Source: Tubulanus polymorphus (lineage: Eukaryota > Nemertea > Palaeonemertea > Tubulaniformes > Tubulanidae). From it: DNA of 64,000 nucleotides. Of this stretch, positions 1 to 64,000 are shown in pieces; within the stretch, counting starts at the first letter, position 1; each line of letters begins with the position of its first letter. The translations under genes and the position numbers were made by a program. The notes below the pieces were generated by a model. That model was not told the DNA's origin. It saw only the letters and a list, made by a program, of their open reading frames with translations, and ran no database searches. The DNA is taken from positions 22,400,650 through 22,464,649 of the forward strand of contig NC_134026.1 in NCBI RefSeq assembly GCF_964204645.1, given 5' to 3'.

Positions 1-1677
1 AAAATGCCTGGCAATTAAGGGATGATCCACTGTAAATAATCAATAGGGGAGGAAGGCAGGCTACTGTTCTCTCTCTCCCGTGGAGAACTGAGTGAGGAAA
101 TGCCAACCAACCGAGCTATAGCGATGCGGCGTTATCACCTGCCGAGATATGAATCATGTATAATATACAACAAAAAACGTCTTCAGCTGTGTATTAGCAA
201 TACATCACGTTCTTCCGAGCAATGAGATATAGGCCTATTCGAATCATGTACCGATAACATATGCCGGAGTGCCTGGGTTGGTGACAATTCAAACATGTGT
301 TACCGTAGCAGCGGTTTATGAGAAATTCAATACAATAAAAAAATATAACAGAAGCAGCTGAAGTGGCGTGGATTAAAAGCATGTTCGATGCATTCGAGAC
401 GTACTCATTTTTTAAATGTCTCTCATGTCTCAAAAACAGTGCAATTCAATTATGTCAAAACTGAAATCGACGCATTATGATTTGTTGTTTCGATCACAAG
501 ATGCCTTAATGTATGCCCTTCAGTACGATACGTATCTATTCCCTTAGGATATCTTCATCATAGTCGGTTCCACGGCAAAAGTACGCTAGTCGCGACATAA
601 AAAAACAAGACGACGAATTCATAATTTATGCCAGCATTGATTATGCGAATTGGCCACAGCGGAAACATTAACGCCATCTGGCCACGCAGTTGCGAAGCAT
701 ATCAGTTGGTACGCAACCATGGTAACGATAAACGAACTGGACGCGGACTTTTTTTAAAAACGTATTAAAACGTAGCAAACATATAAAACAGCAGTTCAAG
801 TGAAAATTAATTCGCGTGAATTAATCTCACATTCCCAGGAAGTGAATTGTATTTCTTGCGTCGAAGTGGGTACATTTTTATGAAAAATCTAAACAGGCCA
901 CGTTAAATTTGGAGGTAAAAAGATTCAAATGTGGACACTTGTTACCATACAATGTTGTCTACAGTGAATGACACGTGACAGTGAGTTATAACACATATTT
1001 CTAATGATAGAAATTGGTGAATAAAACGCACAAGAAGAAGATAAGAATGACAATATTGAAAGAAAACCAATACTCATTTAATAGAATTCCTATAATTGCA
1101 TCACTAATGGGCCACAGTCTATATATGTTGATAATGAATTTTCATGTCATTGACAATTCAATAACAATCAGATATGAATTCATCTGGGCAAAATATGATA
1201 TATGCATAATCTAGAGTTCAGACTTAACTTTTAGCTATACTAATTACATAGATTTTAATCATCTTAACGTGGATTTCATCAACGAAGATAGATAATTAAT
1301 TCTAAGATATCCAATGATCCATAAAGAATGAAATTTTACATTGAAAGAAGGATCGCTGTAATATCACCAATCCGAGAGAAGAATGGATGAAAGCTTGCGC
1401 TGTCAGCCTCTGAGATGCCATCTATACCTTTATCCGGCCAGTCAATCGTATTCGACAATAATGAAATATACAAAATCAGCATCGCTCGCACATCGTTATA
1501 ACATTGATATATTGCAGTATGACGACTACAGAACATATGTGTCATTCACGTCACAAACTATCTCAGAAAAGATGAAAAAATAAGAACTTGAAAATTGTTT
1601 CTTTACTTAGAACCTCAACTGTTAATCGATCAAAATTTGTATCAAAGACATGAGCCGTCGTCACACGGAGACGACTT

Positions 1678-1948
1678 GGGCCAAATTGGCACGATTCAGG
1701 CCCAAGTCAAATTTGGCCCGTGCCAATCAGAGAGCGCGTTCATACAAAAACCACTCATTCAACACTAAAACAATGTTTAAACTAAGCAAAGTAAGTCCCT
1801 CAGACCTGATCTGTGTCAATTTGACCCAGCTTTATCGTTTCTGTGTGGTCGTGCCTATAATTTGACCAGTGCTAAAATTTGCCCCGGGCCAAACAGGAAC
1901 AGGCCCATTTGGCACCAGTGTGAAAAATGGTTCCAGGCCAATTTGGCC
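1678..1948. repeat. Possible small inverted-repeat element
   Basis: GGGCCAAATTGGC at 1678-1690 recurs in inverted orientation as GGCCAATTTGGCC at 1936-1948. Several related words (CTTGGGCC with GGCCCAAG, ATTTGGCAC, GCCCGTGCCAAT) lie between them. This could be a degraded MITE. The terminal repeats are short and I could not define target-site duplications, so this is a weak call. Confidence 0.3.
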
Positions 1949-2863
1949 AAAAACAGACAAAAATATTCGAAAGAAAATTTAATTGCTTGCTTATATCACT
2001 TCAAAGATCATCTATATCCATATCCTGATCTCCCAAAGCTGTGAGTTAATTTTCTATTTGAATAGTTGAATCATGAATTAATCATAAAAAAATCAATCGG
2101 TTTTGGCCAGGGCTCAAATTGAAACACGATGTATTGAACAAAGCTCAAAAACCCATTTCGGATAAAATCATTTAAACTTTCATCAATAATTGAGATTGAC
2201 CTGAAAAAAACATTTTACAAGTGGTCTCGATGTATGAATGTTTATTCTAAAGTCTTCTATGTGGAAACAAAGATAAATATCCGTTCTTTCAATATACAGG
2301 GGGATTATTTCGCTTTGCTCCTGCATTGAGAGATGTAAGACATCTAGTTTTTATTTTGGGAGTATGGGACTGTAGAAATAACCCTCAATCGTTGTTGTTG
2401 AATGTGTTCAGCATACACGTACACAAAGAATAACTGATTACCTGCGGACATTACCGGTATGCCGTTAGGGACGCCAGTATCTGCAAATAAAAAAGGAAAT
2501 CGGCTTCCATCCTAGCCGATAATGGTTCCTGAGGGGACCTATGAATCAAAGTTGATAATACATATGCACTGATTTATCGTCCATTAGCGCACAGCCCGAC
2601 GTGCCCGTTCAAAGGAAGTTTTCATTTTAAACTCCATTAATTTTTCGAAGATTGGCATAGATCAAAACATTCGCAGGAAGTGAATAAAAAAGCCATAAAA
2701 ATGCATGATACGAACTTGATTAATGACTGGATAAGATGACACTGAATAACATTGCCTTTAAAAAAAATTGAATAATACGTAATCATTTCACCTTTACAAA
2801 AGAAAACAATTCCGAAAAACCAATCATCGTAAATCTAATTTAAATGTGTACGAAGATACGAAG

Positions 2864-2878
2864 CCCCCCCCCCCCCCC
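2864..2878 (+). repeat. Poly(C) homopolymer run
   Basis: Fifteen consecutive C residues in otherwise AT-rich DNA. This is a simple repeat, and its length should be treated as uncertain because homopolymers are prone to sequencing error. Confidence 0.9.
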
Positions 2879-5682
2879 ATTCAATTGTGTTAAGATCTGC
2901 AGCCCGAGGCATGTAATAAACCGCATATGTTTGCGTTCGACTGAAATTGCAGATAAAGTAAATCATTATTGTTTTCCAAGCGAAGATATCTAAAAGCATT
3001 AAGCTTAAGCGTTATGATTTATAATCGAATATTCCGATGGTTGATACGTCGATGAGATTTACTCGGATATATTTGAACAGGTTTCAAATTATGGCAACCT
3101 ACAACGCCGAGTTAATCAACGGCTGTTTGAAATGCCGACGCATTTAGTCTAAAATCCAGGACAAATAAAACATTTCAAGGAAGCGGATGAAATCCAAATC
3201 GTCGTACAGATCAACAGGCATAGCAACAATTGAATTTCGACAATTTCGAAGTGTGTTTTGTTGTTACAGTAAGAACCAATTAGGATTACATAGCAACGAT
3301 GTAGAATCCATATCAAAACTCATATAATCATGACTGGATCGCAGTATTGTCTGAGCAGAAATCCACATCCAACCATCCTCATTAAGCAGGTTCTACTGTT
3401 ACTGTATATATCAAGACTTCACTATTTCACAATATGTAATGACCCAGTACTGTAACCCAATAATAGTCTAAAAGTTGGTGCTACATCATGGACCTAATTC
3501 AAACTAACATGGCTACTTCCACTAGACGCATCACTCCATTAACTTGGATCGAAATACTACAATTCTCACCGCTGTTAAAGCTTGAGGCTCGAGACAGTTA
3601 ATTAGTTACACATAATTAGACATAGAGCAATGCCTGAGCAGGTCGGAATATTATTAAGAGCATTGACCATCATCAGGAAGCTGAGCTTGATAACCACGAC
3701 TTAGTCACAAAATCAATTGCTGCCAATACAGTCACTTGAAAATCTAATTACGGTATACTAGGTATTATCAAGATTAAAGAAGATAAATCAACAGAACTGG
3801 GCTTTTTCCTGTCGGCACATCTTAATTGTTTTTTTTTTCAGAGAGATCCATTTCATGCTTTACTGGACAATACTTTACACGTTACAAGTACCTCACACAG
3901 GCAGTCGGGGAATTCAGGGAAGGTAGTCATTCAGTTCCAACTACTGAATGATTGAAACCACAATTAACAACATCGATTTGAAACAAAATGAAATGAACAA
4001 AGAGTTAAAAGAATAGCCTCTGAAGTCCCGAGTGGGCTGAAAATAACGAAATAAATCTCATTTGAATCAAAATCCGTAGAAAGTGAAACCTTCGAATGGT
4101 TTTCATTGTTTCCAGTGCATATTCCTTCGATTTCACTCTTCATAAAATGCTAACAACTGTCCCCCTCCCCGTTTTGTTTGACAATATATTGCTGTATATT
4201 CGATAATCATGAAAAACATCTGCGACATTGATTTCGTTAGTAATTAATTCATGTTAGCGCTGGCTCCACGCACAAACAGTAACGCATACGCTAGTCGTGC
4301 ACCTTCAAAAATCAATTTAGCCCGAACTTCCTCGCAATAAGTCACGATACAAAGCAAACAATTAATTTTTCACGAAGGGTGGCAACGACGTATTTCCATC
4401 AGATGAAGTTGCTAGAAGTGCCGCCAATATGCCGCAAGTATCGAATTCATCACCAAATTGTAGCTAAAAATATCGACATTTCATAAGAAGTAATTTGACA
4501 CTTCATATTATAGTCACATTTGAGCTGGTATTGTATGTACAAGGATATTGATATATATGCAACAACTTGATATAATAGGCATACTAAAGTGGACATACAA
4601 ACAACAGGAGGCTTTAAAAAAGTGCCTACACGCATGAAGTTTTTCATAATCTTTTTTAAATTTCTAATTGCGAACACTTCATGAATAAAACAACCGATTG
4701 CAATGAGGCCAGGATCGAGGCACGATTGAAAGCAGTTCAGCAATAACACATTCAGATGAAAAAAAGATACTTGCGAGCAGTGTTTGAGCAAGTAACCGAT
4801 GAGGTACCTGCTGAAGAGGCCCGTAGACATGTTTCATAATAATCGAACATCATCACCACAAAATGACAAATCGAACAGAGGTTGAGGTGCACATCTCGTA
4901 AGACGCAGTCATGTATATAGATTGTTCTGACTTTAACAACCTTTTCATAATCGATATCACCGATGATATTGATACTCACCACGTAATAAATGAAGTATGT
5001 AAGTCTGAGTACAAGTGAGTGGATATTGAACCTGGGGAACTAAAATCTTAGAAATTACATCGGAACATTGAGAGATGGACGTGTACAAAGATGGAATTCT
5101 TGCCAATAGTTCAATAAGTAGAGTGTTATCGAGAGGAGAGATCTTCCTGGGTAAGTGCAACTTCAGCAAGGCCCGATCTTGAAAATCCAATCATATAAGC
5201 GTACATCAGAGAGTGACCTATCCAACATCATGGTCATGGTACTTCATGTGTACCATTTCATGACGATGGTCCGAGAGTAATTGTGAAAACGTGGAGAATA
5301 TATTGATGAAATGATGGGCTAAAGCAATAATCTAATGGTCCATCAGTAGATTTGTAGAAAATCCCCAACAGGAGCGGAAAACAGAGATCCAACCGAATTC
5401 TTGCGGTTCAAATGAACTCATATTCAAAAACCTACACTAAAAGTAAAACCAGACATTTTTCACACAAGATCTATTTCATCGATTGACAGCCCGATAGATA
5501 TCATCGCCGACTATATTCATTCCGTTGTCGTTTTGGTATGATTCGAGTGAACATGCACATCTCGCTCGCCCAATTCACATTTTGTGGCGTGATAAATTCG
5601 AGAAAATTGCTATAATTCTGTCATTCATATATGACAGCGTTACACTAGTAAGCTACAAGAACATCAGACTAAACCATTCGAC

Positions 5683-5860
5683 TGCGAGTTGCGACAAGGC
5701 GTCTTTTCCAAGCAGTAGAACAAGCACATAGTACAGGCACTTAGTTGCAGCATTCATTTTTTTCAAATAGCACTAAAAAGTGGTCGAACTAGTGGAAAAT
5801 GCCAACTCATTTCAAATTAAAAAGTATATGGATATCCTTTTGAAAATTAGTCCTAATCAT
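5683..5860 (+). repeat. Duplicated segment A, copy 1 (178 bp)
   Basis: This segment recurs almost base for base at 6487-6664, an offset of 804 bp. Visible differences are single substitutions (for example GGTCGAAC versus GGTCGGAC, and TTTCAAATT versus TTTCAAAAT). It is noncoding as far as I can see. Confidence 0.9.
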
Positions 5861-6301
5861 TCCTACTTTTTAGTGAGGTAGGTCAGTCTTCGCACAATCC
5901 ACAACAGTTATGAAGACAATATCATCCTAAGATGGCTGGAGGTAAGTTTCGAAAAATCGAACAAATTATAGACTTGATCACTTTCTTAATGAACGAGTCG
6001 CCGAACGGAATATCTATTATAAGAATTATACATTCCGTACATACATTTCTCAATGGTCATAAGATTGTAAATGACAGTAAATTTGTGGCCACATTCGTTC
6101 GTGTTTGGCTCGTAATAAGCAGATCTGATATAAACTGATTTCATTTGACATTGGACACTGATTTGCATCAGATTTCGATATAAAATCCATAGCGCCACTT
6201 TGTATACAATTTCCTCGACATCGTTTACAAGTTATGATATTCCTGTACTGCAAACTCAACATATATTACCCATTATCAGCTTCCCAGTCAAACTTGACAG
6301 A

Positions 6302-6487
6302 ATGGATATATTTTCTAATAAGGGGCTTCTTGAAGTTTTTATTAAAAAATATTGTGCTTGTGTGGAGATTTTCCTTTCATTCTCTCGACATATCTTGACT
6401 TATGTAAATAAGTGAGGAATGTTCTCTCATGACCTTCCAAACTGTTTTCGATAGTGCAGTGAATTTCCACGCAGTTTTTCTCCGGTT
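6302..6487 (+). repeat. Duplicated segment B, copy 1 (about 186 bp)
   Basis: This segment recurs nearly identically at 6663-6848, 361 bp downstream. It begins with ATGGATATATTTTC and ends with TTTTTCTCCGGTT. Copy 2 of segment A lies exactly between the two B copies. Confidence 0.9.
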
Positions 6488-6664
6488 GCGAGTTGCGACA
6501 AGGCGTCTTTTCCAAGCAGTAGAACAAGCACATAGTACAGGCACTTAGTTGCAGCATTCATTTTTTTCAAATAGCACTAAAAAGTGGTCGGACTAGTGGA
6601 AAATGCCAACTCATTTCAAAATAAAAAGTATATGGATATCCTTTTGAAAATTAGTCCTAATCAT
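6487..6664 (+). repeat. Duplicated segment A, copy 2
   Basis: Near-identical copy of 5683-5860. It abuts B copy 1 on the left and B copy 2 on the right with only one or two bases of shared sequence at each junction, so the order is A, unique DNA, B, A', B'. Confidence 0.9.
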
Positions 6665-6848
6665 GGATATATTTTCTAATAAGGGGCTTCTTGAAGTTTT
6701 TATTAAAAAATATTGTGCTTGTGTGGAGATTTTCCTTTCATTCTCTCGACATATCTTGACTTATGTAAATAAGTGAGAAATGTTCTCTCATGACCTTCCA
6801 AACTGTTTTCGATAGTGCAGTGAATTTCCACGCAGTTTTTCTCCGGTT
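6663..6848 (+). repeat. Duplicated segment B, copy 2
   Basis: Near-identical copy of 6302-6487, with a visible GTGAGGAATG to GTGAGAAATG change. Together with segment A copy 2 it forms a B-A'-B' tandem arrangement with a 361-bp period. Confidence 0.9.
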
Positions 6849-9800
6849 TTTATGAATCCAACTGGCACTACAACCGAAATACAAATGTTTTCTTCGTTCC
6901 TCATTTTTTCGTCTTTCTCCTCGACTTTTATACGAGAACGCTCGCGTAACGCTGTAATAACCTTTCAAGTGGTTTTTCAATACTCCAGCAGATCATACGG
7001 GAAGTCATCGCCGTGAGACATTTCACTTAATTAAGAAAGATTGCGAAATCACCTGAAGCATTAAGCACGCGCTCATAGGCAAACGTATCCTTCATTCGAT
7101 GACAAGTCGCTACATTCTCTTAGAGCGCAACGACAACATCATCACCTCAACCTTCCACTCGGCGTTTCATAGCAGATAATTAATGGACAATCAGTAGACA
7201 ACAAGAAAACTAAGGTAATAAAACAACCCCCAGATTAAACACGTTGAATAATGAAACGAGCGCCAAGTGGCGACATTCACGCTTTCGGATGATTTCAAAG
7301 CTCGTAATGGACGTGATGTTTCGTCGTAGATGACGATGTCGCGGTGACTATTACCCATCGCCGCGGAAATGGATAATGACGGACGACGACGATGACTGAA
7401 ACAGTCGACTGAAAACAACTACGAGTTACGATGGAAACATTGATGAGTCAATTCATGTAATCGAGTGTTTTTTCATTGAGTTCGACGCGAAAGTGTGTGA
7501 TCTTTTTACAACCTAATCAACGGTACAAGGGCCTAGTGTATAGAATAATCCACAACGACAATGAGGACCCATTTGAGGCTGCTGCTGCTGCTACGTTAAG
7601 TGGGGGAAATCCACCAGGTGTGATAGGTAGGACATCAATGCTGGATTTCTTCTCACTTGATGTTTAATATCGATAAATTTCTATAATTCAATGACAAGAA
7701 TATATTCCATTTTCAGGGTGCCTGATATTACAAGCCTTGCTTTCCTCTGGTTGCTCCTCTGTTATTTTACATCTGTATGTATACATACATATACACATAT
7801 ATCTACGTGTAGAACAAATTAATAATTTTTTGATTCTGGTATCTATTGATTTAGTTATTAAATGAATAAATAAATGATTCGCCATTTTTTGGATGTGGGT
7901 ATCTAACAACCTAAATCAATCTTCAAGTATTTCTTAATTGGACCTCTGGTTGCGTGCTAGTGGGTGGGTCCTTTTCATCATTTAGGATAGGACATGCACA
8001 TTATCAGGAAATATATATAAATCAAGTAACATCATCTAAATCTTCATCTTCTTTTCTTTTTATCGAGCAAAAATACGGACGAATGCGGCTTTTGTCGTCA
8101 TGTCTAAATCTTTATCTCTCATTGTCTGGCTGTATATTTTGCAGGGATCACTCCCGTCTCGTGATCGACCAATCGTCTCGCCGTACAGACTAATATTTAC
8201 AACGCGATCATCGATTAAAAACAGCTATACAGACTGATCGTTAGATTGATCTTCAAACTAGACAGACTGTGAAATTAGGGGTTCCGTCCGGATGTGATTG
8301 ATCACCATTAACATCGATGCTGGCCTATTCTACGTAAATTTCAATACAAGGTCGGCGGCGTCGAATGGCACATTTCTTCCAACAACTATCATGCGTTTGC
8401 AAGAGTCATTTGGTGTCGCTGGAAGCAGATATTCATATAAATTTGTACTATATGTACACTGAACATTCCTCGCAGTGTCGTATTGATATTGACCTCATCT
8501 TCAGATGATCGTCATCAGACAATTACGTTTGGATGATAGCGCACTGTATATGTATTGTGTACATAGAGGCCGCCTCCCTCTACTCTGAATGCCATCATCT
8601 TCTACTTCAAATATTTGGCCATCATTTCACTCGGAGAAGGTATGAATTGTCCAGATCGGCGGCTAACATTTATCGGTGAGTGGCTGATAATGACCATAAA
8701 GTAATCTTATCTACGCAGGTGCAAACCACTGACTCGCGTGATCGTCCTCGCTGCAATGGAGCTTACTGCGGAAATTGAGGATCCACCAGGTGCCCTTGCA
8801 GTTCGTAAATTAGTGGTTTAGATTTCAACAAAAGATTTGTTGTGCCGATCAGTAATAAACTACTAAGTATTGTATCATTAATCCCATCTTCTCGAGAATC
8901 AGGAGTTGAAGCATCCACATTAAGTTTACTGAAATGAACATGTGTCCAACTGTTGGTCATGCCATCTGGTGGAATACCTTGGTGTCTCAGTCACTGTTAC
9001 TTCCTATCCATGGAAAACAAAAAAAAATCCAAAACTAGGAGTATTGAAAGATCTTTCTAATTCATAAATTGAGTCTGTATAAAAAAACAATACTTTGCAT
9101 TATCCCAGTCAATCATATCGGATACATGTAAATATTTCAGTAGGCAGATAATGAATACACTTCAAATTTCAAAATTGCAGCATCGAATGAAATAGGATAC
9201 GATCATCAAAAATTCAGAACTATCTGTTGAGGGTTTTGGCTCGGTGATGCAAGCTTCAGTCCGCGCAGCAGCCACCCTCTGTAATGCGTTATACAAGCAA
9301 TGCCATGGATTGAAGAAGACAGAATTCGATTTATCGTATTCCACTTCAAATCCCGGAATGACTTCAACATGTAATGTATCCACAGATTATGCGCAACACA
9401 TGCCTACTACCCATGGGTACAATTGTTCAAATTGGAATCCAACATCAGAAAATCATAAACCTCAGAGACAAAGTCTATGAGAATATAATAATGAGACAGG
9501 ACATTTTCTTCATGGACAATGCATCAACGTTTTTTGCATGCATATGGTATACAACACCATACAGCAAATATTGTGATCCATTATACAATTCAAATACATG
9601 AATTGGTCTTTGTAAAAGCGAGGTAACTCAATGATACCATTAGGAAATAACCTCTGTTTTTTATCCAAGAGACAAATTTGCTTTGTTATTATAAGTCATA
9701 GGTCTTTCATGTACTTAAGTCTCATCAGTCCTGCAATCCAGACCAGAAATTTGCTTGGTCAATGGTTCTTATTTGGTTTACCCATCCATTGGGAAATAGA

Positions 9801-12180
9801 AACTTCGAACTGGCAGGCGTTTAAAAAAAGATATCCAGGATATCTATCTATGCATTTGAAACTTGTTGGATTTGATCAAGCAATTATTAATGGACCCTAT
9901 GGCCATTATTGGCTGGTCGCATTCACGAAGACACTACACTATACCCATGGGCTGCTGCTCTTTAATCTGTCTAAGAATCAATGGAACAGTTGACGATAAT
10001 TAATTAAGCAGTGTGCATTAAGCGATTTACAGACTTAGTTAATGAAACTAAGTCTCCGGACCAGCGAACAATGATCATTGGAAATGACAAACCAGACACT
10101 ACATAATCCAGTCTAGGGAGTATCGAATGTGAAACAGCACCGCAAGGTATTTTTCATTAAAACCATTACTGTTTGAGCTAAGCTCATTAAAACCGTTCTG
10201 GCAGGAGAGGCTTATTAGTCGACAGCAAACGCCAGTGAGTTTAATCGAAGCCTTATGTTACTGTACACAAATTTTCAATCGCAGTCAAAATCGATGCCTG
10301 CCAAGAGAAAAAGAGAGGTGAGAGAGGAGAGAGTGGGAGGACGGAGAGACTATCACGGCACAGAAAAAATGACAAGTTCTTGAATTAATTTCCGAAGATT
10401 AAAATCAATTTCGATTGACGTCCGTGCCGCACAATCTGCAAATCGATTTCAACTCAAGGTAAACTTGCGACTGCGAGGGCAACGATCCAATGATATTTCG
10501 CCGACGCCGATATGAAAATGACCAAGCCAGAAGAAACGCTCATCCTACAAAAAGCCGCAGGAGCAATCGGATCGGTCTGATATCGACAACGGCTCTGTCA
10601 ACACGACGATTGACACAGCAATAAAAAATATCACCAGAATCTAATAAACTGTTGCCGGAGATATGGGCGCAGTCTGTATGACGGTTTCTATCTGGTTATA
10701 TGTAAATACATACATATCTATACCTTTCAAAGTAAAAGCATTCATTTGCCATCAAAATCATACCTGTTTCACTGATTTTGTACGAGGCGAAGCGAAGACT
10801 CGAACAAATTTGCCTTATTGATGCGCTGATATACAGCAATTTTGAAGTCACTTTCTCATGAGAAAGATTCCAGGCAGTCAATGATGGAACTGGCAACCTT
10901 ACGCACGTATACCTACCTACGTAACAATTATCGATGTTTTGCCGAGCAGGATTTTTAAAGTTGTCTAACAACGTATGATTTTCGCACTTTTTCTCTCAGA
11001 ACTCACGGCGTAGAAAGTGGATAACAGTTTCTCGGTTATTGATTGGATGATTACTACGTAGCTGTAAGGATTTTGAGATTGATAGATACCTGTAAGGACT
11101 AAGGGATATTAGCCGATGCCAATAATTGCCGTATCGTGTGTACGGCAATCTATAATTCTCCCCTGGAACGATTTCATCACCATCGGAATCATCCTAAATC
11201 ACTTCCAGCAAGAAGCGGAAAGTTTGATCTGCCGAGAGATCTTCGCAGACGAAGTTTCCAACAGCAATTCTATCAATCTCCCAGAAAGAGAAAAAAAAAC
11301 AGTCAGCGATACAAGGAAGAAAAATATTCTGCATCGTTCGCAATGTGTGATAGTCATTCAAAAGAGATGATTTTTCAACTCGGTCACAATAGCAATATCT
11401 GAAGGCAATATTTTAACATGATGGATGCCGGTCTTCGTTTGACCCTGTAGATCATTTGCGTTTCACCTTTTTCTTGTAGCTGTTCGCCAGGAAACATTTG
11501 TCACGAAGTCGATTTCACGTCGGTGACAAGCCGAATGGCTATTCCCTTCATCGTCGTCATGCGCTCTCTCGAAGCATCAGTAAAAGTGACTTATATATCG
11601 TTGGACGTCGAGGCATCCATCAAATCAATCCTTTCAGCAACAGCAGCGAAGTCGACTTAATGCCACGAGGGATGCGCAATATTAACAACCATATCATCGC
11701 AATTACCTTAATAGTCTCCGACAATAATCAGTATCATGTGAAATAGATAGACGCAGACGGACGTAACTTCCTCTCACTTCTAACAGAGCTTCATTTTTAA
11801 CGACAATTACAGTAGAATCCACTCGAGTTGGATCATTTGATAGGATCAGGCTTAGGCGGAGTCTACTGTACATCAAATTAAACAAAGTTTCAACAACCCG
11901 TTCATCAATCATGATATACACTACTAAACGATAATAAGAGGGTTCAGTCAATGTTGTGCAACTAAATCCCATTTGTACATCAAAACTAGACATCACTAAG
12001 AGTTTAGGTTCAGTCAGTAGGGCTTCAAGCAAACCCTGGAAAGTGGTTCCAATAAAGCTTAAAAGTTACAAATGTAAAGCATATATTAAGCATATAGATA
12101 AGTATTTCAATGGGGATAACACTTCTATTCCGATTTTTTAGGAATACAGCTTTCATGTCGGTGAGGGCCAGCGTACTTAC
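6849..12180. other. Gene-free stretch with undetermined open frames
   Basis: No recognisable gene. Between about 8.76 and 9.99 kb the DNA is open in several frames on both strands. A plus-strand 120-codon frame runs 9631-9993, and minus-strand frames lie at 8763-8960 and 9162-9383, the last broken from its upstream extension by a stop. I match none of them to a family. They could be remnants of a mobile element or chance frames. If the MPDZ-like gene continues leftward, this is its intron. Confidence 0.5.
7558..7668 (+). repeat. Dispersed repeat sharing a block with 35.87-35.96 kb
   Basis: About 23 bp around 7629-7651, beginning GACATCAATGCTGGATTT, match exactly the reverse complement of the region at 35.87-35.90 kb. 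Looser similarity extends upstream over a GGAAATCCACCAGG-like stretch. In both places the matching block reads TSMLDFF in an open frame that stops soon after, so it may be the end of a transposon ORF. Family unknown. Confidence 0.5.
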
Positions 12181-15100
12181 CGTGCTGCCAGACCATCTGG
12201 CTGTATTTCTTGCACGAAAATACCGAGTTCGCCTCGACTTTCGCTCTTCAGCCCGACCACGCTGAAACCAAGACTGGCGTTTTCAGGCTTGAACAAGTCG
12301 ATGACGAGCGTATCGCGGTCATTTGCCATCTGGATGACGGCTGCTTCAAACTCTTCCGGATCGAATGGTTTCTCTTCGTACATCGGCGTCGCCGCGACCA
12401 TGTCGTAGGTTTCATTTTCGTACGCGATCTCTTCGTTTTCGGTTAGCGGTTCTCCGTTTTCATAACCGCTCGGGCCTTCGCCGGTTTCCAGTCGCGACTG
12501 CAGCTCCTCCGACACGATCAAATCGCCGCTTTCAGGACAGAAGTCGAAGTCATCCGCGTGGATCAAGGCGCCGCTTTGGTGATATCTCTTCAATTCGGCG
12601 ATGGAATCTTGAATCGTCAAAAGCTGATTGAAGAGTGGACTTTCTAACATGTGAATCAAAGCGGCGAGATCCTGTTCATCGCTGACATCACCTTTACTAT
12701 TCAGTTTCTCCTGAAGCCGTTCGAGCAGCTGTAGGGCATCCTGAGACTCTGCAATGAGAAACCGAACCACAAATTAGTAACGAGACACTGCACCGCCTCA
12801 AAGAAAGAGGATACGTTATCTATTAAAGCCTGACTAATGTGTTTTTCGCCATTCATTACTTTACAGAGAGAGAGGGAAGAGACAGAGTTACAACTGGTTT
12901 TACAATGCTGCGGAGTCAACAACTGACAATCAGAAAAACGTTCGCACACAAATTCTACGTTTCATACGATGCCATTGTTAAGAATTGATGAAATCGAAAA
13001 CAACTCTACGGAAATCGATTACATTTTCTTATTGGGATGAAATATAACCAGTTTGCTAAATCATTATGTCTCAAATTTAGGTTGTATTGCAGCAATTATC
13101 GTAGCTTCAGAAAACCTAGCGCGATCTATAAAATACAAAATATTGACGACAATATTGAAAATTCATATCGACCGATGACATCCAATGCAAAAGAGGTTTG
13201 TCGCAATAGAAAATGCTTGAAAATGATTTCATCGTAACTGATCTATCGTTTATTGTAAAAAACAAAAACAAAAAAAACCCACATTTCTTGATTGAGTGAC
13301 CCACGGTTCAGACGAACCAACCAACTAATTGGGTCCATAGAGAGGGATTCATTTTATGGATTAATGCTTTCACGCTGCGGTTATACGACTGTATCAGTTC
13401 AAAACAGCGAGGGAGAAAATTATCCAGCATACGGATCTATAGTCACACGACTAATGAATCGATATCAGAGAATAAACATGATGCGGGGCGCATAAAAAAA
13501 TTAAAGATTGGTTAATGAAGTGCTGCACAACTGAGTAGGTGAATTGAATATTGTTATGAATACACAACTCAACTCGATACTCAGACGTCATTATGCTATC
13601 GGCTGGAAATTTCATTACTTCAAGAGAACGTGTATGCAAAACATGTGTTTTCAACTAGATATGAAATCTATATAACTTGTCGAAACTACATAGATTTCAT
13701 ATTATCCAATTTCAAGGTATAAACAACTGTACTGAATAACTGTGTTAGGCCTGTATCTAGTTCGATTGAAATCGAGACAATTTTGAATGTCTCCATTTAC
13801 AGTTCTGTATGAAGGGCTGCCAACCTCTGAAGAGTGCCATATTGATAACAGGTTGAACATTGAAATATGAAGGAAATGTTCAAATTGATCAGTAACATCA
13901 TTTGAATACTTGTTCACATCAAATAAATTAAATCAGTATTTCTCAGAACAAATTGTAACAAAATACTGAAAATCAGAAGCGCTGCTTTTGAAATCTTTCA
14001 AGAATTGAATATTTCAAAATCACTTTCGAGTCAATGGAAGTTCCCTCAGAACCGGGTCCAAACTAGCGATAGTTAAGCATGGGGCAATGTGCAAGTTTTC
14101 TTCATTCATACCTTTAAAAAATGCAGATAACAATGGAATTGAAGCCATATGGGATCGGACGATATCAAGCCGGGGCTATCTTCCTATCAAAACAGTTGTT
14201 GGCATGTACAGTTAAAAAAGATATGGATCTCTGCTTCTTTTAATATCTAACATGCAACTTGCATTCAGTGGCTAGTGTACCCGCCGATGTTGGGAGTTCA
14301 GCTATATTCATAATATCATCTCGGGTATAAAAACAGTCAATACGCTACACAGCCGCTTTCAGACACAAATAATCGAGTTTATCGGCAGAACGCAGTCGTA
14401 GTGCTTGTTTTTAGACAATAGCTGTCACTTATTCCACCATCTACCAACCGATAATTCTGACTTGTAGAGAACCTGCTGAACTTTATCGCATAACAACGAC
14501 GACGATGACGGCAGAGTGGCGCGTATTCAAGCCTTACCTGGCAATAAGAGAGGAATTAATGTACAGTCTCGATCGATAAGCACCACTCAATAGAAAACCA
14601 CATTAAGCGACCAAACACAATTTAACAGGATTTGGTAAGAGAGAGAGGGCCGGACTTGCATAACACATGACCAGCAAGTTATAACTTGAAATACTACCCC
14701 AATCAGTCACTTGCGGGATCAGAGTGGTTGGAAGATTGTTTGAATTAACAGGAACCAAATTTTCCAATCATGTACTTCGATTAAAACAAAAATTTTAAAT
14801 TCGACCACCGATCACATAACCTATATCTGTACTTCGATTTCGGATTTCAAAATCAAACCCCCGGTTTCGCTACCGGCAGGTGTGGTTGATTTGTAAGGGA
14901 GACCAAATCAAACCAAAACTTCAAATCAAATAAATAACAGGGTCAATCCCAATATTCAGATTAAAAAAACTAGAAATATTAGTATTTTCCCCTTAAGATA
15001 ACTACCATGAAATACCATGAAGAAGTAGTAGTGAAAACAGAAAAGATTGTCTCCTTCGGGGCGATAGGAAAACACCAATAAAACCTATTATACCGCAGAC

Positions 15101-18100
15101 AATCAATTTTCGATTCCCTCAAGTAAACGCATTAAGGCCTGATAAATCAGGGTTTCTCGTAACAAAAATCGACCAAAGCACAGATGCGTAGAGATATACG
15201 CGAACCTAAAAGAGCCGAGCGAATGCGCCTTAATCGCATCGCCGACGGAAACTCGTTCGAAAGATTTAAAGGCATCTGAGGATGTACTCGTGTTTGGCGA
15301 CAGTCGAATGACCAGCAGCGCTAATGGTTATAGTCGACGACATCCATTTATCGTTGGCGGCTTAACAAATTGCTGGCCCAATTTTGGACAAACTCGTTTA
15401 AATTAGATTTCAGGGAATATAAATAGTTGCGACTATAATTTCCAGTCGGTCGTGAATGTCATTGAGCATTTTTTCTCCTCAGTAGAAACTTTTGAGTCTG
15501 ATTTTGTCATATCCTCTGTTATGCGTTCAAGAGGTTCCTGTGTAGTTTAACAACCCCTTATTATATTGTAACAATCTCATTTTCAAATAAACTCTGACGA
15601 TGGGTGCAAATATTCCACCTGTACTAACAGTAGCAACAGGAATGTAAGGAAAGAAACCATAGCAGTTGTTTTAGACTCAATAATGTGGGTTTCCACACAC
15701 ACAGGAATGTTGGATGGCGCATATCCTCTTATTTTTGTTAGTCAACTGAAAACACTTGTCCACAATGATATCTAAAAGAAAGAGAAAAGGGAGAGAGTGA
15801 AAATGTATGGCTATAGCCAGGCCTTACCTTAAAAGAAATCAAAAGACAAAACCTAGTCCTACCCTAGATGCCTTGAAGTAGGCTATCGCAATTTCTTCGA
15901 TCAGACGCCTTTCCAATATGATTGAAACAGTACCAATTTTAAAACACTTTTAGAATTACACAGCCTAAACTTAGCAACTAAAGGTGGGCGTAGGTCGGCC
16001 TTGCGACTCACTGTGACGCGACTCACTGCGACCGCCAGCGACGATCGCGTCGCAACGACCAACCGACCTACGCTACCTTGCGACTGCCAGCGACGCCGGT
16101 CGCAATGAGTCGCACCTGTTCTACTTTCTGCGATGCGATGAGACCATCAGCGACGATCGCGTCGCAACGACCAACCGACCTACGCTACCTTGCGACTGCC
16201 AGCGACGCCGGTCGCAATGAGTCGCACCTGTTCTACTTTCTGCGATGCGATGAGACCATCGCAACCGATCTACGCGCTCTTGCGACTGGGAGCAACTAGT
16301 CGCACACAATCGCGTCGCAACCGACTTACGCCTCCACTTGTGACGCAACGCGACGATCGCGTTGCATCGCAAGGTCGACCTAAGCCCGGCTTAAGGCCTC
16401 AAAATTGGGCTCCAGGTCTCTCTTTTATCTAAGGATAACATACAACGTCTTGACATCTCGAGTTTTACAATTGAAATCTGCTGCAACAAAGCGTCTCAGC
16501 AACAACAGTAGCCGCAAATATCATGGTTTTCAGATATGACTGACTATCTGACAATGATATCTAGCATCCTTACACATCACAGCCGATGCTATATGCACTG
16601 CGTATATGAAAAAACTATTTCAATGTTATTTCATGCATGCTTACTCCGGCGGCCACTGGAGAACTGAGAATGTTTCGATTACCGGCGCATTATTGACTGT
16701 CACAAAATTCCTTTGAGTAAGTAATAACATATAACACCTTTATTAACAAGATATATATAATGTATATACCGAGATTGTATGGAAGAGAAGATATGATACA
16801 CCGAATAAGATTTCCTCTCGCTCTCAGTTAGCTGGGGCGCATCATGCATACCGACAACATTTCCAATAAATCAGAAGGAAATCATCCAGTTCAATAGATT
16901 CACATATGCTCGCCTTCGGAAGCAAGCTGCCCATAGCACTATTTGCGGAGTTTTATGGAAAACCTAAGCGAGTTATGGCTAAACCCAATCATTCCGGATA
17001 ATTTGGGCCAAATGAAATCAATCCCGGTTTATGAAATCAAAAATTGCGTTAAATAAGTTGACTGCAAATAGGGCCAATTAAATAGATTTTATCAAAATCT
17101 GGAAGAAAGCAAGTTATATAATAACAGGGTTTCCGTGATGGTGAAAAGAAAAAATAATGTCCATTAGTTATTATCGGGGAAAAATTGTACAAGCCTGTAT
17201 CTATATCAAGACAAACACCGCAGGCGTGAAGCCCAAAGGGCGAGTTATGAGGATTTTTTGGAGCAATCATTAGTGCATTCTTATGTTATCAGAGTAGTGC
17301 CTGTCACATGAGCTTCATTCACTCATTGAAGTAAAAGTAACACTCACAGAGACTTACTTCAATACTTACTTTAGTTACTATGATTTTTTAGAGAGAACAG
17401 AAAGAACACAGTTTCATTGGCTAACATGTAGGACTATACCATTATGGAAATAGGGTAGGCCTATATAGGAATGTCATGACCCTGTCCGGGCGATTACACT
17501 ATGCTTGTAGGGAAGGTAGGTATGGCCTATGCGCTTTTACTGCCTCACTACATCCCCAGCCACGCATTTCATTATCAAAACAGATCGTTACATTGAAATA
17601 AACTAAAATAAGAACACTGTAAAGTCTCTAGTGAACGAATAATCAATTTCTTTTCGTAATTCCTCTGAGGAATTTTTCAGGATCCGGGGAAAATAGGACC
17701 ACTTTTGGTTGGGGGAAAAAACAGCCACACAGAAACCCTGAAACCGATGAATCAACTAAGTTAGATTTCATTGATGGTGAAAGGAACGAAGGGAAAGCTT
17801 TGAAAATTATCATTTACTTTTTCAGGAAGTTTCATACAAAGGTCTTCATGCACATCTTTATGATCATCGCTTAAATTCTATTTAAGCAACTACGTACGAT
17901 AAAAAGATAACGAAGGAATGTGACCAACTTCGTTGAAAAAAGAGGATGTGTTACATCCGATGAACCAAAAATAACAACCTCTACGAAATCTACTTTCATG
18001 AATCTTATCAATATGGTATTGGCATCGAGAAATGTGTTGAGAATCTTATGAAGAGAAAGAACAGCTTTTCAGAAGACTTAAAACATATATGCGATCTCGA

Positions 18101-19576
18101 CGAGGCACGTTTTGATCTATCAGTGTTTACAGATATAAAAAGATGATACCGATCGCTTTAAACATTGATCAGTCAACTGGATATCAAACACAACATCAAC
18201 GAATCTGGATTGAATATCAGACGCATATTAAAACCTGTCATGAAACAAGTTCTAAGATGTTGAAGCCATTCGAATCACGTTTTAATGTATGGTGCTGCTT
18301 ATGTAAGGGATAAATTGAGGGGCAATAATCATGTATATCAATCAAAACTAGTAGGCTTTTCATCAAGCATCTTTATAAGGCAAAAAGTTCTAAAATTTGT
18401 CCCGCAAAAAAAGTCCATCGTGATTTCTTCATTTAGCTTAACTTATCGCGCAACTAAACCTAGCAAAAAAGTTTAACAAGTCAAATATACCAAACAACTT
18501 TTGTCTGGGGCTAGTTGCACATTCATGGCTAAGATCTAAATCAGTCTAAGACCAACTTAGTTCTATAGCTAATCTAATATGGTCAAAACCAATTTTTTCG
18601 ATTTAAGACCACTTGGACTCGAGTCACGACGGTGCTACTGCTTCCTGATATGTAGCTGTAGTTTCTACCCATAAACGTTTAAAAGAAAATTCCTATTGTT
18701 AGTCATGACTTTGAAGAAAGTCCCGGGATCATAAATATTTCAGAGTCACATTATCAGTTCTTTTATGCATGTTGATCTTGAACCAGGAAAAAAATGAGAA
18801 AAACTTCCATTTCATCGTCGAATCGACATGAATTCTGAGAACGCGGATCCTCTGAAGACTATGTTCGCGCCGAGTCGATAAGAAATACTGCGGGATTACC
18901 AGCGATCCCTGAAGATCAGCTTATCGTGTATGGTAACATATTGTTTCCTACTCATTGAAGAGTGGCAATGATCAAAGTCAACGGAAAAAATGGCTGTTTT
19001 AAGTCAGATCAGCGCTTCGTGCGTGACTGTATTGTCGTATCGATGAAATACACGGAAATCCGGAAAGAAGAAACACGATTAAATCAACGGATTCTTGGCT
19101 TACAGATCTTAAATAAACGTGATGATATAACTCATCGTTATACAATGGGCATTACATTACGATTCTAGAAATGATTCGTGTTGAATCTTTTCCAAAAGCG
19201 AGATTCTGATTGAATCGAATGCCTACTCTTGATAAGCCTTATTTCATTCACGTTTGAAGTTGATTTACATGTTCTTTCTATATCGAAATTCTGATTAAAT
19301 TTCTATTCCGGCATATACTGGAAAATCATAGGCCCCTATTGAAAATTTCTTCTAATGAAAACAATTGATAGCCGTTACATATGTAGGAACTTTATTGCAA
19401 AACTTAAAATTTACTAAACTTAAATTTCGCTACCTTTTTATGCCGTCTTCTAAAAAATTCTTCACTCACATTCTCTTAAGGGGTTAATCAAAGCAGGGAG
19501 GTACAGCCCTCCCCAATCAAAGCGAAATAACATTGTCAAAGCTTTCTTTTTACTTACCAGAATGTACTGACATCAT
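12181..19576 (-). CDS. MPDZ/PATJ-like multi-PDZ scaffold, 5' part (L27 and start of PDZ1)
   Basis: Multi-PDZ scaffolds of this type (MUPP1/MPDZ, PATJ/INADL) use an N-terminal L27 domain to bind PALS1/Stardust in apical junction complexes. The sure exon is 12181-12748, with a CAG acceptor just upstream (12749-12751) and a GTAAGT donor at 12175-12180. It encodes an L27-like helix (LLERLQEKLNSKGD, then SPLFNQLLTIQDSI), an acidic linker, and the first half of PDZ1 with the carboxylate-binding loop LGFSVVGL and then GELGIFVQEIQ, which resembles MPDZ most. The exon starts in phase 1. A candidate first exon at 19558-19576 (ATGATGTCAGTACATTCTG, then GTAAGT) ends in phase 1 and would give MMSVHSESQDALQ, the expected distance to L27. 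I could not find the exon completing PDZ1; it may lie in the left part of the window or beyond it. The exon is solid, the first exon tentative. Confidence 0.75.
14823..14968 (+). repeat. Dispersed repeat family R, copy 1
   Basis: Shares a core with three other places in the window: GATTTCAAAATCAAAC, then GTTTCGCTNCCGGCAGGTG, then TTTGTAAGGGANACCAAATC. Copies 1 and 45372-45515 also share the downstream block AAATAAATAACAGGG. It is noncoding and probably a SINE- or MITE-type element; class not determined. Confidence 0.75.
15985..16400. mobile_element. GC-rich inverted-repeat element with internal 112-bp tandem repeat
   Basis: This block is full of TCGCGTCGCAACG and GCGACTGCCAGCGACG words in otherwise AT-rich DNA. 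The left end reads GGGCGTAGGTCGGCCTTGCG. The right end, reversed, reads GGCTTAGGTCGACCTTGCG, so the ends form an imperfect terminal inverted repeat. Inside, 16037-16148 is repeated immediately as 16149-16260, a 112-bp period with no difference that I noticed. This looks like a nonautonomous DNA transposon (MITE-like). Target-site duplications are unclear, and the open frames in it are by-products of its composition. Confidence 0.65.
16037..16260 (+). repeat. 112-bp tandem duplication inside the GC-rich element
   Basis: Two adjacent copies begin AGCGACGATCGCGTCGCAAC at 16037 and 16149. Apparent identity over the full period suggests a recent duplication or replication slippage. Confidence 0.9.
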
Positions 19577-20245
19577 GTCTCTCCTCGAGTCGACTGCGAC
19601 AGCAATGAGAAAAGAACACTTTTTCTGCTCAGTTTTAGAAGTACATCAGCTGCAATTCGAGAAAAAAACAAATTTGATTTATTCATGATAACGAATACGA
19701 ACGAAAACAACGAACACAGAAAAGCCTCTGACCGCTACCCGTAAAAGGGGTGTCTATTACATAGACACCACTGACAAAAAATAGACAGCCTAATGTGACA
19801 GCAGATTTTTCGAAAGTAAATTTCCTCCTTGTTCAGGTTTAACATGCAGCTCCCTATTCATAATAAAGGAAGCAAATGATCACTCGCTTAACGCAGTCAA
19901 TGAGCCCGATCTAATTTTGATTTGATCGCATCACTCGGACTCATCAGTCTCGTCTATACGTACAACTCGCGTGGTACAAATTGCCGTCGTCGGATATTAT
20001 TACTCATTTACGACGCCATCGTGTCTTTGACGGCCGTCCTCGCGAAAATTCGGACCGCTCGACTGTCAATGGATGACCGAATGCGGAGCGATGTATTCGC
20101 CCTAAAAGCTATTAAAGAATCTAGACGAGGAGACGCGAAGAAATATCGCTGCAGCACTAAATACACTAGAGCCTTTCATATCTAACCGAATCAGGCGCCA
20201 GCTTAATAGGTCCAAGACCTAGTTAGTAGTATTACCTCTAACCTG

Positions 20246-20357
20246 GGCCCGGTTTAATAGACCGGTATCAACTTTGATACAAGGGCAAACTGAATTGAAA
20301 ATTAATCGAGTTTGCCTCCAGGATAAAGTTAATACCTGTCTATAAAACTGGCCCCTG
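20246..20357. mobile_element. Foldback MITE-like element
   Basis: The left arm starts GGGCCCGGTTTAATAGACCG. The right arm, reversed, starts GGGGCCAGTTTTATAGACAG. Pairing continues through GGTATNAACTTT to GGCAAACT, about 45 bp per arm around a loop of roughly 20 bp. There is no coding capacity. It resembles short nonautonomous hairpin elements common in invertebrate genomes. Boundaries are approximate. Confidence 0.7.
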
Positions 20358-20544
20358 GGTTTAATTCAATTGGTAATGAACAGGTTTGAAAAAAACTGGC
20401 CCCAGGATTTACAAATCAATGTCTCCACATTTCAGGGTTATTCTACATCTTTTTCATATCATTTACCATCAAAGAACGCCACAGACAGCCTTTTATATCT
20501 TAAAATAGGGACTATTCTTGTTGTTTATTTCTTTGGATGATTTG

Positions 20545-20640
20545 GTATGATTTTTTTTATTTGGTGTCCTTTACAAACCCATGCTAGGAACGAAACAGAG
20601 GTTTTTGATTTTGAAGTGTAGATATTTAGAGTCCTTAGTG
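20545..20640 (-). repeat. Dispersed repeat family R, copy 2
   Basis: Reversed, it reads ACTTCAAAATCAAAAACCTC, then GTTTCGTTCCTAGCATGGG, then TTTGTAAAGGACACCAAAT. It matches the core of the copies near 14.8, 45.4 and 46.2 kb but is more diverged. Confidence 0.65.
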
Positions 20641-23030
20641 AAGAAGGTACTTAACTTAAGTACTTGCTTGAATTGTGCCTTATGAGGGTGCCGCCATAAA
20701 TGTCCTACTTCGTGTCTCATGGTTTTGTCAAGTTTCTATATAAATATTTTTTGTTACTTTTGTTGAAAATATCAATGCTCTCTACATCCAATCCTATCCT
20801 ATCGTTTTTTTTCTGGTTCACTCTTTTTGGTTTATAGACTAAATATAAGGATCCAACAAAATCACCCAGGTTCAAAATGTCAGCATAAATCTTTGAGGAC
20901 TAAAGATATTCATATAGATAGTGAGTGATAGATTTCATTTGCTTGAAATTGAAAATGTGTTTACCAGGCATGGCTGGAAAAAGACGATAGTTTGCATTTG
21001 TAAAATAATACATGTGTGGTGATGGTCTACAGCTTTCACCCATGCCTGACTCGAATTTTGGATATTTAAACTTTCTTCAAGCGCGAGGAGTTTTCTGATT
21101 AAAAACCAACTGGTTTGACATTGTAAACGGCAAAATGATGGATGACAGTCACAGTTTAATACAATTACAAAACATTGCGAGTAGAATGAAGGTAAAAGGG
21201 AAACATCTATTTTGCAATTCAAAGAAATGTTTGTCCACTGAATTATTTGTTTGAGTAGACCTACTTCTGTCTTGATTAATAAGTGGATAAGCCAATTGTC
21301 CTCCCTCCCTGACGAATTAGTAATATTTTTTCTTACAAAATATCTCTTCAGAAACTTACTATCAAAGTAATTTCTGTAGTTCTTTTTACATGAATACTGG
21401 TCAAGATTTCATCAGATTTTGACATTTTCTATCATCAACGTCCAACACATTTGGAATCTCTTGACGCCGGAATAGAATAAATCAAATCACATAGCCGCAA
21501 AACAATTGAATTGTCATGTGGTCAGAGAAATAGCCAAATTCAATCAACTAGCCGACTCGTGATAAGCGATAATGAGCGAGACCTCTTGAAGGGATGAACA
21601 GCGTAATAACGATCGCATTGCATACCAACTCTAAGTCATCGAGTTTGCCAAGCGACATTTTTCATCGAGCGATTGCGATGCAAAAAAAACCTCAGCCGTA
21701 TACAATGGATTTTTCGATATCAATCAAGTTACACAACTGTAAATGATATGATTGAAATATTCAATCGCATAGCATGTAAATACCTTTGCTCATTCTGGCC
21801 AACTTCATCAAATATTTTCATAAAATTTGAATTGTGTAGTCTATGGATATCGATAGAAATGGAAAGAGATGTCAAAGGTCCCGGTCTTCCTCGTCAATCC
21901 AGGTTTCAATAAGCCTAAATCCTTTTAGTGGTTGCAAATATTTTCAGTATATACATGATCCTTTACCCGGAAATTCTCTTCACAGTTGAGAAAAAAAATC
22001 GATCGGCCTTTTCATCAACCTAGAGTGGCACTTAGGCCACTTTAAGGGTAGTCACCTTAAGAAAGATTGATTTTGTGGATCATATAACCCAAGAACCCTT
22101 TAATATTGCGAACGTTAGTTCTTAAAAAATGTCCCGACGGTTTAGATTTGAATATCACTATTTTGCGCGAGATTCTACGCGGTGACAATTGATTGTTATT
22201 GGAAACACAATCTATCCAAAGTTGCGCCGCTTGGGGAACATTGAGTGCGCATCATTGCATTTCGTTTGCGAAAGGCAATAATTTCTGACATTTCATACCT
22301 ATCTAAAAGGCTCCGAATACAATCAATTTCTGCCCAGATTCCACGTAACCGAAACCATAAATTTCGCATATAAAATATGTATTATGTTTTCAAGTAAACA
22401 AATTGATTATCATTCTCGCAGCCCTCGAGGGCTAGAGGTATTCAGGTGAGACTCGTCGATTCGAATAAACCTTTGACATTTATCAACATTCGAATGGAAT
22501 CGAACGAAATTTCCGATAACAGACATTTCCGTTCGATATTAAACGTTTTAAGTGCATAGAAGAACTGATTTAATTAAACTATGAAATACAGGTGTGGTTA
22601 CCATCGCTATCAGTGTTCCCCCCATATGCTGGAATTCTAAAGGGGCTGAATTCAATATTTTTACTGTGTATGACATAGTGGCTGCTGAAGTAGTAAGGCT
22701 TTTGATCCCCCCAAAAATAAGGAAAAGCTTAATTTTGATGTAATCTTCTTCTTTCACATAAGCTCAAATATTTCAAAGTAAATTTTTGGCATTGATAGAA
22801 TATTGACATTTTATAAGGGGGTGGCTGATTTTCAGAAGGGTGAATATAAAAATAAAAGGGGTGGCCACCTTTCTAAAACTGTGGAGGACACTGTCTATGG
22901 AACTGCAGTAATAGGCCATGAAATTTTACATATGAATCAAGTAAAAGGGTATGAAACAATGAATATCCATTTAATATATATTTTGTGTATCCCTACTTTA
23001 TCAATCCCTTTAGACATTGTTTTACAGCCA
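20640..23030. other. Gene-free stretch
   Basis: No recognisable coding exons, RNA genes or clear repeats. Open frames are short and unmatched. Confidence 0.6.
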
Positions 23031-23033
23031 TGA

Positions 23034-23525
23034 GCTTCAAAATCAGCAATAGCAAAACTTCGAATGTCATGTCATAACCTTATAATTGAAAAAGGAAGGA
23101 GACTCGGCATCGCTCAACCAAATCGTATTTGCCCTCACTGTAACGCTGTCGGCGATGAATCCCATTTTCTTTTTTATTGTAAACTGCAGGATAATTTAAG
23201 AACTAAATATGATATTGTAAATCTAAACCTAGACACTTTTCTTTCAGCCTTTACTAATCCTAATAAACCAATCTTCTTAAATATTGCGAAATTCATATAT
23301 CATGGGCTTGTAAATATCACTTAAATAATATTGTATATATATATATATTTATATATATGTTAGACATTGTATTAGTTCTCTCTCCTTTTATTATTTTTCT
23401 GTTAGTGCACATCTTTGTGTCACACATTTTTGTTTTTTGTCTGTTTGTTGTTATTGTTGTTTTCTTCATTCACAATCTTATACTTTGGATTTATGATGAA
23501 TAAATTGAAATTGAAATTGAAATTA
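23034..23525 (+). mobile_element. LINE 3' end, 5'-truncated non-LTR retrotransposon
   Basis: An open frame from 23034 to 23324 encodes the C-terminal tail of a LINE ORF2. It has an LRMSCHNLIIEKGRR stretch followed by a CCHC-type knuckle (CPHCNAVGDESHFLFYC). The 3' untranslated part ends in a GAAATT tandem array at about 23504-23525, the sort of short-repeat tail left by target-primed reverse transcription. The reverse transcriptase and endonuclease are missing, so this is a dead 5'-truncated copy. An AT-dinucleotide run lies at about 23332-23358. Clade not resolved. Confidence 0.8.
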
Positions 23526-26500
23526 GCTTCAACTAAATCTCGACATTTGAACAATCAATCTAGATCACAAAGGTTGGGCTTTTGAACTCGATTTAGGAAA
23601 ATAAGTCTATCAAATTTGTCCTGAATTTTAATCATGAATTCCATTGGTCTCAAACGATCCGGATTAATTGGTTTTTTTTTAAATCAAAGATATACTATTT
23701 TTTTTAGTTCTCCAGTTTACACAGTCAGCCAATATTCGTTGAGAGACTGTGGTCAACGTGAAAGCCAAACTTACGCTTTTAAAGTAAATGTCTTGAGAGA
23801 TGTAATCCATACGATATTACCTGCCTTTCAACCAGTACCTTAATTAGATTTAGGAAAGGACTGACAAGTCTGCCGTACCAGTCTCAATGGTAAAGTAAAG
23901 GTATACTCAGCAGAAATTGCGGCCACAAGATTACGCAGGCCAGACATATTTACCACATAACCTTATACATCAAATCCATCATCCATGCAGTTTACATGAT
24001 TTGCACATTGGCCACCGATCTCCCGAGTCCTCGGCCATTTATAAATGAAATCTCGATGACAAATATTCTGCAAACCGTTGCTAAGCTTATTTACTTAACT
24101 TCGCAAAAAGGAAATCTCTAATCATGTAACATATACGACTACGATGGAACTAGCGGGCTAGCTGCGATACTCGATCTCTTCATCAGCGCATCAAATAGTC
24201 TGGACCCATTTACAGAAATATTACCGAAAAAAAATCATCATACTAGACTAGTAATGCATTGAAAAGATAAGATATACAAACATGAAAAAGCAGACTCCTT
24301 CAAGACAATACAGAACCGACCAAATAACCATCAAATCACAGACCAATGAAGTGAAAATTATTGCATTACACAGAAAATCACTTGAATGAATGAATGGTTT
24401 TTATATTTGTGTCTAAAAAGAGCAGGGATTCAACTGCCTTATAGGGGCCTAACTGAAATTGAGATTGATTGAGAAGGTTGTCAGTAGGCCTAGTAGGCTA
24501 ATTTATAAGTTTGTGCATGAATTTCAGATCCAGAAGAATAGCCTAAGTACTTGAATCAAAGTTTGCTGCATTGTACCTGCTGGTAGTAGGCCTAATGAGA
24601 TTTTAAAAGTTAATTTCTGTTGCACATTAGACGGATAAAAGAGCCACTCCCTGATGCAGATCGACTGAGATCGAGCAATTACTGAATGTCAACGTACTAA
24701 TCATCATTTGATTAATCCGGAACTGAACTCAGTTCATCAACTCAAATAGAGTATCATCAAAGAATATCTTTCTTCTACCGAGAAATCTTGCACAAGCCAT
24801 AATTTAACCCTTTATGAGCAAAGAACGATAACATTATCAATTCTTTGCTGCAGATGAGTTTCTTTGCAGCGCCTTTCTCTCTGCTTGATGAATTTTTGAT
24901 GCAGTAACGAAGCCATTTATCGCTGTCGAGTTGTTCTATCAGCGATCACAAATTTTATTGGCGCCCTATTTTTGGTGCGGATTGAATTAGTCGTTTTAGA
25001 TTCAATAGGATTACTCATGTTTTGAGTCTTGATCAGGGAGACTCCCAACTCGCCCCAAACAAACAGATACAGTAGGCTACAGATAATAACACCTAGGTCC
25101 TATCAAAAATTTAAAAAATATTTCATTCTTAATATATTCCAGATACCACTCTGCTTTGATTTCCGGTTATGACCTAAATACTTAAAATTGCTAGTCATCA
25201 ATTCAAACTATTCAAGTAGCCTTGGCCTATATAAAATTGAAACATTGGAAGAAAGCTAGGCCTATCCTCTAATTTTGTGTTGTGGTAAGTACCATTTAAT
25301 GCAGTGCTCTTTAAGTGTGATAACTCTGATAGGCTGAAGGTAACATACCTTCAATAAGTGTCTAAGTGAAAGCATTTTTACGCCAGCGGAGTTAGCCCCC
25401 ATCCCAACCGCCCAAAAAAAGAATGAGTTTTGAGTCTCATGATGATACCAAGATGAAGGCAATACTACTATAAATCTGAACAATGACACTACTAGAGTCC
25501 GACTAATTTGTAAACATAAAACTAAGATTGGGTTACTAAGATCAAGCGCCAAAATGTTTAAACAGCGCGTTGGTTCCCGCAGCGGCGCACGCAGCAGACA
25601 GACACTGTGTGTGTGTCATAGAAACAATAAAAGCTTACACAAACTCTTCAAACTCATTTAACAACACGTATCAATGGTCCACGACGTTCTTACCGTAAAA
25701 TAAAGATTATTTGGAATGTTTTTTTTGGATTAAATCCTCGCGTGTTTGCTAACAAATCAGCGTTATTCCTAGTGAAGTAGTAAACACATCAGTCAGAGTA
25801 TGGGATCGAGTATATACGATGTGTACCATGTTGTCGTAATATTTCCCATTCCAGGACCGAATCAATTGGTTGACATAGAATAATGCATACGTAAAGATAA
25901 ATAATTTGAAGAAATAATCAATTATCTATCTAAATAGATAGTTTATAATACTACACAGGTATACCACAATCTATGTCTTTCGTGTTCGCTTGAATTGAAT
26001 TGGTCCCAAAATTAAAGATTTTGAGGAAACATGCTCTGTTTTACATGTTACTTCCTGGTTCATCGGGCCATGATATCACTCCGCGTATCTAATCACAAGT
26101 TCTTATTGACCCATCAGTTCATCATCCAGACGGGTCGAAGCATTACGACTTTCTATAAATTCCACTCATTACCAATTCAAATATTTGAAACAGAAACTGC
26201 ACTTAACATCATACGAATTGCAACGTATTTCCTCAGTCGCATGTGTACGGTTCGGGTGCTCTTCGGTCCACGAACTTGACCAACTTGACTGCTAAATTTC
26301 GAGTCAAAATCCTTAATTTCCGTTGAAATAGGTAATATTTCACTTCATATTTTAATGCATAGGAGTGGCAAATTGTCTATTTCTAATGGTTGTAAGAACC
26401 TGCATCCATTTGCAATGTTTAATGTTAATATATGTTCATTTAGATTAAAGGTTGCTTATAGAAATCTTTACAAAAAAAAGTCAAATTCCGCTGACAAATT

Positions 26501-26612
26501 TAATTTATTGAAGATACTGTTGCGTTCGCTTATGCTATGATAATTTCTGTAATTACATGTCTTTTTGATTTATAGATCAAAACATGTAATTACTAAACGT
26601 GACAGCATAAAG
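23526..26612. other. Gene-free stretch upstream of TM2D1
   Basis: No recognisable exons. A 61-codon plus-strand frame at 26355-26540 contains RLKVAYRNLYKK, a phrase reminiscent of LINE C-terminal regions. It is too short to call. Confidence 0.5.
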
Positions 26613-27729
26613 ATGAGATGGCTCATTCAATTAGTCATCTTGGTGGGCAGTGTATTTTTGGTGACTCGTTCCACGGCTGATGCTAGCTTTCCTCACTGCA
26701 AGAATCTACTCATTGGACAATATCCTTTTTTGAATCATCTGTAAATGCTTTATCAAGATGAAAATTTTGGAAACAATTTACCTTTCTTGACTTCCCAATT
26801 AATACATATTTATGTGACGAGCCTCAGGTCGATTCTGTAACTCAACGTGCAAAAGGTTGCGCTCGCTACGCAATCAATGGAAAAGCAGTATCATTAGTCA
26901 AAGGTATAAGCTCTACCCTAACCTGTACGTATGCAGATGGCATTGGCCAAAGTCAGAGATGTTGAAATAATGTACATTACTGTCTGTAGACTAATACCTC
27001 CAAAATGTTCTAGGGGAATGGGGATTACCCTAGCCTGAATGCCAGACGTCTTATGGGTTACTCCTAGAACGGAGACGATGGCTCTTTCCAGTAAAGAATA
27101 TTTTTATTTTTTTAGTAACCTGTCACCTTGCACCTGGTGTCACTTGCACAGGTCTATGCGATGAAAAAGCTGATTCGAATTGCTCGTCGGAATTCAAGAA
27201 AGATGTGCCTTGTGAAATTACGTAAGTTTGTTCAAACAATAAACAATGATAAAGAGTAGAGATTTTGTATTAAAAAGAAATGATTTCTTGCAGAAATGGA
27301 CATAAATTCGAAAATGCCCTGCTGCTCTCGATATTCCTTGGCATGTTTGGGATAGATCGATTTTATCTCGGTTATCCAGCAATTGGTAAGACATTGAAAT
27401 ATAATTGAACCTCTCATATTTTGCAAGATTACAATTTGTGTACTTATGATGACAAAACATGTTTATTGGTAATTTCAGGTTTGTTGAAATTTTGCACTTT
27501 GGGGTTTATGTTTCTCGGCCAGTTAGTTGATATTTTACTAATAGCTATGCAGGTAAGATTTTAATTTGAGTTCCTGAGAAATTTGAAAGTATGAAATGAT
27601 GACATCAATGGTCAATTTATACTGTGTTTTCAGATTGTTGGACCAGCAGACGGATCAGCTTATGTAATCGATTATTATGGGGCGAAGCTCACTAGAATTT
27701 CTAGGGACAATAGTACAATAATATTCTGA
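26613..27729 (+). CDS. TM2D1: TM2 domain-containing protein 1 (TM2D1)
   Basis: TM2D proteins are small membrane proteins with an N-terminal signal peptide, a cysteine-rich luminal part and a C-terminal TM2 domain; the fly homologues are linked to Notch signalling. Six exons fit in phase: 26613-26719, 26806-26903, 27116-27221, 27294-27385, 27479-27552, 27634-27729, giving 190 aa. Visible: a hydrophobic leader (MRWLIQLVILVGSVFLVTRS), CKNLLIGQYLCDEP, further cysteines, then the TM2 signature FLGMFGIDRFYLGYPAIGLL with its central DRF, a second membrane segment, and the family tail VGPADGSAYVIDYYG, which points to TM2D1 rather than TM2D2 or TM2D3. Intron 1 is an AT-AC minor-class intron. An AATAAA lies at 27844-27849, and the DDX24 start follows only 240 bp after the stop. 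Confidence 0.93.
26720..26805 (+). other. TM2D1: AT-AC U12-type intron in TM2D1
   Basis: The intron begins ATATCCTTTT, the exact minor-class donor consensus, and ends AATTAATAC. TTTCTTGAC at 26783-26791 matches the U12 branch consensus TTCCTTRAC with one mismatch; its branch A at 26790 is 15 nt from the acceptor. No GT-AG pair restores the frame here. Removing exactly this 86-bp piece joins GGACA to ATATTTATG and yields the family sequence GQYLCDEP. Confidence 0.9.
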
Positions 27730-27843
27730 TTTTTAAATACTAGTCATATAGCACTGACTTAATTAAAAGTCAGTTTTTTAAGGTTCTGCTTTTCTGAAGG
27801 ATTTTGTATATACGCGTACTTATGATTTATATTGGATGTTGTA

Positions 27844-27849
27844 AATAAA
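27844..27849 (+). terminator. TM2D1: Polyadenylation signal, TM2D1
   Basis: AATAAA lies 115 bp after the TM2D1 stop and 120 bp before the DDX24 start codon, the only such signal in that short gap. Confidence 0.7.
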
Positions 27850-27968
27850 GTTGAATTTAAGTGAATTTATGCTGTTAAGTTATTTTCATTTTTGAATCAT
27901 TTGTCCGATGAGGAATTTTGTCCGGCCGCGACTTCACCTCTGGTAAGCGAGTGGCGCTGCTTTCCAAC

Positions 27969-30900
27969 ATGGCGTCTTCCAATGAACCACACGTGAAAAT
28001 AAAGCAAAATGCGAACATAAACTGGAAACCAGTCACTTTTAAATCAGATGGAGATTTTGATGGCCTCGCCAGTATAACAGTATTGGAAGATTATGAAATC
28101 ATCGGTGGTAAAATAGTTCCTAAGTCACGGCAGGAGCAGAATGTAAGAAATGGTATTGAATTGACTTGAATTTATTGATACCTGTTTTCAGTTTAATAGG
28201 GTTGCACTTTTTAATTAGATATCGAAGATTTTAGGGGCTCACATCCTCGATTGTCGGGGTTTAATTTATCTTACACCAACACATACCCTGGTTGCATTTC
28301 CTTTGTTGGTCTTCTAATCATTACATCTTGGCGGATATAGTCTGAACTGAACCAGATGATGTACGGGTTCCCTACTACTTGTTAGAGAACAACAGATAGG
28401 TACTAGACTAGGGCAGACAGTTTGCCCTTTGGTCTGTATATCTAGCCAATCAGATACATTTTTTTGGTAGAACATCTGAATACATAGGCCTAAACTGTCC
28501 GCCGAAGAAATCTTGGAAGTCAGTGTTATGGCATAGTGAAGGAACTGCGGCTGCAAGGTCTGTGTTGGCATGAATTTTGACTGGAGGCAATCAAACCCTG
28601 GCAAGGATAGGGCCCATCACATATGGCTGCCATCCTGAGCTCTGCTCCATTATCCTTGAATTTTGTGTACTTCTTACGCTAATATAAGAATTTGTTTTAG
28701 AAATCTTCGGCGTACCCTTCTCTGAGTGCCAAAACCAAAAGTGAGAAAACGAAAACAAAAAAGTTCAAGAAACTTGTTGGAAAGCAAGAGAAAATTGACA
28801 CTGTAGAGAAAAAGAATGAAACAAAAAATAAAAAACCAGATAAAATAGACAATTCTTCACCAGTTGTAATGGAAGAAACCATTTGTGAACCACATAATAC
28901 TTCTCCAAAAACTAGTGAAGGGGCTAAACCTGAAAGTCGCAAACAAAGAAAGACCCGACTTTACAAAGAAAAGATGACAGCCAATAAAAAACAAAAAAAG
29001 GAACGATTAGCTGCTAATAGGGCTGAAGATAAAGCAAGAAAAGATCAAGAAGCCAACGAAAAAACTAATGCATCTGTGAAAAAACTGAAAGAGCAAACTC
29101 CAAATTCCAAAAAAAGAAAATGTAAGTCAATTAAATTAGATTCAATAGACAAAATTTTAGTTGTCTTACAATTTCAAAGTTCACTCATGATTTCATCTAT
29201 GCAGCCAAAAATGAAAATAAGAAATCAGAAAGCAAAAAGATTAAGTTGACTTGTAATGATGATGAAAAACAAGATAGTGATGATAATGAAGATGATGGTG
29301 ATGATCGCAATTTCAAGGATGATGATGACGATGATAATGATTCGAAAGATACTTTTGATGTGGAGAAAATAAAAAACGGTGAGCTATGTATGATTGTGAT
29401 TGGAATTGACAAGAGATAACATCTTTGAGCATAAATTTGACGTATAAATTTCTGATTGATTTTTCTCATAGAAATGACAGCTTGGAAAGATTTATTTGTC
29501 CCTGATCCAGTACTAGCAGCATTGTTTGATAAGGGTTTCACTTCGCCAACACCTATACAAGCCCTAACACTACCTTCTGCTATTCGAGATCGAAAGGATA
29601 TCATTGGAGCGGCAGAAACAGTAAGTCGTGAAAACGTTAGACTCATTTCAGAAATATCTGTGATACTTTTTGATTAGTTATGATTTTAATGGGGCTTAGT
29701 CTATGGGAATAATGCCCTAATTGGTTATTTTATCTATGGCTAATGTTTTATGGCTTTTTCAATAATTTAGTAATTCAGTCTAGCCTTCATTTTATTTAGT
29801 GTCTGAACTTCATAATTGCGTTTTTTAGGGCAGCGGAAAAACACTGGCTTTTGGAATCCCTTTACTAAACAATATCCTATTGAAAAAGATGCAAGCAAAT
29901 CGTTCAAATTCAGAAGAAAGCGATGATAATGAGGATGACAATGATGGAAATGATGCTATTTCTGCGGCAGATGATGAAGGTTTGGAAAAAGATGACATCA
30001 CGGAACAACTGGATGATAATGAATATGAAGATGAGGAGTCTGATGGTGCAGACGAAAGCAACGATGTAGATAATGAAATGGAAGGGGATGAGGTAAGATG
30101 CTAACAAAAGAGCGTTTTGGAATGATGATGATGAAGTGCCAGGGTAAGATGCTAACAAAAGAGCGTTTTGGAATGATGATGATGAAGTGCCAGGGTGCTA
30201 TATTTTATAGATGATCTCTCACAGGATTACACTCGATTCATTTGCAAGGTAATAAATCTGTCATCAGTGATTTTGCAATTTAAGGATGAAGATGAAAGTC
30301 TGGATGGTGAAGGTGATAATTCCGATGTTGGAAGTAATCTAAGTTTCAGCGGTGAAGATGAATGGGATGAATCAGAGCTGAGTGTACCGGTGGAAAAACT
30401 ATTCAATTCTGTAAATGATATTGCACTGTCTAAAGACAGTGTAGACGACGTTCATGAACAGAAACCCGTTATTTCTGAAATGAATCAACGACTTTACTGT
30501 CTTATATTGACCCCTACTCGGGAATTGGCTGTCCAAGTGAAAAATCACCTGGAAGCTGCTGCCAAATATACTGGAATAAAGGTGATTTCGCAATTTATTT
30601 TAGAGTATCAAATTTTCATAGTTATATCCATCGGCAACAAGTGTAACTTTCTGAATGTTCTAGGTAGCTGTTATACTTGGTGGAATGGCTCCTCAAAAAC
30701 AGTTGCGCATTTTGAAACGTCGTCCTGAGATTGTCGTCGCCACACCAGGTAGATTATGGGAACTGATTCAAGAGGTTTGTATTCGATGACGTTCCATCTC
30801 ATTGGAACCAAATTCAGTTTTGAAGTTGACCCAAATGCATAGCTATTCATTCAACAAATACCATGATGTCACGGTAATACAATACCACGATCAAAAATAT

Positions 30901-32932
30901 TTTCTTGTATCTTTTAGGAGGAACCTCATTTGTCTCAAGGTGTAAAAAACCTACCTTTCCTAGTCATTGATGAAGCTGACCGAATGGTTGAAAAGGGACA
31001 TTTTGAAGAATTGTCGAATTTGTTAGAATTGATTAATGAGTGAGTATGATTACAGTAATGATTACAGTATTATTGTTTTTCAATTCCTTATCTGTATAAC
31101 ATTATTTATTGTTCTACTTGCAGAGATGAGAAATTGCGTTTGAAAAGGCAGAATTTGATATTCTCTGCAACTTTGACATTCGTACATAAGGCACCAAACT
31201 GGTTGTCGTATAAAAAGAAGAAAAAGCGTCAAAAACCAGTCGACTACACTTCCAGTGATAAACTAGGTTTGCGCCTGACATTGTAGCAACAAGGAAGGCA
31301 AAAACTTCAACTTAATTACTGTGATTTTATGTTTTTCAGATTCGCTGATAATGAAAATCGGTATACGTGAAAAACCAAAGATCGTCGATTTGACACGGAA
31401 AATGGGAACTGTAGAAACGTTGACCGAAACGAAAATCAACTGCCGAAGGGAAGACAAGGATATCTATTTGTATTATTTCTTGTTGTTGTACCCTGGTCGG
31501 ACACTGGTGTTTGTGAACAGTAAAGATTGTTTACGACGACTGATCTCGATTTTGACTCTGTTGAAATGTAACCCTTTGCCATTGCACGCTGATATGCACC
31601 AGAAACAGAGATTGAAGAATTTGGATAAATTTACAGGTATTTTATTTAGAGCCGGAGATATTTGGATTTTCAACTTTGTCGGTGATCATGTTTTCAGGAT
31701 GAAATTTTGTCTTATTTTATTTGCAGCTAATCCTAAAGCTCTGTTGCTAGCTACCGATGTGGCCGCTCGCGGATTAGATATCCCAGATGTCCAACACGTT
31801 ATTCATTATCAAGTACCAAAAACGACTGAGGTATTATTTCAACCGGTACCCACCCTCTGAAAAAGTGGCCTTCTTATATGGCATCACTCATTACTAGTTC
31901 AAGGCAAAATGTCATCATAGGACTTATGGGGTTGCCATAATTTCTGAAAGTCTTGTTGATAGTATTTTCTATTTCCTATCAGAACTATGTTCATCGAAGT
32001 GGACGGACGGCTAGGGCTACAAAAGAAGGTCTCAGTGTAATGTTGGTCAGCCCGTCTGATATTCGAGACTACAGAAAAATTGTAAAAGCTTTAAACAAAG
32101 GTTAGTAATGTACATGGCTTGTTGAATGATTTGTAGATTGAATGAGTACCGTGAGGCTACATTTGATCAATATGATATATACAATGTGTTATTTAGATGA
32201 AGAACTGCCTACGTTCCCAGTACAAGAGGAATACCTTCCCTGTGTCAAAGAGAGAGTGGCAGTTACCATTCAAATAGATAAATCAGAACATGGGTAAATA
32301 TCGGATTTGATGATGTTGAGAAAAATTTGCGACGAGCGTTTCAAGTATATCATCTATTAGTTAAACAATCTTTTTTAACAGTTTTTCAAAAAGAAAACAT
32401 GAAAATGATTGGTTTATGAAGGCAGCCAAAGAAGCTGATCTAGACCTTGATGAAGAATTGTATCCTTTCTAATGTCAATATTTGACAAGTTATAACGAGT
32501 AATTGTGGCGATCATGTCTTTTATGAAACTTAACTCAAAAACTCAGAATTTATGATCTTGGGGATGATGTCGAGAAAAGTGATTTACAAAACAAATTGAA
32601 GGGATTGAAAATGGAATTGAGTATTTTGCTGCGTCAACCAGTTGCGTTGAGAGGATATTCTGGAAAGTATCCAACAAAATCTGGAAAGTTACAATCAATT
32701 TATATGGCTGGTAAGTATTATTGGTCATTCTTTTTCAATCCAAATTTCTATAAAGCTTTTCTGTATTTGTCTTTTGCTTTTTCATTTTTCAGATAAGGTG
32801 ACCGATGCCCTGAAAACAGCTAAGCAGGAAAAAGATATTCTGAAAAGACTTCAAACTAAGTCATCGAACAATTTGAAAAAACGGCGCCGAAAAAAGAAAA
32901 AAGTGCAAACTGTTTCAAACAGTGATGAATAA
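27969..32932 (+). CDS. DDX24: DEAD-box RNA helicase DDX24
   Basis: DDX24 (yeast Mak5 family) is a nucleolar ATP-dependent RNA helicase of large-subunit ribosome assembly. Sixteen exons stay in phase: 27969-28142, 28701-29121, 29205-29378, 29472-29620, 29829-30092, 30285-30581, 30664-30774, 30918-31039, 31124-31266, 31340-31636, 31727-31830, 31983-32100, 32197-32293, 32382-32459, 32547-32710, 32793-32932 (950 aa; human about 860). After a lysine-rich N-terminus come the Q motif (GFTSPTPIQ), motif I (AAETGSGKT, split by intron 4), an acidic insert of about 150 residues, [19 protein letters not shown] at about 548-551 in the family phrase [37 protein letters not shown], and a basic tail. The insert between motifs I and Ia is typical of DDX24. 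The ATG at 27969 gives [10 protein letters not shown]. Intron 14 is U12-type. An AATAAA overlaps the stop. Confidence 0.95.
30093..30194 (+). repeat. 51-bp tandem duplication at the DDX24 intron 5 donor
   Basis: The first 51 bases of the intron (GTAAGATGCTAACAAAAGAG and onward) repeat immediately at 30144, and I see no difference between the copies. Each copy begins with a good GTAAGA donor. Using the second donor would extend the exon by 51 nt and bring in the in-frame stop TAA four codons on. Confidence 0.92.
32460..32546 (+). other. DDX24: GT-AG U12-type intron in DDX24 (intron 14)
   Basis: The donor is GTATCCTTTC, an exact match to the minor-class GT-AG donor GTATCCTTT. CTTAAC at 32529-32534, within AAACTTAAC, fits the core of the U12 branch site and lies 13-14 nt before the CAG acceptor at 32544-32546. 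Splicing joins GAAGAATT to AATTTATGAT and keeps the frame (EELIYDLGDD). Confidence 0.85.
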
Positions 32933-33427
32933 AATTGTTGTGGTTTTAAATCAGTTTTGTAATTTTGTAGTCCTTTCATAGAAGATAACAGGATTGTCCT
33001 AGGTTCGAACCAGCTTCTGATACCACCGATTCTGATTCTAAAGAGAATAAAAAGTCCTGGTCTCCATGTTATTGTTATAAGATATTGTCTGGATCCATCG
33101 AGGGGTTTAAACCAAACACTACACTGGGTTTAACTCGCACATCTTTGGCTTGTTCCCAGGAACCTGTAACAACGACTGGTATTCGGACTCTCTTGGCCCT
33201 TACGACATACAGAACTAGAACGATCATTCTTTCACAGAAATTCCACCACCATTAGATCCGGACTGGTATAGGAGTTTCAACGTTTAATCTTTTGTGTGAA
33301 ATATTGTAACCTTTGCATGCCAATAATTGGTTAGAGTGAAATAACCCCTTAGTGTCACTAGCACTGGCATGCGAGTGTTTCAACCATTCTCCCCCGGGAT
33401 GTGCTGCCACCGTTTAAAAACTTCAAA

Positions 33428-34761
33428 ATGGCTGGTATCCGAGGTAATGTTTACCGCACTAAAACACTTTAAACTATCCATTCGTTGCTGCAATGAGAAC
33501 AAATAGCTTCAGATACCAAATGTTTTAATGAAATTAGACCCTTCACTGACCTGTGAATAGGCACCGAAATAAATTCAGCCAGCTAGGCTTTTTTGGGGAC
33601 AGTTATTAATAGTACTAACTACCAGATTTGCATACTGAATAAAATAAAAACGAACCGACCTTTTTTGTTATCTAAACTCAAGTAACACTAATTCTTTGCT
33701 AATATTTTCCCTTTCATGCGAACCTTGATTGAGATTGATTTTTGACGCATCTCATTTACAGCGTAAGTAGATATATTCTCTGAACTGTCGGTTTTTATTT
33801 TTAGTTTGTGACTGGTTGTTGTGATACATTTTGATTTTAATTAAAGAATGATTTAAAAAACCTTTAAAATTTTACTTTCAGTTTGGTCGCCTTGGCATTT
33901 TCAGCAGCAATCGGCATTACACTACTCGTGTTAGGATGTGCTCTACCACAATATCAGTGAGTCTTTCAATCATGATACAGGCCGAAATTATCCTTACGTC
34001 ATACGATTAGAATGATAATATTTTGCTGTATTTTGGATAAAAGACTTTACCGCCAATTGTATTTTTGTAACAGAAATTGGTGGCCGATGTTTGTTATATT
34101 GTTTTACGCACTGGCGCCGATACCGACGATGGTATCAAAGCGGTTTTCAGCCGACAGTGGAAGTAGTGCGTTGATAGAAGCTATGCTGTTCCTAACGGCA
34201 GGAATAGTTGTGTCAGCTTACGGTTTACCTGTGGTTTTAGCTCACACACCTCTCGTCAAACCCGTGGTAAGATCAAATGAATTATGGCCATCTTTGAAAA
34301 TCATCGGAATTTATGTAAGATCTAAATCAATTGACTTCTCAAATTCTTCCGACTCGGGATTAGCATCATAGATTAGCATCAATTTCAGGCACAATGTTAC
34401 CTTACATATAAAACCATTTCAAATTATTCAACAGTAGATAAATCCAGCTGAAATTTAACACATTGAAGTTGTTATACACTGTATATACTGTATAGATTTT
34501 TGGGGCTATCCATAAAGAAGGTGTGGGTGTGTGGAATAAACAATTTTTGCTAATAGAGATCATACCTTAAATATATTCAGGCGTTTTAGATGTAGGGCAA
34601 AATGATATTCCGGGAAAACTGATTGTAGGTATTGTTTGTTGTTTCAGATTCAATGGGGAGCATGCGCACTTGTAATGGCCGGTAATACTGTTGTATTTCT
34701 AACTATATTAGGATACTTTTGGACATTCGCGGAAGATGATTTTGACTACAGCATGTGGTGA
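33428..34761 (+). CDS. LEPROT: LEPROT/endospanin (Vps55 family) endosomal membrane protein
   Basis: Leptin receptor overlapping transcript proteins (Vps55/OB-RGRP) are four-pass membrane proteins of endosomes and Golgi that control sorting of receptors to the lysosome. Exons: 33428-33443, 33762 (a single base), 33882-33956, 34074-34266, 34648-34761, giving 132 aa, close to the usual 131. The protein starts MAGIRALVALAFSAAIG, followed by LGCALPQYQ, NWWPMFVILFYALAPIP, a third hydrophobic stretch with GIVVSAYGLPVVLA, then WGACALVMAGNTVVFLTILG and an acidic end. These are the family's conserved positions. Without the one-base exon the first and second main exons are out of frame. It lies 496 bp downstream of the DDX24 stop on the same strand. 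AATAAA at 35092-35097 could end the transcript. Confidence 0.92.
33762..33762 (+). other. LEPROT: Single-nucleotide exon of LEPROT
   Basis: Exon 1 ends in phase 1 (CGA G, then GTAATG). The next recognisable exon begins T TTG GTC GCC after TTTCAG, so it needs two bases already in the codon. Between them lies CATTTACAG, then C, then GTAAGTAG: a strong acceptor and a strong donor flanking exactly one C. Including it makes the codon GCT (Ala) and the N-terminus MAGIRALVALAF, matching the family pattern MAG(V/I)(K/R)ALVAL. Introns on either side are 318 and 119 bp. The reading is inferred from sequence alone. Confidence 0.78.
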
Positions 34762-35091
34762 GACCTCGTGCCGGTCTAGAAAAGATCATTTCATTCGGAC
34801 CTTATGATTTTATACTACGTCCATTTTTAAGAAGTCTGTTTTAGCAACAGCCATTGAGTGGTTAATGCCTGTTGAAAATAGTGACACCGTCGAAGTTGAG
34901 TTGGATAAACTTTGCTTCGATTGGCGCCAAATTGGTGGAAAAATGATTTCATTTTGCAGTTTGCTAAAAGAGATTGAGCCATTTGGAGTAAGCATATCAT
35001 TCATTGTCCCTAGTTAAATGTTTGCGAGCAGGAATTACTGTGATATCAATTCATGTATGTATGCAGCTACTAGTTAAATACCCTGTCGCTT

Positions 35092-35097
35092 AATAAA
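35092..35097 (+). terminator. LEPROT: Candidate polyadenylation signal, LEPROT
   Basis: AATAAA about 330 bp after the LEPROT stop, the first clear hexamer I noticed downstream on this strand. Confidence 0.5.
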
Positions 35098-35872
35098 GCC
35101 CCAACCTGGACAACATTGCCTCTGAAGCTCTTCAGGTAGCACTGAGCGCATGCTGATCGGGCGGCATTTCTGGTACGGTGCTGTGCAGAACCCTGATTCC
35201 TGTGAAAGATGATCAAAACTCTAAAATTCCAACATTCGCCAGCAAAATTTTGTTCCATTATTATTTTGTCCATGTAAAAACAAGGTTTTTTTACTGCATT
35301 ATATATCTTCTGCCATACTGCAACTACTAGATTGTGCTAAATGCAAGGACACATATTGATTAGTTTATCATAATACATACATGTTTATCATTATAAAATC
35401 ACTATAGATTCATGCAGAGTTTCATTCATACACTAAATCTGCATGATCTGCTACTAGGGAAACGGTAAGATACTATAAGTTCCTAAAATATTCTCACCAA
35501 TGTTTGCATTTTTTGAGTAATGCATATGTTGGAGAAATGGCAAATTTATGCGTGTATATACCCCTATGTAAATGTACTTAATGAATTTTGGGTGCGCTTA
35601 CTCTAAATAGGTGTATAACTACCAAAGAATGGGGAACCGGCACACCAGCTATCCCATCAGATTGCGCCGCTGAGATATCAGACGAACTTGATCAAAATTA
35701 GTTCATTTTCAAGTAATTTTGATCTCGATTTTCGATCTTCCAATCAGAATATTGGGCATATCATGCATCGAAAAAAACTCTGATTAGTCTTTAGAGATCA
35801 GATGTGGCACAATTTTCATACACCATGCATAGAATTTGAGAAATTATTGTTCGATTTTAATTAGAGTTTAAG

Positions 35873-35970
35873 AAGAAATCCAGCATTGATGTCGTACTGT
35901 AAAAAAGTGAACCTGGCGTATGATGGTGGAATTTCGTTTGCCACAGTAACATTGCCAGTACCCCAACATC
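35873..35970 (-). repeat. Dispersed repeat sharing a block with 7.6 kb
   Basis: On the minus strand this matches the region at about 7.6 kb. The exact block begins GACATCAATGCTGGATTT, and weaker similarity continues upstream. It also reads TSMLDFF in an open frame. Probably part of an unidentified interspersed element. Confidence 0.5.
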
Positions 35971-36050
35971 AATAATCTGTATTGGGTGAAATACAGAATT
36001 TGAATATTCAGTTTCAGTACCTTGTATGTAATATTCAATATATTTTGGCA

Positions 36051-36206
36051 TTTACTGTATTCTCCCAGGCAAGCGCCCCCCTTTATAATTTGTAATTTTT
36101 GGCAAGAGACCCAGGGGGCGTTTACCATGGAGGTTTCCTTAATCTCCAAAGAACAGGTGGGGGCGTTTACCGTAGAGGGGGCACTTGCCTGGGAGAATAC
36201 GGTAAA
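36051..36206. mobile_element. Foldback MITE-like element with about 30-bp terminal inverted repeats
   Basis: The left end reads TTTACTGTATTCTCCCAGGC. The right end, reversed, reads TTTACCGTATTCTCCCAGGC. Both continue AAG(C/T)GCCCCC. Inside, GGGGGCGTTTACC occurs twice, near 36115 and 36162, followed by ATGGAGG and GTAGAGG. There is no ORF of its own. A nonautonomous hairpin element is the simplest reading. Confidence 0.8.
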
Positions 36207-37838
36207 TATCTTTATCTTAAGAGGTTCGGCCCTTCCTACTATTTGGGGAGTTGTGAATTTTAGTTGTTGTTTGTTAAAGAGCCGTGTTTGTAAAATATGA
36301 ACACTGAGAATTATAATTGTTATTAAATTATATTTGTGTACAGATCATCGTATTTTATCATCATCATCATCATAATAAAATTGATAAATTGTGATAAAAG
36401 AAAGATTTCATATCTTCTGGATCAGGATTAGTATGGTGGTTCTATCTGGCAATAAGAGGACTAGACTTGAAGCGGTAGATGTCAGAGCCCTTAAATTGCC
36501 GTTTCATAGTCCAAGTGTGACTTCCAGAATGTAGTTCGAAGATGGACCTATACATCATGACCTAAATTTCAGGGATGGGACATACCCTCAAGCCAGTTGA
36601 GCTAACATTTAAGTCCGAATAAAAAGATCTAGTCCAATAAATCGTTATTTCCATTCTATATCGATCAGCCTATGCAACATCTCGGTTTTGTTGACTCGTT
36701 TCTCCTAAATCAGATATGATCACGATGTAGATCAGCAGCCGGTCTAGCTCATTGAAGAATTGTCTCCTAAGTGGGAGGAGGATTCCAAAGGACAGTGAAA
36801 AAAGTAACTATTTGAAACTTTGAAATTAATGAAATTACCAGAATTTTATACTTTTTATTTACAATACGCCATTACGTTCTACGTGCTTTAATAATCTGCA
36901 GCTGTATCAAAGAAAAACTAAATACGAAAAATCAAAAGGAAGGCTCGCACAAATGATAGCAAACGTAAATAAATGCGAAATCGAAGACTATTTTTGAAGT
37001 TAACTTTTCAACTAGATCTCGTTCTGAGAAAGCATAAATATTTTACAAGTTAAATGACATACTCTAAACTCTAGTGCATCTTGGAAAGCGAATACATTTT
37101 TGATATGTCGGTACATATACGCATATTTACAACTATCTTCTTGTATATTTACTACTTAAGCATGTATAATAAATTAGGTACCGTATAAATATCAAGGACA
37201 ACAGGATAATTATGACCAAAAATTCAATTGAATTTCAATTTTCGGAAAAAAGCGTATCAAAGTTCAGAATAACAAGGTTCCACTGTGCAATACGATCTTG
37301 CTTAACAGTCGCTGGTTTTTGCTATCCAACTTGATTTGAAGAATCAAATATATATTCTGAAATTTTACAATGCATTGTTTTCCCATGTGTATGAACCCTT
37401 TAAAAACTAGAATATTACAAATAGCTCATAAGCCATGTATTCAAGTGTGTTATGATACAATGCTCGACTCTGAAAAGCTGAAATATTTGTATAGCACATT
37501 TTTTTCACGAAAGTATTTGTACAACTTCGAAAAAAGATATCTTTTACTATATCAGTGTCAATGTATATTTTTTAAATGAAAAAAATATAAGTATAGAATA
37601 CATAAATAATCAATTAGGATCAAAAATCTTTCAAAGCAAACTTTCAGGATTGTAAGTAAAATTGATGTCAATATCATGTACAATAAAATTTGTTGTAGCT
37701 CAAAATATGAACGAAAGCACGTAAATAGACACGCAAGAAATTTGGAGCCCTCGCCACACTACTTATAGAATTAAAAGCCTCATTTAATGATGATGGCTTA
37801 TCACAAAGGTGGCATAACGGCATAATAGTATGAATTTG

Positions 37839-40800
37839 TTAGGAAGGAATATGAGTTATGCCCGATTCTATCTCACGAAGGAATTGCTCGTAAGCTTCAT
37901 CAATTTCATCGTCAATCTCTGATCCATTGTCGCTACAAAAAATAAAATTGACAGCGCTGTTAGTATATCATACATAAAGAAATCAACTCACTGAAACTTG
38001 TCATACCCAGCGTGTGTACTAATCACCGGAAGTTCCGAGTGAGCTTTTTATCTTATTATACCCAGGGTTATTTGAGTTTGATTGAATTAATTGTTGTTCA
38101 TCATAAATCTCTTTGCTTATGACAATTAAATTATCCTTCTCAATGAGTGTCAATCATTGCTCCTGTACTTACTAGAAAATTAAATCGGCTTCCGATATGT
38201 AATCAGGATCCTCTGGCGTTGTCTCGTCATAATCGTAACTTTCGTCATAACCAGCTTGCTCTCTTGTTATTTGTTTACCTTCAGTGTCATAGAATACTGG
38301 ATCCAACTGAATTATGACACAAGCCCAAACATTTTTTCATTCTGTCATTAAATTAAGCTACATGCACAATTTGTAATATACTTCATGTAGTAGTAGTTTT
38401 TTTTAAAGCTTTTCCGCCATTATCTTTTTTAGTTCACACTCTGGTTTTCAATTTTCAATTAAAAATTGATTTCTGCCAATCATTTTGGGACAGAACTATA
38501 GGGAAACTTATCATGTTTAAGCAAAAAATTTAAAAATTTTTACCTGAGTGAAAGGTGGTGCACTGAGGTGTTTGTTGTTTATGAAGCCGTTTGACAGCAC
38601 TGAGCTCTCACTTCTTCCCCAATTGCTGAGTCTTAATGTCAAAACCTGCTGGAGCATATCTTTTAACTTCCTGCAGATGTAAAAAGCACCAGTTAATATA
38701 TAACTGATTGATAATATATAACAAAACTGACACAAGCAAGTCTTGACTAAGTTCATAGAAGTACAAGCCTAAAAAAGTTTTCTTAGGATCGTTTTGCTTG
38801 TATTTGGCAACTGATCTACTGATAATTTAGGAGGTGGTTTGAAGCATAGGCTAAGTCCATATCGACTCAAATTTTGGCCAATAATGATAGCTAATACATA
38901 ATCATGAGTTTAACTAAAGAATCAAGACCAGTACTAACTGATTAGATGTGTATTTATCTCCATATACAGCCTCATGTATCTTTTGAAATAACGGATCGAG
39001 AGATGAATTCGCCCGAGTCACCGAATCCTCCAGAATGGCACCAGTACATTTCAAAACGTTCACTACGCAGCGAAGGTTATTGTTACCATCACAGGTGTAT
39101 AAGAGTAAAATATCTAGAATGTCTTGAAGTGCTTGTCCGAGTATAACTATATGTTCACCTTGAACCTGTAAGTATGAACTCATCAAGATATTAGATCTAC
39201 TAAGCTTACTAACATAAATTCTTGATTGGTACAGATTAAAATGGGTCAGCCGTGCAATATTTTTTCTTTTTGATTATATGATGTACAAAAATTGTATTCA
39301 TTACCATTAAAGTCATTTTTCAACATTACATTACCTTCAAATGCAAAAACACCTCCGCCAGAAACATTGTAAATCCACAAACTCTTTCATTATCTGATAC
39401 TACTAGTTCCTCTTTTTCCATATGTTCTTTATGGATTCTGGAGTATACAAATACATGGGCCTCCTATACACGCTAGTTTTCAAGATAAAATTTACAGACT
39501 GATTTGAAAAAAATATTTATGTACCTTGTCAAAAGACTATCTCTGAAAGATTTGTTATTGATATTCTGCAGTTTTTCACTCAAATAGTTGCACATTCGCG
39601 CGCCGGTGTAGGTAAAATTTGGTTCTGTGATAGCCTGGTGAAAAAACATTTCCCAAAGATAATGCATAAAATCGGAATATTCTACTATTCTATATTTTCA
39701 GAAACTGAAGCAACCACAGATTTTTCAGTATCTACCTGTTCGAAAATAATGTCTATTATTTGTTTCAAAGTTTCTTCTGATTTCATCAAATCATTCAGTT
39801 CAGTAGCCAGGGGGATGAGATAATCATCTAAATTCCCCGGGTTCACCGTCAAGCTGAACACGGCTTCTTTGACGCGATCGACAGCTTCCGGGTACGCTCC
39901 GGAGCTCGGCTCAATCAGGAGATCTGGGACTGTTGTCGTCAGGCGTTCGTAATTGCTAGCAAGTGCGCGCATTTCATCATCGGGAACATGTTTGGAATCA
40001 TCTGATGCAGAATATACAGTCTGAAAGTAAAGTATCTATGAAGATGAACAATTTTGTATTTTCTTTTCCTCAGCAAAGGGCAGAGATCAGAAAATGCAGT
40101 GCATGTTGGAGAAACTAGCTATAATATAACAAAACTACTTTTTTTCTGGACCACCACTGATGATGGCTATAAGTTAATAGCCATTGCTTGTATACTCATT
40201 TACTCAAGTACTTTCCACCTTTTGCTGAAATTATTGCTGAATTTTTTATGTGTTACCAGTACTTCAGTAATGGTGAGATTGGAAATGAAACCTCATATGC
40301 AACTAAACTGATTCGATGAAGACCTATTCGAGGTATGTATGTCGAGAATTAAGCGAAATATCCCACAAAGATCGTGGACAATCAAAAATAAATTGACTTT
40401 AATATGGATTGTGTACGGTACCTCGCCGTTTCTTGGTATAAACTCTGCAGCGGAGACATTCAATGTTGATTTTGCTTCGCTTTCGAACTGTAAAGTATTC
40501 ATATAGCATTGATCATGAGCTAGGGCTTGATTTCTAAACTTACCGATTTCTCGAGTGAATCAGTGAACACGAGGACATTTTGCGCAAGATTTCCATTTGA
40601 AAAGCAACATGGATATATAATGAAGCGATGTGTGATCGCCTGAAACAAATACTTACAGATTGTTGTAAATTGGTAGGTACAAATTCAGCAGCATCTACAT
40701 TTAGTCTGTATTCAGTTTTACTTGCTTCTTCTTGCGAATCAGTATTTTTGTCACCATCTCCTGAAACAAGAATACATGCGATACACCAAGATAAAATGAG

Positions 40801-41273
40801 CCCCCTTACAGAACCCAATTAATATCCTTTACGACTATAACTGCCCTGTATCCTCATTTCAATATCATAATATACATACCGGCTTCTGTTTTTAATTGTG
40901 CCAGTGGTCGCGGTGATTTCAACTTGTCAATCGTAGTTTTGCGAGGTTGTCGAAGTTGGCCACTATTTAGAACAGGACCGTTTATTAGATTTTTCACAAC
41001 CACGTTATGTCCTCTAGCTTCGACATCTAGGCCTATGTCTTCGTCCGGTGCAGCTTCTAATTTAGCACCAGAAGAGTCGTCTGCTGTTGGTTCAACTCTC
41101 ATACCACCTGGATTAGAAAGTTCATGATCTCGATCTTGAGTGTTATGTGGTGATGCGACGCGTCGTCCCCGGCCGCGTCCCCGACCACTGCCGCACGCTG
41201 AAGGCATTTCATCCTGCTGATCGTTCGATGACACACATTCTAACCCATCTCCAGAGCCGACATTCGCCATCAT
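37839..41273 (-). CDS. PAIP1: PABP-interacting protein 1 (PAIP1) with two PAM2 motifs
   Basis: PAIP1 binds poly(A)-binding protein and the eIF4A/eIF3 machinery and stimulates translation. Ten exons stay in phase: 41273-40880, 40760-40657, 40487-40422, 40020-39736, 39634-39525, 39437-39335, 39165-38939, 38670-38544, 38306-38173, 37932-37839, giving 547 aa (human about 480). In order: a Gly/Arg run (GSGRGRGRGRR) near residue 30; a PAM2 motif LNVDAAEFVP at 151-160; a second PAM2 motif LNVSAAEFIP at 175-184; a helical MIF4G domain from about 190 to 430; and an acidic tail with EIDDEIDEAYEQF resembling the second PABP-binding site (PAM1). Two PAM2 motifs are unusual, since vertebrate PAIP1 has one. 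The start could be either of two adjacent Met codons. TTTATT at 36854-36859 (AATAAA on this strand) could end a long 3' UTR. Confidence 0.93.
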
Positions 41274-42619
41274 TCGTTACTTCGATTCGAAATCTACCGC
41301 AATAAACAGCCAGATGCTGCGTTTAAAGCAAACGATCCGATCCTGACCTACGACGCATCAAAATACGGAAATACACTTTCTTTTGATTCGTAATCGACCG
41401 AAGCACCGCCTGGTAGTTGCGCTAATTACCACAAGAGAGCAATGCGGAACTTCGACGCCAGCGGGCCGCTTTGGTGCTCCGTCACGTCCTAGTCTGGCGA
41501 ATGTAGAAAATAAGAAGCGTTCAAGAATGGGTTATTACACAATATTGATGACGATTGTGTTTTGATTAGTGATGCAGTTTGCTAGACAAGAGCATAAGAT
41601 CACCGGGGTATCATAATCACACCACACAGTCTTTCATGGAGCCTGATTTCGAGTCAGAGATTGGCCCTCCCTGGTCGTCACTCGAGACTCATCGACAGCG
41701 GCCGGCGCTCTATTCGTAGTAAGGCCCAACCAACACGACGTAATCACCGATCACTTTCATGTCAGATTTGAGTCCGCTGCCACCGAGCCTATGCCGTGAC
41801 CACGGGTTCGAGTCGCCTGACACTGCGTACCGTGGCTGTTTTGGCCGTGTCTGAACACATTCTTCGGATACGAATTGACAGGTTTTTTTTGTTTTTGAAG
41901 TCAAACCTTAACCTGAAAAAGTGGCACTGGGTCCTCTTGACTAAAAAAAAGAAAATCATTCCACAATCAGAGCGGTGAAAATCAAACAGTCCTCTGCGCT
42001 ACATGAAATTGACGGTACGCTGTCGAATGTCATATCAATGAGACGGAGAGCGAGTCTACTCGCGCTGCTGATTATTTATAATTTTTCGCGTCCGTGGTTG
42101 CAGTACACGGTCGCATTTGTGTCTTTCATTCACTTCTCCCAAGTTCTTTAACGTGTCGTCGGTGTCTCTTCATTGGCTTCGTTGATTTATTATGACCGCC
42201 GGCCGCTTGCCGCTTGCCGCTATTATCTGCGTTGGACTGGTTTGACTACGTAGCAATGTCGACCATTTAGAGCAAGTCATTCATAAGTGATTACTTTTAG
42301 TTGGTGGGGTGGGAACAATTGACAACTATTTCAATGGAAAGCGATGTGAACAACAAATAGAGATTTCTAAGCAAAAAGAAACCACTGTCAATTATTCCGC
42401 ACAGGGCTTCCCTTCTATTATCAGCCATCGCCCAATCGCGCGCCTCCTTTCAAAATGGATATGAGAGCTGTCGACCAATTTTTGGAATGAAACTCGATTA
42501 AAGAACGTCTAGAAGTTCATTGAATCAGATTGGATCAAATTGGCGGTCTGGTGGTTTAGTTTCTGCAAGGAATTGCTATTATGAATTAATGAGACAAAAA
42601 TACTAATCACAGTTAAAGT
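41274..42619. promoter_or_regulatory. Shared upstream region of divergent PAIP1 and NR2E1-like genes
   Basis: The start codons of the two genes face away from each other across 1.35 kb, so both promoters should lie here. CpG dinucleotides look denser than in neighbouring DNA near 41.4 and 42.2 kb. I found no clear TATA box or other defined site. Confidence 0.4.
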
Positions 42620-45600
42620 ATGGAATCTCCCCTTAACAAACTACCGCAACCGTCTTCAAGTAAGTAGCATTCAACAAGACCTAGTTATTAACCAAGTTGT
42701 GGGTTAAATCTGACTTAGGTGTCACAATAATTTCATTTCGAATTATTTCTTCACTCCAGAATCTAGGTACTAATCAACATCTGTAAGAGCGGGCTCTAAA
42801 TGCATACGCAGCCACAATAGAAATCGGGAAACGGCTATGTCTCTATTGGGAGTCATGCGATATTTTTGTCGCGTGGTTTATTAGTGAATTAATTGATATA
42901 GTGTTCAGTATAAATGTGTAACCAATTGACACGGCTCACATAAGTTTTTAAACACAAATCGATGCGGCCTTTTGTTTCCTCTGTGGTCAATGTCAGGCGT
43001 AAGTGGTTACGTCTGTTTCCCGAGAGCTGTAAAGTCATTTGAGTTTTGCTACTTGTTTTGCTCTAAACCACAGGTGATTTTTTCGAGTGGTCTACTTCAA
43101 TCTTCGCTCTAATATGCGTTTAATGCATGTAAGTAGTAAAAACTAATTATGGCTAACGTTGCCAGCTCACTTGTGCCACTAGATTTTAAAATTATCGGGA
43201 ATCAAACGTCGGACAGCATTCGTCATACGGATCCGAACAAAATATGAATTTAGATACGACGTGTTTTCCAGGTAGGATTTTGTTAGATGTTCCGTGTAAA
43301 GTCTGCCAAGATCATTCTTCCGGAAAACACTACGGAATATATGCGTGCGATGGGTAAGTGATATAACTCTTAATGATAAGCATCTTAAAGGATAAAACAA
43401 AAAATCTATGTGAGTAAACATTTGTGTTAAACCATGGGCTATATAACCTTTATGACGACTATTCGTTTTATAGCTCATGGTTTAACTTAAATCATAAAGT
43501 TAAATCAGAATTTCTATGTGTTACAAAAAGATGTCTTATACATGCTATCCACATATGTATAAGGCAACGTCTCAAAGATCTACAAAAGAGGGTACTCGAA
43601 ATTTATTCGCGTGAAAGATAAGTGATCCGTCGTTTCTTGTTGAGAAGAAATTCAACAATCTTTGTGTCCGTATGAAACGCTTTGCTTAAAGTGTCCTGTG
43701 TTATTTTTAATCAAGTGGGCAATAACTAAGCACCGGGCAACCAAATCCTCTGAAACGTAGCATACTTCATACACGGGTCCCAATTTATAACGATGTTAAT
43801 AAACTACAATGTAATACGTATTATATAAGATGCAATCAATAGTAACCAGTTTTTTACTACGTATTTCAGATGTGCGGGATTCTTCAAGGTAAGAAAATGA
43901 AATGATTTCTTTCGAGTTCCCAATATTCCAAAACTATGACGTATCCACGAATCCATTAATGTTTTCTTAATAAGTCAACACTCGTTAAAACTTTCAGCGA
44001 TCTATTCGTCGTAATCGTCAGTATGTCTGCAAGTCACGCGGACAAGGAACTTGTTTAGTGGATAAAACTCATCGTAATCAATGCAGAGCGTGTCGTCTGA
44101 CGAAATGCGTGGAGGCTGGAATGAATAAAGAAGGTATAGATTTTAAGCAAATCTTATTATCACTATTCTATTCGATACATTATCATTATTTGCGTATATC
44201 TTAAAAAGGCTCACCTAAGCCACAATAATTCGGTGTTTAGTCGTCAATTAGTTGTAATTATTTTGTTGAAATATATTTTACGATAAATTTGTTCGAATTG
44301 TTTTGTAGCCGTGCAGCACGAGCGCGGCCCGCGACACTCCACGATTCGGCGTCAAGTAGCTATGTATCTCAAGGAGCAATCAGAACTCTCACACGCCGCT
44401 GTCATTCAAACTCCGGTTCCGATCAGACCCATGTACATTCCTCCTCCGACTGTTTCTATGGATCTTCACCTACGCGAGGCAGATTCTAGATTAGCGGGAA
44501 TGAGAATACCGCAATCTTCACCAAACAACATTCAAAATGCTTTTCTTCACCAACCAGTGCCAAAGGTTTGTATTTTTCACCGAGCGTTCTAATTGCAGTT
44601 TTCATAGATATTTATGGATTCGGTTATAAATTTTATTAACACCAGCTTGTAATAATTAGTTCGAATTCTCATTTCCAGTTCCCGACTTTATTTTCCCCGT
44701 CCACCACCCCGGGACCCGAGGTGATTTGTGAAACGGCAGCAAGACTCTTATTCATGAACGTAAAATGGACCAAAAGTATTCCGGCATTCGTCGGTTTACC
44801 GTTGCGAGATCAGACTTCACTGTTAGAAGAAGGTTGGAGGGAACTATTCGTTTTGAGTGCTGCGCAATTCCAGATGCCAATCGATGCTCCACCCTTACTT
44901 ACTGCAGCCGGTAATATATACATCACTCCGTATTCATAATATGTGACATTATGCTATTTTGATAAATTTCGGATTTTAGTTTTTCGATTAAATCCTTTGA
45001 ACTTGTAAAAAAACAGTTTTTCGGATGATTTATCCAATCAAATCATATACAGTTACATAGGGCCCAATTTCTTTTTTACTAAAGACGGGCTTAGGAATAT
45101 TTTCATATCAAGTGAATGAATTTTAAACCTTTTCCAGGCTATAGCACCAACGATTCGCAGCCAACGAAAGTAACTCAATTACTCGCAGAGTTACGGATTT
45201 TTCAAGAAGTAATCGACCAATTTAAAGCGATGAATACCGACCCCACGGAGTATGCCTGCTTAAAAGGAATAGCCTTATTCAAAACAGGTAAATGACATGT
45301 TTTTATTAAACTTGTACAATCTGACCTGACAAGTGGGATATTATCAATAATACGTGCCTGTGCGCTAAGATGTTTTCTGATTTCCGATTTCAAAATCAAA
45401 CGCCCTGTTTCGCTCCCGGCAGGTGTGGTGGGTCTGTAAGGGACACTCAATCAAAAAATCGAACGAAATTTACCAGCCAAATAAATAACAGGGAAAATCC
45501 CCAATTTTAAGATGAAAAAAGAAGATCTTCGACATATTTTGTGATGTCCTATCATCGATTTTCTTCTCTTTTTAGTTTTTCCATCCAGTTCCCCAGCGGA

Positions 45601-45850
45601 TACGACGAAAGATATCACCGACTTGCCCGCTGTAACGTGTCTTCAAGATCAAGCTCAGATCACCCTGAACAAATACATTCAAACGGCGTACCCGACTCAA
45701 CCATTTAGATTCGGTAAACTGCTGCTGCTACTTCCGTCTTTGCGTGCCATCTCAACATCTACGATCGAAGAATTATTTTTCCGTAAAACAATTGGGTCCA
45801 TACCGATTGAAAGACTCATAGTCGACATGTTCAAATCTGGTGATTTTTGA
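42620..45850 (+). CDS. NR2E1: Tailless/NR2E1-like nuclear receptor
   Basis: NR2E1 (TLX/tailless) is an orphan nuclear receptor, mostly a repressor, acting in embryonic and adult neural precursors and eye development. Eight exons stay in phase: 42620-42659, 43272-43353, 43870-43888, 43998-44133, 44309-44565, 44679-44910, 45138-45287, 45576-45850, giving 396 aa. The zinc-finger DNA-binding domain starts at Cys22 with CKVC, includes [12 protein letters not shown] and P-box CDGCAGFFK, then a second finger ending CRACRLTKC. The family extension AVQHERGPR follows, then a variable hinge and a ligand-binding domain ([53 protein letters not shown]) ending in an AF-2-like helix. AVQHERGPR argues for NR2E1 over NR2E3, though parts of the C-terminus look NR2E3-like. 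The second finger cysteine is followed by QD where most receptors have GD. Exon 3 is only 19 nt. AATAAA at 45970-45975. Confidence 0.92.
43420..43492 (+). ncRNA. MicroRNA-like hairpin in intron 2 of NR2E1-like gene
   Basis: GTTAAACCATGGGCTATATA at 43426-43445 pairs with TATAGCTCATGGTTTAAC at 43469-43486. The stem is about 28 bp when the flanks (43420-43425 with 43487-43492) are included, with about two internal mismatches and two G-U pairs. The loop is 17 nt (43448-43464). Size and shape fit a pre-miRNA, but a small foldback repeat is the obvious alternative. I do not recognise the arms as a known miRNA. Confidence 0.35.
45372..45515 (+). repeat. Dispersed repeat family R, copy 3 (in NR2E1 intron 7)
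   Basis: Core words match copy 1: GATTTCAAAATCAAACGCCC, GTTTCGCTCCCGGCAGGTG, TGTAAGGGACAC, AAATAAATAACAGGG. It is in the same orientation as the host gene, between exons 7 and 8. Confidence 0.8.
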
Positions 45851-45969
45851 CGATTTGAAATGTTCCCGTTTTCATCAATGATTCGCGATGAAATATCAAT
45901 GTGCTAAAACAATCTGTATACTGTATAGATAAAACGAGTGATTCTAGAAATGTGGAATTATACGAAAAT

Positions 45970-45975
45970 AATAAA
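45970..45975 (+). terminator. NR2E1: Polyadenylation signal, NR2E1-like gene
   Basis: AATAAA 120 bp after the receptor stop codon, followed by AT-rich sequence. Confidence 0.65.
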
Positions 45976-46154
45976 TTCCCTACGCATATATTATTTATTC
46001 AAAATTCGGATTCATGTCTTTTCGATCGAGTGTCTCTCTTTTCCAAGTTAGTACTCAGCCATCTCAAGTGGTAAAGTCCCCAGCAACAAATTATCGCCTT
46101 CACTTTTGATCCTAAAATCGGGAATTACCCGTCTTATTAAATTTGATTGATTGA

Positions 46155-46256
46155 TTTAGATTTCATTTGGTGTCCCTTACAAACCCATCGCACCAGTTGG
46201 GAATGAAGCAGGGGCTTGATTTTGAAATCGGAAATCGAAGTATAGATATGGAAGAT
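46155..46256 (-). repeat. Dispersed repeat family R, copy 4
   Basis: Reversed, it reads CTTCGATTTCCGATTTCAAA, then a GGGTTTGTAAGGGACACCAA block. It lies in the opposite orientation to copy 3, about 0.8 kb away, just beyond the receptor's polyadenylation signal. Confidence 0.8.
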
Positions 46257-46259
46257 TCG

Positions 46260-49200
46260 GAATTAACTTTAGAGATTAATATAATGCTATCATATAAAAT
46301 CATATAATCATATAATCAAATCATATAATGCCCGTGTTTATATTTGTTGGTCGTTTTCCACGTGCAAATAGTGCAAAGGTTTCTTTACAGTTTTTCTCGA
46401 GTAGGTATTGATGTACTGTGTTGTCCGTCTCACGCGTTGACTAGAACTTGAAGAAAGAGGCACATTTTTGGGACGCAAATTATCCAGATGAGAGACTTGC
46501 TCTTATATCCGAAGTGTTAAGAAGTGGAAGTGTAACTGTTGACATCGACGGCGCAGCTCCGATGCGGATGGGTTTCTCCGTCAAGGGGATGCAATTTGTA
46601 CTTCACATCTGGTGCTTTTAAAACAGGATTGAATAGACGGTAATGGGTCTTTGGTGGTTAGGTCTCAAATTCAGGTACCAGTCACATTTGTTTCGGATAT
46701 ATCGTGTAAACAACGACAGAAGTTTAGAATTGTAGCTTTCCGCGGTGTGTGCCCTCGGCTCGATCACAAATCATTTTCACACAGTTTCGAGTTATCCAAC
46801 TATTGTGCGTAATTTGGTCAACAGTCACACAATACGTGATGTTTACACGAACTTCGTGACTACGAATTACGGAAAGATATTGTAGGGTGAAAAGCAAACA
46901 ATCCCGATATTTTCTTTAACTACACACAACTGCCCGATGACTTTCACTTGGTAGCGCGTAGAACGGTTTCTTGTCGGGACAGTGAATGAATTGAATTTCA
47001 TTTGTTGGCTTTGCGCTTCTCCGATTGTCAACAGAAGTGACAGTAGTCACGCATTTAATTGGCGAAGGGCGAGTTGTGAAAATATTTGTCCGTATCCGTA
47101 TATTTAATTGACCCGACACATTTCGACAACTGTCACTCAGTAATTTACTTCGTGTTCCCGTCGAACTTTGTACGCTTCCAATTCACGGTCGTATAATGAG
47201 CATTTTCAGGGGGATAATTTGGTTAAAGATTAGCGTACATTGATGACAATGGCCAGTGTCATACACCCAAGATATCATCTTAAATTCGTCTAAACTGTCG
47301 CTGTCGCGGGCAGAATACGAATAAAAGATGATCTGGTCGGCGAAGTGGGAAAACTTTGTCGTCTGCTTTTCCACGGCCAAACTTCTTTCTAGAAAACAGC
47401 TTGAGATCATTGGAGACCCTGTTTCTGATCCATTGTTTGGGGTGGATTATATAAAAAATGTTACTAAAACGCCTCTAATTACCAGGTACCAAATGAAAAT
47501 AACATTCATCAAACGAACTCATCTCCCTGTCGTATTGGTATGTTCTTAAATGGTCATTTTAGTGGCATCTTTTTGGTTTTAGTGATTAGTTCAATGGGGG
47601 TGAAGAACCCGTTGGGGTTTTCTTATGCTGTGCCTTTGTTGAGCCAGTTGTGAGGAGCTAAACATACCGGTAACGCAATGCGCCTTTATTTAGATATTTC
47701 AGAAAACAGGGTATCAAATTCTATTACTAGGAACGTTTGATGGGTAAAATTCACACATTTTCTGGAGTAATTAACGCAAAACTCGTTTAAAGGATCGGCT
47801 TAATCTTTATGTAAATTTGACTGTGTTTATAAATCCGAATCTCAAACCTAAACTAAAAGCGAAAAGTAAACCCATCCGACTTGGATTGATTTGAGGCCAA
47901 ACACAAGTCTTAGGATTTCGTCTTTCCCGAACAATCGAGGCACTTATCACTTGTGTGAAAGTGACAAACGGTTTTAACGATGACTGTGTTTACATTCTCC
48001 CGGGAAGGAGAATCAAAAGTTATTTCGTTTCTCGTTTGATTTATGTTCTTTAGGGGTTGTATTCATAAATGAAGCATTCGTCTAAACAGCTGTAGATTGT
48101 GGCTTCGTTTCATATTCAATTAGTTAATCTATCGACTGTAAGAGGAAATTTGTACTGAGGTCTTGCATACCACCAGATGGCGCGACCGAGGATTTCAGTC
48201 TGTTTTTTTTTAATCATTTGATCGGGTCGATAAAGGTTTGAAAATAATGCTGATAATTTTAACTTCGCCACCTGAATCGGTATCACGCAAACCGCGTCCC
48301 AACGATCACGGAAATGTACGGACAATTTTCGCCAGTTATCTCGAATTAAAATCTCGGCTTAGTGGTTGGTCGATAGAATCATCTCATACACTAAACAACG
48401 CCAACGTCTAATCGTCTCAAAAGTGTCTGTTTAGAAAATGAAATCAACGTCAATTGAAAGTGATTAGCGCACAATCAAACAGTTCCCCAAAACACGCCAT
48501 GTCGGCAGTTTGACGGAAAGTTGTACTTGAAAGGGAATAGTTTCTTGCACGCGAGGGCTGTCAGACGTGTAATTTTCTCTCAAAGTCTGCGTCAAATATA
48601 AAATCGTAATACAATCGACATATTGTCAAACGTCTTTCGTCGGCTAAATGTTCTGGCCATTTATCTCAAAAAGATTATATCATTCCATGAGCTAATAAAT
48701 ATTACAATCATATTCAATAGTAATACTCCGAATACGAACGAGAAAAATAAATCATGATAATGGTTTCGGCAGCTGTTAGCATAGGTAGTGTTTTGATTTT
48801 TGTTACATTTGCTCCTTTGGACACGACTGTGTACATAATGCGTATATACAGATGGTTAATCTTTTCTTTGAATGGTTTTCAAAACCAGCTGCTTTTTCAG
48901 CATCATGGGAGCTTAGAAAATCAACTATTTACATAGCAATATACACTGTGGCCAGTATGATACGAAATGAAGTGGCATATAATGATTTAGATAGCTCGTT
49001 AATGCGTCAAATTTGACAGGATTTAATGCTTTCGAATTTATTCACCTGTCGATTCATCAGACTGCTGCTGCCTGGCTTATTCACGCAGTTCCAACTAGTT
49101 TTTTTCGGTACACTTTTTGAAAAAAAATTCATTCTTCTTTATTTTATTCGACAAACTCGTGTTATTTACAAAAGACAATTTGAGTGTTACGATACAGAAA

Positions 49201-49294
49201 TAAACATGATATACGATATACAATACATATATTTCGAACACGAAAACAGCATCAAATTGGCGTTTGCACATATAATATTGTATTGCACATATAA
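46260..49294. other. Gene-free stretch
   Basis: No recognisable exon. A patch of ATCATATAA repeats lies at about 46285-46330. The other open frames are short and unmatched. Confidence 0.6.
49255..49292 (+). repeat. 19-bp direct tandem repeat at the LINE 5' edge
   Basis: TGCACATATAATATTGTAT occurs twice back to back at 49255-49273 and 49274-49292, immediately before recognisable LINE coding sequence begins. Confidence 0.9.
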
Positions 49295-50018
49295 TATTGT
49301 ATTGTGTGTTCTCTTCAACAAATTTTTTGGTTGTGGCAAAGTCCCAAAGTTATGGAACCAAAGTATCATACACCCAATTCACAAAAAAGGTAAAGATGAA
49401 CTAGACCCCTTAGGATATCGTGGAATCAGTTTAAATTCTAATGTCGGTAAACTATTTAGCGCCATTCTCAATAATCGACTGGTTGAATTTTTAGATACCA
49501 ACGATTTATTGTGTGACGAACAAAATGGATTTCGAAAAGGTAGATCGTGTTTGGATCATATTCTTAGTTTAACTAGTATTGTAAAAAACCGTCAACTGTG
49601 TAATCAATCTACCTTTGCTTGTTATATTGACTTCAGTCAAGCATTCGATAGGGTCGATCGTCCATATCTTTTATATCGACTATATAACATGGGTGTAGAT
49701 GGAAACTTTCTAAATAGTATCAAAAGTATGTACACCAACAATGATGCGAGGTTGAGATTAAATGGTCATATGACGGACAGTTTTCCGAGTGTTTGTGGGG
49801 TCCGACAAGGAGACTGCCTTTCTCCAACACTTTTTTCTATATTTCTAAATTCATTGGCAAATGAGATTAAATCCATGAATCTTGGGATTGATGTCAGAGG
49901 TAGTAATGTGTCCATTTTACTTTACGCTGATGATATTGTTCTGATTGCATATGACGAACCTTCTTTGCAACTTATGATAGACAAAGTAACCGAGTGGTGT
50001 AGTAAATGGAAATTATAG
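49295..50018 (+). pseudogene. LINE reverse transcriptase, truncated ORF2 segment
   Basis: This is the part of the dead LINE that still reads as a reverse transcriptase, with fingers, palm and the YADD active site. It lacks the N-terminal endonuclease and is cut at KWKL by a stop caused by a one-base frame change, after which the normal sequence (VNINKSKIMHF) continues in another frame. Confidence 0.85.
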
Positions 50019-50184
50019 TTAATATAAATAAATCTAAAATAATGCATTTCAGAAAAAAAAACAGTGAGGCTCACTGACTTCGTATTTACACTGGATAATA
50101 TACCCATGGAAGTTGTCAGAACATATCACTATCTAGGAATTGAACTTGATGAATTCCTTGATTATAATGTAGTAGCTGATTCCC

Positions 50185-51138
50185 TTGCCTCCAAACGCTG
50201 GGAAAGCACTCGGTAGCCTTTTAAGTAAACATTTCAGTAGTAGCGGATTACCTTTCACAACTTTTTCGAAACTATATAATGCAACAATAGTACCTATAAT
50301 GGACTATGGCAGTGCTGTTTGGGGTGTAAAAATATATCAAAGTTGTAGTAAAATCCATTATCGAGCTATGCGCTCTTTTCTCGGTACGGGGAAAAATTCA
50401 TCTTTGTTATCGATTGAAGGTGATATGGGATGGCTACCGGTTTCTATTAGGCATCGTATTGAGGTTTTACGTCTATGGTTTCGACTTTGTAATATGCCAG
50501 ATACGAGACTAACCAAACACTTGTTTCTTTATGATTATGAACTGGCCGTTATTGGCAAAGCTAATTGGTGTTCATTTGTCAAGACAATACTAACTGAATG
50601 CAATATGGAATATTTTTATGAGAACTTGCAGTTTTCTACACTAAATACCTATCAAATTAAAAAGGTTTTGAATGATATTAGAAAAATTTTATATAGGAAC
50701 TATGCTTTAACGTGGTCAAGAAATGTTCCTCTGCAACCAAAACTCCGTACTTATACCTCACTTAAGCCAAAATTTGGAACAGAAGATTATGTCAAATTAC
50801 ACACATCACGTTCAAACCGCTCCACAATAGCAAGATTAAGAAATGGTACTTTCCCCTTAAACATAGAACTAGGTCGCTACCGTAATCTGCCAATTGAACA
50901 AAGAATATGTGTTGCATGTACATCGAATGAAGTTGAAACAGAGGAACATTTCTTGTGCACTTGTCTCAAATACGTTGATTTACGTAATGACCTTTTTTCT
51001 AAGATTAATGCTATCTTGGGCCTAGACATATATCTTTTGTCAAATATCGATAAGGTTAGAATTCTATTAAGTAATAGTCGTATTGTAACTAGTGTTTGCA
51101 GATTCATATCAGCCGCAATGAAACTTCGCAATTCCTAA
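50185..51138 (+). pseudogene. LINE ORF2 C-terminal segment
   Basis: Open frame for the thumb and C-terminal region of the same LINE (NAGKALGSLLSKHF, PIMDYGSAVWGV, ERIC-type CCHC knuckle near the end). It is out of frame with the reverse transcriptase part. The frame opens without an ATG. AATAAA-like sequence follows at about 51268. Confidence 0.82.
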
Positions 51139-51290
51139 TTCATTTTAAACCAATTATATCCAATCTGAATTAGTTGTACCAGTTTGTCACATGTTTGTTG
51201 TACTTGTAAATGTCAATGTGTCTTGTAAGCCTTATTATAGGCTGGCTTGTCTATCGAGATGACACGTAAATAAAGATATATACATATAAT

Positions 51291-54200
51291 TCAGTCGCAA
51301 GATTCTATAACACATAAATGACATATGATATGAAAATCTATATGAGCTATTGTCTCATCGCGTCTTTTTCACGCAAGGTTTCGTATAATATACTCTCTAC
51401 ATATACACGTTCAAAATATGCAAATTAATGTACGAATTTATTTTCAGCGCATACAGAAAAATCTTGTCAATATCGAAGATTCATAAATTTACGTTGCACT
51501 ATACAGCATCGTTGCAATATACTGTATACGTTCATACAGAGGATATTTGTTTTTCCTTGAAAACTGAAAATCAGTCTAACCCAAAAATGTTTACCCGAAG
51601 CTCTTATGCAGCTATAATAGCCAACGTATTTTCGACGATTCATGCCAAACGAGAAGAGAATTGAATTGTTTCTCGCAGTGTCCAAACTAAAGAACCATCT
51701 GTCATGTTCAAAATGAAACAACCTGCCGATTATAAATGCACCACGTCATCGAATATACTTGAAGAGACTCGGCGCATAAGCTAAAAATCGAAAATAAAGT
51801 GTACTTCGAGCGACCGCTGGGACCTGCTGTGAAAAACAACTTCATTTAGCTAATCCGAATGAGGTTCAACATTATACCGACTCACCGAGATACAGTTTAC
51901 CATAAAACTTAGCAATCTAACGCTCGGTGGCTACGTGTTGCTTAGCGTAACTTTACGTTGGATTTAGATGTTTGGTCAGCTGTCAGATTAAGTTTTAAAG
52001 AGTCACTGAAGCTAATTCCGATATGACATAGCCCGAAATATAATTCATCTTAATAACAGCAATAGTTATTCACGTTGCTTGACTTATCCGTTAATAATAG
52101 AACATGGGAGGTCTTTTGCCCACGAACAACTCTTTCTGGGCATATACCTCCTAAATAAATAACGTTCAATGGATTTCAATTAACTTTAGCGTTTCAAGTC
52201 TTAATAGAGTTTTCGACGGCTATGGTCCGTCATTTATACGGACTACAATGCGCATCTTATCGGGTGAAGAAGAGGCATTCTTGTCATACAATGTGAATAC
52301 AAAATCAAAAGCCTTTTCGCAGTCGACGAACCAGAAGTAACGATGTATATTACACGTCAAATCATTACGGTAACAATCCGAAGCTGTCAGTTATTGCAAC
52401 GAGCTTTTTATAACGAAATGAATTCATAATAGCGACATGGCTGTGCACTAGCACAGTCGGAAGTTGAGTATTTGAGCGACAAACGCGTAAAATAAGGCTA
52501 CTAATTTAACTTCCATTCGCTATTGTGTGAAAGGTGTAATTTAGTTCTTGTTCTGAGCTTTTGAATGATTATCTTTATTAAGCGTGTCGAAGTTGATTAA
52601 ATCTTACATTTTGGAGTTGAATATAATTGGCACGGTAAAGAAACACACAGCCTTATCCATAGCCGAAACTAAAAGTTGATTAAACTTCGGGTAAAATACT
52701 GATCGGCTTTTTTTCAACTGCTAATGTGAATACTGATATAACATTACACAGAATCAACTGAATTATAAATTATGTTCTAAATGTAAATCATGCATCCTTA
52801 CACCAGGGTTGTTATATTGGTGGCAACGACCCACAGGGCATTTTAAAGGCAACCACATCAGATTAAGAGTTGAACATTTAAAAGGTAAATAAGTCCATTG
52901 AATTTAGTGAAATTCGGCGCTAAATAGGAAGCCCCTGGATTTAGGCATCTCTTAAGAACGTTGACTTTTCGCGCATTGAATCCAACTCGAAGTTTACCGA
53001 CCGATTACGCCTTGACAAATTAAATGAAGTTAGATTAATTTCACGGAGAGTTTGACGAACAAACACCGCAGATAATGCCCCATAAAGGGAACACTTTCAT
53101 TTGGAAGCCCTTGAGAAAATACGGTACATAAAGTTATGCAATTCCGACGCATCAGGTGTGGGTTAGGATCATTTTGTACAAAAGTCCATTTTGTAGGTAT
53201 TTTCTTTTATTTAGTCACCCCTGTTAGAGCTACGACACATGACGACACGGAATGCGATGGATTGAAAAATCTAAATGAACCCTAAAAGCCGTATCACAAA
53301 CACTTAGGGGCATTTAATACCTAGTTAAAAAATAAACAATATACAGAAGCTCCGTCGTCGTTGCATAAGCAGCTGTTTGATTCCGTTTTTGTTTAGGATT
53401 TAAGGAGGATAAATGTTTGTTGATCTGTTATTTACCGTAGCAATTTTCAAGGACATGGAGTATATGAGACTGCAATAATGAGTCAAAACTGGAGAATTTT
53501 GTGGAAAGTTTGATCAAGATATAACATGGTTTCTTCGAGATTTGAATTTGAGAAATAATTCTGATTTGTAAGGATGATGTATGGTGCAATAAGACGAAAA
53601 GTCGTGGCCGTGGTATAGAATAAGCTCCACACGGTACTCTTCTGATATGAAATAAGACTTGAAAATACGCCAAACGAAATCAGAATTCCCAAACACATTG
53701 CGAGGGGAGTATTGTGGTATTGTTGCATTATCTCGACACAATGTATATTCCTGTGGTATTATCTCGACACAATATATATTATAAACACACAAAAGATAGA
53801 ACAGTTTTGTTACAGAATTATTCAAGTTGACGTAGCAATATTTGGATGCGGCCGCCTCATTGAATGAAGAGATACAAGAAGTGAAAAAATACTTCTTAGT
53901 CCATTGTGCACACGAAATTGACTTGCAGATTTCTCCGGCGCCAAGGAGATTAGGTGGTATTGCCTCGAATGGTATCATCCCAGTAAAATAACAAACCATT
54001 TCAAGAAGAGGCTCGCAAAAACTTTTTAAGCGTCAATAGGTCAATTTGCTCGATTGAGAACGGCTTCTGTTTGGATGCTTGAATAAAATGATTTTCGAAT
54101 AACCAGCGCGCGGAATAGAATTCATAGCCCCTTTTCAAGAAAACTTCAAAACCTTTCAAAGATGTAGAATCGAGAATTAGATGAATTTGACTTTGGCCAG

Positions 54201-57200
54201 AATAGTGTTGGAGAAGATTGTGTCTATATAAATATAATGATATATCATTTGTTTAAAATTATGACGTATTATGTAAGGCTAGTTGTCTACAAACATGATG
54301 AGCACTTCTTTAAATAATGGGACGTTTTGTAATTAAGTCTGATCGATTTTTGGAGAAATTGAATTGTAATATCATCCATCACCGCAACTGGGAAAACTGC
54401 AACGCGCTTTTCCCCGAGGCCTATAATATCACCTGAAACCCGGGTAATAAGTTCATATCTAAGGTGCCATAGTCAACCCCTTCCTGACTTGCTTTTGTTG
54501 GCTTTCTTCGGTAATTACTTCCGTTCAATATGTATCCCCGACCGTGGCACGTCGCCACTCGGCAGGTAGCGGAATTTGTCCGATTCCGAACCAACATAAT
54601 TAATGCCAAAGGCCACGAACGAACGGAACATCTTTTTGGTCTAGCAATATTTTTGTCTGTGTATCGCCATTGTCGGTATTTATTGTTCGCACTGGGGTTC
54701 CAGCCCGCAAACGTGGGAAAATCGAAAAGTCTTTTAAATCGCGATGCATCGTCTGACGCATTCCAGAGGTCGGCTGCGTTCTAGGATAGACGATCGGTCG
54801 GTTTTTGTATGCAGTCATGGAATTTCGTCTTCTAAATTATTTTCTAAACAAAAACGAAATACACAGATCCGCATCATTTTCTGGCCTTTATTCTACGCGA
54901 AAGATACGCTACCCCCAGCGGAGAGACTATGTAGAAATAAACGGTTTTTACATTATCAATACATGTACAAACGCGTGCTGTACACGGTATCATTATGTTA
55001 AGATGAAAAGCTATTGCGGACATACTGACAGACGCAAAATGGAATACAGCTTTTTTTTCATAAATTTTTTGTTTGAATTTTCAACTCTACGACGATGCAA
55101 ACGTAATTGAAAACGGAAAAATGAGAACACCTGCATTAATATTAGGGTTCTCCTGGTAATCGAAAAAGGTGAACCAAACTTCAAATGTCGAAAAAGGGTT
55201 TTGTGGACATGTCAAATATTTTACGCGAAATAATTAAGTTGTCTTTGTGGTTGTAAGTTGTCTTTGTGGTCGAATGATACCAGTGAAAAGATATGTGTAG
55301 ACAAACAATGAATACTTCAACAGCCATGCATTTTATGTCTACTTCCGACTATGGAAGCGATATACGTTGTGCGATCAATTTCAGTTTCCACTTACGGCAA
55401 GGATTAGAACGTGTTAAGCCACTGCTGTTCCAATATTGGCTACAAAAACGATCACTTATACTATCGATCTAATCAATTGTCCCATCGAATGGCACAATGT
55501 GTCACAAAAATGAAAACTGGCCAAATCCTGTTTTCCATATCAGCGGTTTTTATGCGCTTTTTAGCTTGAAATCGTATCCACGCTAATAAACCGGTAAGTG
55601 GTTTTTCAAGGGTTTAACATTTCGCTCAGAGGAAAGTCTGAGCTCTTAAATTGCGAACAAAAGCTGGCTTTTTGCAGTTTTTAATGTACGCACCGGGCTA
55701 TAAACGAAACGGATGCAAGTAGGTTTTTGTACGTTAACTTTAGAACTTTCACCAACACTAACGACTGACCAAAACATTTTGATGGCGCCTGGCGGATTAG
55801 GGAAAACTCATAGAAACTTAAGTCGACGTGAAACACGGCGTATAGTTGACAAAGCGCAAGCGGTTGATACGACCTCGGGCCAAGCTAAGATACACACAGA
55901 TTTCAGGTGTCAACATATGCGGAACTTCGAGCCCTCTCATACGGCTCGATGTGTTCTCAGTCGGTCAGCTTCTTCACTTTACCGACAACACGCAGAGTTT
56001 TACACGCCATCAAATGAGGCAAAAATTTGCCAAAGACTTCAAACGATGAAATCCCGCGTTGAAAGTATACGTTAGCGGAGTCGACGTTGAGCCGACCCCT
56101 GATCAGCGGTTACCACGACTTCGTGCTAAAAGAGATATCGCGTCAAAAAAACACCGCTACGATAAACAACGAACAGTTAGAATGTTGCCAATTCTTTAAT
56201 TCAAGTGTGGGAATGTATAATAGTATACCGCGGCTCGGACCCATGACGTCAGTGAGCAGTTCAAACGAGTCATATTGATTCTGATGTCACACGCAATTCT
56301 GATATTCAGACGTGTATATAATCTTTTATATTATTCAAGTTTTCATGAATATTTCCGCCGTTATAGGCACAGCAGCACGTCTTCATTTGACTATAGCTTG
56401 GATCGCAAATGACCTAAGAAAAATAGTGTAAGGAGAGAATCATTAACTAAAATGATCGGTCAGATTTCTCATTGCCCCAAGAGAACGACGGTTGACCGTT
56501 TGGCATTTGCCCGCGGGGTCTATATGTTGTCGCTGTTAATGAGATATTTCGACAATCCTGTGAACAACCAATTAGTAAATCATAGATACCAAACAAATCC
56601 CCATTTCCTCTGAGGTCAATGATAGAACGCTTTCGACCGTATATGATTTGACGTAGGAAATCTATGTATATAGAAGTCATGATTTATCCGCTGGTATCAG
56701 AGGTAGAGCATCACACAATATATATACCTTAACAATGATCCCCTAGTTATAAATATGGAATTCATCTCCGACAAAATGTACATCAATTCGAAGAATTTCC
56801 ATCTAAAAGAATCCTAGATACCTGTGAAGGGTTTGGATTAAGTTTCGATATGTTCTTGAGTTATGAGTCGCTAAATTGCAACCGAATCTCTGGTATGTTC
56901 AAATGATAATTCAACACTCCTGATGGGTATACCGGTATTTGATATAATTTTTGCAACCATCGACCATCTTCAAATCCTAGTCTTATACGTTTTTTTTTTA
57001 CATTGCAAAGAAAATATATGAAAAATTCAGATCTTGAATCAAATAAAAAGAAAGAAAGAAAAGCTCTTATCGGCTACAGATACAGATTCACATTCAGATT
57101 TGAATTTATTGCTCCAGAAGTTATACAATTTTTAGAGCACAGGATACAAAGAAATAAACAGTTTACTATAGTTATACATCATTTTCACTCCAGATTTTAG

Positions 57201-60200
57201 AAAGTCCGTGATACAATACAATTGGAAATCGTTTAGAAAATCCGTACATTACAAGCTGGAGACACACCCGGAAAACCTGGCGGAAATCACCTCGTATCAA
57301 AAATCTAGCAGCGTTTTTTTAGAAAATGATACAAAGTGTGCGAAATTCGGCCTCTGTATCGCGCGTGGCAGATGGCGAATCTCATGCTTGTGGTGTTCGA
57401 AAAGTTTTATAGGCGGAATGAAGTTTCCTTCTCGTGTCGTCTGAGAGGATGTTGAAGCAATTGATATTTCACTAACAGAATGCCATGCCCGCGGCTTCCA
57501 TCTTCGATCGAAAAGATCTATTTGCCAAGTTGCTGACACTCCACCTTCTAATATAATAAACTCAGCGATATAATTTGACTAATAATGCACTTGATATTGC
57601 GACAAATAACTATCTTGACATCATGATTTTAGGCATTGATTTTGACCTTGTGTCGATAAACGAAAGCCTTTGTTTCTATTTCTTTGGTTTATGTCTCTTT
57701 TTATCTTGCTTCCTATTATTGGTGTTCTCATTTTTATGGCTCTTCATTTAATTGCCGCATTAACCAACCGAGGCATTTGAGCTGCACCCAGATTAGCTCA
57801 TGTTCCTCGCAATGGTACCGGTCCGAGCGAAAAGAAATGAAAAATGTTCTCAACAATTATAAAGGTACGTGGGACCTTAGAGCGAGTCTGTCATTAAACG
57901 CCTGGTGTCGTTTTTTTGGGGTATATCATTGTCACCAAACCCAAAAGTGATCTCGAAATCATGTCATGTTTTTGACACTGATGGACGTGACACTGACTAT
58001 AGTACCGAGTCGACCCCACCAGTGCCAGGTATATCTCATTAATCACACGGTCGTCTGACAGCTTCTTGTCGCCGTAAACAGAAGGAAATATGACTTTTAC
58101 CTCTAGAATCATAATCCCTATTCAAGACCCGATATAGTTGACCTGGTACATGAATAAGCGTGGGCTGAACCCAGGTGAAGGCTTCGGAATGAAAATAAAA
58201 ACCACCCAAACCGAGCTCCGTCATCAATCAAAATCTGATAGATACATTTCTTATTGCAATTTGGTGGCTTTTAACTTTTTCTGCCAACATAATCACGTCC
58301 ACTTATTGTGATACAATGGCATTTGGAATCCACTGTCAGATTTTGACAGGCCAATCTACCTGTCCAATATGAAATCTATGGAGAATATAATTACAGGTTT
58401 TGTCAAAACTGGCAAAGCGTGTACATTAACTTTTAGTGACCGATACCCATCCCAAAAAACTAATTGAACATCTGCAGTATTCGTGTCAGGAGGCTTCACA
58501 TTATGGGCACCATAACTTAGTATCTGCTAAAATCTACATGTGATTTCTTGGCCGTTGTTTCACAATCTGGTGGAGATGATATTTTGCCAGACATAATTTT
58601 TCATAAATATTTATGATTGCATTTTTCCACGTTTATAAACGAAAATCGACACCCTATCGAACTCGCACACACGCAAACACACACATATACGTGTCCTAAT
58701 TTTCATTTGAATGATGTTAAGTTATGCACTCACCCTGCCGTGTTACGTTCGGTCACCCTGCAGTGCTAATTTGATTCATTCGACCCCATGAACGTTTTTT
58801 GGGACGGTTTTCATTTATCGAGTCGCTAAGAAAAGTCTGAAGAAACATATAGGTTGTATCTAAAGTGGGGTCATAGCGCGCCTTCTATGTTATCGATTCA
58901 AAATCAACACCTTTTTAGCGAACAAAATATCTATAGTGAAAAAATGCCGATCTTATTGGAATGAGTATTTCTTTATGTTGGCTGTACATTGATGATCGTG
59001 ACGGGGACACTTTTAACAAGCCTGTCAATAGATGTCTTGTGTATTTTCTTTAAATCAGAAGCGACTTCTATTTAATATCAATAATTGAAGCGGCACTCCA
59101 GGCCATATATCCTGTTTTCTAAAACGCTTGCTAATTTACAAAGTCACCTATCAGTCAAAGCTGTGTTATATCAGTGCCTATCAATGGGGTTCACAGGGCA
59201 TCTGTTGTATTCGGATCTCGGTGAATCGTCGAGAATTGTCGACGATTTCTCGAAGTACAAAAAACAGGTAGTGCTTCAGACGAAAAAGTCATAGCAATTA
59301 TCATGCAAAGGCAATTTTAAATGAAATTGTACCGCTATGTGAATAGGTCGTTTTCGTCTGAAACGTTGAATATTCTTGCCTTGAAATCATCTAGAATTGA
59401 AAGACAGACAATGAATGTTCGCTTCCCATGCATCAAATGTCAACTAAATTGAAATTGTCACTTTTTGAATTTCTTTTCATTTTTCACGGAAGGTGGTCAC
59501 AATAGCTGTTAAGTTCCTTGTCATTGTAACATCAATCTAAGGACGATTTTCAAGGTTATCTCGATGTTTTCCGATATCATCTGCGCATCACATATAGGTT
59601 ATAAAGCATTAAAAGGATTGTCTTCTTTTCTTCGTGGAGAGTTCCTATCTCTCGTCATGACTCTTATTGAGAAAAGAAAACTAAGAAGGTTTACTAAACA
59701 AGATATAACTATTTACATTGATTTCTTTTCATGTAACTTAATCATAAAAGAAATAATCATAAAGAAATAATCATAACATCACGAGTCCGTATTCTAATTT
59801 TGGTTGTGACCATGAAAGCATTGGAAAAAATGTTTGAAGTGTTCATTTCTTGTCTTCAAGTCTCTCAACCTGTGAAATTGATAAAAATACTACTATTGAT
59901 AATGACTACTGACATATGACGAATGAATGACTTTTATTTTCGACAATAGTCTATTTTGCTGTAAGGAATCGGATATAATAGTGCAAACAGTAGAGACAAT
60001 GAAATTCCATCGAGTTTATCAAAACACACAGAGTCATACGGTGTCCATGACCAAACCGTAAAGATTTAGATTTGCTTTCAAAAACAATACAAAGATGACA
60101 CTCCACGTAAAGTGGTGAATATTATTTTGTGCTCTAAACCGCGTGGGTCATTTATTATTCATCTGAATATGGAATGTTGACATAAACTTGCTGACAGACA

Positions 60201-63200
60201 CCCAGAGAAAAGCCATAGACACGTTTCAACAAATATCATCAGTAATTGTCTATAGATGGACTGACCTATTCGTATATTCTTTGATGTAGTAAGACGTTTT
60301 CCCATACACTATTCAGACAAATGCAAAAAGAAACCATTTGCTGGCTTGTTAGCTTTACACGGTCCGTTACCCTGAATAAAACCACCGGCAATAGTTTTTC
60401 CTGATTGACAGTTTGACTTCGTATGACATCGAAATACCATCACGACAAACGCATAATTGCTATTAATTTGAATAGCGACTGTCAGGCGTTTCGGAGTTCA
60501 CCATGTGAACGCTACGAAGTTCCCAAACATTTTGAAAAGCAACCATCAACAACGCTTTTGACGCTATTACTTTACGTATAGGCCTAAAAGTAATACGACG
60601 TTGTGTGTACAAAATGATAATGTTAGTATTCGATGAAAATTCTCCCAATGTCCGGCGAAAATTCCAAAACGGATGACAAACAAATGTGTACACGTCACAA
60701 ATAAAATCCTTCTGAATAACATAGTTACAGAAAGTTGTTATTTAGTGCATACCGTGTTCGACTCGTAGTCAAATATGTCTTCGCACACATGTCAATATAG
60801 GTAATTACTTAATGGACCTGTCATTCGCCGATTAATATACTGCCAATTTCGATATAAAGTTAATAAATGACAGTTTAGTGTGAAGATCAAATACGTATGA
60901 ATATACCTGGTAGTTTGTGATTCAAATGATCGATGTAAATCGAAAAGGTGGAGCAATAATGAATCAAATTATGTCTGCACAGTTTTGTTCGGCAAAGATT
61001 AAGTCAACAAGGATATGTTGGACCGGGTATGTTTAATTACGTGCAATACTCAGAAAAACGCAACCGTTTCCTCTTAAAAGCCTTTTTGAATAAGACGGGT
61101 GCAATTGTGGTGCAGAAAGGTGCAAACATCAGTTGAAAAATCACTTGAGTTTATCGAGTGAGGTTAAGAGAACCCATTTCTATTCACGTTAGTGAAAATA
61201 CATGTATAATCTAGTTTCAAAATGTCTATAAGAAGTGATAGAAAATTTCGATCACACATCTCGTATAAAGTATTCATCGAATGTAAAATGGGATCTTCAT
61301 AGACCCATCCAAGAAACACGATTCTAATTGGCGCCATTTTTTACGATCGATATATCCGTGGGTGACATATTAAACCAAGTTCAGAGACGTTGCATCGGCA
61401 TCATCCAGGTGCAACGAGAAGCGCATTCGGGTCACCACGCGTATCAGATCGCAAAACAACGTTAAGAAATAATCTTAGCGTCGAATATGATTTCAAACAT
61501 ATATATATGTTTGAGGAAACGTTCATACTTCCCACGCATTTCTGTGTATCTTTGTGCAACAAACACGTGTTATACCTCGGGGACGGTCCCGTCCTTTGAA
61601 AAGACTCATTTTTATCATTGTCGAATATTTTCTTCAATCAGTTCTTTTCTTGATTTTTTGGTTTTTGTTTGATTCGAGATGCTTATTTGATTTGACTGGC
61701 GGCATTTTGATGAGACCTGTAGATTTGCCTACTCGGTTGTGTAATCCCCCACCGAGATGCGATCGGATGACGCGCGCTCTTCACATAATAAGCAAATAAT
61801 TTTTCATTATTTCCGATAAACTGACAATGTACGCCCATGACAATACCGAGTTACAGAACCAGAGCGCCGAGATCTATTTTCTTTTGTGCGAGCCGAGCGC
61901 GGAAATCAAGGTGAATTTCCTGTACGACGTGATGAGATATTCGTCGTCTGCACAGCCATTCCAAGATTTGAAATGGTGTAACGCACTCGAAATGAGTTTT
62001 TACATTGAAGAAAAAAATCTAATGATACAGTTTTTGTTATTCGCCGAGTTGTCGGGTTTCGGCGTCACCTGCAATAGGTGTAGCTCGCGGCTGTCACACC
62101 CACTGGCGAAACATCGCAGCTGCAATATATACGTACTAGTTTCCGAGTCGGTAATTGCTAATAGTCAGAAAAGTTCAAATAATAAAGTATAATTTGTGAT
62201 GCTTGACAATGCCAGATTCATACCCTCAATAAGACGCGTTTTTGAGTGGAATATGTTATTTAATAGAATATTATAATCCGGCTAGTTCATCGGTTAATTC
62301 TTTTATAGTACATAGCGCGTATCCCCGTGGCATTTCTAAGATGCCTTTTTGTCGCAGCTTCCCTCGTCATTAAGCAAATTCAATTTTCACATTAACCGTC
62401 GTCTCGGTTTGTAATTGTGCAAACCGAATAAAAAGCCAGTCATAATTTCCGATTTTTTGTCCGACACGTGGAACGGGAGTCTGAAATACGATGTTAACAA
62501 TGTTACAAAACGGGGTATCGTATTTGGTCACGCGTGTTAAAAGAGATCTACATTACTTCAATGCGAAACGAAACAATGAATTCGACCGATATGGAAGTTT
62601 TTGAAACTGGTATACAACAATCGATGCTTTTATATACAAACTGAATGATTCGTTTCCTTATACAGACAAACAGCCGCATCACCGAGGACAACCGATGCAT
62701 TCCTAATCAAATGGTAAACGTACAAAGAATCAACCGGTTGTTTTTTTCATAATAACGGTTTCAAATTTCATTGTGATTAGTTGTAAAACATATTATCGAA
62801 CAGTCTTTTCTATCAACTTAAGAAAGGAAAATCGGACTAGTGTCACGGACTGAGTATCTGCATACATCCATCCGGCATCATTATGATATGTATAACTATA
62901 GATAGAAAATGACAAATGCTTCAATGATTGACATTTCGGATTCTTTTATCTGTTTTAGTTGTAAACCTTTTTGACATTTCTAATTTCGGCTGTCTAAAAC
63001 AACGTTTAATACAATAACAATCGCTGTCTTAATTTCGCTCATCCGACTGTGAGATTATGATATCCTATTATTGTCATACTAATGGTACTTAGCATCTCTT
63101 CGTACAATAACAACGGGTGACAGATGCCTGACCAAGGATTTAAACTATCATTAATTTCATACTCATCAACGAATCAGAATTCGGCTTTGAAACCGGGAAA

Positions 63201-64000
63201 ATGGACAACAATCCGGCCCTCTTACCGACGCAATACCGTTAACAACAACTATACTGACAATGGAAGTCTTGAAAATTGTCATTCCAGAAGTCACATTGCT
63301 CGTTATATTTTAGCGGCACTAATAATCTACCATGGGATCGACGAGCTTTGTAAATTGACTGATCGCAGGATAATGGACAAGAGCTGACCTGTGTTTCGCC
63401 TGGGGGAAGTAGTATTATTCCCCTCGGCATGAAGAAGAGGTTAGCCCGGGTAAAGTCCTTTCCCGCTGCGTCCACGAAGTCTTTCGGAATGTATCGAGTG
63501 GTACGACATTGCTTTAGTGTTTCTAAAGGTCCGAGACTCGATTATGTCAGGTGATATACCCGAGTTAATGACCGTTCATAGAAAATCCAGAACGGTTAAA
63601 TGGCGATTGTCACCGGTAAATGCTTAACGATCACGGAGCAATGCATGCCGAGAAAAACCAATTAATTTCAAATACTGAATTCATTTCCCACTCGTTAATT
63701 TAAAGGTTAAGTGCAAGCAATACAAAACAACACGATATGAGATTCCTTTCTTCAATTCCCAGGCAACTTAACTCCTTAATTTCTAATCTGATACGAAATC
63801 AGAACTCTTGACTGGTAGAGGCGGGTACATCGGTAAGTTGCTCAAACCAAGAATAACATCCGTAGCAGATTCTGCTGTCCTATATGTAGATCAACAGTGT
63901 CTTGGAAAAATGCTTTTGAAAGGGAAATTTTCAGCGAGAATAATGCGGAATTGATTGCACTACAAATTGTGGGTATAGCGTGCGTGAATGGAAAAATCAA
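51291..64000. other. Gene-free stretch
   Basis: No recognisable protein family in any frame and no chain of phase-compatible exons that I could find. Minor direct repeats: TTATCTCGACACAAT twice at 53.73-53.77 kb, and AAATAATCATAA repeats at 59.73-59.78 kb. A plus-strand 121-codon frame at 61827-62192 has fairly ordinary protein-like composition, but I cannot tie it to any family. Confidence 0.55.
61827..62192 (+). other. Unassigned open frame, possibly a small protein
   Basis: A 121-codon frame starting at ATG (MYAHDNTELQNQSAEIYF). It contains CNRCSS and LSHPLAKHRSC, a loose Cys/His arrangement, but no family I recognise. There is no visible neighbour relationship. It may be a chance frame; codon statistics or transcript data would decide. 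Confidence 0.2.

Follow-up and report, generated by a model that had tools for sequence, protein, structure and literature searches.

A putative one-base exon in LEPROT of an animal genome

In this animal genome, one letter of the conserved LEPROT protein code appears to sit alone between two introns as a one-base exon, in the same gene family (VPS55) where land plants have a proven one-base exon. The window analysed is a 64,000-nt stretch of Tubulanus polymorphus (NCBI RefSeq assembly GCF_964204645.1, contig NC_134026.1, positions 22,400,650 to 22,464,649 of the forward strand), within an assembly of 267.8 Mb and 77 contigs. We conclude from sequence alone, in the absence of RNA data, that LEPROT very probably has a spliceosomal 1-nt exon, its two flanking introns being removed stepwise, and that this exon may be the animal counterpart of the VPS55 one of plants.

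The frame gap in LEPROT and its repair

The gene was identified as LEPROT, the animal form of VPS55, with a Pfam Vps55 (PF04133) match of 125.7 bits (cut-off 24.6) over the full model (positions 1-120 of 120), and it is single-copy in the assembly. No second copy or processed pseudogene that could show the joined form was found, and no LEPROT or APC11 relative was confirmed in scans of viral and prokaryotic contigs for eukaryotic contaminants. The 119-nt intron was unique in the genome, with no indication that it is a mobile (introner-like) repeat.

Exon 1 ends after the first base of codon 6, while the next conserved exon, which begins TTTGGTCGCC after TTTTACTTTCAG, needs two bases before it (Table 1). 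Joining them directly gives MAGIRVWSPWHFQQQ, with the frame breaking after MAGIR and a stop being reached 17 codons on. In the 438-nt gap between them a lone C lies in CTCATTTACAG-C-GTAAGTAG, and adding this base gives MAGIRALVALAFSAAIG, which restores MAGIRALVALAF, the conserved Ala codon and a 132-aa Vps55-family protein ending in TGA. The joined transcript predicted with the 1-nt exon is GGTATCCGAG-C-TTTGGTCGCC (junction GGTATCCGAGCTTTGGTCGCC), compared to GGTATCCGAGTTTGGTCGCC if the exon is skipped. The first-pass annotation, which had proposed this base and this product from the frame argument, was confirmed on these points.

Table 1. Coordinates of the LEPROT features and other elements (window positions unless stated; a slash marks a splice boundary)
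Position	Strand	Feature	Observations
33428..33443	+	LEPROT coding exon 1, ATGGCTGGTATCCGAG, MAGIR + G (ends phase 1)	In-frame upstream stop at 33359; context AAAATGG
33444..33761	+	Intron 1a, 318 nt, GTAATG...CATTTACAG	Donor at 16th, acceptor at 5th percentile of 55 control sites; yUnAy branch motifs 16, 23 and 33 nt upstream of the acceptor
33762..33762	+	Putative single-nucleotide exon, C: middle base of the split Ala6 codon G/C/T	Best of 14 frame-restoring exons
33763..33881	+	Intron 1b, 119 nt, GTAAGTAG...TTTACTTTCAG	Unique in the genome
33882..33956	+	Next LEPROT coding exon, T/TTG GTC GCC...	LVALAFS (33883-33903) matches the start of the Pfam Vps55 model
33905..33905	+	Rival in-frame acceptor (TGGCATTTTCAG/CAGC) that would skip 8 aa of the first membrane helix without any 1-nt exon	Acceptor score 3.44 versus 0.34 for 33882
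34074..34266	+	LEPROT coding exon, NWWPMF...LVKPV	Donor GTAAGA at 34267 scores 4.97
34648..34761	+	Last LEPROT coding exon with stop TGA, IQWGACAL...DYSMW	
30092-30196		Perfect 51-nt tandem duplication in the DEAD-box helicase gene (possibly DDX24) upstream of LEPROT	Each unit reads GGTAAGATGCTAAC...GTGCCAG
16036-16260		112-nt unit, two perfect copies in tandem	
44287-44939		Part of a nuclear hormone receptor gene	Ligand-binding domain, 35.6 bits
49017-51138		Reverse transcriptase open frames of a retroelement	RVT_1, 114 bits for the first
L009:1142-1464 (APC11 locus; contig C5 of the assembly, 22740796-22741118)		APC11, lacking exactly one base between exon 1 (MKIDVK+A) and exon 2 (T+WTAVATW)	Two weak candidates: G at L009:1333 and T at L009:1377

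Every AG...GT exon in the 438-nt intron that restores the frame without a stop was listed, resulting in 14 candidates, of which the 1-nt C scored 7.9 bits and the next best 3.0 bits. To judge the sites with the signals of this organism, a spliced protein-to-DNA aligner was written and run on ARF/ARL/SAR1, ubiquitin-E2 and RING loci of the same genome, giving 61 introns of which 55 were trusted. None of these 55 showed a one-base gap at a junction, the only frameshift in the control set having been found in a non-orthologous RING-domain alignment that was discarded. For LEPROT itself, the donor GTCAAA at 34255 chosen by the aligner was rejected in favour of GTAAGA at 34267 (scores -8.2 and 5.0). 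With splice matrices trained on the 55 introns, the 1-nt exon scored 6.91, a score reached in 28 of 20,000 dinucleotide-preserving shuffles of the intron (6 of 20,000 if the base must be C), while the best of the control introns scored 1.47. AG-N-GT alone is common, with 145 occurrences on the + strand of the window, and YAGNGTRAGT occurs twice on the two strands of the window against 1.26 expected, so the significance comes from its place in this intron.

The first-pass annotation had described a strong acceptor and a strong donor, of which the former is overstated, as the acceptor falls at the 5th percentile of control acceptors (16th for its intronic part). The donor is as good as any control in its intronic part (GTAAGT, continuing A), but C at -1 is the rarest base there (about 1%), and a strong donor is therefore right for the intron side only. 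The 33882 acceptor is also weak for this genome.

Stepwise removal and alternative explanations

The best explanation is that C33762 is a constitutive coding exon of one nucleotide, in which we have high confidence. Because U2AF/U2 and U1 cannot occupy AG/C/GT at once, we infer that the two introns are removed one after the other by intron definition, in a recursive-like way. Either removing intron 1a leaves CGAGC/GTAAGTAG as a regenerated donor, whose perfect GTAAGTA match to U1 offsets the bad C at -1, or removing intron 1b first leaves CATTTACAG/CTTTGG as a normal acceptor. Both introns are within the size range of this genome (control median 273 nt), and either order leaves a usable site, although the order here is inference. 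For Arabidopsis APC11, changing A333 to T, G or TT put T, G or TT into the cDNA (PMC4674806), so the machinery simply keeps what lies between AG and GT, and the authors of that study favour intron definition with stepwise removal. Yeast snoRNA hosts show both orders for a one-base exon (PMC5033589).

The most serious rival, although unlikely, is direct splicing of exon 1 to the in-frame acceptor at 33905 (TTTTCAG/CAGCAATC), joining GGTATCCGAG to CAGCAATCGG (junction GGTATCCGAGCAGCAATCGG) and leaving the lone C unused. This acceptor scores better than that at 33882, the frame is kept, and the 124-aa product still matches Pfam at 121.0 bits. It would, however, leave unused the conserved coding stretch LVALAFS, placed in the frame that only the C restores, shorten helix 1 and make the AG/C/GTAAGT coincidence unexplained, and it could be a minor isoform. 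A sequencing or assembly error, or a null allele, with one base missing at the exon start (true AG/CTTTGG) would give the same spliced product through an ordinary phase-1 intron, and a one-base deletion, the simplest error, cannot be excluded by sequence alone. This is considered very unlikely, as it needs a chance match of about 3 in 10,000 with the right base, nothing comparable was seen in the 55 trusted control introns, and APC11 would need a second independent error at its first intron. Bridging of the gap by another exon (for example the 79-nt exon from 33603) or by non-canonical splicing is the least likely, as the best of the 13 other frame-restoring exons scores 3.0 bits and inserts 26 residues next to the first membrane helix, while an acceptor one base upstream (TTTCA/GTTTGG) would turn Ala6 into Gly and needs an unknown splice-site type.

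One-base exons in VPS55, APC11 and other genes

Precedent for one-base exons was understated in the first-pass annotation, which mentioned a single plant gene. Plants have two conserved clusters of 1-nt exons, in APC11 and in VPS55, both confirmed by RNA-seq and RT-PCR (PMC8831610), and VPS55 is the plant counterpart of LEPROT. The VPS55 exon, which is also present in Zygnema (PMC11096116), has conserved GTRAGT donors, lies in the N-terminal coding part and, when omitted, removes the N-terminus and alters the first membrane helix. The LEPROT case shares the gene family, the exon size and a GTRAGT donor with it, but rests only on sequence, whereas plants show RNA proof and alternative retention. 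The land-plant APC11 exon (PMC4674806, PMC8831610) is likewise a lone base about three quarters into a short intron (A333 of 422 nt in Arabidopsis, here position 319 of 438) of a single-copy housekeeping gene whose frame is impossible without it, although the gene is different and the plant case was validated with constructs.

We therefore examined APC11 in this genome, a test named before its sequence was read. Exon 1 is ATGAAGATCGATGTCAAAA/GTGAGTG (phase 1; L009:1142-1160) and the next exon is TTTTCCAG/TTGGACCGCTGTCGCTACC (L009:1464 onward), which needs two bases before it. The aligner, run without prompting, placed a one-base gap at that junction. With one base the protein reads MKIDVK-x-WTAVATWRW... 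and appears colinear with APC11 of human and Arabidopsis. The possible 1-nt exons are AACTAG/G/GTAGGT (good donor, CTAAT branch motif 23 nt upstream, no pyrimidine tract) and TTTTTAG/T/GTGCAC (weak donor), which would supply G or T, respectively, as N in GATGTCAAAANTTGGACCGC. Neither stands out from shuffles, which match them in about 7% of cases, and they were not accepted as proof of a 1-nt exon. The gap in APC11 is thus secure, while the source of the base is not.

The 1-nt exon of Fusarium CYP621A (PMC12940212), confirmed by SRA reads, has the same phase-1 end and phase-2 start, with the middle base of the codon supplied by AG/N/GT, but it belongs to a fungal P450 and its base is G, which suits both splice consensuses, unlike the C here. 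Drosophila ratchet points (PMC8605326) also have an acceptor abutting a donor, stepwise intron removal and a strong regenerated donor, but are zero-nucleotide juxtapositions in very long introns with a cryptic downstream exon. LEPROT is not such a ratchet point, as one base is kept in the coding frame and the introns are short. In the duplicated helicase segment upstream of LEPROT the junction makes CAG followed by GGTAAG, a ratchet-point-like acceptor close to a donor. The placozoan mitochondrial cox1 1-bp exon (PMC5436844) is an animal one-base exon, also a C, but is flanked by group I introns and not processed by the spliceosome. No nuclear animal case was found in a literature search restricted to openly licensed papers, and it is therefore not established that this is the first in an animal.

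Origin and significance

One-base exons are so rare that finding the same two genes in plants and in this animal argues against coincidence. The 1-nt exons of VPS55/LEPROT and APC11 could potentially be shared by descent, or arise repeatedly in just these two genes, a reading that we regard as possible but less likely than not. Common descent would need the exon to predate plants and animals and to be lost widely, and the plant studies saw none of their microexons in green algae of the Chlorophyta, which speaks for a later origin in plants. Under this tentative reading, one-base exons would be ancient, maintained features rather than recent oddities, silently lost by intron loss in most lineages.

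If confirmed, this would be a one-nucleotide spliceosomal exon in an animal nuclear gene, in the gene in which plants have one, with the second plant gene showing the same gap in this genome. This raises the question of whether the smallest exons are ancient and maintained, or whether something about these two genes is prone to make them. It is a hard case for exon definition and a source of hidden annotation errors, since proteins that depend on such exons lose their N-terminus in automatic gene models.
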